From: Bacteroidota bacterium
GTDB lineage: Bacteria > Bacteroidota > Rhodothermia > JANXDC01
Assembly (NCBI GenBank): GCA_025059945.1
Contig: JANXDC010000004.1
Location: forward strand, 62,001 to 126,000
Direction: 5' to 3'
DNA: 64,000 bases
In this document: positions 1-64,000 of the stretch, piece by piece
How the letters are laid out: each line of letters begins with the position of its first letter
Numbering within the stretch: the stretch's first letter is position 1
Translations under genes and position numbers: made by a program
The notes under the pieces: generated by a model
What the model was told of the DNA's origin: nothing
Seen by the model: only the letters and a program-made list of their open reading frames with translations
Database searches by the model: none

Positions 1-640
1 TCACCCCCAAGGCGACCGGAAAACGCCGGTTGTAGCGCTCGAAGGTCAGCAGCAAGGCGGCCGTGCCCAATCCAACGCCGGCCGCCCAGGGGTTGGCCTC
101 GGGCAGGCGGCTGAGCGTTTGCCAGAGCCTACCCGGAAACCAGCTGCCCGATGGGGCCGGCACGCCGAGCAGATGGTGCAGCTGGCCAAGCCCAATAAGC
201 AGGCCCGCGCCGATCGTAAAGCCCAAGAAGGCCGATTCGGGCACAAAACGCACTAGCCCTCCCAGGCGCAACAAGCCGAAGGCCAGCCGGATGAGCCCCA
301 CCAGAAGCGTAAAGGCGAAGACAAGCTCCAGAAACGCCGGGCTGTTCGCAAGGGCCGACAAGGCGGCGGCCGTAAGCAGGGAGGCCGAGTTCGTGGGTCC
401 CGTGTTGACGAAGGGCGAGCTCCCCCAGAGCGCGGCTACGGCCGAGGCCGTGATCGCCGCGTAAAGCCCGTAGACGGGGGGCACGCCGGCCAGGATCGCA
501 TAGGCCATGACCTGTGGGATGGCGAAAACGGCCACCGTAAGCCCCGCCTGCAGATCCAGGCGCAGCTTGTGGGCGTCGTAGCGCCGCAGGTCCTCAAGAA
601 AAGGGGCCGGATGGATCCGGTCTTCTGGCGGATGGATCAT
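1..640 (-). CDS. SulP-family sulfate/anion permease, N-terminal part (runs off window edge)
   Basis: An open frame reads from an ATG at 640 to the window start; about 213 residues are visible and the C-terminal part is missing. Translation shows the SulP hallmark: a cytoplasmic start, then VMAYAILAGVPPVYGLYAAI, then ALWGSSPFVNTGPTNSASLL, which matches the conserved first helices and the anion-site loop of SLC26/SulP carriers. Several hydrophobic segments follow. The start codon overlaps the soeA stop as ATGA (637-640), so translation is probably coupled to the sulfite dehydrogenase. The known family moves sulfate, bicarbonate and similar anions; export of the sulfate or sulfite made by its neighbours is my inference. 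Whether a STAS domain follows cannot be seen. Confidence 0.88.
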   Translation of the reverse strand, partial: MIHPPEDRIHPAPFLEDLRRYDAHKLRLDLQAGLTVAVFAIPQVMAYAILAGVPPVYGLYAAITASAVAALWGSSPFVNTGPTNSASLLTAAALSALANSPAFLELVFAFTLLVGLIRLAFGLLRLGGLVRFVPESAFLGFTIGAGLLIGLGQLHHLLGVPAPSGSWFPGRLWQTLSRLPEANPWAAGVGLGTAALLLTFERYNRRFPVALGV

Positions 641-3534
641 GGCCCTTTCCCGCCGGGACCGAGCTCCGCCTCAGCAGAAGAGACGTAGAAGGCCTCCGTG
701 GCGGGGCGGAAGGGGCGGTTCAGCCATAGCGGGCGCCGTAGGTTATGGGGGCCTGGTCCGGGGCGCGTGAGGGCTAGCCACTGCTTGTAGATCGCAAAGG
801 CCTTTTCCGTGTCCACGAACACGTCCCCGTAGCGGTCCTCGGGTCGAGCCGGCTCGATCCGGCACCACTGATGCCAGCAGTGCATGCCCGAGATGGGGTC
901 CGGGTGCACCGCGTGCGTGAGGTTCTGGTGCACCCCGCCGTCGCGCCAGAAGATCCGCTTCGAGTCGGGATCGGCGCTCTCGAAGGGCTCTATGCCCTGC
1001 GCCACGCGCATACGCCACTGGCCCGGGCCAAGCTCTTCGATGCGCACCGTGTTCGTAGCCCATCGATTGCCCGGAGGGTCTTGTTCGCGACGCCAACGCC
1101 CGATGTGGTGCGAGCAGGCCACGATGCCCGGTTTGACGGCCTCCGTCACCCAGACGCGGTCGACGAAGTAGCCGATCTCGGTCGTAACGCGCACCAGATC
1201 GCCTGTGCGCAACCCCAACCGGGCGGCATCCGAGGTGTGGATCCAGATCGGGTTGCGATGCGAAAGCTCCACCAGGTATTTGGCGTTTCCGCTTCGGGTG
1301 TGGATCAGGGTCGGCAGCCGGAAGGTGGGCAAGAGCAGAAACTCCCCGCGTTCTCGGTTGATGCGGTCTCGATGTACGTGGCTTTTGATGTAAACGGGGA
1401 TCGCGTACTCAGACCAGCCCCAGTCGACCATGGTCTGCGAGTAGAACTCCTGCTTGCGCGTTGGCGTGGGGAATCCGACTCGGATCTGACCTTTATACCA
1501 GACGCCCACGGCTTCGCGCTCCCCGTCGGAGCCGCGCACGTAGGCGATGTGCGTCTCCGGATCGATCTCGGCCCTCTGGGCGAGTTCCTCCGGGATCGGG
1601 TCTAAGTGCTTCTGGTATACCTGCCGTTTGACCTCGAAGGCGCCGTAGCGGCGCATGTATTCCAGAGGATCGAGCCCCTCCCGCGCGGCCGCCTCAGGTA
1701 GTCCGGGCACGTGTTCGAAGATGTAGCGGTAGTATTCCTCAATCGTCATTTTCTCCCCTGCTCGGTAGGGGGACTCAAAATGCCGCCGGATGCCCAGGTG
1801 GCCGTCCGGATCGATGCGCCAGGAGAGCTCGATCCAGAACTCGTCCTCCTCCCAGACCTCGCCCGGGTTGGCTTCGTATGTGTAGCGCACCGGGCGGCCC
1901 TGTCGGCGCAGGGCCTCGCGCAGCACGGGCTGTCGGAAGCCAATCCAGATGCCCGAATGGGTCTCGTAGCTTACGATGTCGTGTCGTTCTGAGGCGTGTC
2001 CCATCGGAAGCACGTAGTCGGCCCAGTAGGCGGTCTCGTTCCACGTGGGGGTCAGGGCCACGTGCAGGCCGATTTTGGACTCGTCGCGCAGGGCCTCGAT
2101 CCAGGAGAAGCCATCCGGGTACGTCCAGACCGGGTTGAAGACCCGCGTAAAGTAGACCTCAAGCCGCCCTCGGCCTTCCTTCAGAAAATGGGGCAACAGG
2201 AAGCTCATCTCGTAGTGCGCAAGGGGGTACTCCAGAGGGAAGTGCAGCTCGTTCCAGAAGCGCGTAGCCGGCGGCACATTCGGCACCGTGGGCTTGAACT
2301 TGTTCCAGGCGCTCGGGCTTGTGCCTCCATAGGTTCCGACGGAGCCCGTGAGCACGTTCAGGAAGTGCAGGGCGCGCGCCGTAGCCCAGCCGCCCAGGTT
2401 GCCGCTTGAGGACGAGCGCCAGATGTGCGTGGCAAAGCGCGAGCCCGCCTCCCCGATCTCGCGGGCCACCGCGATGATGAGTTCCGGGTCGATTTCGGCC
2501 TCGCGTGCGGCGAACTCGGGCGTGAACGCCGCGTATTCCTCGATCAGGGCCTCGATGAAGGCCTCAAAGGTGCGCGGTCTGTTTGGATGCCGCGCCCGCA
2601 GGTAGTCGTGCCAGTTGACCCAGTGCTCCAGAAACTCCCGATCGTAGCGCCCTTCGATAAGCAGAATACGGGCCATGCTCAGCAGCACCGCCGCCTCCGA
2701 GCCCGGGTAGGTGGGCAGCCAATAGTCGGCCAGGCTGGCCGTGTTCGACAGCCTCGGGTCCATGACGGCCAGCTTGGCTCCGCGCATCTTGCCCTCGATG
2801 ATGCGCTGGGCGTGCGGGTTGAAGTAATGGCCCGTTTCCAGGTGCGAGCTCAGCAGCAGGATAAAGCGCGCGTTGGCGTGATCCGGTGAGGGCCGATCAT
2901 AACCTTGCCAGATCGCGTATCCGAACCGGGCCCCGGAGGAGCAGATGTTCGTGTGGCTGTTGTGGCCGTCTACGTTCCAGGCCGCCAGCACGCGCTCCAT
3001 GTAGCCTTCATGACCCGGGCGGCCGACGTGGTAGACGACCTCGTTGTTGCGGCCCTCCGAGAGCGCTCTGCGAATGCGGCCTGCGATGTCCTCCAGGGCC
3101 TCCTCCCACGAGACGCGCTCCCACTGGCCTGAGCCCCGCGGCCCCTTGCGGCGCAGCGGATACAGGATCCGGTCGGGATCCGTGAGCTGGTTGATCGTAG
3201 CCGGCCCCTTGGCGCAGTTGCGGCCCCGCGAGCCGGGGTGATAGGGGTTGCCCTCTAGCTTGCGCACCTGACCGGTGTCCTTGTCGATGTAGGCCAGCAG
3301 GCCGCAGCCGGCCTCGCAGTTGAAGCAGATCGTGGGCACGATCATGTACCGGCGCCGCAAACGCCGAGGCCAGGCTTTGGGATCGTATTCCTCCCACTCG
3401 TCCCAGCGCTCCATGGGGGGATATCGTCGCAGGCCGCTTCCCGGCTCCAGTCGAGGCAGCGGCTCGCCGTTGCGCTCCAAGCGCGGGATCAACCGGAGGG
3501 CCTCGGCCGCGCGTTCGATCCAGCTTTTCGCCAT
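637..3534 (-). CDS. soeA: Molybdopterin oxidoreductase, SoeA-like sulfite dehydrogenase catalytic subunit
   Basis: A 965-residue protein of the DMSO-reductase superfamily. Near the N-terminus it has the [4Fe-4S] motif Cys70-x2-Cys73-x3-Cys77 and Cys107 (CFNCEAGC ... NCAKG). Molybdopterin-binding domains follow, and the candidate Mo ligand is Cys198 in HTNICSSGAR. No twin-arginine signal is present, so the protein is predicted cytoplasmic, as in SoeABC of purple sulfur bacteria, and unlike periplasmic thiosulfate or tetrathionate reductases. The next gene upstream encodes the Fe-S and membrane partners, 13 bases away. TusA, DsrE2 and rhodanese neighbours favour sulfite oxidation to sulfate. 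Polysulfide or tetrathionate reduction is the main alternative; sequence alone does not settle direction. Confidence 0.82.
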   Translation of the reverse strand: MAKSWIERAAEALRLIPRLERNGEPLPRLEPGSGLRRYPPMERWDEWEEYDPKAWPRRLRRRYMIVPTICFNCEAGCGLLAYIDKDTGQVRKLEGNPYHPGSRGRNCAKGPATINQLTDPDRILYPLRRKGPRGSGQWERVSWEEALEDIAGRIRRALSEGRNNEVVYHVGRPGHEGYMERVLAAWNVDGHNSHTNICSSGARFGYAIWQGYDRPSPDHANARFILLLSSHLETGHYFNPHAQRIIEGKMRGAKLAVMDPRLSNTASLADYWLPTYPGSEAAVLLSMARILLIEGRYDREFLEHWVNWHDYLRARHPNRPRTFEAFIEALIEEYAAFTPEFAAREAEIDPELIIAVAREIGEAGSRFATHIWRSSSSGNLGGWATARALHFLNVLTGSVGTYGGTSPSAWNKFKPTVPNVPPATRFWNELHFPLEYPLAHYEMSFLLPHFLKEGRGRLEVYFTRVFNPVWTYPDGFSWIEALRDESKIGLHVALTPTWNETAYWADYVLPMGHASERHDIVSYETHSGIWIGFRQPVLREALRRQGRPVRYTYEANPGEVWEEDEFWIELSWRIDPDGHLGIRRHFESPYRAGEKMTIEEYYRYIFEHVPGLPEAAAREGLDPLEYMRRYGAFEVKRQVYQKHLDPIPEELAQRAEIDPETHIAYVRGSDGEREAVGVWYKGQIRVGFPTPTRKQEFYSQTMVDWGWSEYAIPVYIKSHVHRDRINRERGEFLLLPTFRLPTLIHTRSGNAKYLVELSHRNPIWIHTSDAARLGLRTGDLVRVTTEIGYFVDRVWVTEAVKPGIVACSHHIGRWRREQDPPGNRWATNTVRIEELGPGQWRMRVAQGIEPFESADPDSKRIFWRDGGVHQNLTHAVHPDPISGMHCWHQWCRIEPARPEDRYGDVFVDTEKAFAIYKQWLALTRPGPGPHNLRRPLWLNRPFRPATEAFYVSSAEAELGPGGKGP

Positions 3535-3547
3535 GGCCGTCTTCTCC

Positions 3548-5209
3548 TTACGCTAGCGGGATGAGCTGAGGGGCGCGCACCCACAGGTGTTCTATGGGCA
3601 AAAGGGCCGCAAGCAGCGCCAGGCCGAAAAGGGCTAAAGCCCAAGCGGGCCATCCTAGCCAAAGCCCTAGCAGAAGCCCCAAGATCGGCAGCACATGTCC
3701 GATCCATACCGCGTTCCAGAACAGGCGCCGGTAGTAGCCGCGCGTGATCATGCTTACGACCAGATGCGCATCTCGCGTCGGATGCGGCACAAGCAGCTCG
3801 GCGGCCATTACAAGCAAGGCGAGCAGGCCCGATCCCAAGCTCACCCAGGCAAACACTCGCCCCTCTAAGCCTTCGAGTGCCGCCACAGCAAGGCCCACAG
3901 AGCCGCCGGCCACAAGGGCGTGCACGAACATATGGGGCACCAGGAGAGGGCTTTGCCAGAAGTCGCGCCCCTTTGCCTGCGCAAACAGGAAGGCCGTGTA
4001 GATGGCCACTCCGACGGCCGTAGGATAGCTGAGCAGGCGGGCGGCTTCTTCCAGGGCTGCAAGGTTTAGCCAGCGTGCTCCCATCCAGAGGCTGAGCAGC
4101 GCCCCGTAGAAGGTGATCAGGTAGCCGCCCCGGACAAGCCAAGAGCGCTTTTGGGGCCGCAGCAGCACATACAAGAACCGATCGGGTCGGTCTAGGTCCT
4201 TGATGAGAAGCAGCCCGGTAAGGGCCAAAAACAGCAGGGCTACGATCCCCAAGGCCCACTCGGCCATCGCGGAAAGGCGTACTAGCCCCAGATCCTGCAG
4301 CAGAAGCGGCACCAAGAAGGCCCCCGCAGCGATGGCCTTGGTCCACACGTAGGCCGATACCTCCCAGCCCCAGAGCACGCCCTTGCGCGGTGCGTCGTAG
4401 GCGCGCCGTATGTGCTCCTGGCCGTAGACGCTGCGTTGCATGCGGAGCAGGGGATCTTCCTCCTGATGCCGCACTTCCTTGGCCACTTTGCGTTCCGCCT
4501 CGGCCCAGCCCGCGGGCAGAACGGCCAGCTCCTGCACCCATCTGCTCGTGTCCTGGCCGTTTTGAGGTCGGCCGGCTTGGGGGGCGAAGTGGCCCACCCC
4601 CCTTGCCTGGGCGCTCCAGACGTAGTCGGCCCCCGGGGGTGCGGCCAGGGGATCCAGGGAGGCGGTATCCCCGTCGATATACCACAGCTTGGGCAAGGTG
4701 CCCTTTTCGGGTTTGCGCACCTGCACGGCTTCACGGGCCAGCAGCTGGCTGATCTCCGAGTTCGGGTCGTCCAGATCCCCGGCAATGATGGCGTGTTCAG
4801 GGCAGACAACCACGCAGGCCGGCTCCAGGCCTAAGTCGATACGGTGCGCGCAGTAGTTGCACTTGGCCGCCGTATGCGTTTCCGGATCGATATAAAGCGC
4901 ATCGTAGGGACAGGCCTGCATGCAGGATTTGCATCCGATGCAACGTTGGGAGTCGAAGTCCACGATCCCGTCGGGCCGCACAAAGAGCGCCTCCACAGGG
5001 CATATCTCCACACATGGGGCCTCGGCGCAGTGGTTGCAGCGGTGTACGGCGAAAAGCCGGCGCGTGTTCGGATACCGGCCCTTCTCGACGTATTTGACCC
5101 AGGTGCGGTTGACGCCGAGCGGGATTTCGTGCTCCGCCTTGCAGGCCACCGTGCAGGCGTGACAGCCGATGCACTTGCGATTGTCGATGATAAAGCCGTA
5201 GGTAGCCAT
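3548..5209 (-). CDS. Fused Fe-S electron-transfer and NrfD/DmsC-type membrane subunit (SoeB-SoeC fusion)
   Basis: A 553-residue two-part protein. Residues 1-145 carry sixteen cysteines in four ferredoxin-type groups (Cys13/16/19/23, 58/61/66/70, 90/93/96/100, 117/120/132/136), enough for four [4Fe-4S] clusters as in DmsB/SoeB. A linker leads to about eight hydrophobic helices from about residue 285 to the end, resembling the quinone-reacting anchors DmsC/SoeC. In most organisms these are two genes. Electrons from SoeA would pass along the clusters to the quinone pool at the membrane. The start at 5209 has an AGGGAG-type ribosome site upstream. There is a 13-base gap to soeA, so one operon and probably one complex. 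Confidence 0.88.
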   Translation of the reverse strand: MATYGFIIDNRKCIGCHACTVACKAEHEIPLGVNRTWVKYVEKGRYPNTRRLFAVHRCNHCAEAPCVEICPVEALFVRPDGIVDFDSQRCIGCKSCMQACPYDALYIDPETHTAAKCNYCAHRIDLGLEPACVVVCPEHAIIAGDLDDPNSEISQLLAREAVQVRKPEKGTLPKLWYIDGDTASLDPLAAPPGADYVWSAQARGVGHFAPQAGRPQNGQDTSRWVQELAVLPAGWAEAERKVAKEVRHQEEDPLLRMQRSVYGQEHIRRAYDAPRKGVLWGWEVSAYVWTKAIAAGAFLVPLLLQDLGLVRLSAMAEWALGIVALLFLALTGLLLIKDLDRPDRFLYVLLRPQKRSWLVRGGYLITFYGALLSLWMGARWLNLAALEEAARLLSYPTAVGVAIYTAFLFAQAKGRDFWQSPLLVPHMFVHALVAGGSVGLAVAALEGLEGRVFAWVSLGSGLLALLVMAAELLVPHPTRDAHLVVSMITRGYYRRLFWNAVWIGHVLPILGLLLGLWLGWPAWALALFGLALLAALLPIEHLWVRAPQLIPLA

Positions 5210-5264
5210 GGTCCGAAAACCTCTCTCCCTGCGCCCGAGGGGCTACTGAAACGGGCCCCGCTTC

Positions 5265-5849
5265 TTAGATGAAGAGCGTGATCTTGGATTTCGAGGCGTC
5301 CGCTAGGTAGGTCGCCACCCCGCCCAGCTCCAGGCCCGGTAAGAGCTCCTCTTCCCGGATGCCCATGACGTCCATGCTCATGGCGCAGGCCACTACGCGT
5401 ACACCCAGCTCGCGCGCCAGTTGGAAAAGCTCCTCCAGCGACTGCACCCGCTTTTGGCGCATGACGGCTCGCATCATGCGCGCCCCGATGCCGCCGAAGT
5501 TCATCTGCGAAGGCCCCAGCTGGCGCATGTTCTGGGGCAGCATGAGGCTGAAGAGCTTTTCCGTGAAGCGCTTGCCCCGCAGCGTGGCGTGATTTTTTAT
5601 CACGCTCAGCCCCCAGAACGTAAAGAAGACCGAGACCTGCATGCCCATCGAGGCGGCCCCGGTGGCGATGATGAGCGCGGCCATAGCCTTGTCCAGGTTG
5701 CCGCTAAAGCAAATGATGGCCACGCGGTTTTCGGGCAGATGCCGCTGCACGCGGCGCATCTCCCGCTCATAACGCGCCTCCAGGGCCTCTAGGCGCTGGC
5801 TCAGCTCCTGCAGCCGGGCCTCCAGGTCTTGTGTGACGATCTCGGCCAT
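5265..5849 (-). CDS. DsrE/DsrF-like (DsrE2-type) sulfur-carrier family protein
   Basis: A 194-residue protein starting at 5849, chosen because GGGAGGAGGAACC directly precedes this ATG; a longer frame upstream overlaps tusA and lacks family similarity. It has a short N-terminal coiled-coil-like stretch, then a DsrE fold with AIICFSGNLDKAMAALIIAT, a methionine-rich middle (LGPSQMNFGGIGARMM) and VACAMSMDVMGI, whose cysteine matches the conserved cysteine of DsrE2 proteins. The family accepts and passes persulfide sulfur, often next to TusA and rhodanese genes, and may be membrane-associated. It lies 22 bases downstream of tusA. The partner protein is inferred from context only. Confidence 0.88.
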   Translation of the reverse strand: MAEIVTQDLEARLQELSQRLEALEARYEREMRRVQRHLPENRVAIICFSGNLDKAMAALIIATGAASMGMQVSVFFTFWGLSVIKNHATLRGKRFTEKLFSLMLPQNMRQLGPSQMNFGGIGARMMRAVMRQKRVQSLEELFQLARELGVRVVACAMSMDVMGIREEELLPGLELGGVATYLADASKSKITLFI

Positions 5850-5871
5850 GGTTCCTCCTCCCAAGAATGGC

Positions 5872-6132
5872 TTATCCTTCCACGCGGCGAACGTAGTGGG
5901 CGTATACGCGCCGGCCCTGTTCGTCGGTGTACTCTTCTTGCTTGACGAGCTCAATGGATTCGTCCGTTTCCGCCCAGCCTTTAAAGTCCAGTACTGAGCC
6001 GCGGTCGGTGGCAAGCACCTTCAGGACCTGACCTACGGGGATTTGCTTAATGGCGCGGTGCGCGTTGACCAAGGGCATGGGACATTGCAGGCCCCGGGCG
6101 TCGAGCTCCTGTGCGATGACGAAGTCCTTCAT
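5872..6132 (-). CDS. tusA: TusA/SirA-family sulfur carrier protein
   Basis: A small 86-residue protein with the diagnostic N-terminal motif RGLQCPMPLV, in which Cys17 of the CPxP box carries the persulfide. Size and fold match TusA. In E. coli TusA relays sulfur for tRNA thiolation; in sulfur oxidisers a TusA encoded beside rhodanese and DsrE genes instead feeds cytoplasmic sulfur oxidation. This copy sits between the rhodanese-MBL gene (12 bases upstream) and dsrE2, so the oxidation role is favoured. The C-terminal third is longer and more charged than in E. coli TusA. Confidence 0.93.
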   Translation of the reverse strand: MKDFVIAQELDARGLQCPMPLVNAHRAIKQIPVGQVLKVLATDRGSVLDFKGWAETDESIELVKQEEYTDEQGRRVYAHYVRRVEG

Positions 6133-6144
6133 AGCAGCCTCCCT

Positions 6145-7329
6145 TCATGAAGCGTAAGCGCCCGCAAGGGCGCAGATGTTTTTGCCGAGCTCTAGTTCGT
6201 TTAAGCCCTCCTCATCCAGCTCAAGCAGCCCCGCGTTTACGCGCTTGATGTCCACATATTGGGGCGGAAATTCCGGCAGGTGGGCCAAGAGGTGCCGCAC
6301 AAAGCTTGATTCCTCTTCCATGAGGCTTAGGTCTGCGTTGCTGCGCCGCAGCTGGCCTAAAGGAGCGGCAAAAAGCCCATCTGTGCGCTGCTCGCGGGCG
6401 GCCGAGGCGTAGTGGCCGGGCAGCACGATCGTGTCCTCGGGCAGGTTCAGGAGCCGGCGCAGGGACCGGTAGTGCAGAGGCGCCCATGTTTCCCCTCTAC
6501 CCCCCAGATCGGGCCGGGCGACGCTCTGGATAAACAGGCTATCGCCGGTAAAGAGGTAGCGGCGTTCGGCCTGCACGAGGAAGGCCGTATTGCCCAGCGT
6601 ATGGCCGGGGATGTGCAGAACCTCCAAGGTGGCCGACCCTATGGAAAAGCGCATCCCATCTTGTAGGTACGCAAACGGGATCGCAGCCGGCAGCACGTCG
6701 ATCGGGTGGATCCCGTCGTAGGGGTGCAGATAGTACGGGGCGCCCGTGCGGGCCGCAAGGGCCGGGCCGCCGGAAACGTGGTCCGCGTGCGCGTGCGTAT
6801 CCAAAATGGCCTGGACCTTAAGGTCGTGCTGCGCGATGAGCGCAAGCACCGGCCCCAGATGCCGCGGCGGGTCGATGACGAGCGCCTCTTGTCCGGAGGC
6901 GACCACGTAATGCAGGCAGCCGCGCGCGAAGCGATCCAATTGCCAGATCCGCACCGTATCCGATGCGGATTCCGGCAGCAGACGGCTCCGGTATGCCGAG
7001 CCCCAAGCTTCCATGCCGCCGGCGAGGTTGGCCACCTGAAAGCCGCGGGGCCTTAGCAGCTCCTGCGCGACCCAATCCGATGCCCCGCCCTTGGCGCAGA
7101 CAACCAAAATCGGCCCCCGGCCTAGCTCCGCTTCCACGCGCCGTGCGAAGGCCTCCTCATCTTCCAGAGCCTCGAAATACGGCAGGTTGAGCATCTTGGG
7201 GCTCGTGCGGCCCTCAAGGCGCCAGCGTCGAAACTCCTCCTCGTTGCGCACATCGAGCACGGCCAGCAAGACCCCTTGAGCCAACATGTCGGCCACTTCC
7301 TCTGGCCTGTATTGCTCTTTCCAGTGCAT
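6145..7329 (-). CDS. Rhodanese + metallo-beta-lactamase fusion, persulfide dioxygenase-like
   Basis: A 394-residue protein. Residues 1-115 form a rhodanese domain with active cysteine Cys78 (VVCAKGGASDW). Residues 120-330 form a metallo-beta-lactamase fold with THAHADH (His179, His181, Asp183, His184), His243 in HIPGH, Asp263 in FTGDSLF and His306, the layout of ETHE1-type persulfide dioxygenases. The domain order is the reverse of CstB, where the dioxygenase comes first. The ATG at 7329 is preferred over the one at 7359: AAAGGA lies 8 bases upstream, and the -10 box at 7362-7367 would put transcription start downstream of 7359. It is the first gene of the minus-strand sulfur operon. ETHE1 proteins turn glutathione or other persulfides into sulfite; substrate here is inferred. 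Confidence 0.85.
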   Translation of the reverse strand: MHWKEQYRPEEVADMLAQGVLLAVLDVRNEEEFRRWRLEGRTSPKMLNLPYFEALEDEEAFARRVEAELGRGPILVVCAKGGASDWVAQELLRPRGFQVANLAGGMEAWGSAYRSRLLPESASDTVRIWQLDRFARGCLHYVVASGQEALVIDPPRHLGPVLALIAQHDLKVQAILDTHAHADHVSGGPALAARTGAPYYLHPYDGIHPIDVLPAAIPFAYLQDGMRFSIGSATLEVLHIPGHTLGNTAFLVQAERRYLFTGDSLFIQSVARPDLGGRGETWAPLHYRSLRRLLNLPEDTIVLPGHYASAAREQRTDGLFAAPLGQLRRSNADLSLMEEESSFVRHLLAHLPEFPPQYVDIKRVNAGLLELDEEGLNELELGKNICALAGAYAS

Positions 7330-7350
7330 GGCGCAGATCCTTTCTTTGGG

Positions 7351-7388
7351 ATACTCCATACAGTATATAAAGCCCGAGACAAAATCAA
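7351..7388 (-). promoter_or_regulatory. Predicted promoter and candidate operator of the sulfur operon
   Basis: On the minus strand TTGATT (7383-7388) and TATACT (7362-7367) are separated by 15 bases, a slightly short sigma-70-like promoter whose start point would fall near 7355, about 25 bases before the ATG at 7329. An inverted repeat, ATACT-N6-AGTAT (7351-7366), covers the -10 box and start point. Placement over the promoter and the CsoR/CstR-type repressor gene next door suggest a repressor site; this is inference. Confidence 0.5.
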
Positions 7389-7401
7389 GCTCCCAGGGAG
7401 C

Positions 7402-7704
7402 CTATAAATAACGACGCAGCACCTCGGTAAAGCGGCGCAAGTTCTGGTGTTCCTCGTCGGTTAACCCCTCTGGGGCAACGCATTCATGGATGAGCATCTG
7501 CGAGAGCAGCTCGGTGAAGGCTTTATGCAGCGCCTGCCGGGCGGCGGCCATCTGTTGGGCGATGGCCACGCAGTCAGCCCCTTCGCGGATCATGCGCTGC
7601 AGGGCTCGGATTTGGCCCTCTACGCGGGCGAGCCGGCGCAGGATTTCGGCTCTTTCTTGTATTGCAGGGGTTTCAGCGGACGAAGCGGCATTTGCAGTGG
7701 GCAT
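7402..7704 (-). CDS. CsoR/CstR/RcnR-family repressor, probably persulfide-sensing (CstR-like)
   Basis: A 100-residue, all-helical DUF156 protein with the family opening RRLARVEGQIRALQRMI. Cys45 and Cys75 are the only cysteines. The copper-binding histidine expected between the two cysteines in CsoR is Met70 here, and the pair resembles the two reactive thiols of CstR, although Cys75 is one residue further along than in the textbook spacing. The start at 7704 is preferred; a frame open to 7863 would add 53 residues without family similarity and would cross the candidate operator. Its position between two sets of sulfur genes supports sulfane-sulfur sensing. A metal-sensing role cannot be excluded. 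Confidence 0.82.
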   Translation of the reverse strand: MPTANAASSAETPAIQERAEILRRLARVEGQIRALQRMIREGADCVAIAQQMAAARQALHKAFTELLSQMLIHECVAPEGLTDEEHQNLRRFTEVLRRYL

Positions 7705-7734
7705 CCGGACCGTCTCCACATTCTGATCGCGTTC

Positions 7735-7775
7735 AGAAGATATATATTCCCCCGGGGGTACGCAAGCGGGTGACA
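7735..7775 (-). promoter_or_regulatory. Candidate autoregulatory operator/promoter between cstR-like gene and divergent sulfur genes
   Basis: The sequence TTCCCCCGGGGGTA (7747-7760) is a GC-tract palindrome with near-symmetric T/A ends, like the TACCC...GGGTA sites of CsoR-family repressors. Read toward the repressor gene it sits between TTGCGT and TATCTT, 17 bases apart, so a bound repressor would block RNA polymerase. It may also control the divergent gene at 7835. No biochemical support can be given from sequence alone. Confidence 0.45.
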
Positions 7776-7834
7776 CTGCAGAATCCCCAAGGCATCCAAC
7801 GGCTTGAAGCTGGACAAAACAGAAGGCGAGCAAG

Positions 7835-8362
7835 ATGCGAGGGCAACTTCTGTGGTTGTTCACGGTGGGCTTGGCCTCCAGTCTTTGGGCTCAGGCGCCG
7901 GCTCAGGTCTCCGGTTGGGTTCAAGTGCGGCCGGATCTGGCCTGCGGAGGGCAGCCTTCGGAGGCCGCCCTGCGAGCCCTGGCCGCGGCCGGATATCGGA
8001 CCATCATCGACAACCGCCTGCCCGGGGAGCTGCGGCCCTTTGATGAGGCGCAGCTGGTCGCAAGCCTTGGGCTTCGTTACGTTTCGATCCCGGTGGGTAG
8101 GCCGGAGTCGATCACCCCGGAGCTGGTGCGCGCTTTTGCTCGGGCCATAGAGGAAAGTCCCAAGCCGATTTACATGCATTGCGCTTCGGGTAACCGGTCC
8201 GCTCAGCTTTACTACGGATATCTGCGCCTGAAGGGCCATAGCCCCGAGCAAGCCAAAGCGGAGGCCAGGCGGGCCGGTCTGCGCGACACCACGGCGCTGC
8301 CGTATGTAGAGCGGGCCGTACAGTATTGGCTTAGGCAACCTAAACGAGGGGGGACTCCGTAG
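7835..8362 (+). CDS. Secreted DUF442/TIGR01244-family protein (Blh-type phosphatase-like or sulfurtransferase domain)
   Basis: A 175-residue protein with an N-terminal signal peptide (about residues 1-20, cleavage after WAQ). The mature part contains SGWVQVRPDLACGGQPSE and IYMHCASGNRSAQ. The Cys116-x4-Arg121 loop is the short form seen in DUF442 domains and rhodaneses, not the Cys-x5-Arg of true tyrosine phosphatases. DUF442 is fused to the persulfide dioxygenase-like Blh protein in the BigR sulfide-detoxification operon, which fits the neighbourhood. Export to the periplasm is unusual for that role. Gene 8365 follows after 2 bases, so they form one operon. The substrate is unknown. Confidence 0.72.
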   Translation: MRGQLLWLFTVGLASSLWAQAPAQVSGWVQVRPDLACGGQPSEAALRALAAAGYRTIIDNRLPGELRPFDEAQLVASLGLRYVSIPVGRPESITPELVRAFARAIEESPKPIYMHCASGNRSAQLYYGYLRLKGHSPEQAKAEARRAGLRDTTALPYVERAVQYWLRQPKRGGTP

Positions 8363-8364
8363 CG

Positions 8365-8718
8365 ATGAGCTTGTGGTCTTTTTTTCGATCTTCTGCCCCT
8401 TATAAAGAGGTAAGCCCTCAGGAGGCGCACGAGCGCATGCAACGGGGCGCCGTGCTAGTGGACGTGCGCGAATCCGAGGAGCTGCGCGAGGAGGGGAGCG
8501 TGCCTGGGGCTGTGCACAACCCGCTGAGCGCTTTCGATCCCGAAAGGTTGCCGCGCGACCGAGAGGCCGAGGTGCTCTTTTTGTGCCGCTCCGGCAACCG
8601 TTCCGCGCTCGTTGCAGAGGCGGTCGCGCAGCAGCTGGGCTATCAGAACGTCTACAACGTCCGAGGTGGCATCCTCGCCTGGCGTCGGGCGGGCTTGCCA
8701 CTGCGAAACGGTCAATAG
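8365..8718 (+). CDS. Single-domain rhodanese (sulfurtransferase)
   Basis: A 117-residue single rhodanese domain. It has the entry motif VLVDVRESEE, then the active loop CRSGNRS with Cys74, then VYNVRGGILAWRRAGLPL, the normal C-terminal signature. No signal peptide is evident, so it is cytoplasmic. Such proteins bind sulfur as a cysteine persulfide and hand it to acceptors. It is 2 bases after the DUF442 gene and 15 bases before the disulfide oxidoreductase gene, and is likely co-transcribed with both. Confidence 0.93.
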   Translation: MSLWSFFRSSAPYKEVSPQEAHERMQRGAVLVDVRESEELREEGSVPGAVHNPLSAFDPERLPRDREAEVLFLCRSGNRSALVAEAVAQQLGYQNVYNVRGGILAWRRAGLPLRNGQ

Positions 8719-8733
8719 AAAGGGAATGCCAAT

Positions 8734-9387
8734 ATGCCGCTACTACGCGATCAAGAACGCGAGTTGGTACGTCAGGAGCTAGCCGGGCTGCGCGATCCCG
8801 TAAGACTGGTCTACTTCACACAAGAGCTAGAGTGCCAGTATTGCCGCGAGACGCGGCAGCTGCTGGAAGAGGTGGCCGCGTTATCGGATGCGATCTCGCT
8901 TGAGGTCTACAATTTCGCCCTAGATCGGGAGCAGGCTGCCCTGTACGGGGTGGACAAGATCCCGGCCACGGTCGTGATGGGGGACTCCGATGTGGGGATC
9001 CGCCTCTACGGGATCCCCTCAGGATACGAGTTCGCCAGCCTCCTTGAGGCGATCCGGCTTCTGTCCACGGGCCAAACCGGGCTCTCGGAGGAGCTCATCG
9101 AGCGGGTTCGGCGGCTGGATCAGCCGGTGGACCTGCAGGTCTTCGTGACCCCTACGTGTCCGTATTGCCCGCGGGCTGTGGTCACCGCCTTCCGTTTCGC
9201 CTACCTTAACCCCCATGTGCGGGCGGCCATGGTGGAGGCGATCGAGTTTCCGCACCTGGCCAACCGTTATCAGGTTTATGGGGTGCCTAAGACGGTCATC
9301 AACGAAGTGGAGCACGTCGAGGGGGCCGTGCCCGAGGCCTACCTGCTGGAGGCCATAGAGCGGGCGCTGGCCCGCATACAAGGCTAG
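8734..9387 (+). CDS. Protein disulfide oxidoreductase with two thioredoxin folds (glutaredoxin-like, PDO)
   Basis: A 217-residue cytoplasmic protein made of two thioredoxin-fold halves. The first has Cys34-Gln-Tyr-Cys37 and the second Cys142-Pro-Tyr-Cys145, each followed by a cis-proline segment (KIPATV and GVPKTV). This is the architecture of the PDO proteins common in hyperthermophilic archaea and thermophilic bacteria, where they maintain disulfide bonds in cytoplasmic proteins. Its place at the end of the divergent sulfur operon suggests an added role in reducing protein persulfides or disulfides. A strong terminator follows directly. Confidence 0.9.
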   Translation: MPLLRDQERELVRQELAGLRDPVRLVYFTQELECQYCRETRQLLEEVAALSDAISLEVYNFALDREQAALYGVDKIPATVVMGDSDVGIRLYGIPSGYEFASLLEAIRLLSTGQTGLSEELIERVRRLDQPVDLQVFVTPTCPYCPRAVVTAFRFAYLNPHVRAAMVEAIEFPHLANRYQVYGVPKTVINEVEHVEGAVPEAYLLEAIERALARIQG

Positions 9388-9397
9388 TCCAGAAACG

Positions 9398-9433
9398 AAA
9401 AGCGGATGAAGCGTCTGCTTCATCCGCTTTTTT
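9398..9433. terminator. Intrinsic terminator, probably bidirectional
   Basis: A perfect 15-base-pair stem (9398-9412 with 9417-9431) closes on a GTCT loop and runs into T residues on the plus strand; the A-rich left side gives a U-tract in the other direction too. It ends the plus-strand sulfur operon and lies just past the 3' end of the minus-strand tRNA-Glu. Confidence 0.9.
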
Positions 9434-9434
9434 G

Positions 9435-9510
9435 TGGTAGCGCATACGGGATTCGAACCCGTGTTTCCGCCGTGAGAGGGCGGCGTCCTAGACCCCTAGA
9501 CGAATGCGCC
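9435..9510 (-). tRNA. tRNA-Glu (anticodon CTC)
   Basis: Reading the minus strand gives a 76-base cloverleaf including an encoded CCA. The acceptor pairs GGCGCAT with ATGCGCT (first pair G-U), the D arm contains CGTCTAGG, the anticodon stem is CCGCC/GGCGG around CTCTCAC, and the T arm has the GGTTCGAATCC pattern. The anticodon CTC and the anticodon arm resemble bacterial tRNA-Glu. Confidence 0.95.
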
Positions 9511-9558
9511 ACGATACGGCGATAAAATACGCCGCCTAAGCCCCCGAATGCAAGCCCG

Positions 9559-10872
9559 TTAGGAGTTTTCCTCTTCTTCAAGCGGAAGCACGAGGGTGCC
9601 GAATTCCTCGTACTGCTCCCGGCGGATGTCCGCTCCGAGTGCGGCCAGCTTGCGCTCCAGCTCCTCGTAGCCCCGATCCAGGTGGTAGACCCGCAGCACG
9701 TCGGTGCGGCCCTCGGCCACAAGGCCGGCTAGCACGAGGGAGACGCTACCCCGAAGGTCCGTGGACATGACCTGAGCGCCCATGAGCCGTCTGCCCCCTG
9801 TGATGTGGGCGGTGTTGCCCACGACGCGGATTTCGGCGCCCATGCGGACCAGCTCGGGCACGTGCTTGAAGCGGTCAAAATAGATCGTGTCCGTAACCGT
9901 CGCGGGCCCGTCGGCTTGGGTCATCATAGCGGTCCACTGAGCCTGCAAATCCGTCGGGAACCCCGGGTAGACGCCCGTCTGAATGCTTACGGGCCGGATC
10001 CGCTCAGGTCCCTCTACGTAAATCCAGTCGGGTCCGATTTCGACTTGCGCGCCTGTCTGGGAGAAGATCTCCAGAAATTGGCCCAGATGATCCGGCCTGG
10101 TCTGGAGCAGCCGCACGCGGCCTTGCGTCATAGCGGCGGCGATCATGTAGGTGCCGGTTTCGATGCGATCCGGAGGCGTGCTGAACGCGATGGGTTTAAG
10201 CTCCGGTACACCCTCTACCTCGATGACCGGAGAACCGAGGCCCTCGATATGGGCGCCCATTTGGTTGAGCGCCTGGCCGAAGACGACCACGTCGGGCTCC
10301 ATGGCCGCGTTTTCGATGCGCGTGCTGCCTCTAGCCAGCACAGCGGCCAGCAACACGTTCACCGTAGCCCCCACGCTAGGGGGATCGAATCGAATGCGGG
10401 CTCCTCGTAGGCCGGAGGCGGGCGCTCGGGCCACGACGTAGCCGCGCTCCAGGATGATCTCGGCCCCCAGGGCCTGAAAGCCCTCCAGGTGCAGGTTCAC
10501 GGGTCTCGGGCCCCAAGCGCACCCGCCCGGAAGGGAGACGCGCGCCCGGCCGAAGCGGCCCAGCAGGGCGCCCAAGATGTAGAAGGAGGCGCGCATTTTT
10601 TTGACGAGCTCATAAGGCGCCTCAAAGTGCACCACCCGAGAGGCGTCGATCTGCATCGTGCGCTCCTCGGGATCGTAGTGTACGTGCGCCCCCGTAACCC
10701 GCAGCACGTTGCTGTAGGTGTAAATGTCCCGCAGCCGAGGCACGTTGTATAGCGTCGTGACCCCATCGGCCAACACGGCCGCCGACATCAACGGCAGCGC
10801 GGTGTTCTTGGAGCCGCTGACCGCGATCTCCCCCACAAGCGGCCTTCCCCCTATGACGACGAGCTTGTCCAT
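9559..10872 (-). CDS. murA: UDP-N-acetylglucosamine 1-carboxyvinyltransferase
   Basis: A 437-residue enzyme that adds enolpyruvate to UDP-GlcNAc, the first committed step of peptidoglycan synthesis in the cytoplasm. It has the N-terminal SGSKNTALP (Lys23) and the mobile loop SLPGGCAWGPRPVNLH, in which Cys118 is the fosfomycin-target cysteine; some lineages replace this with Asp, but here it is retained. Length is normal for the family. It is transcribed alone, with tRNA-Glu downstream and a divergent cysteine desulfurase gene 76 bases upstream. Confidence 0.97.
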   Translation of the reverse strand: MDKLVVIGGRPLVGEIAVSGSKNTALPLMSAAVLADGVTTLYNVPRLRDIYTYSNVLRVTGAHVHYDPEERTMQIDASRVVHFEAPYELVKKMRASFYILGALLGRFGRARVSLPGGCAWGPRPVNLHLEGFQALGAEIILERGYVVARAPASGLRGARIRFDPPSVGATVNVLLAAVLARGSTRIENAAMEPDVVVFGQALNQMGAHIEGLGSPVIEVEGVPELKPIAFSTPPDRIETGTYMIAAAMTQGRVRLLQTRPDHLGQFLEIFSQTGAQVEIGPDWIYVEGPERIRPVSIQTGVYPGFPTDLQAQWTAMMTQADGPATVTDTIYFDRFKHVPELVRMGAEIRVVGNTAHITGGRRLMGAQVMSTDLRGSVSLVLAGLVAEGRTDVLRVYHLDRGYEELERKLAALGADIRREQYEEFGTLVLPLEEEENS

Positions 10873-10948
10873 GCAGACGCCCTTTGCCTTTGGAACCCGA
10901 ATTCGGCGGGCTAGGTATGCTTAAAGCCAAGAGGCCACAAGTTACGCC

Positions 10949-12139
10949 ATGGCGAGTCGATCGGCCAGCGCGATCTATCTGGACTACGCGGCCACTACGC
11001 CTCTAGACCCGCGCGCGCGCAGGGCCATGATGCCCTATCTGGGGCCAGAGTACGGCAATCCCTCCTCGATTCACCAGGCCGGTCGGCGCGTGCGCGCTAC
11101 CCTTGAGGAGGCCCGAGAGCGCATAGCCGCCCTTATAGGGGCGCAGCCGGGCGAGCTAATCTTTACAAGCGGCGGCACAGAGGCCATCAACATGGCCCTC
11201 TGGGGGCTGGTCTTGGCCACAGGCCGTCGGCACATTGTAACCACGGCCGTGGAGCATCACGCCGTGCTGCACGTGCTACCGGCCTTAAGGCACCTCGGGG
11301 TGCGAGCCACGGTGTTGCCGGTTGACGCGTGGGGCCGCGTGGACCCGGATCAAGTGCGTGCGGCACTTGAGCCCGATACGGCTCTGGTTTCGGTGATCCA
11401 CGCCAACAACGAGCTCGGAACCCTTAATCCCGTTGCGGAGATCGCGCGCGCCTGCCGGGAGCGGGGGGTCTGGGTGCACGTCGATGCCGTGCAAAGCATG
11501 GGCAAGTTTCGCTTCCGGGTCGATGAGCTCGGCGTGGATCTGCTTTCGGCCTCGGCGCATAAGTTTTATGGTCCCAAGGGGGTCGGGTTCCTGTATGTGC
11601 GATCGGGAACCCCGTTTGAGCCTCTTGTGCGCGGCGGGTCGCAGGAGCGCAACCGCAGGGGGGGCACGGAGAACGTGGCCGGCCTTGTCGGCATGGCGCG
11701 CGCCCTGGAGCTGGCCTGGCAAGAGGCGTCTCGATACTGGGCTCACGCCGAAAGGCTGCGCGCGCTGCTGTTGGCCGAGTTGAGCGCCGTCCTGGGCTCG
11801 GCGGTGCGGATAAACAGCCCCGAACAGGACCGACTGCCTCACATCCTGAACATTTCCTTTCCTCCCCGAGCGGGCCGCGCGCTGGACGGGGAGCTACTGC
11901 TGTTCAACTTGGATCTGGAGGGCCTCTGTGTCTCCAACGGGGCGGCCTGCTCCAGTGGGGCCTTTGAGCCCTCTCATGTGCTGCGGGCCATAGGGCTCGA
12001 TGAGCCCACCGCTCGCGCTTCGGTGCGCATCTCCACGGGCAAACCCACGCGCCCCGAAGAGGTTCAGGAGGCCGTCTGCCGTCTGACCCGCGTTTTGCGG
12101 CGCATGGGTTGGCCTCTAGAGGCCGCTACAGTTCGTTAG
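10949..12139 (+). CDS. Cysteine desulfurase, NifS/IscS family
   Basis: A 396-residue PLP enzyme that removes sulfur from cysteine as a protein persulfide for Fe-S cluster or tRNA thiolation. Visible are the start YLDYAATTPLD, His in VEHHAVLHVL, the PLP lysine Lys205 in SASAHKFYGPKG and the persulfide-carrying Cys334 in SNGAACSSGAFEPSHVL. The short active-site loop places it in group I (IscS/NifS). No iscU or mnmA gene is next to it, so the specific role is open. Its 3' end overlaps the convergent TPR gene by 4 bases. Confidence 0.95.
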   Translation: MASRSASAIYLDYAATTPLDPRARRAMMPYLGPEYGNPSSIHQAGRRVRATLEEARERIAALIGAQPGELIFTSGGTEAINMALWGLVLATGRRHIVTTAVEHHAVLHVLPALRHLGVRATVLPVDAWGRVDPDQVRAALEPDTALVSVIHANNELGTLNPVAEIARACRERGVWVHVDAVQSMGKFRFRVDELGVDLLSASAHKFYGPKGVGFLYVRSGTPFEPLVRGGSQERNRRGGTENVAGLVGMARALELAWQEASRYWAHAERLRALLLAELSAVLGSAVRINSPEQDRLPHILNISFPPRAGRALDGELLLFNLDLEGLCVSNGAACSSGAFEPSHVLRAIGLDEPTARASVRISTGKPTRPEEVQEAVCRLTRVLRRMGWPLEAATVR

Positions 12140-12774
12140 CGGGGGAAGCCGGGCAAGCGCGTCACCTTGACGAAGACCGGATCCCTGCGGATCGCTTCCG
12201 GCTGAATCCAGCCCTGTGCAAAGCAGACCTCCAGATGCCGCAGAGCGAGCTCCGGTTTTCCCAAAAGAGCTTCCAGGCGTGCCAGTCCGTAATGCGCTTC
12301 GGGATCCTGAGGCCGCTCCCGAAGCACGGCCTCGAAGGCCTGACGCGCCGGCTCAAAGGCCTGAATCCAAAGCGCGGCCCCGCCCAGGCGAAGCAGCAGG
12401 GTTCGATCCCGGGGGCTGAGCTCCCGGCCTCGTTGATAGGCCTCATAGGCGCCGTCCCAACGCCCCCCAGCCGCCTGCACATCCCCCATGAGGCGCCACC
12501 ACTCGGGATCCGACTCCCCTTGGGCGCGCAGGGCGGTCACCTCAGCCTCGGCCTCGGCCAGCAGCCCCAGACGCAGGTATACTTCCACCCGCATCCGGCG
12601 CGCTGCATACCAATCGGGCCGTTCCCGAAGCAGGCGTTCCAGGCGGGCTCGGGCTTCAATCCAGCGCCCCGCCTCCATAGCCTGACGCACGAGCTCCAGC
12701 TCCGATGCCTGGGCTGTGACTACGGAAAGAAGCCCACCTAGCGTCACTATGCAGCCGACTAATCGGTATTTCAC
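12136..12774 (-). CDS. Secreted tetratricopeptide-repeat protein
   Basis: A 212-residue protein starting with GTG at 12774, preceded by AAAGGT. An N-terminal signal peptide (about residues 1-22, ending VTAQA) is followed by about five TPR-like helix pairs, such as ARLERLLRERPDWYAARRMR and EPARQAFEAVLRERPQDPEA. TPR arrays bind other proteins; no enzymatic motif is present. It is monocistronic, divergent from birA and convergent with the cysteine desulfurase gene. The specific function cannot be told. Confidence 0.85.
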   Translation of the reverse strand: MKYRLVGCIVTLGGLLSVVTAQASELELVRQAMEAGRWIEARARLERLLRERPDWYAARRMRVEVYLRLGLLAEAEAEVTALRAQGESDPEWWRLMGDVQAAGGRWDGAYEAYQRGRELSPRDRTLLLRLGGAALWIQAFEPARQAFEAVLRERPQDPEAHYGLARLEALLGKPELALRHLEVCFAQGWIQPEAIRRDPVFVKVTRLPGFPR

Positions 12775-12861
12775 CTTTGATATGGACCGTTTAAATATGG
12801 CTATATGCCTAAATTGATTGACTTTCGGGCTTTAAGAGGCTATTTTTTGTCGATTCAGCTT

Positions 12862-13689
12862 ATGACAGACAAAAATGCACAGCCCCTGGCAAACTGGCAA
12901 CCTGCTCGGTTTGAGGCGTGTCTGCGCACTCGGCTCTTGGGGCGGGTGGCCCGTTACGAGCCCGAGGTGGACTCGACGAACACGCTCTTGCAGGCGTGGG
13001 CCAAGGCCGGGGCTCCGACGGGGGCGCTTGTGGTGGCCGACTACCAGCGCGCCGGTCGGGGCCGATGGGGGCGCTCTTGGCTTTCCTCGCCGGCGCAGAA
13101 CCTGCTGGTCTCGGTGCTACTGGAGCCGGCCCCCGTTGCGGCGGGATGGCAGGCGCTGGCCTGCGCGGTGGCGCTAGCGGAGGTCCTGGCCGAGTGGGCG
13201 CCGGGGTGCGGAGTGCAGCTCAAATGGCCAAACGACGTTTGGCTCAATGGACGTAAGGTGGCCGGTATCTTGATCGAATCTGCCGCCGAGCGTCTGGTTG
13301 TGGGTGTGGGGCTGAACGTGAACGAGGGCTTGTTTCCCGCAGCGCTGGCGGAGCGCGCCACCTCCTTGCGCCGCGAGATCGGCCGGCTCGTAGAACGAGA
13401 GCCGCTATTGGCGGCCATTTTGGAGCGCTTGGAGGCCTGGTGGGAGATCCTGCAGGAGGGGCGGATCGACTCGCTTCAGGCCGCATACGAGGCCCGGATG
13501 CTCTTTCGGGGCTCCTGGGTTCCGCTCAGATGGCCGCCTGAGGCCGCCCCACGGCAGGTTTTGCTGCTGGGGCTGGCCCCTGACGGGGGGTTGCGCATAC
13601 GAACCCAAGCGGGCCAAGAGGCCTGTGTGTACGCCGCAGAGGTGTCAATCGGAGGAGAGCTCCATGTGGCTGACCGTGGATATCGGTAA
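12862..13689 (+). CDS. birA: Biotin--[acetyl-CoA carboxylase] ligase
   Basis: About 275 residues from the ATG at 12862; an ATG at 12805 is possible but adds a non-conserved AT-rich leader. It has the ligase signature GRGRWGRSWLSSPAQNL (biotin/ATP loop) and LKWPNDVWLNGRKVAGILIE, then the small C-terminal SH3-like domain. The N-terminal DNA-binding domain of the E. coli regulator is absent, so this is a class I, enzyme-only ligase that attaches biotin to carboxylase carrier proteins. Its end overlaps coaX by 26 bases, so the two are translated from one message. Confidence 0.95.
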   Translation: MTDKNAQPLANWQPARFEACLRTRLLGRVARYEPEVDSTNTLLQAWAKAGAPTGALVVADYQRAGRGRWGRSWLSSPAQNLLVSVLLEPAPVAAGWQALACAVALAEVLAEWAPGCGVQLKWPNDVWLNGRKVAGILIESAAERLVVGVGLNVNEGLFPAALAERATSLRREIGRLVEREPLLAAILERLEAWWEILQEGRIDSLQAAYEARMLFRGSWVPLRWPPEAAPRQVLLLGLAPDGGLRIRTQAGQEACVYAAEVSIGGELHVADRGYR

Positions 13690-14452
13690 TTCGACCGTCG
13701 TAGGGGGCCTGTTCGAAGGCTATCGGCTCGTGCACACCTTCCAGCGCCGAACCGACGCCAGCGCCCCCGTTTCGGCCTATGTGGATTGGCTGCGCGAGGG
13801 GATCGGGGATCGCTCCGTAGAGCGCGCTGGGCTGGTTTCGGTGGTCCCCGCCCTGACGGGCGTCATGAACGAGGCCATTCAGGCTGTTACGGGCTCTGCG
13901 CCGCTGCTGGTGCAGCCTAAGCTCAAGCTTCCGGTGCAGATGGGCTACCATACGCCGGAGACGTTGGGCATGGATCGCCTCTGTGGGGCGGCGGCGGCCT
14001 TTAACCGGCATCGGCAGGCCGTGATCGTCGTAGATGCCGGCACAGCGCTTACGTTTAACGTGGTGGACGATCAAGGGGTGTTTCTGGGAGGGGCCATTAC
14101 GGCTGGGCTAGAGCTTATTTTGCGCTCCCTGCACCAGGATACGGCCCTGTTGCCTGAGGTCAACCTGCAGCTACCCCGCTACCCAGTGGGGCGTTCCACG
14201 CAGGCCTGCATTCAGGTGGGGGTCCTCTATGGGATGATCGACCTCGTCACGGGCCTGGTGCAGCGCATCCGCAAGCACTTGAAGGTGGACTCCAAGGTCA
14301 TCCTCACCGGCGGCTGGTCGGGGTTTTTGTCGCAATACCTGCCCGTAGACGAGCACGATCCGTACTTGGTGTTACACGGCGTGCGCCTCATCATGACCCT
14401 GAACGCGCCGGCCGAGACGGCCGTGCCCGAGGCGCAGTCGGCCACCTCGTAG
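13664..14452 (+). CDS. coaX: Type III pantothenate kinase
   Basis: A 262-residue enzyme that phosphorylates pantothenate, the first step of coenzyme A synthesis. The start at 13664 is fixed by GGAGGAGA at 13651-13658 and by the family start MWLTVDIGNSTVVGGLF (phosphate-binding acidic motif). Further motifs are GMDRLCGAAAAF and the catalytic DAGTALTFNVVD. Type III enzymes need a monovalent cation and resist CoA feedback. Pairing of coaX with birA is frequent in bacteria. Confidence 0.96.
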   Translation: MWLTVDIGNSTVVGGLFEGYRLVHTFQRRTDASAPVSAYVDWLREGIGDRSVERAGLVSVVPALTGVMNEAIQAVTGSAPLLVQPKLKLPVQMGYHTPETLGMDRLCGAAAAFNRHRQAVIVVDAGTALTFNVVDDQGVFLGGAITAGLELILRSLHQDTALLPEVNLQLPRYPVGRSTQACIQVGVLYGMIDLVTGLVQRIRKHLKVDSKVILTGGWSGFLSQYLPVDEHDPYLVLHGVRLIMTLNAPAETAVPEAQSATS

Positions 14453-14474
14453 GGCGCCCCCTAGCCGGTTCTCC

Positions 14475-15683
14475 TTACGGGTTGCTGTCGGCGGCAAAGC
14501 TAGCTTGCAGTGCGCGCTCGTAGCGCAGCTTATACTGCGCCACGGCCCTGAAGATGGCGCGCGCCACAGACTCTTGTCCCTCCGAGCTTGCCAGCCAGCG
14601 GGCCTCTTCGGGGTTGCTCAGGAACCCCACTTCAACAAGAATGCTGGGCATCGAGGGACGCCAGAGGACCACAAAGCCCGCTTGCTTTACCCCTCGGCTC
14701 GGGCGGCCTTGCGCCGCGAAGGCCTTCTCCACCAGTTCAGCTAAGCGCTCGGCCTCGCGCAAAAATGCGCTTTGGGCGAGCGTGTGGATGATGAGCTGCT
14801 CTTCGGTGAAGTCCCGGTAGCGCTCTGGATCTGCCTCAAGCCGGATAACGGCGTTCTCGCGTTCCATTACGCGCCGGGCCTCTTCGGTTTTGTGTAGCCC
14901 CATAAAGTACGTTTCGGTGCCGCGCGTATGCCGCGAGCTAGGGGAGACGTTGGCATGGATGCTGATAAAGAGTTTGGCTCCGGCTTCGTTGGCGATCTGC
15001 CCCCTTCGATACAGGTCCACGAAGCGATCATCGGTGCGCGTGTGCACTACCCGCAGCCCGAGTTCTTGTTCTAACATCCGGCCCAGGCGCTCCGCGATGC
15101 CTAGCGTGATGTCTTTCTCCCGCACCCCGTGGTAGACGGCTCCCGCATCGTGTCCCCCATGTCCCGGGTCGATGGCCACTACGTCCAAGCTCCAGCGGGA
15201 TTTGCTCACCTCCCCTTGTGGCGTTGGCGCAGCACTGGGGGCGCTATGCTGGGCCGTGGGGGCTGGGGCTTCGGGCGTCGTAAGCGTCAAGCCGAGCAGC
15301 AGGTGGGGGCGTTCGGCGTCTGGATATAGCGCCGGGCGCACCGGAAGGGTGGGATCTAGCGCCAGCTCCACACGCAGTGTGGAGCCCTGCTTATGCAGCC
15401 GGATTGATCGCACAGGGCCTATGGGCGCAGCAGGAGGCGAAAACCTGGCCAAGCGCACCTGGGGGAGCAAGATGCGGATGTGCCCTGCTGGCCCCATTTG
15501 CCAGCTATATTCCCTCGGCAAGCGGTTGGTGTGGAAACGCACCACATAACCTTGGCCATCTTTGCGTGGGACGACGGTGATCTCTCGCAGCAACGTCGGC
15601 TGTGCTGCGGAGACCCTTATTTGCGCTAAGCCCAGGGCGAAGACGCATAGCGCCAGCGGTATACGGCCAAGCAAGCTCGACAT
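14475..15683 (-). CDS. N-acetylmuramoyl-L-alanine amidase (AmiC-like, amidase_3)
   Basis: About 402 residues from the ATG at 15683, chosen because it begins a good signal peptide (MSSLLGRIPLALCVF, ending SAAQ); a longer open frame upstream is unlikely. An AMIN-like beta region is followed by a proline/alanine-rich linker and the zinc amidase domain: AIDPGHGGHDAGAVYHG, a glutamate in REKDITLGIAERL, ISIHANVS and VEVGFLSNPEEA. These enzymes cut peptide stems from glycan strands in the periplasm during cell separation. The ribosome site is weak. An Lrp-type gene diverges upstream. Confidence 0.93.
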   Translation of the reverse strand: MSSLLGRIPLALCVFALGLAQIRVSAAQPTLLREITVVPRKDGQGYVVRFHTNRLPREYSWQMGPAGHIRILLPQVRLARFSPPAAPIGPVRSIRLHKQGSTLRVELALDPTLPVRPALYPDAERPHLLLGLTLTTPEAPAPTAQHSAPSAAPTPQGEVSKSRWSLDVVAIDPGHGGHDAGAVYHGVREKDITLGIAERLGRMLEQELGLRVVHTRTDDRFVDLYRRGQIANEAGAKLFISIHANVSPSSRHTRGTETYFMGLHKTEEARRVMERENAVIRLEADPERYRDFTEEQLIIHTLAQSAFLREAERLAELVEKAFAAQGRPSRGVKQAGFVVLWRPSMPSILVEVGFLSNPEEARWLASSEGQESVARAIFRAVAQYKLRYERALQASFAADSNP

Positions 15684-15864
15684 ACGATGCGAAGGTATGC
15701 GCTCGATGTGCGACGGGCAAGCAAAGGCCATTCCATGCGCTTCTGCGTGAGGTTCGCTTAAAAGAGGGGCGGTTGTCTGTTCAGGCGCAGGTAGTTTTTT
15801 CTCTCGCTGCTCCGGACGAGGGGAGAGTTGTATTTTCCCGTGCCGGGTAGCTAGCGGGTGCACC

Positions 15865-16290
15865 ATGTTGGATGAGTTGGATCTGAAAATTTTGGATTAT
15901 CTTCAGCGAAACGGCCGGGCTACGTATCGGGAGATCGCCGAGGCGGTTCATTTGAGCCCGCCCTCCGTGCACCAGCGCGTCAAACGCCTGGAACGAGAGG
16001 GATATATCCTGGGCTATCGCGCCGTGGTGGCGCGCGACAAGCTGGGGCCCCTGCAGGTGGCCTTTGTGCAGGTCGTGACCAAACTGGACACGGACTCCTT
16101 GGCTCTGCGCCTGGAGGGCATGCCCGAGGTTCGAGAGGTCCATAGCCTCACCGGGTCCACGGACTACCTGATCCGCATCGAAGCGCGCACCCCGGAGCAG
16201 TTGGAACGTGTCATCACGGCCATTCAGCGCATTCCCGAAATCGAGCGCACGATAACGGCGCTTGTGCTCTCTACGCGCGTGCTGTCCTAG
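15865..16290 (+). CDS. Lrp/AsnC-family transcriptional regulator
   Basis: A 141-residue protein with an N-terminal winged helix (LDELDLKILDYLQRNGRATY ... HLSPPSVHQRVKRLEREG) and a C-terminal RAM/AsnC ligand-binding domain with EVHSLTGSTDYLIRIEA. Members form octamers and respond to amino acids. The target is not evident: it is monocistronic, followed by a terminator, and divergent from the amidase gene. It is distinct from the AsnC-type gene beside glnA at 35024. Confidence 0.93.
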   Translation: MLDELDLKILDYLQRNGRATYREIAEAVHLSPPSVHQRVKRLEREGYILGYRAVVARDKLGPLQVAFVQVVTKLDTDSLALRLEGMPEVREVHSLTGSTDYLIRIEARTPEQLERVITAIQRIPEIERTITALVLSTRVLS

Positions 16291-16587
16291 TCCCGCTCTG
16301 GGTCTTGCTCTGGGACAACCGGTCCGGGGTGGCCTGTTATGAAGGTCCATACGCTTTCGGCATGTCCCTTGTTATCATAGCATATGTGCCGGCACTCCCG
16401 GTGGGGTTTGGGGGCATGTGGAGAGGCAGATCGGGTTCCGGCCGGGTGCGGAACCCGATCTGCGCTTTTCATGGGATCTTTGCATTGCGCCAGCCCTTTG
16501 GGTTCTGTATTTTTCGACAGTCCATCATCGCCTGGTACACGGTCGGGTCGTGTTCCCAGTCGCGGCGTCACGGGTAAGGAAGCGCGC
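16291..16587. other. Non-coding spacer between the Lrp gene and adk
   Basis: About 297 bases without a convincing gene. The first part has AT-rich TTGTTATCATAGCATATG (16368-16385), possible promoter material for adk; then comes the strong hairpin at 16426-16463. A 90-codon open frame crosses it but spans the hairpin and shows no protein-like pattern. Confidence 0.5.
16426..16470 (+). terminator. Intrinsic terminator downstream of the Lrp-type gene
   Basis: A 15-base-pair perfect stem, GCAGATCGGGTTCCG (16426-16440) with its complement (16449-16463), has an 8-base loop and is followed by GCTTTTC. It lies 135 bases past the regulator's stop, so it may terminate a long 3' UTR or a separate small transcript. 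Confidence 0.75.
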
Positions 16588-17253
16588 ATGCGGATGGTGT
16601 TGTTTGGTCCCCCCGGAGTAGGCAAGGGGACCCAGTCGAAGCTGCTTCGGGAGCGTTATCAAGCCGCTGTCATCGCTACCGGCGACATGCTTCGGGAGGA
16701 GGTGCATCACGATACGCCTTTGGGCCGGCAGGCTCGTCGCTACATGGAGCAGGGTATGCTCGTGCCCGATGAGATCGTGATCGGCATGGTGGAGCGCCGC
16801 TTGGAACAGCTCGAAAACGGGCGCTTTATCCTGGACGGTTTTCCCCGGACCGTGGCTCAGGCTGCAGCGCTGGATCAGCTGTTGGACCGGATTGGGCTGA
16901 GCCTGCAGGCTGTGATCAGCCTAGAGGTTCCCGCCGAGGAGATCATCCGCCGCTTGTCGCAACGTCGAGTGTGCGAGCATTGCGGGGAAAATTATCACCT
17001 CCTTTTTCGTCCTCCGCCTCCAGATGGCCGTTGTCTGGCTTGCGCCCGAGGCCCGATCGCACAACGCCCAGATGATCGACCTGAGGCCATCGCCCGGCGT
17101 TTATCCGTGTACGAGGCGCAGACCAAGCCCGTAAAAGCGTACTACGAAGCACAGGGGCTTTTGCACCGTATCAACGGCGTCGGAGAGGTGGAGGAGGTCC
17201 ATCGGCGCATCGTGAAACTCTTGGAGGGGCGCCCGGCGTTAGCCGCCACGTAA
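16588..17253 (+). CDS. adk: Adenylate kinase (zinc-lid type)
   Basis: About 221 residues from the ATG at 16588, which follows GGTAAGGAAG and starts the P-loop sequence MRMVLFGPPGVGKGTQSKLL. Other motifs are the AMP-site ATGDMLREEV and FILDGFPRTVAQA, and a lid with CEHC ... CLAC, four cysteines able to bind zinc, a form common in Gram-positives and thermophiles. The enzyme equilibrates ATP + AMP with 2 ADP in the cytoplasm. The IPP isomerase gene follows after 15 bases. Confidence 0.96.
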   Translation: MRMVLFGPPGVGKGTQSKLLRERYQAAVIATGDMLREEVHHDTPLGRQARRYMEQGMLVPDEIVIGMVERRLEQLENGRFILDGFPRTVAQAAALDQLLDRIGLSLQAVISLEVPAEEIIRRLSQRRVCEHCGENYHLLFRPPPPDGRCLACARGPIAQRPDDRPEAIARRLSVYEAQTKPVKAYYEAQGLLHRINGVGEVEEVHRRIVKLLEGRPALAAT

Positions 17254-17268
17254 AAAAGGCGGGCAGCT

Positions 17269-18324
17269 GTGGATTCGCCGCGCTCTATTTCGGCTCGAAA
17301 GGCCGATCACGTACAGCTATGCCTGTCAGGTCCGGTGGCTTACACAAAGACAACCGGGCTGGAGCAGGTGGAGTTGTTGCATTGTGCGCTGCCGGAGCTG
17401 GACTTCGAGGAGGTGTGCACCGAGGTTCAGTTCTTAGGTCGGTCCATCAGCATGCCTGTGCTGGTCTCCGCCATGACGGGAGGGTTCTCCGACGGGGGCA
17501 CGATCAACGAGCAGCTGGCTGAGTTCTGTGAGGCGAAGCGGCTTCCGCTTGGAGTCGGCAGCCAGCGGGTCGCTTTGGAGGACCCCGCCCAGTGGGAGAC
17601 GTTTCGGGTCGTGCGCCGCCGGGCCCCCTCGATCCCGCTGATCGGCAACATCGGGGCGGCCGAGGTGGCCCAAGGGCTTCTGGAACACCAGGCTCGTCGG
17701 TTGGTGGAGGAAATCGGAGCCGACGCCCTGGCTGTGCACCTGAATCCCCTGCAGGAGTTGCTGCAGCCCGAAGGGTGTCCTCGCTTTCGGGGCGTCTTGC
17801 GGGGCCTGGAGCGGCTGGTGCACGCGCTTCCAGTGCCCGTTATTGTTAAGGAGACCGGTGCGGGGCTGTCTGGCGCCGTGGCCCGTCGCTTGGTGGAGGT
17901 GGGGGTTCGGATCTTAGATGTCTCCGGGGCTGGGGGCACGAGCTGGGCGGCGGTGGAGCTCCTGCGGCGCAACGCCCCGGAAGAGCCTGGCTGGGTCTTC
18001 CGCGAATGGGGCATCCCCACGGCATTAGCGCTTCAAGAGGTGCTCAAGGTTGTGGATGCGAACGTTACGGTAATCGCCTCCGGAGGCATCACCAACGGGC
18101 TGGAGGTCGCCAAATGCTTGGCCCTGGGGGCTCATTTGGTCGGCATCGCCCGCCCGTTTTTGCTCGCCTTGGCTCGCGGCGGTCGTGGGGAGCTAGAGCG
18201 TTATGCGGAGCAGCTCCTTTGGCAGCTGCGCGCGGCTATGTTCCTCACCGGCTCTCCCGACGTGGAGGCGATGCGTCGGGCCCCGTGGCGGTGGTCTAGG
18301 AGCGAAAGCGCTCCGGACGGATGA
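17269..18324 (+). CDS. fni: Type 2 isopentenyl-diphosphate delta-isomerase (FMN-dependent)
   Basis: A 351-residue flavoprotein starting with GTG at 17269. It shows the type 2 signatures RKADHVQLCL, VSAMTGGFSDGGTINEQLAE, GVGSQRVALEDP, VIVKETGAGLSG, DVSGAGGTSWAAVE and the FMN phosphate loop IASGGITNGLEVAKCLALGA. It interconverts isopentenyl and dimethylallyl diphosphate using reduced FMN. It follows adk closely, probably co-transcribed. The last 29 bases overlap the convergent stress-protein gene. Confidence 0.96.
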   Translation: MDSPRSISARKADHVQLCLSGPVAYTKTTGLEQVELLHCALPELDFEEVCTEVQFLGRSISMPVLVSAMTGGFSDGGTINEQLAEFCEAKRLPLGVGSQRVALEDPAQWETFRVVRRRAPSIPLIGNIGAAEVAQGLLEHQARRLVEEIGADALAVHLNPLQELLQPEGCPRFRGVLRGLERLVHALPVPVIVKETGAGLSGAVARRLVEVGVRILDVSGAGGTSWAAVELLRRNAPEEPGWVFREWGIPTALALQEVLKVVDANVTVIASGGITNGLEVAKCLALGAHLVGIARPFLLALARGGRGELERYAEQLLWQLRAAMFLTGSPDVEAMRRAPWRWSRSESAPDG

Positions 18325-19225
18325 CCAACACGGGCTTTCGGCTATGGTGGAGCACCTTTTCGGCCGTGCTGCCCAAAAGCAGATGCGCTAGTCCTGTGCG
18401 TCCGTGGGTGGCCATCACGATCGCATCGGCCTGCTCCTCCGCATATTGCAAGATCTCATCATAAGCTGCATAGCCCCGCACGAGCACGCGTTCAAGGCGC
18501 ACCGGGGCCGACTCGGCTGTGCGTCGGATGCTGTCCTCGGACTCCAGGGGATGAACGGTCCCCAGATGCGCATGCAGCCGTTGGCGCATGGCCTCTAGTT
18601 CCGCCTCGGAAGGGGCCTTTTCGATCACCTGCGGGTCTTCGCCCAGATACAGCATGTGGAAGACGACGAGCGTGCTCCCAAAGGCCTCCGCCAGCAACAG
18701 GGCCCACGGCAAGGCGGCGCGGGAGACCTCCGAAAAGTCCGTGGGATAGAGAATGCGCTCCCAGCGTGGCGTTTCGGGGGCGTCGGCGGGCACGGCGAAT
18801 ACGGGCACCTGCGCACGTCGTAGAATCCGTTCGGCCGTAGCCCCCGCTCCCACGGGGACGTTTCCCGCTCCACGGGTGCTGAGCACGACCAGCTCGTAAC
18901 GGCCCGAGTTGATGCTCTCCAAGAGCGCCTCAAAGGGCCGTCCTAGGCTGATCCGAATCTCCCCCAATAGATCTCCGAAGGCCTCCTGGGCGATCGCCTC
19001 CAGTTGAGCCTGCCGTTCGGCTTGCAGCATCGTGTAGAGCTCTTTTGTTTGTTCAAAGGGTGCGCCGGAGCGCGCAAGCAGCAGGGACAGCTCATCCGTG
19101 GAGGGGATGATGTGCACTACGTCCAGGCGCGATCCGAATCGTTCGGCCAGGGCTCGGGCATAGGGATAGGCGCGCGCGGCGTTCTCGGATAGGTCCGTCG
19201 GAACCAGAATGCGCTGTGGGATCAT
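18296..19225 (-). CDS. Tandem universal stress protein (two UspA domains)
   Basis: A 309-residue protein with two Usp domains. The first starts with RILVPTDLSENAARAYPYA and ends near GAGATAERILRRAQVPVFAV. The second starts with ERILYPTDFSEVSRAALPWA and ends with GRTGLAHLLLGSTAEKVL, an intact ATP-binding G-x2-G-x9-G(S/T) pattern. The ribosome site GGAGGTAG precedes the ATG. Usp proteins help survive starvation and stress, some by binding ATP; the exact role is unknown. It is monocistronic. Confidence 0.93.
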   Translation of the reverse strand: MIPQRILVPTDLSENAARAYPYARALAERFGSRLDVVHIIPSTDELSLLLARSGAPFEQTKELYTMLQAERQAQLEAIAQEAFGDLLGEIRISLGRPFEALLESINSGRYELVVLSTRGAGNVPVGAGATAERILRRAQVPVFAVPADAPETPRWERILYPTDFSEVSRAALPWALLLAEAFGSTLVVFHMLYLGEDPQVIEKAPSEAELEAMRQRLHAHLGTVHPLESEDSIRRTAESAPVRLERVLVRGYAAYDEILQYAEEQADAIVMATHGRTGLAHLLLGSTAEKVLHHSRKPVLVIRPERFRS

Positions 19226-19317
19226 GCGCTACCTCCTAATGAGCTCGTCGGCTCAATGCTACACAGGCGGTGGTCTCTTTGCAAGCGGAGGCGAGGTGAA
19301 ATTTTACCCCCGATCGC

Positions 19318-20505
19318 CTAGCCATCTCCGTATGGTTGACGTAGATAGCGGCGGGCGCGTCGGTGCGCTCCAGCCTGATCGGGCATCTCGAGCACGGCCC
19401 GATAGCGCAAGATAGCCTCTTGGCGGCGGCCCATGAGGTCAAGCGTCATGCCCTGATGCAGCCGGGATAGGATGAGGTACGGGGAAGCGGGTTCCGTCTC
19501 AAGAGCCAACCGCTCGGCTGCTCGGAAGCCCTCTAGGGCCTCATCTAGGCGCCCCAGGCGCAGCGCGATTTGTCCCAACTGATAGTGCGCCTCTTGCGCC
19601 AGGCGCGCGTGATAGCCCATGCGGCGCTGCGCGTAGCGCTCCAGTATCCCTTGATAGCTTGCGGCGGCCGTATGCCAATCTCCGCTCGAGAGCAGCACAT
19701 AGGCCTCCAGGCGGTGGAAGAGGGCGTTGTGCGGATATTGCTGCCGGAGCGCGCGCACATACGGCAGGGCGCGCGCCGGGGTTTGCTCGTATTCGATAAA
19801 GATCATAGTCAGGAAATAGGCCGCCTCGGTGCGCGTATATAGCCCATGGCGGGCGACCCATTCCAGGTCTCCCAGTCCCTGCTGGCGGTTGCCCGGGTAG
19901 GGGAGCAGCCACACAAAAGGCCGTGTGACGGGGTAGCGGTCCGGGATCGCCTCGGCGTAGTAGCGATACAGCCCTAGCCCCAAGCGCAAGTCGACGTTTT
20001 GGGAGTCCACGCGCAGCAGCCGAAAAAGATCACCCAGCGCCTTGCGTCCCTCCCACAGGGAGGCTAACCAGCGGTCCCGATTCGCCAGCAGACGAGCCTT
20101 GAGGCCCAAGGCCGTGCTGCGGTAAAAGAGCCCATCCGGATCGTTGGGATCTTTTCGCAGCCGGGTCTCGGCCAGGCGCGCCGTTTCGTCCATCTGCCGA
20201 AAGAAGGCCTCATCGTGCGCGGTGCTCACATCCAGCTCCAGCAGGACCCGCCACCAAACCATGAGGCCCGGCAGAAAGGCGCGCACGGGATGTTGGGGAT
20301 AGCGCCGCAGAATCGGCTCAAAGGCCGCTTGGGCTCCGCTGAAGTCCAAATTGTAGAGCCGATCTAGCCCGAGGCGCACCTGGCGCGTAAAGAGCGTGTC
20401 CTCTAAGATCGAACGCGGCTGCGCCCAAGCTGAACCTACGGGAGATCCGAGCCCAAGCAGGACCCACCCGATCAGCAGGCTCGGATAAGCGCGATTCACC
20501 TCCAA
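19318..20505 (-). CDS. Secreted TPR protein, function unknown
   Basis: A 395-residue protein with a signal peptide (about residues 1-28, ending SAWAQ) and several TPR-like repeats, for example LDFSGAQAAFEPILRRYPQH, DWHTAAASYQGILERYAQRR and LGRLDEALEGFRAAERLALE. The middle contains a conserved-looking stretch PFVWLLPYPGNRQQGLGDLE. Its start overlaps the bioY stop by 10 bases, so it is probably co-transcribed with bioY, but a link to biotin is not implied. It may be a periplasmic scaffold. Confidence 0.82.
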   Translation of the reverse strand: MEVNRAYPSLLIGWVLLGLGSPVGSAWAQPRSILEDTLFTRQVRLGLDRLYNLDFSGAQAAFEPILRRYPQHPVRAFLPGLMVWWRVLLELDVSTAHDEAFFRQMDETARLAETRLRKDPNDPDGLFYRSTALGLKARLLANRDRWLASLWEGRKALGDLFRLLRVDSQNVDLRLGLGLYRYYAEAIPDRYPVTRPFVWLLPYPGNRQQGLGDLEWVARHGLYTRTEAAYFLTMIFIEYEQTPARALPYVRALRQQYPHNALFHRLEAYVLLSSGDWHTAAASYQGILERYAQRRMGYHARLAQEAHYQLGQIALRLGRLDEALEGFRAAERLALETEPASPYLILSRLHQGMTLDLMGRRQEAILRYRAVLEMPDQAGAHRRARRYLRQPYGDG

Positions 20506-21056
20506 CTACGCAGGGCTCGGTACAGAGAGCTAAGCAGGAGCCACTTGGTGGCCTCCCAGGGTAGAAACGGCAGCAGGCCCTTGTGGAGCGTCTCCGACCA
20601 GCTAGCGTGTCCCGCAGCCCAGTGCAGCCACGGCAGGCCAATTCCGAAAACGATCGCCCCTCCCGCAAGGAGTGCGACCAAGCAAGCCGACCAGGAGCGC
20701 TGCGTCTGCGTTAAGCGGCCCACGACGTAGGCGGCAAGCGGAAAGGCCAACAGATACCCCCCTGTGGCCCCCAATAGGTAGCCGGGCCCATATCCGGATC
20801 CGGCGAACACGGGCAAAAACAGGCCCAGGCCGAGATACAACGTCTGCGACAGCAACCCGTTTCGGGGCCCAAGAAAGAGCCCCGCCCCCAACATGCCGAG
20901 GGTCTGCAGCGTAAAGGGCACCTCCCACAGATAAAGGCGCACTTTGGCCCCCAAGGCGGTTAGCAGGGCAAACCCCACCACGCCCAGAGCCTGCGCTCCG
21001 AGGCTGAGCTCCGCTTGGCGCAGCACGTCTACGCGGGCCCTAAAGCTCGTCTGCAT
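20496..21056 (-). CDS. bioY: BioY-family biotin transporter (ECF substrate-binding subunit)
   Basis: About 186 residues from the ATG at 21056, preferred over 21086 because CGGAGAG lies 8 bases upstream. Six hydrophobic helices carry the BioY signatures EVPFTLQTLGMLGAGLFLGP and LPVFAGSG ... GATGGYLLAFPLAAYVVG. BioY binds biotin in the membrane and works with EcfA/EcfT or alone; no ATPase or EcfT gene is in this window. With a ligase-only BirA and no biotin-synthesis genes here, the cell may rely partly on uptake. I see no BirA/BioR operator. Confidence 0.93.
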   Translation of the reverse strand: MQTSFRARVDVLRQAELSLGAQALGVVGFALLTALGAKVRLYLWEVPFTLQTLGMLGAGLFLGPRNGLLSQTLYLGLGLFLPVFAGSGYGPGYLLGATGGYLLAFPLAAYVVGRLTQTQRSWSACLVALLAGGAIVFGIGLPWLHWAAGHASWSETLHKGLLPFLPWEATKWLLLSSLYRALRSWR

Positions 21057-21130
21057 GTGTAAGCTCTCCGATGCTTGACAAGACATGGGGCGTGATCGTA
21101 CTTTCCTGACGCTTGGTGGTCTCCTTGGGG

Positions 21131-21168
21131 TGAGAGCGCTTTTCTCCCTTCAGGAGAAGGTGCTCTCA
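21131..21168. repeat. Long hairpin between bioY promoter region and ddl 3' end
   Basis: TGAGAGC/GCTCTCA arms and an inner TTCTCC/GGAGAA stem separated by a small internal loop form a 38-base hairpin with a CTTCA loop. It lies just past the ddl stop and may act as its 3' end, but no U-tract follows in that direction; on the plus strand it runs into TCCTTATTTTAT. Confidence 0.6.
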
Positions 21169-21176
21169 TCCTTATT

Positions 21177-22349
21177 TTATGGCCCCTTTAGCAGCTTAAG
21201 CCCCTCTTGACTCCGCTTGGCTAGCAGGTTAGTCGCATAGGAGCGCGTGCGCGTGTGCTTAACGCGATAACGCTCTAGGCCAATTCGAATCAGGCGCTCT
21301 AGCAGCTCCGGAAGCGGCACGCCGGAGCGCTCCCAAAGATAGAAGGCCAGCGAGCCCGGAATGGTGTTGACTTCGTTTACGTATACCGTTTCCGTGGCCC
21401 GGTCGATTAGGAAATCCACGCGCGCGGTGCCGGAAAGCTCAAAAAGCCGGAAGACCTGCACGGCTAGTTCTTGAATCCGACGCGCAAGCGCCTCCGATAT
21501 GGGCGCCGGGATGCGCCGCTGCGCTCCGGCCATGCCCTTGCGCGCATCGCCGCGCAAGTACTTATCCGCATACGAGAGCACTTCATCGGCCCCTACGGGC
21601 TCTTCGCAGACCGAAGGTAGGGCCTCTTCCGGAGTCCCCAGCACGGCGCAGTTTATCTCCTGGCGTTCTAGGAGGGCCGTCTCGATAAGAACCTTATCAT
21701 CGAAGCCGAAAGCCTGCTCTACGGCCTCTTCCAGAGAGGGGCGGTCCGTTACGCGCCGCACTCCGATGCTGGATCCGAGCCGAGCGGGCTTGACCACAAG
21801 CGGATAGCCCAAGCGCTCGGCCTCGGCCGTCCAGCGCACGGGGTTTTGCTCCCAATCCCGTTCTCGGAACCAGACGAAGGGCAACACGGGCAGGCCGTTG
21901 GCCAGGCAGACGAACTTGGTCAGCACCTTGTCCATGCCCAGAGCCGAGCCGAGCACGCCGCTACCCGTGTAGGGCACGTCGAGGGTCTCCAGCAGCCCCT
22001 GAAGGCCCCCGTTTTCCCCCTCGCCGCCGTGCAACGCCAGCAGGGCCATATCGAGGGGCCATCGCCGCGGTCGGCGCCAGCGGGGGGCAGGCAGCTCCTC
22101 GAGCACCACGCGACCCTCTGAAGTACGCACCGGGGCTACGCGCGTGGCCCTGCGGGGTATCGCCTCGATCTGCTGAAAACTTTCCAGCTCCGCCAGCGCA
22201 GGACCCGTGTACCAATGGCCCTGTTTGTCGATGTACACGGGATAGGCCGCATGGACGGTTTGCTGAAGCCCGTAAAGGGCCTGAAGGCCCGTTAAGATCG
22301 AGACCTCGTGCTCAACCGAGACCCCGCCGAAAAGCACCCCGATCCGCAT
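21177..22349 (-). CDS. ddl: D-alanine--D-alanine ligase
   Basis: About 390 residues from the ATG at 22349, which begins the family start MRIGVLFGGVSVEHEVSILT; an in-frame ATG at 22388 is less likely. ATP-grasp motifs are visible: PYTGSGVLGSALGMDKVLTK, PLVVKPARLGSSIGVRRV, TARVDFLID and VYVNEVNTIPGS. The enzyme makes the D-Ala-D-Ala dipeptide of peptidoglycan. It is longer than E. coli DdlB because of an insert near residues 60-100, as in the VanA-like/DdlA group. The motifs do not suggest a D-lactate-specific variant. Confidence 0.96.
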   Translation of the reverse strand: MRIGVLFGGVSVEHEVSILTGLQALYGLQQTVHAAYPVYIDKQGHWYTGPALAELESFQQIEAIPRRATRVAPVRTSEGRVVLEELPAPRWRRPRRWPLDMALLALHGGEGENGGLQGLLETLDVPYTGSGVLGSALGMDKVLTKFVCLANGLPVLPFVWFRERDWEQNPVRWTAEAERLGYPLVVKPARLGSSIGVRRVTDRPSLEEAVEQAFGFDDKVLIETALLERQEINCAVLGTPEEALPSVCEEPVGADEVLSYADKYLRGDARKGMAGAQRRIPAPISEALARRIQELAVQVFRLFELSGTARVDFLIDRATETVYVNEVNTIPGSLAFYLWERSGVPLPELLERLIRIGLERYRVKHTRTRSYATNLLAKRSQEGLKLLKGP

Positions 22350-22466
22350 CGCCGCCCGCTCTCCCTTTGGCGCCTCAAGATACGCCATCGGGGCCCGAAA
22401 AGGGAACGTTGTCCGGACATAAGGGGGCCGGTATCTTCGCAGGCGAGCCCGGGCGGTTTGGGTAGC

Positions 22467-23249
22467 ATGTGGGGGTGGCTGTTGGCCATATCAATGGGCA
22501 CTCTGGTGTCCCCGGAGACGAAGCCAGCCGATATCCTCTGGCCGGGGGAAGAACTTGTCTATCGTGTTCGCTGGGGGCCGATCACGTTGGGTTGGATTAC
22601 GGTTCGGCTGCACGGCCTTGCGGCTTTTGAAGGATCTCCGGTGTACTACGCCAGTACGGAGATTCGGTCCGCGCCCGCCGTATCGGCGCTCGTGGACATC
22701 AACGGCGTGTATCATTCATACTTTGAGCGCGTGGGTTCGCTTCTGCGCAGCCGCTACTTCTGGGCTCAGGAGCGGGATACGGGAGACAGCTTGCTCTCGG
22801 AGTATCGTTTCGACTACGCCCGCCGTCGCGCCACGACCTGGAGGCGCTCGGCGCGCAACGGATCCGAGACGCGCACTTTCCCGCTGGGAGAGCGGGGGCA
22901 GGACGGAATCAGCACGTTTTTCTTTACGCGCTTCATCGTGGGCTCAGAGGCGCGCTACGAAGAGCCCACATGGGTGAGTTACCGCTTTGGTGTAACGGAG
23001 ATGGAACCGCAACCTGAGCGCTGCGCGGTGCGGATACCCGCCGCGCCGTATCCTGTGGCAGCCTGGCGTCTTGAGGGGATCGCCCATTTCGAAGGTCTAT
23101 TGGGCTTTAAGGGGCCGTATGAAGGCTGGTTTTCTGCCGATGAGGCCCGCGTGCCCTTGCGGGCCCGGCTGTCTGTGATCGTAGGACATGTTACCGTGGA
23201 GCTCATCCGATGGAAGCGCGGCAGCTGGAATCCCCCGAGGGCGCCATGA
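22467..23249 (+). CDS. DUF3108-type secreted protein
   Basis: About 260 residues from the ATG at 22467, which opens a short signal-like segment (MWGWLLAISMGTLVS). The mature part begins with LWPGEELVYRVRWGPITLGW and continues with beta-rich sequence such as VSALVDINGVYHSYFERVGS and SEYRFDYARRRATTW, the pattern of DUF3108 proteins, which are predicted periplasmic beta-barrel or lipocalin-like. No catalytic motif is known. Its stop overlaps the next gene start as ATGA, implying translational coupling to the hexapeptide-repeat protein, although no shared pathway is evident. Confidence 0.8.
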   Translation: MWGWLLAISMGTLVSPETKPADILWPGEELVYRVRWGPITLGWITVRLHGLAAFEGSPVYYASTEIRSAPAVSALVDINGVYHSYFERVGSLLRSRYFWAQERDTGDSLLSEYRFDYARRRATTWRRSARNGSETRTFPLGERGQDGISTFFFTRFIVGSEARYEEPTWVSYRFGVTEMEPQPERCAVRIPAAPYPVAAWRLEGIAHFEGLLGFKGPYEGWFSADEARVPLRARLSVIVGHVTVELIRWKRGSWNPPRAP

Positions 23250-23779
23250 AGGCGCCGGCAGGGGTCACAATCGAATCTTTTGAGGGCCGCTGGCCTCGGC
23301 TGCATCCCACGGTTTACCTGGCCGAAGGGGTGCGGATCATCGGCGACGTCGAGATCGGCGCCTATAGCTCCGTTTGGTACAACGCCGTAATCCGGGGTGA
23401 TGTGCACGAGATCCGCATCGGGGAGCGGACGAACATCCAAGACCTTTGTCTGCTGCATGTAACGCATCGGCGCTGGCCGCTTGTGGTGGGCAGCCGCGTC
23501 ACTGTAGGACACAGCGCCGTGCTGCACGGCTGCGTGATCGAAGACTGCGTGCTCGTGGGCATGCACGCGACCGTGCTCGATGGGGCCTATGTGGAACACC
23601 ATTGCCTGATCGGTGCAGGCGCCCTGGTGCCACCCGGCATGCGCGTGCCCGCCGGACATCTGATGTTGGGGGTTCCGGCTCGCGTCGTGCGGCCGCTTAC
23701 GGAGCAGGAACGGGCGGAGCTAGAACAGGCGGCCGAAAACTACGTGCGCTACGCGGCCCGGTATCGAGCCGGGTCCTAG
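23246..23779 (+). CDS. Gamma-carbonic-anhydrase-like hexapeptide-repeat protein
   Basis: A 177-residue left-handed beta-helix protein, starting at 23246 within the ATGA overlap (GAGG upstream). It has repeated hexapeptides, VRIIGDVEIGAYSSVWYNAV, IRGDVHEIRIGERTNIQDLC and LVGMHATVLDGAYVEHHCLI, and metal-ligand histidines in HVTHRRWP (where most relatives have a similar His), VTVGHSAVLHG and VGMHA. Relatives include YrdA, PaaY and gamma-carbonic anhydrases. Carbonic anhydrase activity is uncertain because many YrdA-like members lack it. Confidence 0.9.
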   Translation: MKAPAGVTIESFEGRWPRLHPTVYLAEGVRIIGDVEIGAYSSVWYNAVIRGDVHEIRIGERTNIQDLCLLHVTHRRWPLVVGSRVTVGHSAVLHGCVIEDCVLVGMHATVLDGAYVEHHCLIGAGALVPPGMRVPAGHLMLGVPARVVRPLTEQERAELEQAAENYVRYAARYRAGS

Positions 23780-23780
23780 G

Positions 23781-26702
23781 TTACCAGACCGGAAGACTCG
23801 CCTGCACGCGGTAGTAAAGTTCCCGAGACCGCGCGCCCTTCTCCCCCGCAAGCGCCCAAGCCACCCCGAAGGCGTGCGTAAGCGCAAAAGCGCCCAATCG
23901 GAGCTCGTTCTTTAGCTCCAAGCCCGTTCCCGCGCGCCGGCTCACCGGGCTTCCATAGCGGTCCCAAACGGATCCGGCCTCCCAGAAGAGCGCCCCGCTT
24001 AGTCCGCCTAGCTGCGCAAGTCCCAAAAGGACGCTCTGCAGGTGAGGCAGCAGCAGACGCCGCGCCTCCAGGGTGCCGAAAAAGAGCCGATCTCCGTAGG
24101 CGAAGGCCCGGTAACCGCGCACGCGGGGCCGCCAAAAGAAGGTGCCTCCGGCGGGCCCCCGCGCCGGCCAGATAGAGGAGGGGGGCTGGATCGTGACGTA
24201 GTCGCCCCGGCTAAAGCCGATGTACTCCCGAGGCAGATCGGCGCCCGCGCGGTAGGCGCCTAGGATTCGACCGTAGAGCACCCAGCCGCCTCCCACGGGG
24301 TGGGAAAGAAAGGCGTCCGCGTCTACGCGAAATCGATTGGAGGTGCCGCCCAGTAGGGGGGCCGAAAGGCGATAGGCTAACTTTAAGCCGTAGGCGCGTT
24401 GGGGCAGAACAGAGGCCAATCGGTAGGGTTCCTCTGAGCGCACCATCCCCCAGAGGATGAGCTCGCTTGCGGAGCCGTCTTGGGGCCGAATGGGCTCCGG
24501 CCAGCGAAGGAAAATCTCTGGGGTGCGAACTTCGTAGCGGACGTGGCGCAGCCGAAGGCCCCAGGCCGCTCGTCGCGGGGGGGTCTCAAGCGCGTTTACG
24601 GGCCAGCTTAGATCCAGCTCCAGCTGCGTGGCCTCTTCGAGCTCAAGTTTCCCATCCGGCGACAGGCTAAGGTAGCTGGGCAGACGCCCCGCGGAGATCG
24701 CGATCGTAGGCTCTAGCTGTGCGTTTTCGTAGGCCAACAGAAAGCTAGACCGGCCCGGTCGGGCCGCGTTCAGGACGAAGGCCCCCAGCAGCATGTGCTT
24801 GCCCAGGGGCTCCATCCAGAGGGAAAGCCCGGCTAGCCCCCAGTGGCGGTTTGACCCGTACCAGGGCAGAAGCCCACTTAGAACGGGTTGCACGTGACGC
24901 CAGCTCACATACGGGCCCTGCGTTCGCACAAGGCCCGAATCGGCTCTTGGCGGCGAGCTCGCAAGCGGCACAGGCGGACGACGTTTCGTCCAGGCCCCCA
25001 AACGCGACAGAACCCGCATCCCGATGGAGTCCGAGGCGGTCCCTGGTGGTGCAGCGCTGGGCTGGAGGCGATAGACGCGATCGTACTCCTTGGAGGCCGT
25101 CACGATGAGCACAAGCTCTCCGGAGGGCAGCCAAGCCTGCACCTGAGTGCCGTAGGCGAAGCGGGTGAGCGCCTCCGGTTTTGCGGCGCCGTCTGAGCAG
25201 ATGCGGTAGACGTTGGGTATGGCGTCCCGGAAGGAGGTGAAGGCGATCCAGCGTCCATCGGGGGACCAGACGGGCCCCCGGTCGTCGGCTGCATCCGAGG
25301 TCAGCACGAACACGAGCCGTCGCTCAAGGTCCAGCACGGCGATGTCCCGGTTTCCGGCCGCATCAAAAAGCGTGAAGGCTATCCGGCGTCCGTCGGGCGA
25401 CCAGCGCGGATGCAGGCACTGCGTTTCGTCTTGAAAGCGCGTAAGCGGTTCCTCCTGGGTGCCATCCGCGCGGATCCGCCATAGGTTGGCCGCCGGGCCC
25501 TCGGCTCGCACGTAGACGATCCAGGATCCGTCCGGAGACCAGTCTGGGTGGGCCGCTCGCGCGTTGCGCGTCAGCCGCTGCGTGCGGCCTGTGGCGAGCT
25601 CGGTTGCGAAAAGGTCGCGCACAAGCTCGCCATGTGCGCCGCGCACGAATCGGGCGTATACGACCGCACGGCCCTCCGGATGCAGGGCAAAATGCGGCTC
25701 CACGCCCATCGCGAGCAGCCGAAACCGGGATCCCCGCTGGGTGCGTCGAACCCATAGGCCCCGATTCGGACGGTCCAGGTCCCACAGCCCCGTAAGTGCC
25801 ACCCATTGCGTGTCGCGGCTGTAGCGCACCTGATGAACATAGCGCGGCCCAAGCGTCCAGCGATCTTGCCGCCCTCTGGGGAGCGCATCGTGGACGGCCG
25901 CCTGCGCGTTGTAGTAGCGCAGCACAGCGCGGCGCCATTCCTCTTCGAACTGGGCCGGACTAAGACCTGTAGCGGTCCGAAAGGCGCTCGGGAAGTCGTA
26001 TAGGCCCCATCGGCTGCGCCATTTCAGCAGGCGCGCTATGGCCGAATCTCCCCTCTGTTGGGCCAGGTAGCGAATTTGGCTATGGCCGACGGCGTACAGC
26101 AGGCGTCCGCTCCAAGCCGATCGGCCGTCGGCATACGAAAGCCGTCCGTCCATGGCCGCCGTGCGCAGCCAGAGGTCGCCTCGCAGCGCGTCCCAGGATT
26201 CGGTCCAGTACTGCGCCAGGCCTTCGGCGAAGGCCCTTGGCAGGGGCCGGCCCAGCACGTAGCCCCATAGGCCCAGCCGCGTGCGCGTGGCCTCAAAGTG
26301 CATCAGGTGCGCGACCTCGTGGGCAACGACCTTGCGCAGCCACTTCTCGGGGCCGCTAAAAAGCTCTGCCGCATCCAGGGCATGCGCCCAGATGAAGGCG
26401 TTGCCCGTTGGGCTTGCGTAGCCGTTTGCGATCTCATCCGAGTCGATTAGATAGACCCCTAGCTTGCGCCGCGGGGCAAAGCCCAGGGCGCGAACAAGGG
26501 CCGATCGGGTGCTTTCGGCGATCGCCGCCGTGGGCAAGGCCAGGGCGGTCAGGTGTTCCGGGTAGACGATCCGAAAATGCGGGGTTTCAAGTTTTTGCCA
26601 GCGCAGCTCCGGATGATTGCGCCCGTTCCAGATCCGGAAGCCCTGGGCGTGAAGGGAAGCCGATAGACAGAGGAGCGCCAACAGCACAATCAGCCGCCTC
26701 AT
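23781..26702 (-). CDS. Large secreted protein: gluzincin-type HExxH domain, TolB-like beta-propeller, C-terminal beta-barrel-like region
   Basis: A 973-residue protein with signal peptide MRRLIVLLALLCLSASLHAQ. Residues about 30-240 resemble peptidase MA-like proteins: VVAHEVAHLMHFEATR gives HExxH, and AFAEGLAQYWTESWD supplies the downstream glutamate. From about residue 300 to 530 at least four TolB/PD40 repeats occur, including PDWSPDGSWIVYV, PRWSPDGRRIAFT and PVWSPDGRWIAFTSF. The last about 400 residues are rich in alternating beta strands and end in SLPVW, compatible with an outer-membrane barrel. Similar proteins are common in Bacteroidota-related phyla; no substrate is known. It appears to head toward the cell surface. 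Confidence 0.78.
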   Translation of the reverse strand: MRRLIVLLALLCLSASLHAQGFRIWNGRNHPELRWQKLETPHFRIVYPEHLTALALPTAAIAESTRSALVRALGFAPRRKLGVYLIDSDEIANGYASPTGNAFIWAHALDAAELFSGPEKWLRKVVAHEVAHLMHFEATRTRLGLWGYVLGRPLPRAFAEGLAQYWTESWDALRGDLWLRTAAMDGRLSYADGRSAWSGRLLYAVGHSQIRYLAQQRGDSAIARLLKWRSRWGLYDFPSAFRTATGLSPAQFEEEWRRAVLRYYNAQAAVHDALPRGRQDRWTLGPRYVHQVRYSRDTQWVALTGLWDLDRPNRGLWVRRTQRGSRFRLLAMGVEPHFALHPEGRAVVYARFVRGAHGELVRDLFATELATGRTQRLTRNARAAHPDWSPDGSWIVYVRAEGPAANLWRIRADGTQEEPLTRFQDETQCLHPRWSPDGRRIAFTLFDAAGNRDIAVLDLERRLVFVLTSDAADDRGPVWSPDGRWIAFTSFRDAIPNVYRICSDGAAKPEALTRFAYGTQVQAWLPSGELVLIVTASKEYDRVYRLQPSAAPPGTASDSIGMRVLSRLGAWTKRRPPVPLASSPPRADSGLVRTQGPYVSWRHVQPVLSGLLPWYGSNRHWGLAGLSLWMEPLGKHMLLGAFVLNAARPGRSSFLLAYENAQLEPTIAISAGRLPSYLSLSPDGKLELEEATQLELDLSWPVNALETPPRRAAWGLRLRHVRYEVRTPEIFLRWPEPIRPQDGSASELILWGMVRSEEPYRLASVLPQRAYGLKLAYRLSAPLLGGTSNRFRVDADAFLSHPVGGGWVLYGRILGAYRAGADLPREYIGFSRGDYVTIQPPSSIWPARGPAGGTFFWRPRVRGYRAFAYGDRLFFGTLEARRLLLPHLQSVLLGLAQLGGLSGALFWEAGSVWDRYGSPVSRRAGTGLELKNELRLGAFALTHAFGVAWALAGEKGARSRELYYRVQASLPVW

Positions 26703-26716
26703 GGCGCATGCGCCTT

Positions 26717-26899
26717 TTAGCGCCGCAGCGCGGCTAGGATACGCAGCACAACGGCCAGGATCAAGAGAAAAAGGAAGATCCGGAAGGCCAGCCGAAGCAG
26801 GCCCAGCCCGATCTGAAAGAGCAGGCCCAGGAGCCCAATGGCCAGCGCGGCCACTAGGGCGATCACCACAAGCCGCAACAGGTAGTCCAGTGGGCGCAT
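26717..26899 (-). CDS. Small two-helix membrane protein
   Basis: A 60-residue protein, almost entirely hydrophobic, with two helices (RLVVIALVAALAIGLLGLLF and LAFRIFLFLLILAVVLRILA) and basic ends. It sits 15 bases upstream of the large HExxH/TolB gene and 10 bases downstream of the Kelch lipoprotein gene in the same direction, so it is likely part of that operon. No known family is recognised. Spacing, direction and amino-acid pattern support it being real, but its small size leaves doubt. Confidence 0.6.
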   Translation of the reverse strand: MRPLDYLLRLVVIALVAALAIGLLGLLFQIGLGLLRLAFRIFLFLLILAVVLRILAALRR

Positions 26900-26909
26900 C
26901 TATGTAACT

Positions 26910-28220
26910 CTACGGAAGCAGTGCGATCCACTCCACAGCGCGGCTAACCCCGTAAGCGGACCAGCCGCCTGAGAGCATTATTCGGGCGTCGGCCAGTTTT
27001 GTTGCACGCAGGCCCGCCCGGGCCAGAAAAAGCGGTTCCGGATACAAGTAAAAGCGCTGGACTTCAAAGCTGAAAAGCTCCAGCGTGCCCAGAAACGCGC
27101 GAGGGGCCGTTCCGGATAGGCTAGCCCCTCCGGCCACGAGCCAGAGGTCGTCTTTTAGCTCGGCCGCAGCATGCCAGGTGCGCTCCCGTCGGAAGCCCGT
27201 AAGCGGGCTCGTGCGGACCCGCGACAGATCCAGCAGCCGGTTTTGCGAGGCGGCCCCGGAGGCGTAAAAGGCGGTGTTAAACAGCCCGTAGAGCCGATCG
27301 CGAAACGCGACCAAGCTGTGCCCAAAGGAGGGCTCCAGATACAAGGGGGAGCCGCTTGCGCCGTAAAGCAAAAGAGAGTCGTTGCGGAAGAGATAAAACC
27401 GACCGTCCTGGCGGATGCCCAGCAGAAACGTCGGCGAGGCGGGGCTTAAGTCTCCCCAACCGCCGAACGTCCACACATAAGGTCCGCTGGGGTGCGGATA
27501 CCAGACCGCGTCGAAAAAAGCTCGATCCACGGGATAGCCGCTTGTGGGCACCAGCCGAAACGAGTCCGTTTGCGGATCGTACAGCTCGACCTCCTGCACG
27601 AAATCGGCGCCTGTGCGAGGGGGATAACGCCGCACACCGCCCATAAGAAGCACGCGTCCGTCCGGGAGCTGAAGCGCTACGTGCCCGGCCCGGCCGACGC
27701 GCATGGGCTCCGCCGTAGGCCGACTCCGGCCGGTTCGGGGGTCGTAGCGCTCGGCCGTCCGCAGGGCCTCTTCCTCCATGTCGGCAAATCCGCCGGCCAA
27801 CAGCACCTCCCCACTCGGGAGGACCGTGGCCGTATGAAAGGCCCGCGGGCCATGCATGTCCGATCCCCGGCGCACCAACAGGCTAGCCCGAAGCAGGGGG
27901 AGCGTGTCGCGGGCCCGAACCCCTTCCCGGTCGGCCGCCTCCAGCAGAATTCGGTTCAAACCGGGCCTGAGCGCGATTAGCCCGCGCCAGCTGCGGTCGG
28001 CCTCCTGGTACAGGAGGGGCTGGCCGTTGGCCCACAGGCCCGCTATGGGCCGAAAGCTCGTGGCCCGCACCACGAGCTCGACCTCCGAAGTCCGTATTAC
28101 CTCCGCTGGATCGGGGGCCAGCACGTGGATCTGCGGCGGGGCCACCTCCACCATGGGCCGATCGCAGTACAGACCCAGCGCCAGCAGCGCCGGCCCATAT
28201 GGCCAGAGCCTCGGTTTCAT
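26910..28220 (-). CDS. Kelch-repeat lipoprotein
   Basis: A 436-residue protein. The N-terminus LALGLYC puts a cysteine at position 19 after a hydrophobic stretch, a probable lipoprotein signal. A beta-sandwich-like region (residues 30-110) with ELVVRATSFRPIAGLWANG precedes Kelch propeller blades such as ARAFHTATVLPSGEVLLAGG-type repeats, HVALQLPDGRVLLMGG and TWHAAAELKDDLWLVAGGAS. It is probably surface- or periplasm-located and protein- or sugar-binding; the catalytic residues of galactose oxidase are not seen. Its start overlaps the mnmE stop as ATGA (28217-28220). Confidence 0.8.
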   Translation of the reverse strand: MKPRLWPYGPALLALGLYCDRPMVEVAPPQIHVLAPDPAEVIRTSEVELVVRATSFRPIAGLWANGQPLLYQEADRSWRGLIALRPGLNRILLEAADREGVRARDTLPLLRASLLVRRGSDMHGPRAFHTATVLPSGEVLLAGGFADMEEEALRTAERYDPRTGRSRPTAEPMRVGRAGHVALQLPDGRVLLMGGVRRYPPRTGADFVQEVELYDPQTDSFRLVPTSGYPVDRAFFDAVWYPHPSGPYVWTFGGWGDLSPASPTFLLGIRQDGRFYLFRNDSLLLYGASGSPLYLEPSFGHSLVAFRDRLYGLFNTAFYASGAASQNRLLDLSRVRTSPLTGFRRERTWHAAAELKDDLWLVAGGASLSGTAPRAFLGTLELFSFEVQRFYLYPEPLFLARAGLRATKLADARIMLSGGWSAYGVSRAVEWIALLP

Positions 28221-29593
28221 TTGCCGATGCAGAAACGCGCGAAGATATACGCAAGCACATCCTCGGTGGTCACCTCGCCTGTGATGGTGCCCAGTTCGTG
28301 CAGGGCCGCCTTGAGGGGCACCACGAGCAGATCCGAGGAACGTCCGGCCCGGAACGCCTCCTGGGCTTGGTTTAGGGCCTCAAGGGCCCGGCGCAGGGCG
28401 GCATGGTGTCGCGCGTTGGTGATGACCCCAGAGGCCTCCGGTGGGACCCCTGCGCCTATGACGCACTCCCGCATGGCCTGGCGCAGCCGGTCCAAGCCCC
28501 AGCCCGTTTGGGCGGATATGGGCAGATGCGTCGCATCGGAAAGCGTATAGCCGGGGGGCAACCGGTCGACCTTATTGGCCAGCACGAGCACGGCTTTCTC
28601 GGGATGGCGGAGCCGGTAGGCCTCCAAAAACCGCTTCTCCTCCTCCGTCCAGCCCACCGTAGCGTCGTATACGTAGAGCAGCAGGTGGGCTTCCTGCAAG
28701 ATGCGAAGCGTGCGGCGCACGCCTTCCTCCTCGATCACATCGCCCGTTTCCCGGATGCCGGCCGTATCAAAGAGCCGAAACAGCAGCCCGTCCAGCTGCA
28801 GCTGCTCCTCAATAAGATCGCGCGTCGTGCCGGGGATCTCGGAGACGATCGCCCGATCCCGGCCCACAAGTTGATTAAGTAGGGTCGATTTGCCCGCGTT
28901 GGGCCGACCGGCGATCGCGGTCACCACGCCCTCGCGGATCACCTGTCCCAAGGCGAAACTGGAGACCAGCGCCTCAAGCTCCGCCATCAGGCTTTCCAAA
29001 AGGGCCAGCAGCTCGGCCCGATCGGCGAACTCAACATCCTCCTCGGCGAAATCGAGCTCAAGCTCCAGCATGGCCACAAGATGCAGCAGCCGGTCCCGGA
29101 AACCGCGCAGGCGTTCTGATAGCTTCCCCTCTAAATGGGCGATCGAGACCTGATGCGCCCATCGGGAGCTGGCTTGGATGAGATCGGCAACGGCTTCCGC
29201 CTGCGCCAGGTCCAGTTTGCCGTTCAGGAAGGCTCGCCGCGTGAATTCGCCGGGCTCGGCGGGCCGGCAGCCGGCTTCCATCAGCGTCTCCAGGATAAGC
29301 CGGCTTACCAGCCAGCCGCCGTGGGCGCTGATTTCGACCACATCCTCGCCCGTGTAAGAGCGCGGGGCGCGAAAGAGGGTCACCACGACCGTGTCGATCG
29401 TGCGACCCTGCGCATCCAGAATCCGACCAAAGTGCGCCGTATGGCTGGGCGCCGTGCGCAGGTCTTTGCCTTGAAAGTGGGAGGCGACGAGCGCAATCGC
29501 CCCCTTGCCGCTGACGCGAATGACGGCTAACGCTCCCTGCCCAGGTGCGGTGGCCAGAGCGCAGATAGGTTCCTGTTCCAAGTAGGTGCGCAT
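28217..29593 (-). CDS. mnmE: tRNA uridine-5-carboxymethylaminomethyl modification GTPase
   Basis: A 458-residue protein that, with MnmG, modifies U34 of tRNAs. It contains an N-terminal tetrahydrofolate-binding domain (ALAVIRVSGKGA, CRPAEPGEFTRRAFLNGKLD), a helical domain, an inserted G domain (GRPNAGKSTLLNQLVG, IPGTTRDLIEE, DTAGIRETGDVIE, NKVD) and the C-terminal FCIGK with the conserved cysteine. Length is normal. It is first in a minus-strand series with the Kelch lipoprotein, the small membrane protein and the surface protein; a 147-base gap separates it from the divergent aminoacylase gene. Confidence 0.97.
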   Translation of the reverse strand: MRTYLEQEPICALATAPGQGALAVIRVSGKGAIALVASHFQGKDLRTAPSHTAHFGRILDAQGRTIDTVVVTLFRAPRSYTGEDVVEISAHGGWLVSRLILETLMEAGCRPAEPGEFTRRAFLNGKLDLAQAEAVADLIQASSRWAHQVSIAHLEGKLSERLRGFRDRLLHLVAMLELELDFAEEDVEFADRAELLALLESLMAELEALVSSFALGQVIREGVVTAIAGRPNAGKSTLLNQLVGRDRAIVSEIPGTTRDLIEEQLQLDGLLFRLFDTAGIRETGDVIEEEGVRRTLRILQEAHLLLYVYDATVGWTEEEKRFLEAYRLRHPEKAVLVLANKVDRLPPGYTLSDATHLPISAQTGWGLDRLRQAMRECVIGAGVPPEASGVITNARHHAALRRALEALNQAQEAFRAGRSSDLLVVPLKAALHELGTITGEVTTEDVLAYIFARFCIGK

Positions 29594-29740
29594 CGCGATC
29601 AGCTCCTTTGGGACGGAATGGCAACGCCCGGCATGGAGACGGGGTTTCCGATGCCGTTACGAAACTTTCACTTTTCCGCCGTTGCCTCCAGAAGGGCCCT
29701 GACCTATCATCCTCATCGAAACGCAAGAAAGGGGCATCTT

Positions 29741-31444
29741 ATGCGATGGCTAGGGCTCTTAACAAGCGCTTTGCTTGTCGGCTCCGCCTGGGCGCAAGAG
29801 TTTGACGTGCTCATCCGCGGCGGGCGCGTGCTCGACGGCACAGGCAATCCCTGGTTTTACGCGGACATCGGCATCCGTGGGGACCGAATTGCGGCGATCG
29901 GCAATCTTCAGCACGCTACGGCCCGCCGGGTGATCAACGCCACGGGGTTGTACGTATGCCCGGGCTTTATCGACCTGCATTCGCACGCCGACGATAGCTC
30001 CCCGGCCTATCGAGGGCTGCGGCATGAGGACGCCCGGCGCCGAAGCGGGCCCAACCTGATCAGCCAGGGGATCACGACCGTGGTCGTCAACCAGGACGGC
30101 CGCTCCCCTTGGCCTATTCAGGAGCAGCGCGCGCAGATGGAAAGGCTCGGAATCGGCCCCAATGCGATCTTGCTTGTGGGTCACGGCACGGTGCGCGCGC
30201 AGGTGATGGGACAAGATTTCCGACGGCCGGCCACCCCGGAGGAGATCGAGCGCATGCGCGCGCTCGTGCGTCAGGGCATGCAGGAGGGCGCTTGGGGGCT
30301 TTCAGCCGGACTGGAGTACGTGCCCGGTCGCTGGAGCACGACCGATGAGCTCATCGCCTTGGTGCGCGAGATCGTCCCATATGGGGGCGTCTATATCGCC
30401 CATGAACGCAGCGAGGGCCGCACTCCCATGTGGTATTGGCCGAGCCAAGACCCGCCGGGTCCACCTACGTTGCTCGATGCCGTGCAAGAGACGATCGAGA
30501 TCGGCCGGCAGACCGGCGCCGTCGTGGTGGCTTCGCACATCAAGGCCAAAAACTACGGCTATTGGGGTTCCAGTCAAGCGGCAATTTACCTCATCGATGA
30601 GGCCCGCAAACAGGGGGTTCAGATCTACGCCGATCAGTACACCTACACGACCTCGGGTTCTGATGGCAATACGGTGCTCATTCCGGATTGGGTCTTTGCC
30701 GGCATAGCTCGGGGCACCGATGGGCAACGACCCGACTACAAGGCCCATTTCGAGCGCGCGCTGGCCGAGCGCGGCCAGGCCTTGCGAGCGGATATCCAAC
30801 ATGAGATCGAACGCCGCGGAGGGCCGGATCGGATCGTGCTTTTCGAGTATCCGGACTCCTCCCTGATCGGCAAATCGCTGGCCGAAGTGGCGCGGGCTTG
30901 GGGGCTTTCCCCCGTGGAGGCGGCCATCCGCATACAGCGCGAAGGCTTCAATCGGCCTGGTGGGGCGCGCATGCGGGGCTTTTCCATGGATGAGCTGGAC
31001 GTGCGGCTCTACATGCAGCAGCCCTGGACGGCCACGGCCACAGACGGCGGCATCGCGCTGCCCGAGGACGGCCCGGCGGTGCACCCGCGTTTCTATGGCA
31101 CCTATCCGCGCAAGATCGCCCGTTACGCGCGCGACTGGGGCGTGATCTCCCTGGAGCAGGCCATCCGCAGCTCCAGCGGGCTGCCGGCCCAGATCCTGGG
31201 GCTTAAGGATCGCGGCTACATCCGCGAGGGCTACTATGCGGATTTGGTGATCTTCGATTTGGATCGGATCGAGGACAAGGCCACCTTCTTCGATCCCCAT
31301 CAGCATGCCGAGGGGATCCGATACGTGTTCGTAAACGGCGTACCAGTGCTCGATGAGGGCCGGCTGACGGGCGCGCTTCCCGGCAGGGTGCTTACGCCGC
31401 GGCCGCTCGGTCCCCCGACGGCCGCTCCGCGCCGGGGGCGCTAA
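29741..31444 (+). CDS. Secreted N-acyl-D-amino-acid deacylase (D-aminoacylase) family amidohydrolase
   Basis: About 567 residues from the ATG at 29741, which has AGAAAGGGG upstream and starts a signal peptide (MRWLGLLTSALLVGSAWAQ); an upstream ATG at 29618 adds a non-conserved leader. The amidohydrolase core has DVLIRGGRVLDGTGNPWFYA, metal ligands in CPGFIDLHSHADD, HIKAKNYGYWG and a C-terminal GVISLEQAIRSSSGLPAQIL. Relatives remove acyl groups from D-amino acids or act on related amides. The periplasmic location suggests peptide or peptidoglycan-derived substrates. It is monocistronic. Confidence 0.9.
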   Translation: MRWLGLLTSALLVGSAWAQEFDVLIRGGRVLDGTGNPWFYADIGIRGDRIAAIGNLQHATARRVINATGLYVCPGFIDLHSHADDSSPAYRGLRHEDARRRSGPNLISQGITTVVVNQDGRSPWPIQEQRAQMERLGIGPNAILLVGHGTVRAQVMGQDFRRPATPEEIERMRALVRQGMQEGAWGLSAGLEYVPGRWSTTDELIALVREIVPYGGVYIAHERSEGRTPMWYWPSQDPPGPPTLLDAVQETIEIGRQTGAVVVASHIKAKNYGYWGSSQAAIYLIDEARKQGVQIYADQYTYTTSGSDGNTVLIPDWVFAGIARGTDGQRPDYKAHFERALAERGQALRADIQHEIERRGGPDRIVLFEYPDSSLIGKSLAEVARAWGLSPVEAAIRIQREGFNRPGGARMRGFSMDELDVRLYMQQPWTATATDGGIALPEDGPAVHPRFYGTYPRKIARYARDWGVISLEQAIRSSSGLPAQILGLKDRGYIREGYYADLVIFDLDRIEDKATFFDPHQHAEGIRYVFVNGVPVLDEGRLTGALPGRVLTPRPLGPPTAAPRRGR

Positions 31445-31475
31445 ACCCGATACGATTTACGCCTGGCGCGGGGGC

Positions 31476-32342
31476 CTATGAGCCCTCCGTCTGCCGCCTG
31501 AAGGCCTCCCGGTGGGCGCGGGCTTGCTCAAAGCGCTCCGCTACGGCATTCCAGGAGCGAAACTCCAGCTCGCTTAAAAGCCGCTCCATATGCCGCGTGA
31601 AAGCTCCCAGCGCGGCCAAGACCTCCGGCAGGTTGTGCTCCAAGATGTCGCGCCAGATCCCAAACGAAGAGCCCGCAAGGCGGGTCATATCCCGAAACCC
31701 GCCTCCCGCAAGAGCGCGGTATAGGGGGTCAGAGCCCCCCAGCTCTCCGATAGTCTGCATGAGCACGGTGGCCACAAGCTGGGGCAAGTGGCTTGTGGCG
31801 GCCACAACGCGATCGTGCTCCTGCGCCTCTAGCCTTAAAGGGCGAGCGCCGATCTTCTGAAGCAGCTCCACCAGAAACCCAGCCGCCTGCCAGCTGGGTT
31901 CATCCAGGGGGCAGAGCGCATACGTGGCCCCCCTGAAAAGCTCCGCTTGAGCATGTTCAGGTCCGGAGCGCTCCGATCCGGCCATAGGATGGCCCCCGAC
32001 GAAGTAAGCCCGAGGGGGTAGCCACCGGCGGGCGCTGGCCAGGACGGAACTTTTCACGCTTCCCGTGTCCGTGACCAAGGCGCCGTCCTCCAAATGAGGG
32101 CCGATCCGGCGCAGCAGTTCTTCGATCGCCCCCACCGGAGCGGCCAGCACCACCAGGTCGGCCTCTTGTACCGCTTTTTGCGCCGACGGGGCGGCTTCCT
32201 GCACCGCGCCCCGTTCCAGAGCGAGCCGAAGCGCCCGGGGCTCATCGTAGCCCACCCGGATCCACTCGGGCTGGGCGCGCCGGATGGCCAAGCCCAGGGA
32301 GGCCCCGATGAGGCCTGTGCCCAAGATGGCGACGCGCTTCAT
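31476..32342 (-). CDS. tyrA: Prephenate dehydrogenase
   Basis: A 288-residue protein with an NAD-binding Rossmann start KRVAILGTGLIGASLGLAIR and later VVLAAPVGAIEELL, TDTGSVKSSVL and GGHPMAGSERSGPEHAQAEL, all typical of TyrA, followed by a helical dimerisation domain. It converts prephenate to 4-hydroxyphenylpyruvate for tyrosine synthesis. No ACT domain is present, so feedback control by that domain is absent. Its start overlaps the stop of the deaminase gene (ATGA, 32339-32342), so the two share a message. Arogenate use cannot be excluded. Confidence 0.95.
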   Translation of the reverse strand: MKRVAILGTGLIGASLGLAIRRAQPEWIRVGYDEPRALRLALERGAVQEAAPSAQKAVQEADLVVLAAPVGAIEELLRRIGPHLEDGALVTDTGSVKSSVLASARRWLPPRAYFVGGHPMAGSERSGPEHAQAELFRGATYALCPLDEPSWQAAGFLVELLQKIGARPLRLEAQEHDRVVAATSHLPQLVATVLMQTIGELGGSDPLYRALAGGGFRDMTRLAGSSFGIWRDILEHNLPEVLAALGAFTRHMERLLSELEFRSWNAVAERFEQARAHREAFRRQTEGS

Positions 32343-33256
32343 GGGGAGCGGGCCAGTAGCTCCGGCCGAAAGCCCGAGGGCAATAGCGCCGAGGCCGGAA
32401 GACGCCCGTCTTCGGAAAACACGATCTCCGCCTCCGGCGGCACTAGTTCAACGATCACCTGCCGACAGGCCCCACAAGGCGGGCAGGGCCAGCCCCGATC
32501 GGTGCTGATGTAAAGCGCCCGAGCCCGTGGCCCTCCGTAACTCAGCAGGGTTCCCAAGGCGTTGCGCTCGGCGCAGAGCGTATGCCGCCAGTGGGCGTGC
32601 TCGACGTTGCATCCCAGCACCCAGCGGCCGTCGGCGGTCTGTATTGCGCAGCCCACGCGAAAGCCCGACTCCGGCGCTCGGGCCCTTTGGGCGGCTTGAC
32701 GGGCCAGCAGAAGCCCCTTCGCCTCTTCGCCTTGGCTCAGAAACGGATCGAGCAACCTCCAGGCCTCTGGAAGCATCGGGGGCCCCGTCTTTGCTGGCCG
32801 GCCCAGGCGCTGCCCGAGCAAGGCGAAGCCGTCCGGGTCGATCAGCCATGCCTCCTCTATCCAGCCGGCGCATAGGGCCAGATCTGTCTGCGAAAACGGC
32901 TCTGTGAGCGCGATCGCCACCACAGGCTCCCGTCCATATGCAAAGGCGGTGCTTAGCGCGTTCTGCAGGGGGTCGATGAGCAGGCCGTATGAGGCGTTCT
33001 CTACGCGCGTTCCCCCTATGACCTCACCGGAGGCCGTCCAAACGGCGCATCCAGCTGGACGACCGCTGTAGGGTGCATAGCTGCAGAAGGCCGCTTGCTC
33101 GGCCGCCCTTAGCAGGCGATTGGCTACGTCTGCACGCACAAAGCCCCTCTTGTAGGACACGGTGTCCGTGATCCGGGACGGCGAGGCCGCCTCGGCCCCG
33201 GGAAAAATACGACAATTTCCAGAGCGCCGGACCATTGGCACGAAGCTAGTGAGCAC
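32339..33256 (-). CDS. cdd: Cytidine deaminase with two domains, C-terminal one catalytic
   Basis: About 305 residues with two deaminase folds. The second (about residues 175-300) has the zinc signature TLCAERNALG and PCPPCGACRQ, with Cys-Ala-Glu and Pro-Cys-x2-Cys. The first (about 45-150) keeps YAPYSGRPAGCAVW and ENASYGLLIDPLQNAL but lacks the zinc ligands. The E. coli two-domain enzyme has the opposite order, active domain first and inert PLQ-type domain last. The family converts cytidine to uridine. The true start is uncertain: codons before about residue 33 look non-conserved and a GTG there is possible. Confidence 0.85.
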   Translation of the reverse strand: MLTSFVPMVRRSGNCRIFPGAEAASPSRITDTVSYKRGFVRADVANRLLRAAEQAAFCSYAPYSGRPAGCAVWTASGEVIGGTRVENASYGLLIDPLQNALSTAFAYGREPVVAIALTEPFSQTDLALCAGWIEEAWLIDPDGFALLGQRLGRPAKTGPPMLPEAWRLLDPFLSQGEEAKGLLLARQAAQRARAPESGFRVGCAIQTADGRWVLGCNVEHAHWRHTLCAERNALGTLLSYGGPRARALYISTDRGWPCPPCGACRQVIVELVPPEAEIVFSEDGRLPASALLPSGFRPELLARSP

Positions 33257-33282
33257 GGAACGGGTCCGCTATAAGGGCTGCC

Positions 33283-34374
33283 ATGTTGGCTGCGATCGCG
33301 TCGTGGGGTCTTCTGGGGTTGGCGCTTGTCCATCTCGCCCCGTGGGCTTGGGCTTTACATCAGGACAGCCTGCGGGTGCGGCGCCTCGATGTGGAACGCC
33401 CGGCGCGCCCGCCTCAAGGGCCCCCTAAACCGGCGTCAACCTCTCGGTTTGAGCCCCCCTTGACCGCGCCGGCAGCCGAAGCCCAAATCCGAAGGCCGGG
33501 GGCCCAAGGGGAGCAAGCCTTTTACTGCCGTCGCTGCCGAGCTTGGGACTGCCAGCATCGTTCCGAGTGGCAACGGCCTGCGTTTGCGCAACTGCTTTGG
33601 ACGCGCTTCGGGCCCCGCTGGACGGCTGTCTATGGCTATCGGCAGGTGTTGTATCTGGAGTCGGGTCGGAGGCGCTGGGCGCGTGCGCTTCGATTGGAGG
33701 TGCGCTTTCGCGTTCGGGTATTGCACGCGGCCTATGATCGCATCGGGGCCGAGATCGTGCTGCTCGACCTAGTGCTGGAGCCGGAAGGAGGCCCCCAGCT
33801 CCATCTAAAGGCTCTTCCGGCGCGGTGGGCCCGCACACACGCCTTGCTCTATCGGGACGGCCGAGTGGAGCTGGAACGGCAGCTGTACCTATTCATAACG
33901 GATTCGGAGCATGCCCCAAAGCTTCTGTCCGCCCCGGCCGGTTGGGGCTGGACGTTAAGCCCGGAGCCCGAGGAGCCATACTGGGATCTTATCGGGCATG
34001 TGGACCTAAAGACGGGTGCGCTCACTTGGGGCGCACGGGGACCCAAGTCGACTCGACGTGCCCGCCTGTTTATCCCCCTGATCCCAGAGGACCTGTTCTG
34101 GGCCCTAGGTCCGCAGCTAGCCGGCTGGATACACGAAGGAACAGGAATCTGGGAGTACGGGCCATGGCGGTTTTCGGCACACCAGGCTCAAGACCAGAGC
34201 CTTCGCCTGCAGCTTAGCCCTCGCCAGCAGGACGAGCCGGCCCAAGGCCAAATGCGGCTGAGCTGGGATCCAGCGCACCAAGATCTGGCTCGCTTGGAGG
34301 GCTTCTGGGAGGTTTCGTTGCGCGACTCTCTGCGCCTACGTCGGCAGGTGGAGCTGCGTCGCATCGAAGATTAA
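33283..34374 (+). CDS. Hypothetical exported or membrane-anchored protein
   Basis: A 363-residue protein I do not recognise. It starts with a hydrophobic segment (LAAIASWGLLGLALVHLAPW), then a proline-rich linker, then Cys82-x2-Cys85-x4-Cys90-x-His92 (YCRRCRAWDCQH), a possible metal site, then a long beta-rich region with many Arg, Leu and Trp residues (RRARLFIPLIPEDLFWAL). No transport or enzyme motif is seen. It is transcribed alone, away from the deaminase gene (26 bases apart). Codon use looks like its neighbours. Confidence 0.7.
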   Translation: MLAAIASWGLLGLALVHLAPWAWALHQDSLRVRRLDVERPARPPQGPPKPASTSRFEPPLTAPAAEAQIRRPGAQGEQAFYCRRCRAWDCQHRSEWQRPAFAQLLWTRFGPRWTAVYGYRQVLYLESGRRRWARALRLEVRFRVRVLHAAYDRIGAEIVLLDLVLEPEGGPQLHLKALPARWARTHALLYRDGRVELERQLYLFITDSEHAPKLLSAPAGWGWTLSPEPEEPYWDLIGHVDLKTGALTWGARGPKSTRRARLFIPLIPEDLFWALGPQLAGWIHEGTGIWEYGPWRFSAHQAQDQSLRLQLSPRQQDEPAQGQMRLSWDPAHQDLARLEGFWEVSLRDSLRLRRQVELRRIED

Positions 34375-34438
34375 AGTCCAGCTTGCTTGCGGGATGGGAC
34401 GTAAGCTATGTTTGCCTGTCGCCATCCGGAGATGAGCT

Positions 34439-34678
34439 ATGTCCGCACCACTGCGACGGCGCCGGACGGCCTCGAAGCCTCCCAGCGTGCAACTTCCCTT
34501 CGAGCCCATCAACTACGGGCTTCTGATTCTGGGTGTCGTATTAATCGGCGCGGGCTTCCTGGCTATGCGGCTGGAGAACGCCGTAGACGGCTGGGTTTCC
34601 CTGTATCTGGCCCCTCTGGTGATCTTGGCCGGCTTCGTGCAGATCGGGGTAGCTATTCTATACCGCGCCGAACCGTAG
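34439..34678 (+). CDS. DUF3098 family small membrane protein
   Basis: A 79-residue protein with ribosome site GGAGATGA just before the ATG. It has LPFEPINYGLLILGVVLIGA followed by a second helix, LYLAPLVILAGFVQIGVAIL, the pattern of DUF3098, a small two-helix family largely confined to Bacteroidota and relatives. It is therefore a useful lineage marker here. In many genomes it is encoded near cell-division ftsX genes; no ftsX is nearby. Function unknown. Confidence 0.85.
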   Translation: MSAPLRRRRTASKPPSVQLPFEPINYGLLILGVVLIGAGFLAMRLENAVDGWVSLYLAPLVILAGFVQIGVAILYRAEP

Positions 34679-34721
34679 CTTGCACGCGTCCCCTAAAGGA
34701 CCCTATATTTGTTCGCAAATC

Positions 34722-34795
<74 letters not shown>

Positions 34796-34805
34796 CCGGT
34801 CAAGA

Positions 34806-34836
34806 GGGCCTCGTCGCAGAAACGAGGCCCTTTTCT
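34806..34836 (+). terminator. Intrinsic terminator after tRNA-Asp
   Basis: GGGCCTCGT (34806-34814) pairs with ACGAGGCCC (34822-34830) over a 7-base loop and is followed by TTTTCT. It sits 10 bases downstream of the tRNA. Confidence 0.9.
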
Positions 34837-34914
34837 GTACAAGAGCTCCCTTCTGCCCCGGCTCGCTTACGCATCCCCCGCTAAACTGAGCTAGTCTGTT
34901 CGCTCATGGGCCTC

Positions 34915-34997
34915 TTTGACATTAATGTCAAACCGCTTTTGACTTTAAGAAAATATTAAGAAAAGCGCTTGACATGTGAATAATTTAGGCATATATT
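34915..34997 (+). promoter_or_regulatory. AT-rich promoter island with operator-like palindrome for the AsnC regulator-glnA operon
   Basis: A perfect 18-base palindrome, TTTGACATTAATGTCAAA (34915-34932), lies upstream of a near-canonical promoter, TTGACA (34969-34974), 17-base spacer, TATATT (34992-34997). Another TTGAC copy at 34939-34943 shares the half-site. The block is strikingly AT-rich against the surrounding GC-rich DNA. It precedes an AsnC-family gene, so autoregulation by that protein is the likely use; this is inferred. Confidence 0.75.
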
Positions 34998-35023
34998 GGA
35001 ACCGTCATTAAAAATTACGGAAC

Positions 35024-35521
35024 ATGCATCAGGAAACTCTAGACCCGATCGATCTGCAGATTTTGCTGTTGTTACAGGCTCGCGGGCGCATGAAGCGCAA
35101 CGAGCTGGCCGAGCGCGTTGGGCTGTCGCTTCCGGCTGTCTCGGAGCGGATGCGCAAGCTTGAGGTGCGGGGCATAATCGAGGGTTATCATGCCGTGGTG
35201 GCCCACAAGCCCCTGGGGATCGATATCACGGCTTTCGTGCGGGTCTTCGTGGACGGCTCCCGTTATTATAGCGGCTTTGTGCAGCGGGCCACGGCGCTAG
35301 CCGAGGTGCTGGAGTGTCATTCTATTACGGGTGAGGGCTCGCATCTGTTGAAGGTGCGCACGCGCAACACAACCACGCTGGAGCGGTTGCTCTCGACCAT
35401 TCAAGCCTGGCCTGGGGTCAGGCAGACGCAGACGAGCATCGTGCTTTCCACTTTCAAGGAAACGCGCGCGTTGCCCCTTGAGCCCTCCGAGCGCCATGTC
35501 GAGCTTGAAACCCCTAAATGA
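35024..35521 (+). CDS. Lrp/AsnC-family regulator upstream of glnA
   Basis: A 165-residue protein with the winged-helix start LDPIDLQILLLLQARGRMKR and LSLPAVSERMRKLEVRGIIE, then a RAM domain with ECHSITGEGSHLLKVRT. The position 13 bases upstream of glnA, in one operon behind a single strong promoter, suggests it senses glutamine or another amino acid and controls nitrogen assimilation. It carries a longer C-terminal tail (ALPLEPSERHVELETPK) than typical AsnC. The ligand is not determinable. Confidence 0.93.
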   Translation: MHQETLDPIDLQILLLLQARGRMKRNELAERVGLSLPAVSERMRKLEVRGIIEGYHAVVAHKPLGIDITAFVRVFVDGSRYYSGFVQRATALAEVLECHSITGEGSHLLKVRTRNTTTLERLLSTIQAWPGVRQTQTSIVLSTFKETRALPLEPSERHVELETPK

Positions 35522-35534
35522 CCTAGGAGGACGT

Positions 35535-36986
35535 ATGCCACCCCCGATTACCATGGACATGCCTCTGGAGCTGCGCAGAGAGGCCATCCGGCAGGTCTTC
35601 GACCTCATCGAGCAGACCGGCGCCCAGATGGTGGACATCCGCTTCGTCGACTTTCTGGGGCAGCAACAGCACTTCTCCATTCCCGTTGCGCATTTCAAGC
35701 CGGAGATCTTCGACGAGGGCGTAGGCTTCGATGGCTCCTCGATTCGGGGCTGGAAGAGCATCCACGAATCGGACATGCTCGTGCTGCCGGACCCCACGAC
35801 GGCCTTCGTGGATCCGTTCTTCCAGCACAAGACCGTGGTCCTGCTGGGGGAGATCCACGAGCCGGGGACCTTGGAGCCCTTTCCCCGCTGCCCTCGAGGC
35901 ATCGCCCGCCGGGCCGAGCAGTATCTGAAGCAAACCGGCATCGCGGACGTGGCCTATTTCGGTCCGGAGGCGGAGTTCTTCGTTTTTGATCACGCCTCCT
36001 TTGACGAGGGTCCCAATCACGCCTTTTATAAGCTGGATTCCGATGAGGGCTTCTGGAACCGCGGCCGGCACGATAGTCTGGGATACAAGCCCACCACAAA
36101 GGGGGGTTACTTCCCCGTGCCGCCTACGGATTCGCTGCAGAACCTGCGGGCCGAAATGGTGCTGCACATGCTCTCCATCGGGATCGAGGTCGAAGCGCAG
36201 CATCATGAGGTGGCCTCCGGCGGGCAGTGCGAAATCGACATCCGCTACCTGCCCCTGCTCAAGTGCGCCGATGCGCTGTTGAACTACAAGTACATCGTCA
36301 AGAACACGGCCTGGAAGCACGGCAAGACCGTCACCTTTATGCCCAAGCCCATCTTCGGCGACAACGGATCCGGTATGCACGTGCACATGTCCTTGTGGAA
36401 GGATGGGCAGCCGCTTTTCTCTGGAGGTGGGTATGCGGGTTTGAGCCAGCTCGCCCTTTGGTTTATCGGCGGGATCTTGCACCATGCGCCGGCTGTGATC
36501 GCTTTCACGAATCCGACCACGAACTCTTTCCGCCGTCTGGTTCCGGGCTTCGAGGCTCCGGTGAACCTGGTCTACTCCGCCCGTAACCGCAGCGCGGCCG
36601 TGCGCATCCCCGTTTACTCCGACAGTCCGAAGGCCAAGCGCATCGAGGCCCGATTCCCGGATCCCTCCTGCAACCCGTACTTGGCCTTCTCGGCCCTGCT
36701 GCTGGCCGGCCTAGATGGGATTCGCAAGCAGATCGATCCCGGCGCGCCGGTTGACAAGGACATCTACCACCTGGATCCGGCCGAGTTGGCCGCGTTGCCT
36801 CAGGCCCCCAAGGCGCTCGAGGAGGCCCTCGAGGCTCTGGAGCGGGATCACGAGTTTCTGCTTGTAGGGGGGGTCTTCAGCGAAGACGTCATCCAGGCCT
36901 GGATCAAATACAAATACGACAACGAAGTGCAGCAAATGCGCATGCGGCCGCATCCGCATGAGTTTATGCTGTACTTCGACGTATAG
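35535..36986 (+). CDS. glnA: Glutamine synthetase, type I
   Basis: About 483 residues from the ATG at 35535, fixed by AGGAGG at 35525-35530; an upstream ATG at 35478 would overlap the regulator gene. Catalytic motifs include VGFDGSSIRGWKSIHESDM, GPEAEFFVFD, GSGMHVHMSLW, NPTTNSFRRLVPGFEAPVNL, NRSAAVRIP and EARFPDPSCNPYLAFSALL. KDIYHLDPAE resembles the adenylylation loop with a tyrosine. It condenses ammonia and glutamate with ATP in a dodecamer. Control by adenylylation is possible but unproven, since no glnE is visible here. Confidence 0.97.
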   Translation: MPPPITMDMPLELRREAIRQVFDLIEQTGAQMVDIRFVDFLGQQQHFSIPVAHFKPEIFDEGVGFDGSSIRGWKSIHESDMLVLPDPTTAFVDPFFQHKTVVLLGEIHEPGTLEPFPRCPRGIARRAEQYLKQTGIADVAYFGPEAEFFVFDHASFDEGPNHAFYKLDSDEGFWNRGRHDSLGYKPTTKGGYFPVPPTDSLQNLRAEMVLHMLSIGIEVEAQHHEVASGGQCEIDIRYLPLLKCADALLNYKYIVKNTAWKHGKTVTFMPKPIFGDNGSGMHVHMSLWKDGQPLFSGGGYAGLSQLALWFIGGILHHAPAVIAFTNPTTNSFRRLVPGFEAPVNLVYSARNRSAAVRIPVYSDSPKAKRIEARFPDPSCNPYLAFSALLLAGLDGIRKQIDPGAPVDKDIYHLDPAELAALPQAPKALEEALEALERDHEFLLVGGVFSEDVIQAWIKYKYDNEVQQMRMRPHPHEFMLYFDV

Positions 36987-36990
36987 GTCA

Positions 36991-37034
36991 GCGGGCGGCG
37001 GCCCGGCTCTGGGGCGCCGCCCGCGCACCCTTTT
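36991..37034 (+). terminator. Putative intrinsic terminator after glnA
   Basis: GCGGGCGGCG (36991-37000) pairs with CGCCGCCCGC (37015-37024) over a 14-base loop and is followed by GCACCC then TTTT. The stem is strong but the T-tract is short and offset. Confidence 0.6.
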
Positions 37035-37067
37035 GGGGCCCGCGGCGCAGGTGTTGTAAATTACCGC

Positions 37068-38237
37068 ATGCGCCTTAATCGGCTGCGGCTGCGCCACTTT
37101 CGGGCCCATCGGGATGCGGAATTTCTTTTCGGGCCCGTCTTGAACGTACTTGTCGGCCCCAACGGAAGGGGCAAAACGAACGTACTAGAGGCCATTCATG
37201 TGCTCTGTCTGAGCAGAAGCTTTTTAGGCCTCGAGGACCGTCATTTAGTGCAGTTCGGTCGGCCGTTTTTTGAGCTTGAGGGTTTTTTGGAATCGGATCA
37301 AGGCCTGGCCTGGACGATTCGGGTTTTCTATGAGCCCGAATCGGGAAAGCGCTTCTGGCTTAATCAGGCACCCCTAGAACGCGCAGCGGACCTGGTGGGC
37401 CGTTTTCCCGTGGTGGTCCTGGCCCCGCAGGATCGAGACCTGACGGCGGGGGGGCCGGAGACGCGACGTCGATTTTTGGACAACGTGATCAGCCAGGCCA
37501 GCCCCCTGTATCTGGAGGATCTGCTGGCGTATCGGCGCGCGCTGCGGCAGCGCAACGCCCTGCTCTGGAAGCACCGGCAGGAGCGCCAGTCCGCGTGGCT
37601 GGAGGTGCTGGAGCCCTGGAATTACGCCTTGGTGCATTACGGCTCCCGCTTGCTTTGGCGCCGAATGCGCTTCCTAGAAGCCTTTCAGGACCTGCTGCGG
37701 CGGGCTTATGAGGAGGTGGCCGAGGTGAGCGAGGAGCCGCGCCTGGTGTATCGCCCCTCCTTTGAGGTGGCGCCTGTAGCGGGCCCGGAGGCCATAGCGG
37801 AGCGCTTTCATGAGGCCCTAAAGGAGGCCTGGCCCCTTGAGCGCCGTCGAGCCCGCACCCTGGTGGGGCCCCACCTGGATGAGGTCGTCTTTTACCTGGA
37901 CGGCGTCGAACTTCGGCGGTACGCCTCTCAGGGGCAGCACCGCAGCTTCGTGCTCGCCCTCAAGTGGGCGCAGTACGCCTACCTGCAGGAGGTCCTGATG
38001 GAGCGGCCCCTGTTGCTGCTGGATGACGTCTTAAGCGATCTGGATGCCCGTCGGGCTCAGGCCTTCTTGGAGGTTTTGCGCAGCGGCCGCTTTGGACAGG
38101 TGTTTTTGACCACCACGGAGGCCGATCTTTTCAGGCAGGCGCACCCGAATGTGCGTCTGCTGGAGATCGCGGCCCCCTCCTGCATGGACTTGGGAGTCGG
38201 ACATGGGCAGCCCCCGCTTGCTGGGACAAGCGCTTGA
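37068..38237 (+). CDS. recF: DNA replication/repair protein RecF
   Basis: A 389-residue ABC-type ATPase with Walker A LVGPNGRGKTNVLEAIHVLC, the middle sequence AGGPETRRRFLDNVISQASP, and Walker B/D-loop LLLLDDVLSDLDARRAQAFL. RecF loads RecA at single-strand gaps with RecO and RecR. The small DciA-like gene begins inside its 3' end (35-base overlap), a familiar arrangement. dnaA/dnaN are not adjacent, unlike the order in many bacteria. Confidence 0.96.
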   Translation: MRLNRLRLRHFRAHRDAEFLFGPVLNVLVGPNGRGKTNVLEAIHVLCLSRSFLGLEDRHLVQFGRPFFELEGFLESDQGLAWTIRVFYEPESGKRFWLNQAPLERAADLVGRFPVVVLAPQDRDLTAGGPETRRRFLDNVISQASPLYLEDLLAYRRALRQRNALLWKHRQERQSAWLEVLEPWNYALVHYGSRLLWRRMRFLEAFQDLLRRAYEEVAEVSEEPRLVYRPSFEVAPVAGPEAIAERFHEALKEAWPLERRRARTLVGPHLDEVVFYLDGVELRRYASQGQHRSFVLALKWAQYAYLQEVLMERPLLLLDDVLSDLDARRAQAFLEVLRSGRFGQVFLTTTEADLFRQAHPNVRLLEIAAPSCMDLGVGHGQPPLAGTSA

Positions 38238-38487
38238 GGATTGGATCCGACAGGCCGGCCTAGAAAAGCCCTTCTACGAGGCCCGGGCCGCGGTGGAATG
38301 GTTTGAGGTGGCCGGACCCCAGATCGCCCGCGTTACCCAAAAAGCCTGGGTGGAGCGCGGCCGTCTTTACGTGCGCATCGCAAGCCCCGTCTGGCGCCAG
38401 GAGCTGCACCTGAGCCGTTCACACTGGCGAGAGCGCATCAACGAGCGGCTTGGCCGAGCCGTGATCGAAGAGGTGGTCTTCTGCTAA
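38203..38487 (+). CDS. DUF721/DciA-like protein (putative replicative helicase loader)
   Basis: About 94 residues from the ATG at 38203, within the end of recF. It contains EWFEVAGPQIARVTQKAWVE and LYVRIASPVWRQELHLSRSH, the short DUF721 core with its small beta sheet and one helix. The DciA family loads the replicative helicase DnaB in bacteria that lack DnaC/DnaI. Location beside recF fits replication. A longer frame from 38149 is not preferred. The 3' end overlaps the convergent M28 peptidase by 4 bases. Confidence 0.85.
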   Translation: MGSPRLLGQALEDWIRQAGLEKPFYEARAAVEWFEVAGPQIARVTQKAWVERGRLYVRIASPVWRQELHLSRSHWRERINERLGRAVIEEVVFC

Positions 38488-39851
38488 TCTCGCGGCAGCC
38501 CCTCTGGAAGCTCGGCCACCACGTAGGCCATGATGGCCAGGGCCGCGATGCACAGGTTGAGCTCCCCGGGATCGAGTTTATCGACCGTGTCGGCCTCCGT
38601 GTGGTGATACCAGAAGTAGCGCGTTCCGTCGACCACAAGCCCCATTCCGGGGACCCCCTGGCGCATAAGAGGGCCTATGTCGGCGCCCCCGCCCCCTCGG
38701 CTGATCTGGTGGGCTCCGATGGGCATCAGCAGGGAGCCGATCGCGCGCACGATCCTGTAGGCCGCCTCCGATCCCGTAAAGCCGAAGCCGAGCGGGCGAA
38801 AGACCCCCGCGTCGGACTCGATGGCCAGCACGTGTCGAGTCTGCCGGTAGCGTTCCGCGTAGGCCAGCGCCCCGCGCAGCCCGTTTTCTTCGTTTGTCCA
38901 GAGCACGACCCGAATCGTGCGCCGAGGCCGTAGGCCGAGGCGTTTGAGCAGGCGCACGGCCTCCCAGGTCGCTACGCAGCCCCCGGCGTCGTCCATGGCG
39001 CCCTGGCCGACGTCCCAAGAGTCGATGTGCCCGCCGATTACGACCACCTCCTCGGGCCGTTCCCGGCCGATGAGCTCCGCGATCACGTTGCGCGAAAGCG
39101 TATCCGGTAGCTGCCGCGCTCCCATCTGCAGGCGGACCACGGGGCGCTCTCCGCGGGCCGCAAAGCGCGCGATCAGCTCCGCGTCCTCCACGGTTATGGC
39201 CGCATGCGGAATGCGCGGCACCTGCGGGTCGTAGCTCATGCTGCCCGTGTGCGGCGTTTGCAGGGAAAACGGCGTTACCGAACGGATCAGGCTCGCCACG
39301 GCGCCTGCGCGCGCGGCCTCGATAGCCCCTTGGGTGCGGTAGCGCACCGTTTCGCCGTAGTTCGTAAACGGAGCGTTGAAGAGCACGATCCTGCCGCGGG
39401 CTTCATGGGCGCGACGGCGTAGCTCCTCGAAATCGCGCACGACCAAGACCTCGGCCGTGATGCCCTCAGGGGGGGTGCCGATGCTGCCCCCTAGGCCGAG
39501 CATGGGCAGCCGGCGGCGCACGGGGGCCAGGAGTTCAGCCGACTCTTCCCCGCGCACCCAGCGGGGCACCGGCACGGGCTCCCCTCGCACGTTCTCCAGT
39601 CCATCGGCCCGCATCTGCTCCAAAATCCAGTCGATGGCCCGCTCCAGGTTCGGCGTACCGCTGAAGCGAGGCCCAAAGCGATCGCAAAGCTCCGCCAAGC
39701 GCGCATAGGCGAAGCTGTCGCGCGTGGCCTCCCGGATAATGCGCTCGGCGACGGGCCGGTAGGTGCGCACGATCGCAGCCGAATCCAGCCCCTGTGCCCA
39801 GCTGAGGCCAGTGGGCACAAGCCAGGTGCAAAGCAGGATCACGTGACGCAT
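38484..39851 (-). CDS. Secreted M28-family zinc peptidase (PGCP/carboxypeptidase Q-like)
   Basis: A 455-residue protein with signal peptide MRHVILLCTWLVPTGLSWAQ. A PA-like domain (about residues 130-240) is inserted before the co-catalytic zinc peptidase core: GGHIDSWD, GAMDDAGGC, WTNEENGLRG, AIESDAGVF and the last ligand in YFWYHHTEADT. The set His-Asp-Glu-Asp-His is complete, so the enzyme should be active. It probably removes N- or C-terminal residues from small peptides outside the cytoplasm. It is monocistronic, with a 134-base gap to the divergent transketolase. Confidence 0.92.
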   Translation of the reverse strand: MRHVILLCTWLVPTGLSWAQGLDSAAIVRTYRPVAERIIREATRDSFAYARLAELCDRFGPRFSGTPNLERAIDWILEQMRADGLENVRGEPVPVPRWVRGEESAELLAPVRRRLPMLGLGGSIGTPPEGITAEVLVVRDFEELRRRAHEARGRIVLFNAPFTNYGETVRYRTQGAIEAARAGAVASLIRSVTPFSLQTPHTGSMSYDPQVPRIPHAAITVEDAELIARFAARGERPVVRLQMGARQLPDTLSRNVIAELIGRERPEEVVVIGGHIDSWDVGQGAMDDAGGCVATWEAVRLLKRLGLRPRRTIRVVLWTNEENGLRGALAYAERYRQTRHVLAIESDAGVFRPLGFGFTGSEAAYRIVRAIGSLLMPIGAHQISRGGGGADIGPLMRQGVPGMGLVVDGTRYFWYHHTEADTVDKLDPGELNLCIAALAIMAYVVAELPEGLPRD

Positions 39852-39985
39852 GATGCCGCCTCCCGCAGACTACGCCGGAAAATACGCTTTTGAGCCGGAT
39901 CAAAGTGCAACGATTCGGAAACCCCCTTGGATTGCGCCCAACTGGGCCGCGGTCGGATTTTTGCTCCGGACAAAAGGCCTTCGTG

Positions 39986-42007
39986 ATGAACCACAGACGC
40001 GCCATCGATACGATCCGCCTGCTGGCCGTTGACGCCGTAGAAGGCGCCCGCTCCGGGCATCCCGGCATGCCCATGGGGGCGGCGCCGATGGCCTACGTGC
40101 TCTGGACGGAGTTTTTGCGACATAACCCGAGCAATCCGCATTGGCCCAATCGGGACCGCTTCGTGCTCTCCGCCGGACACGGGTCCATGCTGCTGTACGC
40201 CCTGCTTTATCTTACCGGATACGATTTGCCGCTAGAGGAGCTCAAGCGGTTTCGCCAGTGGGGAAGCCGCACCCCCGGGCATCCGGAGCGGGAGCTTACG
40301 CCCGGGGTGGAGGTGACCACGGGGCCCCTGGGTCAGGGGTTGGCCACGGCCGTAGGTATAGCCGCGGCGGGCAAGCACCTGGCCGCGCGCTACAACCGGC
40401 CCGGCTTTGCGCTTTTCGACTACCGCGTTTTCGTGCTCGCCTCCGACGGGGATCTGATGGAGGGCGTGACCGCGGAGGCCTCCGCGCTGGCCGGGCATTG
40501 GAGGCTGGACAACCTCATAGTGCTTTACGACGACAACCGCATCACGATCGACGGCCCCACGGAGCTGGCCTGGAGCGAGGACGTTATGGCCCGCTATCGG
40601 GCCTATGGCTGGTATGTGCGCGCAGTGCCCGACGGCAACCACCTGGGCATGTTGCGCAAGGCCATTCGCGGGGCGCTCGAGGCGGGCCGGCCGGCCCTTC
40701 TGAAGGTGCGCACGCACATCGGCTACGGAAGCCCCAACAAGCAAGATACGGCCAAGGCCCACGGAGAGCCGCTGGGCCCAGAAGAGGTGCGCCTGGTCAA
40801 GGAGCGCTTTGGCTTTCCTCCGGATGAGGCCTTCGTGGTCGAAGAGCCCGTGCTGCGCTACTTTCGGCAAGCCTTGCGGCGAGGGCGCATCTGGGAGAAC
40901 CGATGGAACAAGCTGTTGGCCCGCTACCGAAAGGCCTACCCGCAGGAGGCCCGCGAGCTGGAGGAGCTGCTCACGGAGGGCGGTGATCCGAGCTGCTGGT
41001 GGGAGGCGCGCCCTCGATTCGAGCCGGGAACGAATCTGGCCACGCGAGCCGCCTCGGGCAAGACGTTGGAAGCGATCTTGCCCCGGATGCCCTTCTTGGT
41101 GGGCGGCTCGGCTGATCTGACCCCCTCCAACAACACGCGTCCGGAGGGCACGGTGGAGGACTTTCAGCAGGGGCGTTATGCGGGGCGTTACTTTCGCTTC
41201 GGGGTTCGGGAGCACGCCATGGCCGCCATCGCCAACGGCCTGGCCTTGAGCGGTCTGCGTCCCTATGTGGGCACGTTTTTGGTCTTCAGCGACTACATGC
41301 GGCCCGCGATCCGGATGGCGGCTTTGTCCCAGATTCCCACGATCTTCGTGTGCACGCACGACTCGATCGGGCTCGGCGAAGATGGCCCCACGCACCAGCC
41401 TGTAGAGCATCTAGCCTCCCTGCGTGCCATGCCCAACTGCTGGCTCGTCCGCCCCGCCGACGCCAACGAGACCGTCTACGCCTGGCGCATCGCGCTCGAA
41501 CGCCGCGATGGCCCCACGGTGCTCGCCCTCACCCGACAGGCTGTGCCCGTGCTGGAGGGCACGGATACGGAGGCGGTCCTGCGGGGCGGATACGTGCTGC
41601 GGGACGCTCCTGGGCCTCAGGTGGTGCTCATCGCCACGGGATCAGAGGTGGCCTTGGCCTTGGCCGCCTGGGAACGGCTGCGGCAGGAGGGTATAGCGGC
41701 TCGCGTGGTGAGCCTGCCCTGTTGGGAGCTTTTCGAAGCCCAGCCGGAGGCCTACCGGCGCGCCGTTCTGCCTCCAGGCGTTCCGAAACTGGCCATCGAG
41801 GCGGGCAGCACGCTGGGCTGGGACCGTTATGCGGATGCCGTGCTGGGGCTGGACCGATTCGGGGCCTCGGCTCCACAGGCGGTCTTGTGGGAGCGGTTCG
41901 GCTTCACCCCAGAACGGGTGTTGGAGCGCGTGCGCGCGCTCCTGAGGGCGTACGGAGGGCTCGGGGCCGACGGCTGCTCGGCCTCCGCTGTTTCGGCGCA
42001 TCTGTAA
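39986..42007 (+). CDS. tkt: Transketolase
   Basis: About 673 residues from the ATG at 39986; an upstream ATG at 39890 gives a poor leader. TPP-binding and catalytic motifs include [87 protein letters not shown] and [19 protein letters not shown]. It moves two-carbon units in the pentose phosphate pathway. Length is normal. The thioredoxin-like gene 18 bases downstream may be co-transcribed. Confidence 0.97.
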
Positions 42008-42025
42008 AGGCGACGGGGAGCGCTT

Positions 42026-42538
42026 ATGCGAGGCGGGCTTCTGTTTGCGGTGCTGTCGTGCTGGGTGCTTTCTGGGCCCCTATGGGCGCAGGGGGCGGCA
42101 GAGGGGTTTCGTTGGTTCGATCCCGGCTCGGGCCTAGAGGAGGCGCAGCGAAGCGGCAAACCGCTACTGGTCGCCGTCTACACGGACTGGTGCTCCTGGT
42201 GTCGGCGCATGGATCGGGAGGTTTACGCGCACCCCGAGGTGCAGGCCTATCTGGCCCGGGCCTTTGTGCCCGTGCGGCTTAACGCCGAGGATGCGCGCAC
42301 CCGGTTTCGGTTCCGAGGTCAAGAGGTGACGCCGGCCATTTGGGCGCGCGCCTTTCGGGTTTCGGGCTATCCAACCGCGCTTTTCTTGGAGCCCGACGGC
42401 AGCCTGATCGCGCCCGTTCCAGGCTATCACCCCCCGGAGCGGTTCCTGCTCATCGCCCGTTACATCGGAGAGCGGGCCTTTGAGCGCATGCGCTTTGAGG
42501 ACTTCGTGCGCGCTCAGGGTTCCGGTAAGCTTGACTAG
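42026..42538 (+). CDS. Secreted thioredoxin-like protein
   Basis: A 170-residue protein with a signal peptide (about residues 1-22, ending WAQG). The domain has AVYTDWCSWCRRMDREVY with the Cys-Ser-Trp-Cys redox pair, and the cis-proline segment VSGYPTALFLEPDG. This resembles thioredoxin_7/DUF255-type periplasmic thiol proteins. Reduction or isomerisation of disulfides in exported proteins is likely; partners are unknown. Confidence 0.9.
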   Translation: MRGGLLFAVLSCWVLSGPLWAQGAAEGFRWFDPGSGLEEAQRSGKPLLVAVYTDWCSWCRRMDREVYAHPEVQAYLARAFVPVRLNAEDARTRFRFRGQEVTPAIWARAFRVSGYPTALFLEPDGSLIAPVPGYHPPERFLLIARYIGERAFERMRFEDFVRAQGSGKLD

Positions 42539-42570
42539 GCCCTCCGCCGAACGTATTTTTGGCCCACACC

Positions 42571-42643
42571 GGACAGGTAGCTCAGGCGGTAGAGCAGAGG
42601 ACTGAAAATCCTCGTGTCGGGGGTTCGACTCCCTCCCTGTCCA
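42571..42643 (+). tRNA. tRNA-Phe (anticodon GAA)
   Basis: A 73-base cloverleaf: acceptor GGACAGG/CCTGTCC with discriminator A, D arm GCTCAGGCGGTAGAGC, anticodon loop CTGAAAA with GAA, and T arm GGGGGTTCGACTCCCTC. CCA is not encoded (ACGG follows). Confidence 0.97.
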
Positions 42644-42646
42644 CGG

Positions 42647-42679
42647 GGCCGGGCCTGCGGGCCTGGCCTTCATGTTTTT
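42647..42679 (+). terminator. Putative terminator after tRNA-Phe
   Basis: GGCCGGGCC (42647-42655) pairs with GGCCTGGCC (42660-42668), nine pairs with one G-U, over a 4-base loop. Then TTCATGTTTTT follows. The T-run is delayed. Confidence 0.6.
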
Positions 42680-42750
42680 GCGGCGTTGTACCGGCCGCGC
42701 CTCCGAACGCATCCCGCCTTGAGGCGCCTGTCCGCATCCATCCATGTTAA

Positions 42751-43650
42751 ATGGAAAACGTCTTACAGGCCCTGCGCGCGGCCGTCGCGTATCTAACGCA
42801 ACACGGGGTGCCGGAGGCCCGTCAGAGCGCCGAGATGCTGCTGGCCCATGTGCTGGGCTGCCGGCGTCTGGACCTGTACGGGTTCCCCGAAAAGCCTCTT
42901 GGGGCCTCTGAGCGGGCCCGGTTTCGGGCCCTGCTGCGCCGGCGCGCCCGACGGGAGCCAGTAGCCTACATCCTGCGGCAAGCCCCCTTCTATGAGGACC
43001 TGTTCTACGTCACCCCCGCTGTGCTCGTGCCCAGGCCCGAGACGGAGCACGTAGTCGAGGTGGTGCGCGAGCGGGCCCCAAGGGATCTCAGGCGGATTTT
43101 GGACATCGGCACCGGATCGGGATGTCTAGCGCTTACGCTGAAGCGGTTCTTCCCCGAAGCCGAGGTTTGGGCCGTGGACGTAAGCCGCAGGGCTCTGGCC
43201 GTGGCCCGGAAAAACGGCCGACGCCTGAATCGAAGGGTGCGCTGGGCGCAGGCGGACGTGCAAAGCCCGGATTTTCTGTCCGCTCAAGCCCCTTTTGACC
43301 TCATCGTTTCCAACCCGCCCTATATCCCCCTTGCTGAGCGTCCGACTTTGGAGCCGGAGCTGGCCTACGAACCGGAGGAAGCCCTGTTTTGCGGGGAGGA
43401 TCCCCTGTTCTTCTATCGCCTCATCCTGGGGCACCTGCCGCGTCTGCTGACCCCCGCGGGGCTGGTGGTCTTGGAGGTGCACGCCGATCATGGCCCTGCG
43501 GCGCAGCGGCTCTTTCAGGAGTCCGGATGGCCGGCTCATCTGGAGCGGGATTACGGGGGGCTTTCGCGGGTGCTTTGGGCCTATCGTCCTCTTGAGGAGA
43601 CTAAGAGGGAGTGTCCTCGAGGCGGCGCCGGTGCAGGTAGCGGTCGATGA
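42751..43650 (+). CDS. prmC: Peptide chain release factor N5-glutamine methyltransferase
   Basis: A 299-residue enzyme with an N-terminal helical domain and a SAM-dependent domain: YVTPAVLVPRPETEHVV, ILDIGTGSGCLALTLKRFFP and the signature NPPYIP. It methylates the GGQ glutamine of release factors. The last about 15 residues (ETKRECPRGGAGAGSGR) look like read-through beyond the conserved end, and the gene overlaps the convergent Nudix gene by 50 bases there. Confidence 0.96.
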   Translation: MENVLQALRAAVAYLTQHGVPEARQSAEMLLAHVLGCRRLDLYGFPEKPLGASERARFRALLRRRARREPVAYILRQAPFYEDLFYVTPAVLVPRPETEHVVEVVRERAPRDLRRILDIGTGSGCLALTLKRFFPEAEVWAVDVSRRALAVARKNGRRLNRRVRWAQADVQSPDFLSAQAPFDLIVSNPPYIPLAERPTLEPELAYEPEEALFCGEDPLFFYRLILGHLPRLLTPAGLVVLEVHADHGPAAQRLFQESGWPAHLERDYGGLSRVLWAYRPLEETKRECPRGGAGAGSGR

Positions 43651-44170
43651 GCAAAAGGGCCAGCATGGATTTCATGTCTTCGATTTCGTTGCGGTAGACC
43701 ATAGCCATGGCTTCGGGCCATGGCAAGCGAAGCGGCTCCAGGAGCTCGTCCTCCTCCTTTGGTGCGGGCTCCTGGGTGAGCTCTTCGGCCAGATAGAGGT
43801 ACATCACCTCATTGGAGTAGCCGATACAGGGGTAGAAGCGGGCGATGAAGGTGAGCCTTTGGGCTCGGTAGCCCGTTTCCTCTTGCAGTTCCCTTCGGGC
43901 CGTCTCCTCCGGATTCGCCTCCGGATGGTCGAGCTTGCCGGCCGGAACCTCGACAAAGGTTTTGCCCACCGCGTAGCGAAATTGGCGCACCAGCAGGGTG
44001 CTGCCGTCCGGAAACAGGGGCACGGCGATCGCCGCCCCCGGATGGCGGATCCATTCCCGTATAGCGGTCCGTCCGTTGGGCAGCCGCACGGTATCTCGGT
44101 AGGCCTTGATGAGAACACCTTCTACAAGTGGAAGGCTTTCCAGGCGTACTTCTTCTAGAGCGCGAGGCAT
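43601..44170 (-). CDS. NUDIX hydrolase, ADP-ribose pyrophosphatase-like
   Basis: A 189-residue protein whose sequence FVEVPAGKLDHPEANPEETA leads into RRELQEETGYRAQ, the catalytic core of the Nudix box. The overall pattern, including VRQFRYAVGKTFVEVPAGKL and ARFYPCIGYSNEVMYLYLA, fits ADP-sugar pyrophosphatases, which hydrolyse ADP-ribose and related compounds in the cytoplasm. The substrate is not provable. It is 10 bases downstream of the phosphatase gene at 44181, in the same direction, so may be in that operon. Confidence 0.92.
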   Translation of the reverse strand: MPRALEEVRLESLPLVEGVLIKAYRDTVRLPNGRTAIREWIRHPGAAIAVPLFPDGSTLLVRQFRYAVGKTFVEVPAGKLDHPEANPEETARRELQEETGYRAQRLTFIARFYPCIGYSNEVMYLYLAEELTQEPAPKEEDELLEPLRLPWPEAMAMVYRNEIEDMKSMLALLLIDRYLHRRRLEDTPS

Positions 44171-44180
44171 ACGGGGGTCC

Positions 44181-45875
44181 CTATAGATGCGCGCGCAGTA
44201 CGAGCGCGGTCAGGTCATCGTCAAAGGTTTCCCTGCCGCTAAAGGCCCGCAGCTCCCCCAGTAGGGCCTCCAGAAGCAGCGGGGCAGGGGTATCGCGCCA
44301 TTTGCGCAGGGCCATCCGGAGCCGATCCACGTCGTACCATGTGCCCTGCGGGTCGCAGGTTTCCGTCAGCCCGTCGGTATAAAGAAAAAGCACATCGCCC
44401 GGTTCCATTTCGATAGCGCAGCTTCTATATGGGCCCGCCGTGGGCAGGACGCCCAAAAGCAGGCCGCCGGTGCTGAGTTCTTCCAGATCCCCGTTGGCGC
44501 GCAGCCATAGCGGTGGGACGTGACCTGCGTTGACGTACCGGAAAGTGCGCCGACCCGGATCCAGAATCCCCCAAAAGAAGGTGATGAAGGTGCCGGGATC
44601 CGTGTTGTGGCAAATGATGGCATTGATGCGGGCTGTGGCCTCCTCTATCGACATAGGTATGGAGGCGAGCACATGCAACATGGCCTGGAGATTCGCCATA
44701 AGCAGAGCGGCTGGCACGCCCTTGCCTGTTACGTCCGCAATGGCCACAAGAAACCGCTCGCGCTCCAGGGGCAGCACGTCGTAGTAGTCCCCCCCCACAG
44801 GCCGGATGGAATGCGCGTAGGCGGCGAGCTCAAATCCGGGGATGTCCGGTAGCTTGCGGGGTAGCAGACCCTGCTGGATACGCTGCGCAAGGCGCAGCTC
44901 CTCATCGAGGCGCTGTTTTTCCAGCCAGGTCTCGATCAGGTACGTGTTCTCTAGGGCGATGCCGGCCAGCTGGGCGGCAGCCTCCAGAAACCGAAGTTCG
45001 GCCTCCTCTAGAGGTGTTCCCGCGGCGCGAGGGCCAACAAGGAGCACGCCCCGGGGACCGTCTTGCAGCCGAATGGGCACGATCCACTCCAGCCCCCAGT
45101 CTGGGGGCGCTTCTTCAGATGCGATGCGCCGGGCTCGGGGTTCTTCCAGCCAGGCCGCGGGTATGGCTTCGGCCGACAGCGGTGCGGGCAGTCCGCGCGC
45201 CAGCAGCATCGCTGCAGGGCGGCCGGGTGGGCGAAACAAGATCGCAAATCGGGACACGAGCAGCTGTCCCATGAGCGTGTAGCCGATGCGCTTTAGCAGG
45301 GCCTCCCGATCGAGGGTGCTGTTGAGCGTGCGGCTAAGGTCCAGCAGGGTCTGCAGTTCGTGTACGCGGCGGTCCAGTTCCCGGTTGGTCTGACGCAGTT
45401 GCTTCACGACGAACGCGCTCGAAAGGCCCAGCGCCGTGATGTTCGTCAGCGCCTCCAAATACTGCCGCTCATAGGCAGAATAGGTCTCCCCGGTCGCCTT
45501 GGCGCCCAGTAGCAGCGCACCTAGGGGTCCGTTCTGGGCTACGAGGGGGAAAAGCGCAACAAGCCCTGCCTTGCGAAGCGGCTCAGGCCAGTTCTCTGGC
45601 TCCAGTTCGCCTCGGATGAGCGCCTGCGGAAGCCGTAGCGCGCCTCCGGGCTTCCAGCCGGGGATGCCGCGTGCGCGCGCTATACGAAACAGGCCCGATG
45701 CATCTCGCCACAGGATCGCCCCGCGTGTGCTGAGCAGCTTGGCCATGGCGATTCGGAGCAGGTTGTCCAGGATGAAGTCCGCATCCAGCGAGCCGACCAG
45801 CAGCCGGCTCGTCTCCAGAAGCGAGCTCAGGTCGTAGCGCTGCGGGGCCTCAGGACCGATCAAGGAGGCGTGCAT
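44181..45875 (-). CDS. PP2C-type (SpoIIE/RsbU) serine phosphatase with GAF domains
   Basis: A 564-residue soluble protein. Residues about 15-160 and 185-320 look like two GAF-type sensor domains (ALTNITALGLSSAF, LRFLEAAAQLAGIALENTYL). A short coiled coil with RLAQRIQQGLLPRKLPDIPG leads into the phosphatase domain, with VGGDYYDVLPLERERFLVAI, ADVTGKGVPAALLMANLQAM, NAGHVPPLWLR and FDDDLTALVLR, including the metal-binding aspartates. It should dephosphorylate the STAS protein at 46272. The start overlaps the kinase stop by 16 bases. Confidence 0.93.
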   Translation of the reverse strand: MHASLIGPEAPQRYDLSSLLETSRLLVGSLDADFILDNLLRIAMAKLLSTRGAILWRDASGLFRIARARGIPGWKPGGALRLPQALIRGELEPENWPEPLRKAGLVALFPLVAQNGPLGALLLGAKATGETYSAYERQYLEALTNITALGLSSAFVVKQLRQTNRELDRRVHELQTLLDLSRTLNSTLDREALLKRIGYTLMGQLLVSRFAILFRPPGRPAAMLLARGLPAPLSAEAIPAAWLEEPRARRIASEEAPPDWGLEWIVPIRLQDGPRGVLLVGPRAAGTPLEEAELRFLEAAAQLAGIALENTYLIETWLEKQRLDEELRLAQRIQQGLLPRKLPDIPGFELAAYAHSIRPVGGDYYDVLPLERERFLVAIADVTGKGVPAALLMANLQAMLHVLASIPMSIEEATARINAIICHNTDPGTFITFFWGILDPGRRTFRYVNAGHVPPLWLRANGDLEELSTGGLLLGVLPTAGPYRSCAIEMEPGDVLFLYTDGLTETCDPQGTWYDVDRLRMALRKWRDTPAPLLLEALLGELRAFSGRETFDDDLTALVLRAHL

Positions 45876-46297
45876 CGGTGGTACTTGATAAGGCGCACCA
45901 TGTTGGTGCCGTTGCGGTGCTCGTAGCGCACGGCGTCCATGAGTCGCCGCATGAGCATGAGGCCCAATCCGCCCCGGTGGCCGGTGCGGATGAGCGCAGC
46001 TAGATCGGGCTCCTGGTAGGCGGCCTCATCGAACATCTTGCCCCGATCCAGGAGCACGATCTCCAATCGATCCGAGTGCGCTTCCACGCGGATCCGGATG
46101 CGCCGCGAGGCGTCTCCTCCGTAGGCGTGTTTGATGATGTTGGTGCAGGCCTCATCGACGGCGATCACGATCTGATCGACTTGATCCTCCGAAAAGCCCG
46201 AGCGCAGGGCCTGTGCGCGCACAAATTCGCGCACGCGGGCCAGGGCTTCGGTTCGGCTGGGGACGGTGAGCTCACTCCGGTCGCGGGGTTTCGGCAT
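45860..46297 (-). CDS. Anti-sigma factor-type serine kinase (RsbW/SpoIIAB-like)
   Basis: About 145 residues from the ATG at 46297; an ATG at 46351 would extend further into the STAS gene. The GHKL ATPase fold has the N-box VIAVDEACTNIIKHAYGGDA, a G-type box DRGKMFDEAAY and GGLGLMLMRRLMDAVRYEHR, and GTNMVRLIKY. Such kinases phosphorylate a STAS antagonist and bind a sigma factor or other output protein. No sigma-factor gene is next to it. It overlaps both neighbours. Confidence 0.93.
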   Translation of the reverse strand: MPKPRDRSELTVPSRTEALARVREFVRAQALRSGFSEDQVDQIVIAVDEACTNIIKHAYGGDASRRIRIRVEAHSDRLEIVLLDRGKMFDEAAYQEPDLAALIRTGHRGGLGLMLMRRLMDAVRYEHRNGTNMVRLIKYHRCTPP

Positions 46298-46643
46298 GGC
46301 GGGCAAAGCGGGCGACCGCCTCGGCTTCGGTCGGCACGATCTCGTATACAAGGGGGAAGCCCAGCAGATCGAAGATGTTGTAGATCTTCGGGCTCATGTG
46401 GCAGAACTTGATATCCCCTCCTTGGGCGCGCACGGTTTCTACGTAAGCCATAAACACGCCCAGACCGGCGCTAGAGATGTAGGAGAGTTCCGCGCAGTTG
46501 ACCACTATGCGGTAGCGCCCTTCTTGGAGCGACCGCTCAAAGGCGGCCTCCAGTTCAGCGGCGGTATGGGCGTCCAGCTCGCCCCGCAGGTAGAAGATCT
46601 CGACCCCGTCATGGGAGCGGAAGGAGACGGAAAACTGGCTCAT
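46272..46643 (-). CDS. STAS-domain anti-sigma factor antagonist (SpoIIAA/RsbV-like)
   Basis: A 123-residue single STAS domain, with YLRGELDAHTAAELEAAFER and AELSYISSAGLGVFMAYVET. Ser57/Ser58 are the expected phosphorylation site. In the unphosphorylated state it would bind the kinase encoded downstream and free its target. Its stop overlaps the kinase gene by about 26 bases and its start overlaps the large phosphatase stop as ATGA (46640-46643). Confidence 0.94.
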   Translation of the reverse strand: MSQFSVSFRSHDGVEIFYLRGELDAHTAAELEAAFERSLQEGRYRIVVNCAELSYISSAGLGVFMAYVETVRAQGGDIKFCHMSPKIYNIFDLLGFPLVYEIVPTEAEAVARFARHAETPRPE

Positions 46644-48709
46644 GGTTCCCCTCTTGGGCGTTGCAACATAACCAGGGTGCAGTCGTCTTGCCAGGCGGCC
46701 TGGCCCGTGTGCCAGGCCACCGCCTTGAGGAGTTCCTCTTCGAGGGCCTCAAGGGGTCCGTTGTGCTCGGCCAACAAGGCCAGCAGCCGCTCGTATCCGA
46801 ATTCCTCACCGCGCGCGCTGCGGGCCTCCACCAATCCATCGGTGTAGAGCAAGAGCAGGTCTCCGGGCTCTAGCGTGAGCATGCACTCTTGAATCAGGCT
46901 TCGGAAGCGGCCATCCCGAATCAGCCCCAAGCCTGGACCTTGCGTGCGCAGGAAGCTTGTTTCGCCGCCAGCGCGCCGCAGCAGCGCAGGCGGGTGTCCG
47001 GCACGGGCCAAGCGCAGCCGAAACGTGCGGGGGTCGAGCCATCCCACCAACATGCTCACAAACAGACGCGCATCCAGGTGCGCACTTAAGGCCGCGTTGG
47101 CGCGCTCTAGCAGATCGGTCGGGCTCGGAACCTCACGGGCCAGCGTTTGAAAGATACCCTTCAGCTCGGCCATGTAAAACGCAGCCGATATCCCCTTGCC
47201 GGAGACGTCCGCGATGGCGAAGGCCAGCTGGCCGTCGGCGCGCCAAAGAAAATCGTAATAATCGCCCCCCACGCGCTCAGCCATAAGGGCCCGTGCCCGG
47301 ATGCGCAGGCCCGGCTGTTCCGGGATTTGTTGAGGGAGCAAGCGCTGTTGGATCGCGCGCGCGATCTCCAGCTCGCGTCGCAGGCGTTCCCGCTCCAGGG
47401 AGGCCTCCAGAAGCCGGGCGTTTTCCAGGGCCAAGGCGGCCTGGTCGGCCAGGGTTCGGATGAGCAGGACGTCGTCCTCTTCAAAGCCGAAGGCCACGTC
47501 TTTGGCCACATAAAGCACGCCCATGGGTTCTTCGCGCGCGTAAAGGGGAACGGCCAGTAGCGATCCTTTCCCGTCGGGCAGGCGGCTAAGCAGAAGCTCC
47601 TGTCGCCTTTCCAAGACGGTGCGCGAAAGCTCCCCGTCGGCCCAACGTTTGATCTCGGCCTCCTGCATCCCGTACGAGGCGGCCAGGCGAGGCCGCGTGG
47701 AGCCAGATTCCAGGTCGAGCAGCTCCAGCCAGGCCGCCCGGGCGTCGACGGCCTCGGCGGCCGAGGCAGCTATGGTGCGCACGAGCTTGTCCGCGTCGAA
47801 AAGCTCCGTGATGAGCCGGCTTACGTTGCGCAGGCTGCTGAGTTCAACGTGTTTGCGCTCAAAGACGGCCGATGTGGGTAGGTGGAAGAGCGCGCTCAAG
47901 ATCGTCGTGCTGTTGTACAGCACCCCGAAGATGAGCACCAGCAGCCCGAACATCTCCAGCGGGTAGTCGTATAGCCAGCCGGCCCGTTGGCGCGCCGCCT
48001 CCGTGGGCCAGAAGCCCAGGGTGTTTTGGGCAAGCAGCGCGCCCATAAGGAAGGCGTTCAGGCCCGCCAGGACCAGGGCGGCAAGCTTCTTACGCGCGGG
48101 CAGGTATACGAGCCAAGCCAGTCGAAAGCTACACCAGAGCATAAGCAGGCCCGAAAGTAGGGCCAAAACAATGGCCAGCCCGTGAGGTGCCTCTCGATAC
48201 GGCACCATAAAGAGGCTCAAGGCGCTCAAGGCGAAGCCCAAAAGCATGGCGTTCCAGCGGCGGACCGCCTTAGGGGTGCGCTTGTAGAGGACAAGCTCGC
48301 GCAGGTTGAACAGGGCCCAGAACGCGTACACAGCCTGGGCCAAATCCAGCAGATGGGCGCGCAGCAGGGCCGCAAACCCGACAGGGGGGGAGGAGGCGAT
48401 CGGAGGGCCAAACGCGGCCTCCAGAGCCCAGCTCAGAAACAGTAGGCCCAAGCCCCCCAGCAGCATCCGCCAAAGCGCCTCTAGCGGCGCAGGCCGGCTG
48501 GCCGCGTAGCGGTGGTGAAAGTACGCGAACAGAGCCCCGTAGCTTGCGATGAGCACCAGGCCGCGCGCAAAGCCCAGTTCGGGCACCTCGAGCGCAGGCC
48601 CGGCCCCGGCCCGAAGGGCGAACAGAAGGACGTCCAGTCCCCAAACGAGCCCGTTTAGGGCTAGAGCCCCTAGCAGCCAACCGCCATGAGGCCATCGAGG
48701 AAGCCGCAC
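46640..48709 (-). CDS. Membrane-bound PP2C-type (SpoIIE/RsbU) serine phosphatase with GAF domain
   Basis: A 689-residue protein starting with GTG at 48709. Residues 1-280 form about eight hydrophobic segments, for example FALSALSLFMVPYR and LAALVLAGLNAFLMGALLAQ. A GAF domain follows (about 300-430: LFDADKLVRTIAASAAEAVD, LIRTLADQAALALENARLLE), then a coiled coil with IARAIQQRLLPQQIPEQPGL, then PP2C motifs VGGDYYDFLWRADGQLAFAI, ADVSGKGISAAFYMAELKGI, LARAGHPPALLRRAGG and WQDDCTLVMLQ. It may sense envelope or membrane state and activate the STAS protein. Confidence 0.93.
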   Translation of the reverse strand: MRLPRWPHGGWLLGALALNGLVWGLDVLLFALRAGAGPALEVPELGFARGLVLIASYGALFAYFHHRYAASRPAPLEALWRMLLGGLGLLFLSWALEAAFGPPIASSPPVGFAALLRAHLLDLAQAVYAFWALFNLRELVLYKRTPKAVRRWNAMLLGFALSALSLFMVPYREAPHGLAIVLALLSGLLMLWCSFRLAWLVYLPARKKLAALVLAGLNAFLMGALLAQNTLGFWPTEAARQRAGWLYDYPLEMFGLLVLIFGVLYNSTTILSALFHLPTSAVFERKHVELSSLRNVSRLITELFDADKLVRTIAASAAEAVDARAAWLELLDLESGSTRPRLAASYGMQEAEIKRWADGELSRTVLERRQELLLSRLPDGKGSLLAVPLYAREEPMGVLYVAKDVAFGFEEDDVLLIRTLADQAALALENARLLEASLERERLRRELEIARAIQQRLLPQQIPEQPGLRIRARALMAERVGGDYYDFLWRADGQLAFAIADVSGKGISAAFYMAELKGIFQTLAREVPSPTDLLERANAALSAHLDARLFVSMLVGWLDPRTFRLRLARAGHPPALLRRAGGETSFLRTQGPGLGLIRDGRFRSLIQECMLTLEPGDLLLLYTDGLVEARSARGEEFGYERLLALLAEHNGPLEALEEELLKAVAWHTGQAAWQDDCTLVMLQRPRGEP

Positions 48710-48855
48710 GGGTGGATTGTTCGAAAACCGGAGTCTAATAGGTTGCGCCTCCGCAATATCTCGCCTCTGGATCTGCTGTGCAACGCAAGCGGTTGCCCTC
48801 GGCTGGAGGCCGCATGTAATTTCGGCGCGTCCAAGGTTACCCCATATTTGGGCAT

Positions 48856-50811
48856 ATGCCGATCACGCTCACCCTGCCCGACGGCCGTCAGGTCGAAGCT
48901 CCTGAGGGCATCACCGGTCTGGAGCTGGCAGAACAGCTCAGCTCCCGCCTCGCCCAGGAGGCCCTGGCCATAGAGGTCGATGGGGAGGTGTGGGATCTTA
49001 CCCGTCCCATACCCCGATCGGCCCGGGTGCGAGTGCTTACGTGGGCCGACGAATGGGGCCGCAAGACGTATTGGCACTCCACGGCTCACGTGATGGCCGA
49101 AGCCCTGGAGGCCTTGTTCCCGGGGGTCAAATTCGGCATCGGCCCCCCCATCGACAACGGATTCTACTACGACGTAGACCTAGGCGATCGCCGGCTTACC
49201 GGAGAGGACCTGGCGCGGTTGGAGGAGAAGATGCGCGACCTGATCCGGCGCGATGTGCCCTTCGAGCGCCGGGAGGTCTCCAAGGCCGAGGCCATCGCCT
49301 ATTTTCGGCAAAAAGGCGATCCTTATAAGCTTGAGCTTCTCGAAGAGCTCGCCGATGGCACGATCACTTTCTACAGACAGGGCGATTTTACGGACCTCTG
49401 CCGCGGTCCGCACTTGCCCTCCACCGGATATATTAAGCACGTTAAGTTGCTCAACACCTCCGGGGCCTATTGGCGGGGAAGGGCCGATCGGCCTCAGCTG
49501 ACGCGCATCTACGGGATCTCCTTTCCCAAGGAGTCCCAGCTCAAGGAATACCTGCGTCGGCTTGAGGAGGCCAAAAAGCGCGATCATCGCAAATTGGGCC
49601 AGGAGCTGGAGCTCTTTCTGTTCGATCCCAAGGTAGGACAAGGCCTACCTATTTGGCTTCCCAAAGGCGCCGTCATACGGTATGAGCTAGAGCGTTTTTT
49701 GCGCGAAGAACAGCAGCGCCGCGGCTATCAGGTCGTCTACACACCCCATGTGGGCAACATCGAACTGTACAAGACAAGCGGGCACTATCCCTACTACAAG
49801 GATAGCCAGTTTCCCCCGATGCGGGTTGAGGACGAAGAGTATCTGCTTAAGCCCATGAACTGCCCGCATCACTTCATGATTTATGCCTCCCGACCGCGCA
49901 GCTATCGGGAGCTGCCGCTGCGCATTGCGGAATTCGGCACCGTCTACCGCTATGAGCAATCCGGTGAGCTGGCGGGCCTAGTTCGGGTGCGGGGTTTTAC
50001 GCAGGACGATGCGCATATCTTCGTCAGCCGCGAGGGGCTGCGCGAAGAACTCTGTGCGGTCATCGCCCTTACGCAACACGTGTTCCGCAAGCTGGGGCTG
50101 CAGGAGGTGAGCGTGCGCCTGTCGTTTCGGGATCCGGCCAACAAGGCCAAATACGGGGGCTCAGACGAACTGTGGCAGCAGGCCGAGGCCGACGTCCTGG
50201 CCGCGGCCGAGCGCATGGGGCTTGCGTATTTCGTGGGCATCGGCGAGGCCTCTTTCTACGGGCCCAAGATCGACTTCATGGTCCGCGACGTGCTGGGCCG
50301 GTCCTGGCAGTTGGGCACTGTGCAGGTTGATTACGTAATGCCGGAACGGTTTAATTTGGAATACATAGGGGCCGATGGGAGGCAGCACCGGCCGGTGGTG
50401 ATCCACAGGGCTCCCTTTGGATCCTTTGAGCGTCTGGTGGGATTGCTGATCGAGCACTATGGGGGCGCGTTTCCGACGTGGCTAGCGCCGGTGCAAGTGG
50501 TCGTTATCCCAGTTAGCGAGGCACATCTGCCGTATGCTCAGGCCGTCTACCAAAGCCTATTGCAGGCCGAGGTGCGGGCCGAGTTGGATGGGCGCGATGA
50601 GAAGGTGGGCTACAAGATCCGGTACTGGGAGCTGCAGAAGGTTCCCTACATGCTCGTGGTAGGCGCGCAGGAGCAGGCCAGCGGCACTGTGGCCGTGCGG
50701 CGCCATCGGAGGGGTGATCAAGGGCGTCAGCCGCTGGAGGTGTTTCTGGCTGCGCTGCGAGCGGAGATCCATCAACGTATGCTAAATATGGAGGAGTCCG
50801 GCCATAGCTAA
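48856..50811 (+). CDS. thrS: Threonine--tRNA ligase
   Basis: A 651-residue class II synthetase with an N-terminal TGS domain (ITLTLPDGRQVEAPEGITGL), an editing domain (YWHSTAHVMAEAL, GDFTDLCRGPHLPSTGYIKH), the catalytic core with MNCPHHFMIYASRPRSYREL and RVRGFTQDDAHIFVSREGL, and an anticodon-binding domain. The zinc ligands (Cys of MNCPHH and later His residues) are present. It leads a translation operon with infC. The initiator ATG follows CATATTTGGGCAT, and the ribosome site is weak. Confidence 0.97.
   Translation: MPITLTLPDGRQVEAPEGITGLELAEQLSSRLAQEALAIEVDGEVWDLTRPIPRSARVRVLTWADEWGRKTYWHSTAHVMAEALEALFPGVKFGIGPPIDNGFYYDVDLGDRRLTGEDLARLEEKMRDLIRRDVPFERREVSKAEAIAYFRQKGDPYKLELLEELADGTITFYRQGDFTDLCRGPHLPSTGYIKHVKLLNTSGAYWRGRADRPQLTRIYGISFPKESQLKEYLRRLEEAKKRDHRKLGQELELFLFDPKVGQGLPIWLPKGAVIRYELERFLREEQQRRGYQVVYTPHVGNIELYKTSGHYPYYKDSQFPPMRVEDEEYLLKPMNCPHHFMIYASRPRSYRELPLRIAEFGTVYRYEQSGELAGLVRVRGFTQDDAHIFVSREGLREELCAVIALTQHVFRKLGLQEVSVRLSFRDPANKAKYGGSDELWQQAEADVLAAAERMGLAYFVGIGEASFYGPKIDFMVRDVLGRSWQLGTVQVDYVMPERFNLEYIGADGRQHRPVVIHRAPFGSFERLVGLLIEHYGGAFPTWLAPVQVVVIPVSEAHLPYAQAVYQSLLQAEVRAELDGRDEKVGYKIRYWELQKVPYMLVVGAQEQASGTVAVRRHRRGDQGRQPLEVFLAALRAEIHQRMLNMEESGHS
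50790..50806 (+). promoter_or_regulatory. Ribosome-binding site that sets a likely AUA start of infC
   Basis: GGAGGAG (50790-50796) lies 7 bases before ATA at 50804-50806, inside the 3' end of thrS. The nearest in-frame GTG (50831) has no comparable site. Rare initiators such as AUU at infC are a known device for autoregulation by IF3, so this site probably defines the start. Confidence 0.75.
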
Positions 50812-51334
50812 GTCGGAAAAAGGCGCCGAGGTGCGCGTAAACGAGCAGATTCGGGCCCGCGTAGTGCGGGTCGTCTCGCCCGACGGTCGGCACGGGATTT
50901 ACACCCGAGAAAAAGCCTTGGAAATGGCGCGGGAGCAAGGGCTGGACCTGGTCGAGATCGCTCCCAACGCCGATCCGCCGGTCTGCAAAATCATCGACTA
51001 CGGCAAATTCCGCTACGAACAGCAGAAAAAAGAGCGCGAGGCGCGCAAGCGGCAGCAGAGCACGGAAATAAAGGAAATCCGTCTGCGCCCGGTCACGGAC
51101 ACGCACGACTTTGAGTTTAAGGCCCGACATGCACGGGAGTTTCTGCTAGAGGGCAATAAGGTTCGCGTCTACGTGCAATTTCGAGGTCGGGACATCGTCT
51201 ATCAGGAGCGGGGAGAGGAGATGCTAGCTCGTTTCGCTCAAGCGCTGGAGGACGTGAGCAAAATCGAAATGCCCCCTAAACTGGAGGGCAAACGGTTGGG
51301 CATGATCCTGGCTCCGGACAAGAGGAAACGTTAG
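50804..51334 (+). CDS. infC: Translation initiation factor IF-3
   Basis: About 176 residues if started at ATA 50804 (reading I/M-A-K-S-E-K-G-A-E-V-R-V-N), or 167 from GTG at 50831. The core RVNEQIRARVVRVVSPDGRH, DLVEIAPNADPPVCKIIDYG and the C-terminal EIRLRPVTDTHDFEFKARHA are typical. Conserved residues just before VNEQIR and a strong ribosome site support the upstream AUA start. IF-3 prevents initiation at rare codons, and AUU-type starts let it repress its own synthesis. It overlaps the thrS stop. Confidence 0.95.
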   Translation: MAKSEKGAEVRVNEQIRARVVRVVSPDGRHGIYTREKALEMAREQGLDLVEIAPNADPPVCKIIDYGKFRYEQQKKEREARKRQQSTEIKEIRLRPVTDTHDFEFKARHAREFLLEGNKVRVYVQFRGRDIVYQERGEEMLARFAQALEDVSKIEMPPKLEGKRLGMILAPDKRKR

Positions 51335-51370
51335 CGACCCACTGCCTCTCGGCGGGTTGGCTTAGGCCTT

Positions 51371-51400
51371 TTGACAGATAGCGCCCGCAATTCCTAATTT
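51371..51400 (+). promoter_or_regulatory. Predicted promoter of rpmI-rplT
   Basis: TTGACA (51371-51376) and TAATTT (51395-51400) are 18 bases apart in the 113-base gap after infC. Part of rpmI-rplT expression may therefore be independent of infC. A short hairpin-like CCCAAACAGTTGGGG follows before the rpmI start and might be part of L20-type control. Confidence 0.55.
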
Positions 51401-51447
51401 AGCATATCGCAAGCCCAAACAGTTGGGGTTCCCAGGAGCGCGGCACG

Positions 51448-51642
51448 ATGCCCAAGATGAAAACCCACAGCTCAGCCAAGAAGCGCTTTCGGCTTACGGC
51501 CACGGGTAAAATCAGGCGCTACCGAGCTGGGCATAGCCATCTGCTGACGAAGAAGCGCCCCAAGCGCAAGCGCCATCTGCGGCAGGCCGATCTCGTGGCC
51601 GCCGTAGACGTCCGCCGCGTCAAGCGGCTGCTAGCCGCCTAG
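51448..51642 (+). CDS. rpmI: Ribosomal protein L35
   Basis: A 64-residue basic protein with [20 protein letters not shown] and [20 protein letters not shown], the standard bL35 sequence. It lies between infC and rplT, the usual order. The ribosome site AGGAGC precedes the ATG. Confidence 0.98.
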
Positions 51643-51679
51643 CGGCACGACAGAGGAAACCAGAAGGAGCACGTCCGAC

Positions 51680-52027
51680 ATGCCCCGTGCGACCAACAGC
51701 GTAGCCTCCAGGCGCCGCCGGAAGAAGATCCTCAAGCAGGCAAAGGGCTTTTGGGGGCGGCGCAGCAAAAATTACACGATCGCTAAATATAGCGTAGAGA
51801 AAGCCCTTCAATACGCATATCGCGATCGCCGGCAGCGAAAGCGAGACTTCCGTCGCCTGTGGATCGTCCGCATCAACGCCGCCGCTCGCCTCCACGGCAC
51901 CACATACAGCCGTCTAATCGAGGCGATGCACAAAAAGGGTATAGCGATAAACCGTAAACTGCTAGCCGATCTGGCGGTGCGCGACCCCCAGGCGTTTGCG
52001 TCTGTCGTACAGCGCGCCCTAAGTTGA
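51680..52027 (+). CDS. rplT: Ribosomal protein L20
   Basis: A 115-residue basic protein with [40 protein letters not shown] and [19 protein letters not shown], matching bL20, an early 50S assembly protein. In several bacteria it represses the infC-rpmI-rplT message. Thirty-seven bases separate it from rpmI, and a clear terminator follows. Confidence 0.98.
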
Positions 52028-52055
52028 GCACGAGCTGGGTGGACGGCTTTGCGGA

Positions 52056-52082
52056 GGGCTCGAGCGTGCTCGAGCCCTTTTT
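52056..52082 (+). terminator. Intrinsic terminator after rplT
   Basis: GGGCTCGAGC (52056-52065) pairs with GCTCGAGCCC (52068-52077) and is followed by TTTTT. It ends the thrS-infC-rpmI-rplT unit. Confidence 0.9.
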
Positions 52083-52121
52083 GGTATCTTAGGGGTTGGG
52101 CGAAGCAGGAGGGGAGAGCGT

Positions 52122-53138
52122 ATGGATGCGGTGTTGGCGCCTCTGGAGGAAATAACCGAGCAAATCGAGGCCTATCCGGTACGGTCCTACGCAGATCTGG
52201 AGCGCTTTAAAGCCCATTTTCTGGGCCGCCGGGGCGTGTTGAGCCAATACTTTGAGCGCTTGTCTGGACTTCCCCAGTCGGAGCGCGCCGCGCTCGGAAG
52301 GCGGCTCAACGGACTTAAGCAAGCCGTTTTGGCCCGTTACGAGCGTTTGCGGGCTAGCCTTGAGGAGCGCGAGGCCTCGGATGCCCTGGACCTTACGCTT
52401 CCGGGCAGACGTCCGTTTACGGGGGGGCTGCATCCGATCACACAGACGCTGCGAAGCATCGTGACGATCTTCACCCGCATGGGTTTCGTCGTGGCCGAAG
52501 GCCCCGAGATCGAAACGGATTGGTACAACTTTACCGCGCTCAACTTCCCCCCGGAGCATCCGGCCCGAGACATGCAGGATACGCTCTTTTTAGGCCCCGA
52601 GTTGCTCTTGCGCACGCATACCTCGCCGGTGCAGGTGCGCACAATGGAGCGCCAACAGCCGCCGATACGCATCATCGCGCCCGGACGCGTATACCGCAAC
52701 GAGACGATCAGCGCCCGCAGCTATTGTCTTTTCCATCAGGTGGAGGGGCTCTACGTGGATGAGGGCGTAACCATGGCCGATCTAGTGCAGACCCTGCGCT
52801 CGTTCGCCCAGCAGATGTTCGGCCCCTCGGCCCAAATCCGCCTGCGCACCAGCTTCTTCCCCTTTACCGAGCCCAGTGCGGAGGTGGACGTGAGCTGCTT
52901 TCTCTGTGGCGGCTCCGGCTGTCGGGTCTGCAAGGGCACCGGCTGGGTGGAGATCTTGGGCTGCGGTATGGTCGACCCGAACGTTTTCGAAGCCGTGGGC
53001 ATCGATCCGGAACGCTACACCGGCTACGCCTTCGGCTTGGGGGTGGAGCGCATCGCCATGTTGCGCTATCAGATCGACGACATCCGGCTTTTTTACGAAA
53101 ACGATCTGCGCTTTCTGCGGCAATTCCCCATAAGCTAA
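52122..53138 (+). CDS. pheS: Phenylalanine--tRNA ligase alpha subunit
   Basis: A 338-residue class II synthetase subunit with an N-terminal coiled coil, motif 2/3 sequence GRVYRNETISARSYCLFHQV, the characteristic ASFFPFTEP-type segment RTSFFPFTEPSAEVDVSCFL, a cysteine-rich insert (CGGSGCRVCKGTGWVEILGC) found in many bacterial PheS proteins, and GFAFGLGVERIAMLRY-like GYAFGLGVERIAMLRYQIDD. It charges tRNA-Phe with PheT; pheT follows after 12 bases. A tRNA-Phe gene is also in this window. Confidence 0.97.
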   Translation: MDAVLAPLEEITEQIEAYPVRSYADLERFKAHFLGRRGVLSQYFERLSGLPQSERAALGRRLNGLKQAVLARYERLRASLEEREASDALDLTLPGRRPFTGGLHPITQTLRSIVTIFTRMGFVVAEGPEIETDWYNFTALNFPPEHPARDMQDTLFLGPELLLRTHTSPVQVRTMERQQPPIRIIAPGRVYRNETISARSYCLFHQVEGLYVDEGVTMADLVQTLRSFAQQMFGPSAQIRLRTSFFPFTEPSAEVDVSCFLCGGSGCRVCKGTGWVEILGCGMVDPNVFEAVGIDPERYTGYAFGLGVERIAMLRYQIDDIRLFYENDLRFLRQFPIS

Positions 53139-53150
53139 ACGGAGCCCGCC

Positions 53151-55595
53151 ATGCGGATCCCTTTGCGTTGGCTCAGCCAGTACGTAGATGTCTCGTGCTC
53201 GGTTCAGGAGCTGGCCGAACGGCTAACGCGCAGCGGGCTGGAGGTGGCCGCTATCGAGGCCTGGGGGGACCGGCTCGAAGGCGTCATCGTCGGGCGCGTC
53301 CTGGACCGCAAACCCCACCCCCAGGCGGATCGGCTCTGGGTCTGTCGGGTGGACGTGGCACAGGATCGGGCCCTGGAGATCGTCTGCGGAGCCCCAAACG
53401 TGGCCCCCGGACAGAAGGTCGCCGTGGCCCTGCCGGGTGCTGTGCTGCCCGTGCAGAAGGAGCCGGGAAAGCGTCTAGAGGTTCGAGAGCTGCTGATCCG
53501 CGGCGTGCGCTCTGAGGGCATGCTCTGCGCGGAAGATGAGCTGGGCCTCGGCGAGGACCACTCGGGCATCCTGGTTTTGCCCCCTGAGGCCCCTGTGGGA
53601 GAGCCTCTGGCCGCATACTTGGGGCTGGAGCCGGATGTGGTGCTGCAAGTAGAGGTCACCCCCAACCGGGCCGATCTGCTCTCGATTGTGGGCGTAGCCC
53701 GGGAGGTGGCCGCTCTGACCGATCGAGCGCTTCGGCTGCCCTCTGTTGCGATCGAGCGCACCGCAGACGAGGCCGGCCGCCTGGTGCGGGTGAGCATCGA
53801 GACTCCTGAGGCCTGTTTCCGTTACGCGGCCAAGCTCGTTCGGAACGTACGCGTAGGGCCCTCGCCGAGATGGCTCGCCGATCGGCTGCGGGCTGCGGGG
53901 CTGAGGCCGATCAACAACGTGGTGGACGCGACGAACTTCGTCATGTTGGAGATCGGCCAACCCTTACATGCCTTCGATTTGGCCAAGCTAGCCGGACCGC
54001 AGATCCGGGTGCGTCTGGCCCGTTCCGGGGAAACGATCACGACCCTGGACGGCAGAAAGCGCGACTTGGAGCCCGACATGTTGCTTATTTGCGATGCCGA
54101 AAAGCCCATCGCCATAGCGGGCGTCATGGGAGGAGCTAATTCGGAGGTGGACGAGCGCACCACCGACGTGCTCCTGGAGAGCGCCTGCTTTGAGCCCACC
54201 TCGATCCGCCGCACGGCCAAGCGCCTGGGGCTTGTGACGGAGGCGGCCTATCGTTTTGAGCGCGGCGTCGACCCCGAGGGGGTCCTGTGGGCTGTGGAGC
54301 GCGCCGCTCGGCTCATCGCCGAGCTCAGCGGAGGCGAAGTCGTAGCGGGTACGATCGATCAGTATGTGCGGCCTTTGAGCTCACGCCAGGTGCGGCTGCG
54401 CCTGAAGCGCGTAAACGCCGTTTTGGGGTCCGTTTATACGGCCGAGGAGGTCGCGCGCGTTCTTGAGCGCTTGGGCATCGAGCTAGAGCCAGAGTCCGAG
54501 GAAGACTCCGTTTGGCGCTGTCGGATCCCAAGCTACCGGCCGGATCTGGAGCGGGAGATCGACCTCATCGAGGAGGTGGGGCGCATCCGGGGCTGGGATG
54601 CGCTGCCCGTGCCCGAACGCATGGTGTTGCCCTATGCCGCCATGTCCGAGGCCGACGCGTTTTACCGCACCGATCGGGTGCGCGATGTGCTGGCCGGCAT
54701 GGGCCTCTGGGAGGTGTACGCCAACAGCCTGCTGTCGGAGGCCTGGGCGGAGCCCTTCGTCCCCGCCGAGGCCCAAGTGCGCACGCTCAATCCGATCTCG
54801 GCCGACATGGCGGTGGCGCGGCCTAGCCTGATACCTGGGCTGCTGCGCGTGGCCTCGCACAACCAGCGGCATCAACAAGAAGATGGGCGTTTTTTCGAGT
54901 TTGGGCGCGTTTTCCGGCGTCATGCGGACTCGTCGGGATCCGGTTACGCGGAACGGCTCTATTTGGGCCTGTTGCTCAGCGGGGCCCGCGAGCCCCTTCG
55001 ATGGGATCGGCCCGCGGAAGCTGTCGATTGGTTCGACATGCGGGGCCTATTGGAGGCGTTCTTTGAGGCGTTGGGCCTCGACAGGCCCGCCGTGCTGCCC
55101 TACAACGAAGCCCAACAGGCGGCTTGGTTTCGGTATCCGGCTCGGTTGCGCTACGGGGGTCGATCCATAGGGTGGATGGCGCTTTCGGGGCGGGCCCTGG
55201 AGGAGCGCTTTGAGCTGCGCCGGCCGGTCGCCTTCGCCGAGCTCGACTGGGAAGCCCTCCTGGAGGAGATGCGCGCCCGCGAGGCTGAACGCCGATACAA
55301 GCCCTTTAGCCGACTGCCCGTTGTGGAGCGCGATATCGCGCTTCTGGTCCCCCAGGAGATCCCCGCGGAGGCCGTAGAGGGCCTGCTCTGGGATCTGGGA
55401 CGGCCGGAGGTGGTGCGCGTGACGCTGTTTGATCTTTACCAGGGAGAACGCGTTCCAGCCGGCATGCGCAGCCTGGCTTATCGGCTTCGATTGGCCCATC
55501 CGGAGCGCACGCTGACCGATGCCGAGGTCGCCTCTGTGCTGGAGCGTCTAGTGCGGGCCGCAGGGGAACGTCTGGGAGCGCAGCTGCGACAATGA
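53151..55595 (+). CDS. pheT: Phenylalanine--tRNA ligase beta subunit
   Basis: An 814-residue protein with the full bacterial layout: B1 domain (MRIPLRWLSQYVDV), EMAP/OB-fold tRNA-binding domain (GVIVGRVLDRKPHPQADRLW), B3/4 editing domain (INNVVDATNFVMLEIGQPLH), B5 (CRIPSYRPDLEREIDLIEEV), the class II-like core and the C-terminal ferredoxin-fold anticodon domain (FSRLPVVERDIALLV). It is the partner of PheS. Its stop overlaps the next gene as ATGA (55592-55595), so the coiled-coil protein is coupled. Confidence 0.97.
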   Translation: MRIPLRWLSQYVDVSCSVQELAERLTRSGLEVAAIEAWGDRLEGVIVGRVLDRKPHPQADRLWVCRVDVAQDRALEIVCGAPNVAPGQKVAVALPGAVLPVQKEPGKRLEVRELLIRGVRSEGMLCAEDELGLGEDHSGILVLPPEAPVGEPLAAYLGLEPDVVLQVEVTPNRADLLSIVGVAREVAALTDRALRLPSVAIERTADEAGRLVRVSIETPEACFRYAAKLVRNVRVGPSPRWLADRLRAAGLRPINNVVDATNFVMLEIGQPLHAFDLAKLAGPQIRVRLARSGETITTLDGRKRDLEPDMLLICDAEKPIAIAGVMGGANSEVDERTTDVLLESACFEPTSIRRTAKRLGLVTEAAYRFERGVDPEGVLWAVERAARLIAELSGGEVVAGTIDQYVRPLSSRQVRLRLKRVNAVLGSVYTAEEVARVLERLGIELEPESEEDSVWRCRIPSYRPDLEREIDLIEEVGRIRGWDALPVPERMVLPYAAMSEADAFYRTDRVRDVLAGMGLWEVYANSLLSEAWAEPFVPAEAQVRTLNPISADMAVARPSLIPGLLRVASHNQRHQQEDGRFFEFGRVFRRHADSSGSGYAERLYLGLLLSGAREPLRWDRPAEAVDWFDMRGLLEAFFEALGLDRPAVLPYNEAQQAAWFRYPARLRYGGRSIGWMALSGRALEERFELRRPVAFAELDWEALLEEMRAREAERRYKPFSRLPVVERDIALLVPQEIPAEAVEGLLWDLGRPEVVRVTLFDLYQGERVPAGMRSLAYRLRLAHPERTLTDAEVASVLERLVRAAGERLGAQLRQ

Positions 55596-55939
55596 TACCG
55601 CACGAGGAGGCCAATTCCCCAGGACCGTGGCAGCTGCCGGAATGGGAGGAGCTCTGGCAGCGACTGCGAACCCTAGAGGCCGTCGTTCGCCAGCTGCGCT
55701 CCGAGCGCGCCGCTTTGGAGGCGCAGCTGGATCGGTTGCGCCTGACGCTTCAGGAGCGCGACGCCGAAATTCTTCGGCTGCGCGCGGAACTGGCCCGCCG
55801 GCTTCAGGGTCCTCTGGAGCCGGAGGTGTGGGTGCACCTGCGGGCTGAATTAATGGGTTTCATCGAGCGTCTGGACGCCCTCTTGGCGCCTCCTCTGGAG
55901 GCCTCCAAGCGTCGCAGGCGCGTTGCTAAGAAGGCCTAA
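55592..55939 (+). CDS. Short coiled-coil protein between pheT and zapA
   Basis: A 115-residue protein whose middle (LRTLEAVVRQLRSERAALEA, LDRLRLTLQERDAEILRLRA) is a strong leucine-heptad coiled coil; the end is basic (RRRRVAKKA). It overlaps pheT by 4 bases and zapA by 1 base (TAATG). The position next to zapA and its size suggest a division-associated coiled coil such as a ZapB-like protein, but that is inference from context; I do not recognise the family. Confidence 0.7.
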   Translation: MIPHEEANSPGPWQLPEWEELWQRLRTLEAVVRQLRSERAALEAQLDRLRLTLQERDAEILRLRAELARRLQGPLEPEVWVHLRAELMGFIERLDALLAPPLEASKRRRRVAKKA

Positions 55940-56292
55940 TGGACCGGGTGCCGATTCGGATCCTGATCCTGGATCAGGAGTATACCTTTCGAGTCCCGGC
56001 GGATCAAGAGACGGCTTTGCGCCAAGCCGCGGCCGAGGTGGACCGCCGGATGCAGGAGTACCGGGAGCAGCGGCCGGGGCTTCCGGATACACTGTATGCC
56101 GTTATGACGGCGTTATATTTGGCTTTGGAATTGCAGGCGCGTCGCCATAGGCAGGAAGTGGCTATGGAGGAATGGCGCACCGCCCTGCGGCAGCTGACCG
56201 ATTGGGTGCAGCGGATCACAGGCGATGCGCCCCCGGTTGGGCCCGCCGGCGCCTCCAGGGAGAGGCGCCAGCGCCCCGAAGCCGGGTCGTGA
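55939..56292 (+). CDS. zapA: ZapA-like cell division protein
   Basis: A 117-residue protein starting DRVPIRILILDQEYTFRVPA, followed by ETALRQAAAEVDRRMQEYRE and a helix ending at the tail, the ZapA pattern of a small globular head plus coiled coil. ZapA cross-links FtsZ filaments at midcell. It lies 31 bases upstream of rny in a typical gene order. The C-terminus is proline-rich and probably disordered. Confidence 0.88.
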   Translation: MDRVPIRILILDQEYTFRVPADQETALRQAAAEVDRRMQEYREQRPGLPDTLYAVMTALYLALELQARRHRQEVAMEEWRTALRQLTDWVQRITGDAPPVGPAGASRERRQRPEAGS

Positions 56293-56323
56293 ACGCATAC
56301 GTGGATAAGGAGCATGCGCCTTT

Positions 56324-57961
56324 ATGGACATCGTGATAGTAGCTGCGGGGGTTATCGCCGCGGCGCTAGCCCTTGGGGGAGGGTACGCCCTGGGGCGCGG
56401 GCTGCTCCGGCGGCGTGCCCACCGGATTATTCAGGAGGCCGAGGAACGGGCCCGTGAGATCTTGGATCGCGCCACGCGGCAAGCTGAGGACACACGCAAA
56501 CGCGCTCAACGCGACGCCGACGATTTATTGCGCAAGGCACAGCGCGAGGCCGAAAACCTCAAGCGCGAAAAGCTGATCGAGGTCAAGGACGAATGGCTGC
56601 GTAAAAAGCAGGAGTTCGACCAAGAAGCGGAGCGTCGCCGCGCCAAGCTGCAGGAGTTTGAGCAGCAGCTCAAGAACCGCGAGCTCAACTTGGATCGGCG
56701 GGCTGAGCAGCTCAACAGCCGCGAGCAGCAGCTTCGGGAGGAGGAGCAACGCTACCGGCGCTTGCAGCAGGAGTACACGCAAAAGCTTGAGGAGGTCGAA
56801 ACCCTATTTCGGGAGCAAAACCAGCGCCTGGAGCGTATCGCCGGCCTCACGGCCGAAGAAGCCCGTAAGATGCTGATGGAAAACCTGCTCCAGGAGACCC
56901 GCAACGAGGCGGCGCAGCTCATCAAGGAGATCCGCGATCAAGCCCGTCTGCAGGCCAATCGCGAAGCCAAAAAGATCATCATCCAGGCCATTCAGCGCAC
57001 AGCGGCCGAGCACACGATCGAGAACACGGTCAGTGTCGTCAACATCCAATCCGACGACATGAAGGGCCGGATCATCGGACGCGAGGGGCGCAACATCCGG
57101 GCCTTCGAAGCCGCTACAGGCGTTGAGGTGATCGTAGATGATACCCCTGAGGCGGTCATTTTGTCCTGTTTCGACCCCGTTCGGCGTGAGATCGCACGCA
57201 TCGCTTTGGAGCGGCTCATACAAGACGGCCGCATCCATCCGGCTCGCATCGAAGAGGTCGTGGCCAGGGTGCGCCAGGAGATCGAGGAGGAGATCTGGCA
57301 GACCGGCGAAAGGGCCGTCGTGGAGCTCGGCATCGCCAACATGCATCCGGAACTCATCCGGCTTGTGGGGCGGATGCGCTTTCGCTCCAGCTACGGCCAA
57401 AACCTCCTGGCGCATTCCATGGAGGTGGCGCGTCTGGCCGCGATCATGGCTGCCGAAATAGGTTTGGATGCGAAACTAGCCAAACGCGCCGGGCTGCTGC
57501 ATGACATCGGCAAGGTCATCGAAGGCGAACCCGAGGGGCCCCATGCGCTTGTGGGGATGGAGTACTGCCGTCGCTACGGGGAGCATCCGATCGTCTGCAA
57601 CGCCGTGGGGGCGCACCATGACGAGATCGAAATGGACAACCTGATTTCGCCTCTTGTGCAGGCGGCCGACGCCATCAGCGGGGCCCGGCCCGGGGCGCGA
57701 CGCGAGACCATCGAGCAGTACATCAAGCGGCTGCAGAAGCTTGAAGAGCTGGCTAGCCAGTTTCCCGGCGTGCAAAAGGTATACGCCCTGCAAGCCGGCC
57801 GTGAGGTGCGCGTAACGGTGGAGGCCGACAAGGTCGACGACGCCCAGGCCGAGCTGCTGGCCCTCGACATCGCCAAGAAGATCGAACAAGAAATGCAGTA
57901 TCCGGGGCAGATCAAGGTGACGGTTATCCGCGAGGTGCGGGCCGTCTCCTATGCCAGATAA
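56324..57961 (+). CDS. rny: Ribonuclease Y
   Basis: A 545-residue membrane-anchored endoribonuclease. It has an N-terminal transmembrane helix ([20 protein letters not shown]), a long charged coiled coil (residues 30-210), a KH domain ([20 protein letters not shown]) and an HD phosphohydrolase domain with [20 protein letters not shown] and [11 protein letters not shown]. It starts mRNA decay in bacteria lacking RNase E. Two genes on, folD is co-directional, but any link is incidental. Confidence 0.97.
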
Positions 57962-57982
57962 GGCGCTCTGCAACACGCTGCT

Positions 57983-58882
57983 ATGGCCACTTATCACCTA
58001 CTGGACGGCAAGCACGTCGCCGCCATTATCCTAGAGCGGCTGCGTCAGGAGGTCGCCAACTGGGTTCAGGCCGGTCACCGTAGACCCTTTTTGGCCGTGC
58101 TGCTGGTGGGCGAACATCCGGCCTCGGCCTCCTATGTGCGGGCCAAGAGGCGCGCCGCGGCCGAGGTCGGCATCGACTCCGAGACGATCCATCTGCCCAG
58201 CACCCTCTCGGAGGCCGAGCTCCTGGAGCGCATCAGCCGTCTTAACACCGATCCCAGCGTGGACGGGATTCTCGTGCAGCTCCCCCTACCCCCTCACATC
58301 TCGACAGATCGCGTGATCGCGGCCCTGGATCCCAGCAAGGACGTTGACGGCTTTCACCCCCTGAACGCGGGCCGGCTCATGTTGGGTCAGCCGGGGTTTC
58401 GGCCTTGCACCCCGGCCGGCATTTGGGAGCTACTCCGCGCCTACGAGATTCCCCTATCAGGCCGCCGCGTGGTCGTGTTGGGCCGCAGCCACATCGTGGG
58501 CCTGCCCTTGGCTAACCTGCTTCTGCAGAAGGGGATCGACGCCACGGTGACCGTCTGCCATAGCCGCACGCGCGATCTGGCCGCCCTCACCCGGCAGGCG
58601 GAGATCTTAGTGGCCGCCATTGGACAGCCTCGCTTTGTAAACGCCGAGATGGTCGCCCCAGGCGCGGTCGTCGTGGACGTGGGTATCAACCGCCTCGAGG
58701 ATCCGACGCATCCGCGCGGGTATCGGCTAGTGGGGGACGTAGACTTCGAATCCGTGGCCTCCCAAAGCAGCTGGATCACCCCCGTGCCCGGCGGGGTGGG
58801 ACCCATGACGATCGCTATGCTCCTGGAGAATACGCTGCGCGCCGCACAGCGCCTCTACTACCCCGAGCCCCAGCCCGTCTAA
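57983..58882 (+). CDS. folD: Bifunctional methylenetetrahydrofolate dehydrogenase/cyclohydrolase
   Basis: A 299-residue enzyme with YVRAKRRAAAEVGIDSETIH (with the catalytic lysine region), VDGILVQLPLPPHIS, KDVDGFHPLNAGRLMLG and the NADP fold GRRVVVLGRSHIVGLPLANL, ending PVPGGVGPMTIAMLLENTLR. It interconverts methylene-, methenyl- and formyl-tetrahydrofolate. Starts 21 bases after rny. Length is normal. Confidence 0.97.
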   Translation: MATYHLLDGKHVAAIILERLRQEVANWVQAGHRRPFLAVLLVGEHPASASYVRAKRRAAAEVGIDSETIHLPSTLSEAELLERISRLNTDPSVDGILVQLPLPPHISTDRVIAALDPSKDVDGFHPLNAGRLMLGQPGFRPCTPAGIWELLRAYEIPLSGRRVVVLGRSHIVGLPLANLLLQKGIDATVTVCHSRTRDLAALTRQAEILVAAIGQPRFVNAEMVAPGAVVVDVGINRLEDPTHPRGYRLVGDVDFESVASQSSWITPVPGGVGPMTIAMLLENTLRAAQRLYYPEPQPV

Positions 58883-58889
58883 GCCTGCG

Positions 58890-60308
58890 CTACCGGCTAA
58901 ACAGCCAGCCCGCCGTGCCGAAGGCGACTGCGGCCAGCGCCGCTGCCAAAAGCCCGTAGGGCAGCTGGGTGCGCACATGATCCATGTGATCGCAGACGGA
59001 GGCCATCGAGGAGATGATCGTCGTGTCCGAAAGCGGTGAGGTGTGATCCCCAAAGACGCCCCCGCTTAAGACGGCCGCCACCACAAGCGGCAGCGGAAGC
59101 CCTGTGGCCTGGGCCAACGGCACGGCCACGGGCATAAGAATGGCGAAGGCGCCCCAGCTGGAGCCGAGCGTGAACGAAACGAAGCAGCCCACCAGAAAGA
59201 CCAGGGCCGGAATCCAGAAGACCGGCCATTCGGGGGAGATGAGCCCGGCCACGTAAGGGCCCAGCCCCAGCTCCCGGCAAATATGGCTCAGGGCGAAGGC
59301 GAAGACGAGCAGAATCGTCACAGCCAGCAACCCCGAAGAGCCTCGGAGCACGAGCTGCACCCCTTGGGATAAGGAGAACAGGCCCTGCAGCAGGCCCAGG
59401 CCGAGGGCCACCACGATGGCCGCGCTCACGGCCCACAGCACGGCCGTAGAGCCCGAGCCCTGCATCAGGTTGCCCGCTCCCGTGATCCACAGCCCCAGGG
59501 GGATCATGCCGATCATCACGGCCAGCGGAAGCAGCATGTTCAGGGCTCGCCGGGGGCGATCCGCGGGCGGCTCCGCGAAGACGAGCTCTTCCGATACGAG
59601 CGGCTGTGCCCCATCGCGCAGCACCTTGCCGGTGTGTTGCGCCCGAAGCTCGGCTGCGCGCATGGGGCCGAAGTCAAGCCCGTAGATGATGGCCGGAAGG
59701 CTGAACAGGATGAGCAGGCTGTAAAAGTTATACAGCAGGCTCTGGGCCAGCGTTTGCACGGCCATGGCTTCGCTGAGACCTTGCGCCATGAGCAGCCCTA
59801 GTACGTACGCCCCCCAGCCGTTTAGGGGGATCTGCATGCACACCGGGGCGCTCGTAGCGTCGCAAAAATAGGCCAGCTTTTCGCGCGAGATCCGAAGCCG
59901 ATCGAAGAGCGGCCGGCCCACGGCGCCGGTGATGAGGCAGGTAATGCTGGATTCCACGAAGATGAGCAACCCCAGCCCATAGACCAACCATTGGGCCCCG
60001 ATCCGGCTGCGCGCCCAGCGCCAGCGGCTGGCGCGCGCGATAAACCCCTCGACCCCCCCGGAAGCCTGTAGGAGGGTCATAAGCCCCCCCACGAGCAAAC
60101 AGAAAAACAGGATGCGCGTATTGCCCGCATCCGCAAAGACGGCCACAAGTTGATCAAACAGCTCCCGAAGCCCGGCCCACAGGTGGCCGCGATGCAGCAA
60201 AATCGAGCCTACCAGGATGCCGGCCAGAAGCGATAAGAACACCTCCCGGGTCAGCAGCGCCAATCCAATTGCCACCAGCGGCGGCACCAGAGACCACCAT
60301 CCCGCCAT
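58890..60308 (-). CDS. NhaC-family Na+/H+ antiporter
   Basis: A 472-residue membrane protein with about eleven to twelve helices. It has WWSLVPPLVAIGLALLTREV, FLSLLAGILVGSILLH, SGGVEGFIARASRWRWARSR, the conserved acidic/serine helix SGGVFGDHTSPLSDTTIISS and FVSFTLGSSWGAFAILMPVA, characteristic of NhaC. Such carriers extrude sodium in exchange for protons; some relatives move malate/lactate. It is convergent with folD (7-base gap) and monocistronic. Substrate beyond Na+ is not determinable. Confidence 0.93.
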   Translation of the reverse strand: MAGWWSLVPPLVAIGLALLTREVFLSLLAGILVGSILLHRGHLWAGLRELFDQLVAVFADAGNTRILFFCLLVGGLMTLLQASGGVEGFIARASRWRWARSRIGAQWLVYGLGLLIFVESSITCLITGAVGRPLFDRLRISREKLAYFCDATSAPVCMQIPLNGWGAYVLGLLMAQGLSEAMAVQTLAQSLLYNFYSLLILFSLPAIIYGLDFGPMRAAELRAQHTGKVLRDGAQPLVSEELVFAEPPADRPRRALNMLLPLAVMIGMIPLGLWITGAGNLMQGSGSTAVLWAVSAAIVVALGLGLLQGLFSLSQGVQLVLRGSSGLLAVTILLVFAFALSHICRELGLGPYVAGLISPEWPVFWIPALVFLVGCFVSFTLGSSWGAFAILMPVAVPLAQATGLPLPLVVAAVLSGGVFGDHTSPLSDTTIISSMASVCDHMDHVRTQLPYGLLAAALAAVAFGTAGWLFSR

Positions 60309-60392
60309 GGGCTTCCCCCGATCTCGGCCGACTAAGGTATGGGGCCCGCTCTAGGGGCGCAAGGGGGCCTTCTGCGGCATAGGCTTTGACCC

Positions 60393-61409
60393 GTGCTACG
60401 AGCGCGTCTTAAGCGGGAAAACCCTGCCGTGCCGCATCGCATCAAGCCGAGCGCTCCTGAGCCGAGCAAACCCTCTTGGGCGATTTTCGAGGAGCATCTA
60501 GAGGCCCTGCGCACGCTCTACGGCCAAGCGCTGGCCGAGCGAGGCCGGCCGCTGGAGCAGTGGACCGACTACGGGCCTCTGCTGGAGGTGGTTTTAAGCC
60601 TATGGGAGCGGCCTGCGCGGATCGTGGAGGAGTCCACAGGGCGCATTTGGCTCGCCAATCGGGCGGCCTGGAGCGGTGAGCCCCTTGAAGGATGGCGCCG
60701 GTGTCCCCTACCGCCTCCCCTACAGGGCTATGCGATCGAATGGCATCCGGAGCCTTCGCTGCTGGCCGCCGGGGATAGCCACACGCTGGAGATGATGAGC
60801 GCCGTGATCGCGCACCGGATGCGCAGCGTGCTGACCGGTATCGTGGGGTTTGCCTCACTCATCCAGCAAGAGGCGGCCGGACAGCCGGAGATCCGCGACA
60901 ACGTGCGCCATATCGCACAAGGGGCTGTGCGGCTGGAGCGAATGGTGCAGGACCTGCTGCAATTCAGCCAACCTCTGCTGCCGCGCTGGCGTCGGGTCTG
61001 CGCCCGAAGCCTGCTCTGTGATCTGCAAGAGGCCTTCGCCTACGAGTACCCCCAGGTGCAGATCGAACTAGACGCCGATCCCGTAAGCGTAGAGGCCGAT
61101 GAGGCCCTGTTGCGGCAGGCTTGGATCGCCCTGCTGCTCAACGCCCTTGAGGCGGCCGTTCAGGGCACCCCCCGGATTCGGTTGCGGCTCCGGGCGTCGC
61201 CCCCGGAACTGGAGGTCCGCAATTGGGGGCCTGTGATTCCGAAGGCGCTCCGGGAGAAAATCTTCTGGCCTTTTTTTACGACCAAAGCCCAGAATCTCGG
61301 TCTGGGCCTGGCGATCGCGCGCAAAATCGCCCATCTGCACGGGGCGAGCCTGGATCTACTCGAATCCGATCCCGATCGGGGAACAGCCTTCCGCTGGCGA
61401 TGGGCTTAA
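60393..61409 (+). CDS. Soluble sensor histidine kinase, orphan
   Basis: A 338-residue protein starting with GTG at 60393; the exact start is uncertain. An N-terminal domain of about 125 residues with PAS-like strands (WERPARIVEESTGRIWLANR) precedes HisKA with His141 in AVIAHRMRSVLTGIVGFASL and a HATPase domain (LLLNALEAAVQGTPRIRLRL, WPFFTTKAQNLGLGLAIARK). No transmembrane segment or response regulator gene is present. It lies next to a chemotaxis pair; a link is not shown. The output partner is unknown. Confidence 0.9.
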   Translation: MLRARLKRENPAVPHRIKPSAPEPSKPSWAIFEEHLEALRTLYGQALAERGRPLEQWTDYGPLLEVVLSLWERPARIVEESTGRIWLANRAAWSGEPLEGWRRCPLPPPLQGYAIEWHPEPSLLAAGDSHTLEMMSAVIAHRMRSVLTGIVGFASLIQQEAAGQPEIRDNVRHIAQGAVRLERMVQDLLQFSQPLLPRWRRVCARSLLCDLQEAFAYEYPQVQIELDADPVSVEADEALLRQAWIALLLNALEAAVQGTPRIRLRLRASPPELEVRNWGPVIPKALREKIFWPFFTTKAQNLGLGLAIARKIAHLHGASLDLLESDPDRGTAFRWRWA

Positions 61410-61411
61410 GC

Positions 61412-61447
61412 AAAAAGCGGGACCCTCTTAAATGGAGGGCCCCGCTT
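61412..61447 (-). terminator. Intrinsic terminator of the cheW message
   Basis: A 13-position stem with one mismatch (61415-61427 with 61435-61447) has an ATTTAAG loop. Read on the minus strand it is followed by TTTTTG, 22 bases beyond the cheW stop. The plus-strand kinase gene ends just before, but there is no T-tract in that direction. Confidence 0.8.
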
Positions 61448-61469
61448 GCGCTTATGGAGGGGATGATGT

Positions 61470-61928
61470 TCACGCTGGAGTGGGTGTTTCCTCTCGGAGT
61501 CCCAGAACGGCCTCCAAGTTAAGCAAACTCAACAGGGCGTTTTCCGTTTTCACCACGGCCTGTACGAAGCCTTCCCGACCGTTCGCAGCGCGCTCAAGTT
61601 GTTCGCTTGAGACGCGCACGACCTGGTAGACCCGATCCACCAGTAGGCCGGCGATGCGACCCCGGCTCTCCACGACCAAAATACGCTGCTCTCTGGCGTC
61701 GCCGTCCCGATCGGACAGGCCCATGCGCAGGCGCAGGTCCAGAATCGGGATCGTAGTGCCCCGCAGGTTGATGATGCCCCGCACGTATGGAGGGGCGCCG
61801 GGCACCGGCGTGATCTCCGGCACCCGGTGAATCTCCCAGACGCGCAGGATCTCCAGCGCGCAGTTCTCAGGTCCGACCGCGAAGCTTACAAGTTGCATCG
61901 TGGAAGTGCCGGAAGTCGCGGAGTACAT
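61470..61928 (-). CDS. cheW: CheW-type chemotaxis adaptor
   Basis: A 152-residue protein with MQLVSFAVGPENCALEILRV, then HRVPEITPVPGAPPYVRGII, NLRGTTIPILDLRLRMGL, and IAGLLVDRVYQVVRV, the CheW double beta-barrel. It links chemoreceptors to the CheA kinase. It follows the receptor gene by 6 bases, and is last in the operon before a terminator. No CheA is in this window. Confidence 0.95.
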   Translation of the reverse strand: MYSATSGTSTMQLVSFAVGPENCALEILRVWEIHRVPEITPVPGAPPYVRGIINLRGTTIPILDLRLRMGLSDRDGDAREQRILVVESRGRIAGLLVDRVYQVVRVSSEQLERAANGREGFVQAVVKTENALLSLLNLEAVLGLREETPTPA

Positions 61929-61934
61929 AGCGTT

Positions 61935-63803
61935 TTATTCCTTGCCACTGGTGCGCTTGTGTCCATTCGCCATCACGGCGGCAGGGGAGCCTGCGCGACG
62001 GGCCGCAGCAGAAGCCCCAGAGTCCAGGCGGAAGCGCTCCACCACGCTCTGCAGTTTAAGCGTGAGTTGGTGCAGCCCATCAGCCGCCTGCGCCACCTGT
62101 CGGGTGCTGCCGGCGGTCTGCTGGGAGACGACCGTAATGGCCTCGACGTTGCGGCTGATTGTCTCCGAAACGCGCGATTGCTCCTCTGTGGCTGCGGCGA
62201 TCTCCTCTACGCGGGCGCTCATCTGGCCTACGACGCCCACGATGGACTCGATCACCTGTCCGGCCTGCTGTGCCAGCACGATGCCCTGCTGGACTTCCTC
62301 TGTGCCGCGCCGGATCGAATCCACCGAGCGGGCCGTTTCGGCCTGAATCTGTTCGATCATGGCCGCGATCTCTTTCGTGGCCACGGTGGTGCGCTCGGCG
62401 AGCTTGCGCACCTCGTCGGCCACCACCGCAAAGCCCCGGCCTTGTTCGCCGGCCCGAGCGGCCTCGATGGCGGCGTTTAGGGCGAGCAGGTTGGTCTGAT
62501 CGGCGATCTCGTCGATTACGCGCACGATTTTGCCGATTTGCTCGCTAGAGGTCCCCAAGCCTTTGACGGTTTCCGCGGCCTGCCGGACGACCTGCTCGAT
62601 TCGCCGCATGCCCTCGACCATGCGGCCAACGGCCTCCCGACCCTCTGCGGCGGTCGAGTTGGCCTGTCGGGCCGTCTCCGTGGCTTGCATGGCATGCCGG
62701 GCGTTTTCCGTGATCGCACGCGTCATCTGCTCGATGGCCTGCGCGACCTGACGCGCCTGCTCGGTCTGCTGGTGCATGGCCGCGGCCATCTCCTCGGTGC
62801 TCGAGGAGATCTGCACGCTGGCGTCTAAGACGGCCGCCGCTGCGTCGCGCACATGCTGGATCATGCCCCGCAGGTCGGCGACCATTGTGTTCAGGTGCTC
62901 GCTTAGGCGGTTCAGTTGGGCGTCCTCAGAGGAGGACTCAAAGCGCGGCGTCAAGTCCCCGGCTGTGATCTGCTCGATCACATCGCCCATGCGGCTTACG
63001 TATTGCTCCAGGTGAGCCTGGCGCGCTTCCAGTTCCATCTGCACGCGTTCCGCGGCGCGCTGGGCCTCTTCGGCTCGTTCGCGCTGCTGGCTGATGGCTT
63101 CCAGGGTTTCGGCCAGGTGCTCGACCATATGGTTGAAGGCGCCCGCTAGCTCACCCAGCTCATCTTGCTGGCGGATCCTGACGCGGGCCTCTAGGTCTCC
63201 CTCCGTAACCCGGCGCGCGGCCTCCTGGAGATGCTGAACAGGACGAACGATCATGCGGCTTAAGAGCAGCAGCACCACTGAGGCCAGCAGCGTGGCCGCG
63301 GCCGAGGCGCTCAGGCCAGCCAAGAGCGCGCTGCGTTGTTCGGCGCGCACCGGGGCGAGCGTTAAGGCCACGCGGGCTAGGCCGATGCGTTCGCCGGCCT
63401 CGTTGTGCACGGGCGTGAGCACGTCCAGTAGCTCCTGCGAACGGGATCGCAGTCGCCCCACCTGGGTCTGTTCCGGGCTTGGGGCTAACTTGGGAAACGT
63501 CTCAGCTTTGAGCCCGCCTAGCAGGGTATTGTCCTTATCGTATACGGCCGCGGCCACGATCTCGGGGTTGGCCTTGGCTAGTTGCTGGGCCAGGCTGCGG
63601 ATCTGCTCCGCGTCCTGGAGCAAAATACTGTAGGCGGAGAGCTGGGCCAGGCTTTGCGCGGCCTGGCGGCCTTTGACCTCAAAGGCGGCTTCGAGCTTGC
63701 GACCCATCCATTGCACATAAAAGGCCGTCAGGGATCCGGCCAGCACCAAGATCATCCCACCCACCGTGGTGGTGATCTTGGCCCGTAGCGTCCAGCGCTG
63801 CAT
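61935..63803 (-). CDS. Methyl-accepting chemotaxis protein
   Basis: A 622-residue receptor. TM1 is about residues 10-30, a periplasmic sensor with [20 protein letters not shown] follows, TM2 is about 160-190, then a HAMP domain ([20 protein letters not shown]), a long coiled-coil region and the CheA/CheW-binding hairpin [29 protein letters not shown]. The C-terminus ends [10 protein letters not shown] without a CheR-tethering pentapeptide. The ligand is unknown; only the receptor-adaptor pair is visible. Confidence 0.96.
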
Positions 63804-63828
63804 AATCCCAACTCCGTCCGTTTGTTTG

Positions 63829-64000
63829 TTAGTTGGCTACGAAAGTCGCATGCGCCTGGTACTGATCCGGCACCTTTACGTTCAGCGCCTGCGCTACGCG
63901 CTGGTTCAGGTACAGGCGCAGGTTGCCGCCCTCGTTGCTGACGTGCAGCAGGGCCCCTTCGCCGACCATTGTTTTATCTGGGGCCAACAGCGCCAAGTTG
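63829..64000 (-). CDS. Partial gene, C-terminal 57 residues of an unidentified protein upstream of the chemoreceptor
   Basis: A minus-strand frame open at the window edge ends at TAA (63831-63829), 25 bases before the receptor start. The visible tail reads [20 protein letters not shown] then [20 protein letters not shown] and ends in ATFVAN. The pattern loosely recalls the end of periplasmic substrate-binding or YfiR-type proteins encoded beside chemoreceptors, but this is weak. It is probably co-transcribed with the receptor and cheW. Confidence 0.6.

Follow-up and report, generated by a model that had tools for sequence, protein, structure and literature searches.

Can a single, repressor-controlled locus carry out the entire conversion of persulfide sulfur to exported sulfate? 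This question is raised by a ten-gene island in the 2.14-Mb genome of a Bacteroidota bacterium (GCA_025059945.1), which lies at the beginning of the stretch of 64,000 nucleotides analyzed here (the window; G000:C4:62001-126000). Judging from its sequence, we consider it probable, with odds of roughly three in four, that the island forms a persulfide-induced regulon for the oxidation of sulfane sulfur, in which persulfide would be converted via sulfite to sulfate, electrons would enter the respiratory chain and the product would be exported. An earlier note on this DNA had proposed such a pathway, with its own repressor, quinone as the electron acceptor and an export step. The gene content of the locus, the predicted orientation of its molybdenum complex, the catalytic residues of its dioxygenase, the cysteines of its repressor, two conserved operator-like sites and the missing sulfate activation all support this proposal, and it is from these features that we infer the biochemical steps, the sensing mechanism and the direction of SulP transport.

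In the proposed scheme, persulfide would be produced by SQR, which is encoded elsewhere in the genome, and by thiol metabolism. Its sulfane sulfur may modify Cys45 and Cys75 of a CstR-like repressor and thereby release the protein from two operators, as suggested by its cysteine pattern and the operator-like sites. The rhodanese domain of the fusion protein Rho-PDO, the free rhodanese, TusA and DsrE2 would collect and carry sulfane sulfur, and the Fe(II)-containing MBL domain of Rho-PDO would use O2 to oxidize persulfide to sulfite. A cytoplasm-facing SoeA/SoeBC complex could then oxidize sulfite to sulfate, reducing quinone via its NrfD domain, with SulP exporting the sulfate (or sulfite). 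Finally, a role in balancing thiols and envelope sulfur may fall to the disulfide oxidoreductase and to the DUF442 protein, which is probably secreted.

Layout of the locus and its conservation

Six genes on the minus strand, encoding Rho-PDO, TusA, DsrE2, the SoeBC fusion, SoeA and SulP, are located downstream of a CsoR-family gene, from which the plus-strand genes for the DUF442 protein, a rhodanese and a disulfide oxidoreductase diverge (Table 1). Open reading frames and Pfam/NCBIfam matches confirm all of the genes named in the earlier note, each on the strand it had given. DsrE2 scores 100.6 bits against NF047629, which is below the cut-off of 210. The SulP and SoeA genes overlap by 4 bases, the gaps among the minus-strand genes measure 13, 55, 22 and 12 bases, and 72 bases separate the repressor gene from the Rho-PDO gene. 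In Blh proteins, the counterpart of the DUF442 protein forms a fusion with the dioxygenase; here it is a separate protein that has a Sec-like signal as read from its sequence.

Table 1. Genes and operator-like sites of the locus (window positions unless stated otherwise).
Feature	Position	Strand	Length	Evidence and remarks
SulP-family anion transporter	1..640	-		PF00916 6.6e-45; clipped by window start
SulP whole gene	G000:C4:60841-62640		599 aa	Full ORF seen in L003
SoeA-like molybdopterin subunit	637..3534	-	965 aa	Pfam/NCBIfam: molybdopterin oxidoreductase and Fe4S4
SoeB-SoeC fusion	3548..5209	-	553 aa	Pfam/NCBIfam: 4Fe-4S and NrfD; NrfD 6.1e-14
DsrE2 sulfur carrier	5265..5849	-	194 aa	PF13686 (DrsE_2) 1.5e-54
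TusA sulfurtransferase	5872..6132	-	86 aa	PF01206 1.9e-17; Cys17 in CPMP
Rho-PDO	6145..7329	-	394 aa	N-terminal rhodanese and Lactamase_B; ETHE1/CstB-type MBL
Operator-like site 2	7351..7366	-		ATACTGTATGGAGTAT; upstream of Rho-PDO
CsoR/CstR-like repressor	7402..7704	-	100 aa	PF02583 (Trns_repr_metal) 1.5e-20
Operator-like site 1	7746..7761	-		GTACCCCCGGGGGAAT; gap between repressor gene and divergent genes
DUF442/Blh-phosphatase-like protein	7835..8362	+	175 aa	PF04273 1.2e-9; NF040641 1.5e-13
Single-domain rhodanese	8365..8718	+	117 aa	PF00581 1e-17; CRSGNRS loop
Protein disulfide oxidoreductase	8734..9387	+	217 aa	TIGR02187 1.6e-83, 279 bits (cut-off 185); CQYC and CPYC

The nearest named relative is the Bacteroidetes bacterium KatS3mg041, the second genome of the genus, which is complete and encodes a SoeA with 89% identity. 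The search for the same gene order in a related genome, as suggested in the earlier note, was successful: the KatS3mg041 locus (L034) comprises ten genes in identical order and orientations, with protein identities of 60-89%, so the arrangement is not a product of chance. The comparison also helps to define the gene starts. Although its open reading frame opens at 7359, the Rho-PDO gene most likely starts at 7329, because the corresponding codon opens the KatS3mg041 copy and positions 7351-7366 are covered by an operator-like site. The most likely starts of the repressor and DsrE2 genes are at 7704 and 5849, respectively.

A rhodanese-first persulfide dioxygenase candidate

In Rho-PDO, the rhodanese domain comes first and the MBL domain is C-terminal, which reverses the order usual in Bacteroidota (CstB-like proteins of about 470 aa). 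Only three clear cases of this arrangement were detected among the 297 Bacteroidota genomes searched, comprising the two members of the genus and one further protein (L140). Uncharacterized fusions that likewise combine an N-terminal rhodanese with a PDO-like MBL domain are present in cable bacteria, Desulfobulbales and Bacillota (PMC13047784); however, the protein of cable bacteria contains the sequence HXQADY, whereas the full H-x-H-A-D-H is found here.

Rho-PDO retains a T-H-x-H-A-D-H motif and the invariant residues H179, H243, D263, R272, D274 and H306, whose spacing, on which the residue match is based, equals that of H57, H113, D130, R139, D141 and H171 in AcPDO. Mutagenesis has shown that the catalytic residues are essential in the A. 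caldus enzyme (PMC6060420). The sequence of Rho-PDO thus provides the H, H and D ligands of Fe as well as the R/D/H network essential to a PDO. When its AlphaFold2 model (mean pLDDT 73) was submitted to Foldseek, ranks 1-22 were occupied by CstB-type, ETHE1, PDO or uncharacterized MBL chains, and glyoxalase II appeared from rank 23 onward; the score against the GloB model was 86 bits, compared to a cut-off of 201. By both comparisons, Rho-PDO is nearer to PDO than to glyoxalase II.

Relation to known persulfide-responsive systems

The cst operon of S. aureus, the yrk cluster of Bacillus and the ScCsoR-PDO circuit of Streptomyces share with the locus a CsoR-family persulfide sensor, putative in the present case, placed over PDO, rhodanese, TusA/DsrE and an exporter. 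In these systems, sulfite is exported via TauE and there is no sulfite oxidase, whereas SoeABC and SulP are added here and the rhodanese stands in front of the PDO. The yrk cluster of B. licheniformis, which encodes the CstR-like YrkD, DsrE, rhodanese, PDO, TusA, thioredoxin and TauE, was shown to protect against cysteine, sulfide and sulfane sulfur (PMC9918477), and a comparable circuit in S. coelicolor consists of CsoR, PDO, rhodanese and an exporter (PMC7533328). It is conceivable, at somewhat less than even odds, that the locus likewise serves for detoxification, ridding a heterotroph of toxic persulfide and sulfite, with an energy gain through SoeABC being incidental. Its left-half anatomy, which equals that of the yrk cluster, and the Streptomyces precedent speak for this possibility. 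However, the cst and yrk systems end at exported sulfite, whereas a putative quinone-coupled sulfite oxidase is built in here, and, among 38 well-flanked relatives, 16 combine SoeABC with a PDO-rhodanese fusion. Detoxification and a regulon for sulfane-sulfur oxidation are mutually compatible and not exclusive.

The latter numbers come from a BLAST-based count of neighboring genes in 38 SoeA loci flanked on both sides by over 7 kb of sequence. SulP was found near SoeA in 22 and a PDO-rhodanese fusion in 16 of them, with both present in 12, while DsrE2 or TusA occurred in 8 and a single locus had a CsoR gene. In 32 of the 38 loci, SoeA had one or more of SulP, PDO-rhodanese, DsrE2 and TusA in its vicinity, indicating that the catabolic core is recurrent; among the loci surveyed, only those of this genus show the ten-gene arrangement headed by the repressor. 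The combination, previously suspected to be undescribed, is therefore not rare, and its building blocks are systems already in the literature (PSRLC3/SoeABC; cst/yrk). A literature search for TusA, DsrE2, molybdopterin oxidoreductase, rhodanese and CsoR together returned, as its nearest result, work on sulfur disproportionation with four of the five, which speaks weakly for novelty. Each half of the locus is known, since CstR-type control of PDO occurs in Firmicutes and Streptomyces and SoeABC is commonly found with SulP or PDO-rhodanese; the joining of both in one regulon is new.

Sulfite metabolism and the direction of SulP transport

Both the window's genome and KatS3mg041 encode an SQR that resembles the mitochondrial enzyme. 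We found no Sat-type ATP sulfurylase in the window's genome and no CysD, AprA or DsrA at the family level in either genome, with the AprA model giving only weak matches far below its cut-off. Given this gene complement, sulfite cannot pass via APS. Moreover, no known route would allow imported sulfate to be activated, which favors export as the more sensible direction for SulP. Import or exchange is the mode mostly known for SulP proteins. Nevertheless, import of sulfate or another anion is unlikely in the present case, considering the missing Sat- or CysD-type activation, the proximity of SulP to SoeA in 22 of the 38 well-flanked loci and the SulP gene that immediately follows the one further clear rhodanese-first PDO (L140) found in the 297 Bacteroidota genomes. 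A cytosolic protein with a sulfite-oxidase fold (PF00174; 220 aa, without signal peptide; G000:C15:66797-67228, L135) could share the sulfite step.

The repressor and its candidate operators

The repressor possesses two cysteines, Cys45 and Cys75, and has a Met residue in place of the ligand His found at position Cys+25 of copper CsoR and FrmR. The same position is occupied by Leu in the L034 relative and by Met in a T. roseum repressor that adjoins its own SoeBC-SoeA genes. Two cysteines and no His at Cys+25 are the hallmarks of the CstR type, with the cysteine spacing of 30 instead of the usual 29 representing a deviation. Both operator-like sites are palindromic and show two mismatches each to ATACCn6GGTAT, the consensus of Streptomyces ScCsoR, a sulfane-sulfur sensor that requires both of its cysteines and binds this sequence (PMC7533328). 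The block containing each site has 15 of 18 bases in common with its L034 counterpart, a value equaled in 0 of 200 shuffles, and the conserved blocks stand in otherwise diverged gaps. The loose motif occurs in chance-like numbers elsewhere in the genome. No matching operator was found upstream of the SQR gene, which is also unlinked to the locus, and a search upstream of the T. roseum CsoR gene revealed no site either. On plasmid pRHL3 of Rhodococcus jostii (L118), by contrast, a perfect and a near-perfect site are located just upstream of an MBL gene, and DsrE2-TusA-SoeBC-SoeA are also clustered. The tandem CsoR-type operators of this plasmid (ATACCCCCATGGGTAT and GTACCCCGGGGGGTAT) are situated at L118:2710-2745 and 12615-12650, and the MBL gene flanks a DsrE2-TusA-SoeBC-SoeA-Mrp cluster.

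A sigma-70 scan detected a promoter-like sequence (TTGACT-17-TACTAT) overlapping site 2 in L034 and no promoter reaching the threshold in the window. A weak terminator-like hairpin lies between the repressor gene and the Rho-PDO gene (window 7386-7404, minus strand); with this hairpin in place, the second operator would be the main switch of the operon.

Among solved structures, copper CsoR and FrmR score as the closest relatives of the repressor, as would be expected of a sensor for copper, nickel or formaldehyde that merely adjoins sulfur genes. We regard this alternative as improbable, however, because both this protein and its L034 relative lack the ligand His at Cys+25 (with Met and Leu, respectively, in its place), genes related to copper or aldehydes are missing from the neighborhood and both operators flank sulfur genes.

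The SoeA/SoeBC molybdenum complex

SoeA contains Cys70/73/77/107 as ligands for one 4Fe-4S cluster, and its Cys198 aligns with the region of the Mo-ligand Cys in Thermus Psr. SoeBC has 16 Cys residues, enough for four 4Fe-4S clusters, and an eight-helix NrfD domain. The complex thus shows the subunit make-up of SoeABC, which has been described as a sulfite:quinone oxidoreductase with peripheral subunits presumed to lie on the cytoplasmic side (PMC8076601). It shares with the SoeABC complexes of Allochromatium, Aquifex and Ruegeria the A/B/C composition, the predicted cytoplasm-facing orientation, a presumably quinone-linked NrfD anchor and the lack of a Tat signal, but its B and C subunits are fused. 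This comparison covers subunit make-up and predicted layout.

A Tat motif was found in none of 87 SoeA homologs, whereas it is present in an Azoarcus homolog, an ArxA-like protein, PhsA and YnfE; SoeA therefore departs from the Psr/Phs/Ttr enzymes with their Tat-exported A subunits. The positive-inside count of SoeBC (16 versus 4 on the Fe-S side) predicts that the Fe-S domain is cytoplasmic, and the anchor controls gave the opposite result (2 versus 10 for Azoarcus and 5 versus 15 for Sulfurovum). The sign was the same in all but one of the SoeBC relatives, the exception (L110) having an extra predicted helix, and a ten-helix control showed no clean fit to the orientation test. Together, the lack of a Tat signal and the predicted cytoplasmic Fe-S domain suggest a sulfite-dehydrogenase layout. 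The Azoarcus KH32C plasmid protein was rejected as a proteobacterial SoeA reference on account of its Tat motif and separate outward-facing anchor, as were alphaproteobacterial plasmid matches, which represent other enzyme types. A Sulfurovum mangrovi plasmid (L115:4844-9169) carries a SoeA relative with 39% identity that is apparently split in two, together with an NrfD anchor of opposite predicted orientation.

In a maximum-likelihood tree, the SoeA family forms a single 100/100 clade, which includes Chlorobiaceae, Haloarchaea and other phyla and stands apart from PhsA, YnfE and others; this tree is limited by long branches and by a reference set without A. vinosum/Aquifex SoeA and TtrA. According to the earlier note, a grouping of SoeA with tetrathionate or polysulfide reductases would have refuted its reading: SoeA is separate from the reductases in the tree, and its distance from TtrA is given by the family model only (112.6 bits, cut-off 1750). 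None of the reductase family models reached its cut-off for the molybdenum complex (PhsA 694, TtrA 1750, TtrB 416). A role of the complex as a reductase of polysulfide, thiosulfate or tetrathionate is highly improbable, since, although PhsA (179.5 bits) and TtrB (196.3 bits) are its top single family matches and Thermus Psr its closest solved structure, both scores fall far below the cut-offs, the neighboring genes are predicted to produce sulfite, and the missing Tat signal, inverted predicted topology and separate clade led us to reject this assignment.

Proteins approximately 55-73% identical to SoeA occur in Bacteroidota, Chlorobiota, KSB1, Calditrichota, Latescibacterota, Gemmatimonadota, Acidobacteriota, SAR324, Thermomicrobiota, Actinomycetota and Haloarchaea. 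The SoeBC-SoeA family spans at least eight phyla, and the BC fusion adjoins SoeA in nearly all relatives' loci. In Natrinema (L117:11011-12171) and Rhodococcus (L118:10799-11968), a gene for an Mrp/NBP35 Fe-S ATPase overlaps the end of SoeA, as if dedicated to maturation of the complex.

Discussion

The closest parallel to the two-gene complex is PSRLC3 (polysulfide-reductase-like complex 3), which has been proposed as an alternative sulfite-oxidizing system of green sulfur bacteria (PMC6338057) and is encoded by two genes (PMC5473276). The Chlorobiaceae loci, which we equate with the published PSRLC3 by this two-gene description, fall within the SoeA clade, consist likewise of a BC fusion and an A subunit, and encode SoeA proteins 66-68% identical to that of the window; several also have DsrE2, TusA or rhodanese genes nearby. 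However, those seen differ from the present locus in having no CsoR gene, PDO fusion or adjoining SulP gene, and rDsr is regarded as the source of their sulfite.

A literature search found no substrate test for the SoeBC-SoeA family. We tentatively suggest, at less than even odds, that the two-gene complex constitutes a distinct sulfite dehydrogenase family that crosses phyla. In this genus, a persulfide sensor may have gained control of it together with a sulfate exporter, forming one regulon leading from sulfane sulfur to exported sulfate, in which DsrE2 and TusA would hand sulfur directly to the rhodanese-first dioxygenase.

Hundreds of genomes, ranging from Bacteroidota to Haloarchaea, encode members of the SoeBC-SoeA family. 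The locus described here offers a plausible complete route from sulfide to sulfate for Bacteroidota and other lineages that lack Sox, Dsr or Apr/Sat, arranged as a single induced unit that would be compact enough for transfer to a laboratory host.

Follow-up and report, generated by a model that had tools for sequence, protein, structure and literature searches.

Known Partner-Switching Systems and the Present Locus

Partner switching has been studied best in Gram-positive bacteria, and cases have also been described in Bordetella, Chlamydia, Vibrio, and Shewanella (PMC8256260, and in part general background). In Bacillus subtilis, RsbU and RsbP are both described as acting on RsbV (PMC7522486). 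The locus considered here resembles this RsbU/RsbP-RsbV-RsbW-SigB switch in its predicted proteins, namely an RsbW-like kinase, a STAS protein with one conserved serine, and two PPM phosphatases, here termed A and C. It differs from the B. subtilis switch in that no SigB/F/G-type sigma factor scores above the cut-off in the class, in that its membrane sensor has eight helices, with neither an RsbU N-terminal domain nor a PAS domain found by Pfam in A or C, and in that both phosphatases sit in one cluster.

The Rsb network of Chlamydia trachomatis provides a second comparison, since an RsbU-type phosphatase, a STAS protein, and an RsbW-type kinase appear to be common to both, and RpoD may by analogy be a candidate target here. 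Chlamydia is not known to have SigB, and its RsbU is a membrane protein. Chlamydial RsbW is described as binding the primary sigma factor, sigma66 (PMC4552016). Unlike the present locus, with one STAS protein and two phosphatases, the C. trachomatis network has RsbV1 and RsbV2 together with RsbU.

Linker activation of PPM phosphatases has been described, as have Clostridioides difficile RsbZ, a GAF-PPM phosphatase whose linker is predicted to be a coiled coil, and Mycobacterium tuberculosis Rv1364c, in which phosphatase, kinase-type, and STAS-type domains form one unit (PMC12143880). C resembles RsbZ in being a GAF-PPM phosphatase, but RsbZ carries its GAF domains in tandem and feeds into SigB, whereas a single GAF domain of C is recognized by Pfam. 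Rv1364c, the top PDB match of both A and C, is one fused protein, whereas phosphatase, kinase, and STAS protein are separate genes here. Among the literature matches listed, as far as titles and abstract openings go, no description of the module in these lineages was found. Judging from the sequences, the locus is probably a complete partner-switch input core, in which either A or C would fire the switch and the target, encoded elsewhere, would belong neither to the SigB/F/G-type sigma factors nor to the diguanylate cyclases.

Organization of the Locus

The window, that is, the whole 64,000-nucleotide stretch analysed (contig C4, 62001-126000), contains four overlapping minus-strand genes in the order A, STAS, kinase, and C, with overlaps from the coordinates of 4 nt (A/STAS), 26 nt (STAS/kinase), and 16 nt (kinase/C). 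The positions, strand, and families assigned to these genes in an earlier, sequence-only reading were correct according to Pfam profile matches and open reading frame coordinates. That reading ended the module at C, one gene too early, as a NUDIX gene follows that may belong to the operon as its fifth member. The features, in window positions, are as follows.

46640..48709, minus strand: gene A, membrane phosphatase, 689 aa, GTG start; GAF and SpoIIE by Pfam (E 9e-49)
47849..48691, minus strand: eight-helix membrane domain of A, residues 7-287; predicted helices
47423..47794, minus strand: GAF domain of A, residues 306-429; Pfam
46658..47236, minus strand: SpoIIE/PPM domain of A, residues 492-684; Pfam; motif Asp residues conserved
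46272..46643, minus strand: STAS antagonist, 123 aa; PF01740 (E 2.5e-18); TIGR00377 above cut-off
46470..46472, minus strand: Ser58 codon of STAS, predicted phosphorylation site; invariant in 145/145 STAS sequences
45860..46297, minus strand: RsbW-like HATPase_c_2 kinase, 145 aa from the ATG at 46297; PF13581 (E 1.5e-32)
44181..45875, minus strand: gene C, soluble GAF-SpoIIE phosphatase, 564 aa; Pfam GAF and SpoIIE (E 1e-47)
43601..44170, minus strand: NUDIX hydrolase, 189 aa; Pfam; starts 10 bp after C

An upstream TTG at 46306 is a possible alternative start of the kinase. The NUDIX profile matched only the window and the same-genus locus L067 among 127 genomic stretches profiled. A promoter scan gave two minus-strand matches, both intragenic and none upstream of A, with a consensus that may not apply to this host.

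STAS Antagonist and Kinase

Residues 57 and 58 of the STAS protein are both serine, and both had been put forward as phosphorylation sites. Position 57 varies (the three commonest residues are S in 97, N in 31, and A in 15 sequences), and because Ser58 alone of the two is invariant, the proposal can be kept for Ser58, the likely phosphosite, and given up for Ser57, which is an unlikely one. The nearest solved structure of the STAS protein is SpoIIAA.

In the kinase, the Glu and Asn of the N-box and two Gly of the G2-box are invariant in all 115 kinases. The ATP-site motifs of the kinase are intact. The nearest solved structure is RsbW (6m36, E 5e-21), and the protein is nearer RsbW than SpoIIAB; its scores lie well under both NCBIfam RsbW cut-offs (93 vs 145 bits and 86 vs 155 bits).

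Phosphatases A and C

Phosphatase A is composed of eight predicted membrane helices, a GAF domain, a long helix, and a SpoIIE/PPM phosphatase domain, and residues 1-465, modeled with AlphaFold2 (mean pLDDT 90.1), show a confident arrangement of the eight helices, the GAF domain, and the long helix. Its sensor, a conserved membrane domain of eight helices, has no Pfam family and no convincing counterpart among solved folds: neither a non-GAF Pfam family nor an NCBIfam family was found in more than 1 of 54 members, and the membrane domain alone gave no Foldseek PDB match at E up to 0.001, which does not make the fold new. A fold search with the first model of A was dominated by GAF matches, and the best structural match of the membrane domain was MukF (VIA Z 7.5, rmsd 3.6 over 142 residues). 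The PPM-motif Asp residues are invariant across 78 A and 74 C domains, with the one exception of D486 in one A.

For C, Pfam reports a GAF domain at residues 212-310 only, and the N-terminal part is without a Pfam match. A profile built from residues 1-165 recruited 190 open reading frames, vs 192 and 194 for two other GAF profiles, and this similar recruitment is no more than suggestive of a second GAF domain, which would give a tandem arrangement as in RsbZ. The window C falls in a clade of 77 rows apart from A (73 C and 4 unclassed; local support 99), in a set from which SpoIIE domains of fewer than 185 residues were dropped and in which the A, C, and D classes were assigned by length and predicted helices.

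Candidate Outputs

The window holds none of the genome's sigma region-2 matches, in keeping with the claim that no sigma factor is encoded nearby; the genome as a whole encodes 11 sigma-like proteins. An RpoD-type protein is encoded (L023). SigB/F/G (TIGR02980) was above the cut-off in none of the 80 genomes of the class, the window genome included, and in 1 of 14 control genomes. A diguanylate cyclase had also been suggested as the output; PF00990 has no match in the window genome (completeness 100), with 8 of 14 control genomes positive, and this output is excluded here because the genome is without a GGDEF protein. No constant output gene was found near the module; the commonest neighbour family was seen at 26 of the surveyed loci, and those families that recur are confined to particular lineages.

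In the BtrW and SypA/SypE systems, the target is a protein other than a sigma factor, and it is quite possible, if not what we would favor, that the same holds here. Both the absence of SigB/F/G across the class and the lack of a shared neighbour family are consistent with such a target, but the kinase is nearer RsbW than SpoIIAB, an ECF sigma gene is linked to the module in one lineage, and the diguanylate cyclase in particular is excluded in the window genome.

This linked ECF gene raises the unlikely possibility that an ECF sigma factor, or else its anti-sigma protein, is what the switch controls. Of all 105 scored loci, at least 25, from Melioribacteraceae/Ignavibacteria, have an ECF sigma gene upstream of the module, a lower bound because some loci with short flanks were scored as "no" (9 loci judged to have too little upstream sequence were omitted). 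Sigma regions 2 and 4 were confirmed in the four ECF proteins tested, and an anti-sigma-like gene is present in 23 loci; in 16 of these, its end lies no more than 67 nt from gene A. The absence of a sigma gene from the module, as originally claimed, thus applies to the window and fails in Melioribacteraceae/Ignavibacteria, where the ECF gene is mostly accompanied by the anti-sigma-like gene. Against an ECF target, however, the trait amounts essentially to one lineage, with three changes on the kinase tree, and zf-HC2 gave weak matches below the cut-off in two of three anti-sigma-like proteins tested. Moreover, a comparison of six ECF proteins from these loci against the window genome's 11 sigma-like proteins gave several different ECF factors as best matches, at about 30-36% identity, and no clear orthologue.

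Recurrence in Relatives and the Proposed Two Inputs

Loci were picked through similarity to the window kinase, so the numbers per layout do not reflect random sampling. The order SpoIIE-STAS-kinase-SpoIIE, labeled from the position of a SpoIIE domain, accounts for 56 of 115 kinases, most of them from the Ignavibacteria side, with SpoIIE-STAS-kinase at 23 and STAS-kinase-SpoIIE at 22; one of these 22 rows is apparently the window genome's own second system. Duplicate loci (L111, L118, L147, L152, and L033-L036) were removed, 11 rows with contig ends are marked "?", and of two loci without a separate kinase open reading frame, L110 was counted and L078 was not. The kinase tree contains 114 of the 115 kinases, one of at most 100 residues, presumably the genome's own C10 paralogue, being omitted along with open reading frames at least 260 residues long, including the fusions L164, L177, and L182; its deep forks have support of 81-93 on 130 columns.

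By sequence, A and C form two separate orthologue groups of long standing, both retained next to the same STAS protein and kinase, which supports the original proposal of two input phosphatases for one STAS/kinase pair, and envelope and cytoplasmic signals would fit their domains. Among same-class relatives, those with A-STAS-kinase have C, but unlinked, in 14 of 14 genomes searched, and those of Balneolota type with STAS-kinase-C lack a full-length A in 12 of 12. Because full-length A is missing in the latter and C unlinked in the former, the two phosphatases do not necessarily have a common substrate in every genome, and C could act on another of the five STAS matches in the window genome. 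It is conceivable, but in our judgement improbable, that only A acts on the STAS protein of the cluster, with C serving another and its linkage a relic; the unlinked C genes of the class and a second STAS-kinase-phosphatase set on C10 would agree with this. However, 56 kinases keep both phosphatases alongside, and the clade including named Balneolota keeps STAS-kinase-C without an adjacent A in 18 of 18 rows, and a full-length A is absent in all 12 genomes of that type searched, so that the phosphatase linked to the orthologous STAS protein there is C. The linked or unlinked state of C requires one change on the C tree. Neighbours of unlinked C, named by eye, are metallophosphoesterase-like, metal-dependent-hydrolase-like, and outer-membrane-like, with no regulator seen among them.

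Proposed Mechanism and Significance

Starting from the gene content, the intact motifs, their conservation, the orthology, and the absence of SigB/F/G and GGDEF proteins, we infer how the STAS protein would be phosphorylated and dephosphorylated, which signals act, how the helix works, and what is targeted, as follows. At rest, the RsbW-like kinase would phosphorylate the STAS protein on Ser58 and remain free to hold its target protein. Activated A, through its eight-helix sensor and GAF domain, or activated C, through its GAF domain, would dephosphorylate the STAS protein; activation probably means that the helix between sensor and PPM domain becomes ordered, as it does in RsbU. Unphosphorylated STAS protein would then bind the kinase and release the target, so that either phosphatase alone could fire the switch as an OR gate. 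The target gene would lie elsewhere in the genome, and its product would be no SigB/F/G-type sigma factor and no diguanylate cyclase; our guess, by analogy with the binding of sigma66 by chlamydial RsbW, is RNA polymerase, reached through either its primary sigma factor or one of the ECF factors.

FliA, encoded at C4:351451-352113 and the genome's only alternative sigma factor above the FliA/WhiG cut-off, is a most improbable target of the kinase: it is commoner in genomes with a strong kinase match (53/140 vs 10/156, Fisher p 2.6e-11, uncorrected for kinship), but 87 of the 140 lack FliA above the cut-off, which weakens it as output, no association is seen inside the class (41/70 vs 3/4), and the gene adjoins FlhA (FHIPEP) and an SRP54-type, FlhF-like gene, a flagellar context in which control by FlgM is expected. 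By gene content, FliA is present and not required.

The module is a deeply conserved, putative two-input partner switch on the Bacteroidota side, in a class without SigB/F/G above the cut-off, and identification of its target would tell how these bacteria run their general stress response. A more speculative reading, which we hold to be rather unlikely, is an ancestral SigB-independent stress switch of Rhodothermota, Balneolota, and Ignavibacteriota, in which a previously undescribed eight-helix membrane sensor and a soluble GAF sensor would together set the availability of the primary sigma factor, acting as a growth throttle rather than a stress-regulon switch and becoming ECF-wired in one lineage. 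The lineages with only A or only C beside STAS-kinase are natural experiments on the sharing of one switch by two inputs.

A genus-specific S30AE-sigma fusion was also considered as an output and rejected, being found in 2 of 296 genomes. Frequent neighbours of the module, named by eye except for the ECF pair, include an acyltransferase, a glycosyltransferase, SecD/F, MATE, and leuS.

Organization and Proposed Function of the Cluster

In the draft genome of this Rhodothermia bacterium (2.14 Mb, 16 contigs, completeness 100), a cluster divergent from a threonyl-tRNA-synthetase-like gene (a neighbor named by eye) comprises the following genes:

46640-48709, minus strand: A, membrane GAF-SpoIIE phosphatase
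46272-46643, minus strand: STAS antagonist
45860 to ATG 46297, minus strand: RsbW-like kinase
44181-45875, minus strand: C, soluble GAF-SpoIIE phosphatase
43601-44170, minus strand: NUDIX gene

Because the first four genes overlap successively by 4, 26, and 16 nt, and C is separated from the NUDIX gene by only 10 nt, the arrangement suggests a putative single transcript for all five. Among 127 fetched stretches, the NUDIX profile matched only in the window and in a locus of the same genus.

The RsbU linker is reported to be ordered into a coiled coil by RsbT, upon which the phosphatase dimerizes, and AlphaFold2 is reported to predict similar linkers behind other sensors, including the tandem GAF of Clostridioides difficile RsbZ (PMC12143880); A and C share the sensor-linker-phosphatase plan of these RsbU/RsbZ-type phosphatases as described there. 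Phosphatase-STAS specificity is reportedly governed by three surface loops, and the kinase and phosphatase interfaces are reported to overlap only in part, so that two phosphatases acting on one STAS protein would be possible (PMC11418112). RsbV is described as a substrate of both RsbU and RsbP (PMC7522486), and sigma66 as being bound by RsbW (PMC4552016). On the basis of these reports on linker, interfaces, RsbU/RsbP, and sigma66, we therefore read the cluster as a probable two-input partner switch whose target is unlinked. Its components and the two-phosphatase principle are already known; among the literature matches listed, titles and abstract beginnings did not describe this conserved cluster in these lineages, the eight-helix sensor, or the target.

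Kinase, STAS Protein, and Phosphatases

The kinase belongs to the HATPase_c_2 family and scores under the NCBIfam RsbW cut-offs; its closest solved structure is RsbW (6m36, E 5e-21), SpoIIAB entries being weaker (E 2e-5 to 3e-5). All 115 of 115 sequences share the Glu and Asn of its N box and a pair of G2 glycines. The STAS protein exceeds the TIGR00377 cut-off and has SpoIIAA as its nearest match. Ser58 is the same residue in all 145 sequences of a set that includes other STAS proteins of the surveyed loci, and position 57 is variable (S 97, N 31, A 15). The PPM-motif Asp residues are kept in the SpoIIE domains of 78 A, 74 C, and 20 D-type proteins (D being a further class; all three were assigned by length and predicted helices), with D486 in one A as the sole departure.

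Besides GAF, every Pfam family was limited to at most one of 54 A orthologues, as was each NCBIfam family. The two AlphaFold2 models of A are confident (mean pLDDT 90.1 for residues 1-465 and 90.4 for residues 1-288) and show eight long helices, read by us as probable membrane helices, the eighth of which extends towards GAF; a helix of ~45 residues after GAF is directed to the phosphatase domain. A Foldseek search with the membrane domain gave no solved match at E <=0.001, and the top VIA Z, 7.5 for MukF (rmsd 3.6, 142 residues), is of a size described in the notes to that tool as common for helical models. W199, K208, F275, P278, and T279 are unchanged across the 54 rows.

Distribution and History

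Kinase matches were found in 229 of 296 phylum genomes at E 0.001, and the best match reached E 1e-20 or better ("strong") in 140, a threshold of our own choice under which a genome's best match may be a paralogue. ORFs and domains were called in 40 genome stretches and 80 named loci (best 80 of 512). After four duplicate loci were dropped, 115 kinases remained, labeled by SpoIIE-domain position, and their layout counts should be taken as those of loci ranked by similarity rather than drawn at random.

Layouts at 115 kinases
SpoIIE-STAS-kinase-SpoIIE: 56
SpoIIE-STAS-kinase: 23
STAS-kinase-SpoIIE: 22 (one inferred to be the window genome's second system)
STAS-kinase alone: 2
None of these: 1 (the window genome's own orphan kinase)
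Interrupted by contig ends: 11

An extra SpoIIE gene (842-884 aa, 9-11 predicted helices) follows C in 17 loci by our own count.

In a FastTree of 184 SpoIIE domains, window C belongs to a clade (local support 99) whose 77 rows are 73 C and four unclassed domains, and the A and C classes require 8 and 6 changes, vs 59 and 58 when shuffled. On the kinase tree, the clades with named Balneolota, with named Rhodothermota, and on the Ignavibacteria side (fork support 93, 85, and 85) have the following layouts: STAS-kinase-C in 18/18 of the first, and both phosphatases in 51 of the 62 rows of the last. Of the 21 Rhodothermota rows, 15 are A-STAS-kinase, two are interrupted downstream by contig ends, two have STAS only or are interrupted upstream, and C adjoins only in the window and its congener. 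A search of 14 class genomes located full-length C at a separate site in all 14 (matches spanning query residues 8-15 to 560-562, each at E 3.4e-101 or better). Twelve of these have a kinase in the Rhodothermota clade, G175 and G290 being absent from the kinase tree. The tree of C requires a single change between linked and unlinked (support 71). With L097 chosen by us as its root, it places window C and its congener beside the 14 unlinked C with weak support (79). The simplest reading takes the four-gene order as ancestral and retained in the window genus, C having relocated once in its relatives. In none of the 12 Balneolota-type genomes searched (six with loci in the Balneolota clade of the kinase tree, six placed by family label) did a match to A extend into residues 1-244, and full-length A looks to have been lost there or to have diverged past recognition.

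Sigma Factors and Candidate Outputs

The SigB/F/G model TIGR02980 gave no match above cut-off in 80 class genomes and one in 14 controls; the window genome's best full-length hits to it are the RpoD-type and FliA-type proteins. The 11 sigma region-2 matches there comprise one RpoD type, one FliA type, eight ECF-like proteins (a class assigned mostly by size and eye), and one fusion. This fusion, a 361-aa protein on the minus strand (C3:47049-48131; L030:1018-2103), carries an S30AE domain, as in ribosome hibernation factors (24.6 bits against a cut-off of 23.7), and behind it matches for sigma-70 region 2 (at cut-off) and region 4; it occurs in 2/296 phylum genomes, both of the window genus. 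GGDEF had no matches in the window genome.

FliA, which adjoins flagellar genes in this genome, is commoner with a strong kinase match (53/140 genomes vs 10/156); 87 of the 140 have no FliA, and the association was not found within the class (41/70 vs 3/4).

In 25/105 scored loci the cluster is preceded on its own strand by an ECF sigma gene, accompanied in 23 by an anti-sigma-like gene that ends <=67 nt from gene A in 16. Pfam confirmed four ECF proteins, and zf-HC2 matched two of three anti-sigma-like proteins weakly, below cut-off. The presence of the upstream ECF gene requires three changes on the kinase tree and, as judged from this distribution, is a lineage trait. Such a pair lies 5' of A at L149:2592-4473 and similar Melioribacteraceae/Ignavibacteria loci, several of which also carry a divergent small STAS gene.

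Further Partner-Switch Genes

The window genome encodes a second set on another contig, C10:86037-87922 (L031:6038-7923), consisting of STAS, an HATPase_c_2 kinase, and a receiver-SpoIIE phosphatase. The orphan RsbW-like kinase (C10:11093-11680, minus strand; L032:7094-7681), under the NCBIfam RsbW cut-offs, lies downstream of secretin-like and PilT/GspE-type ATPase-like genes (by eye). An 825-aa SpoIIE phosphatase with a hydrophobic N-terminal part is encoded at C4:39589-42066 (minus strand; L033:7590-10067), and C4:32000-50000 around it holds no STAS or HATPase_c_2 matches. In Candidatus Krumholzibacteriia, fused proteins running off contigs (L164:6427-10437, L177:6974-10972, L182:6729-9218) combine an HATPase_c_2 kinase, sCache, HAMP, SpoIIE, and helix-turn-helix, with three STAS stretches in two of the three, amounting to one-chain partner switches with a candidate DNA-binding domain.
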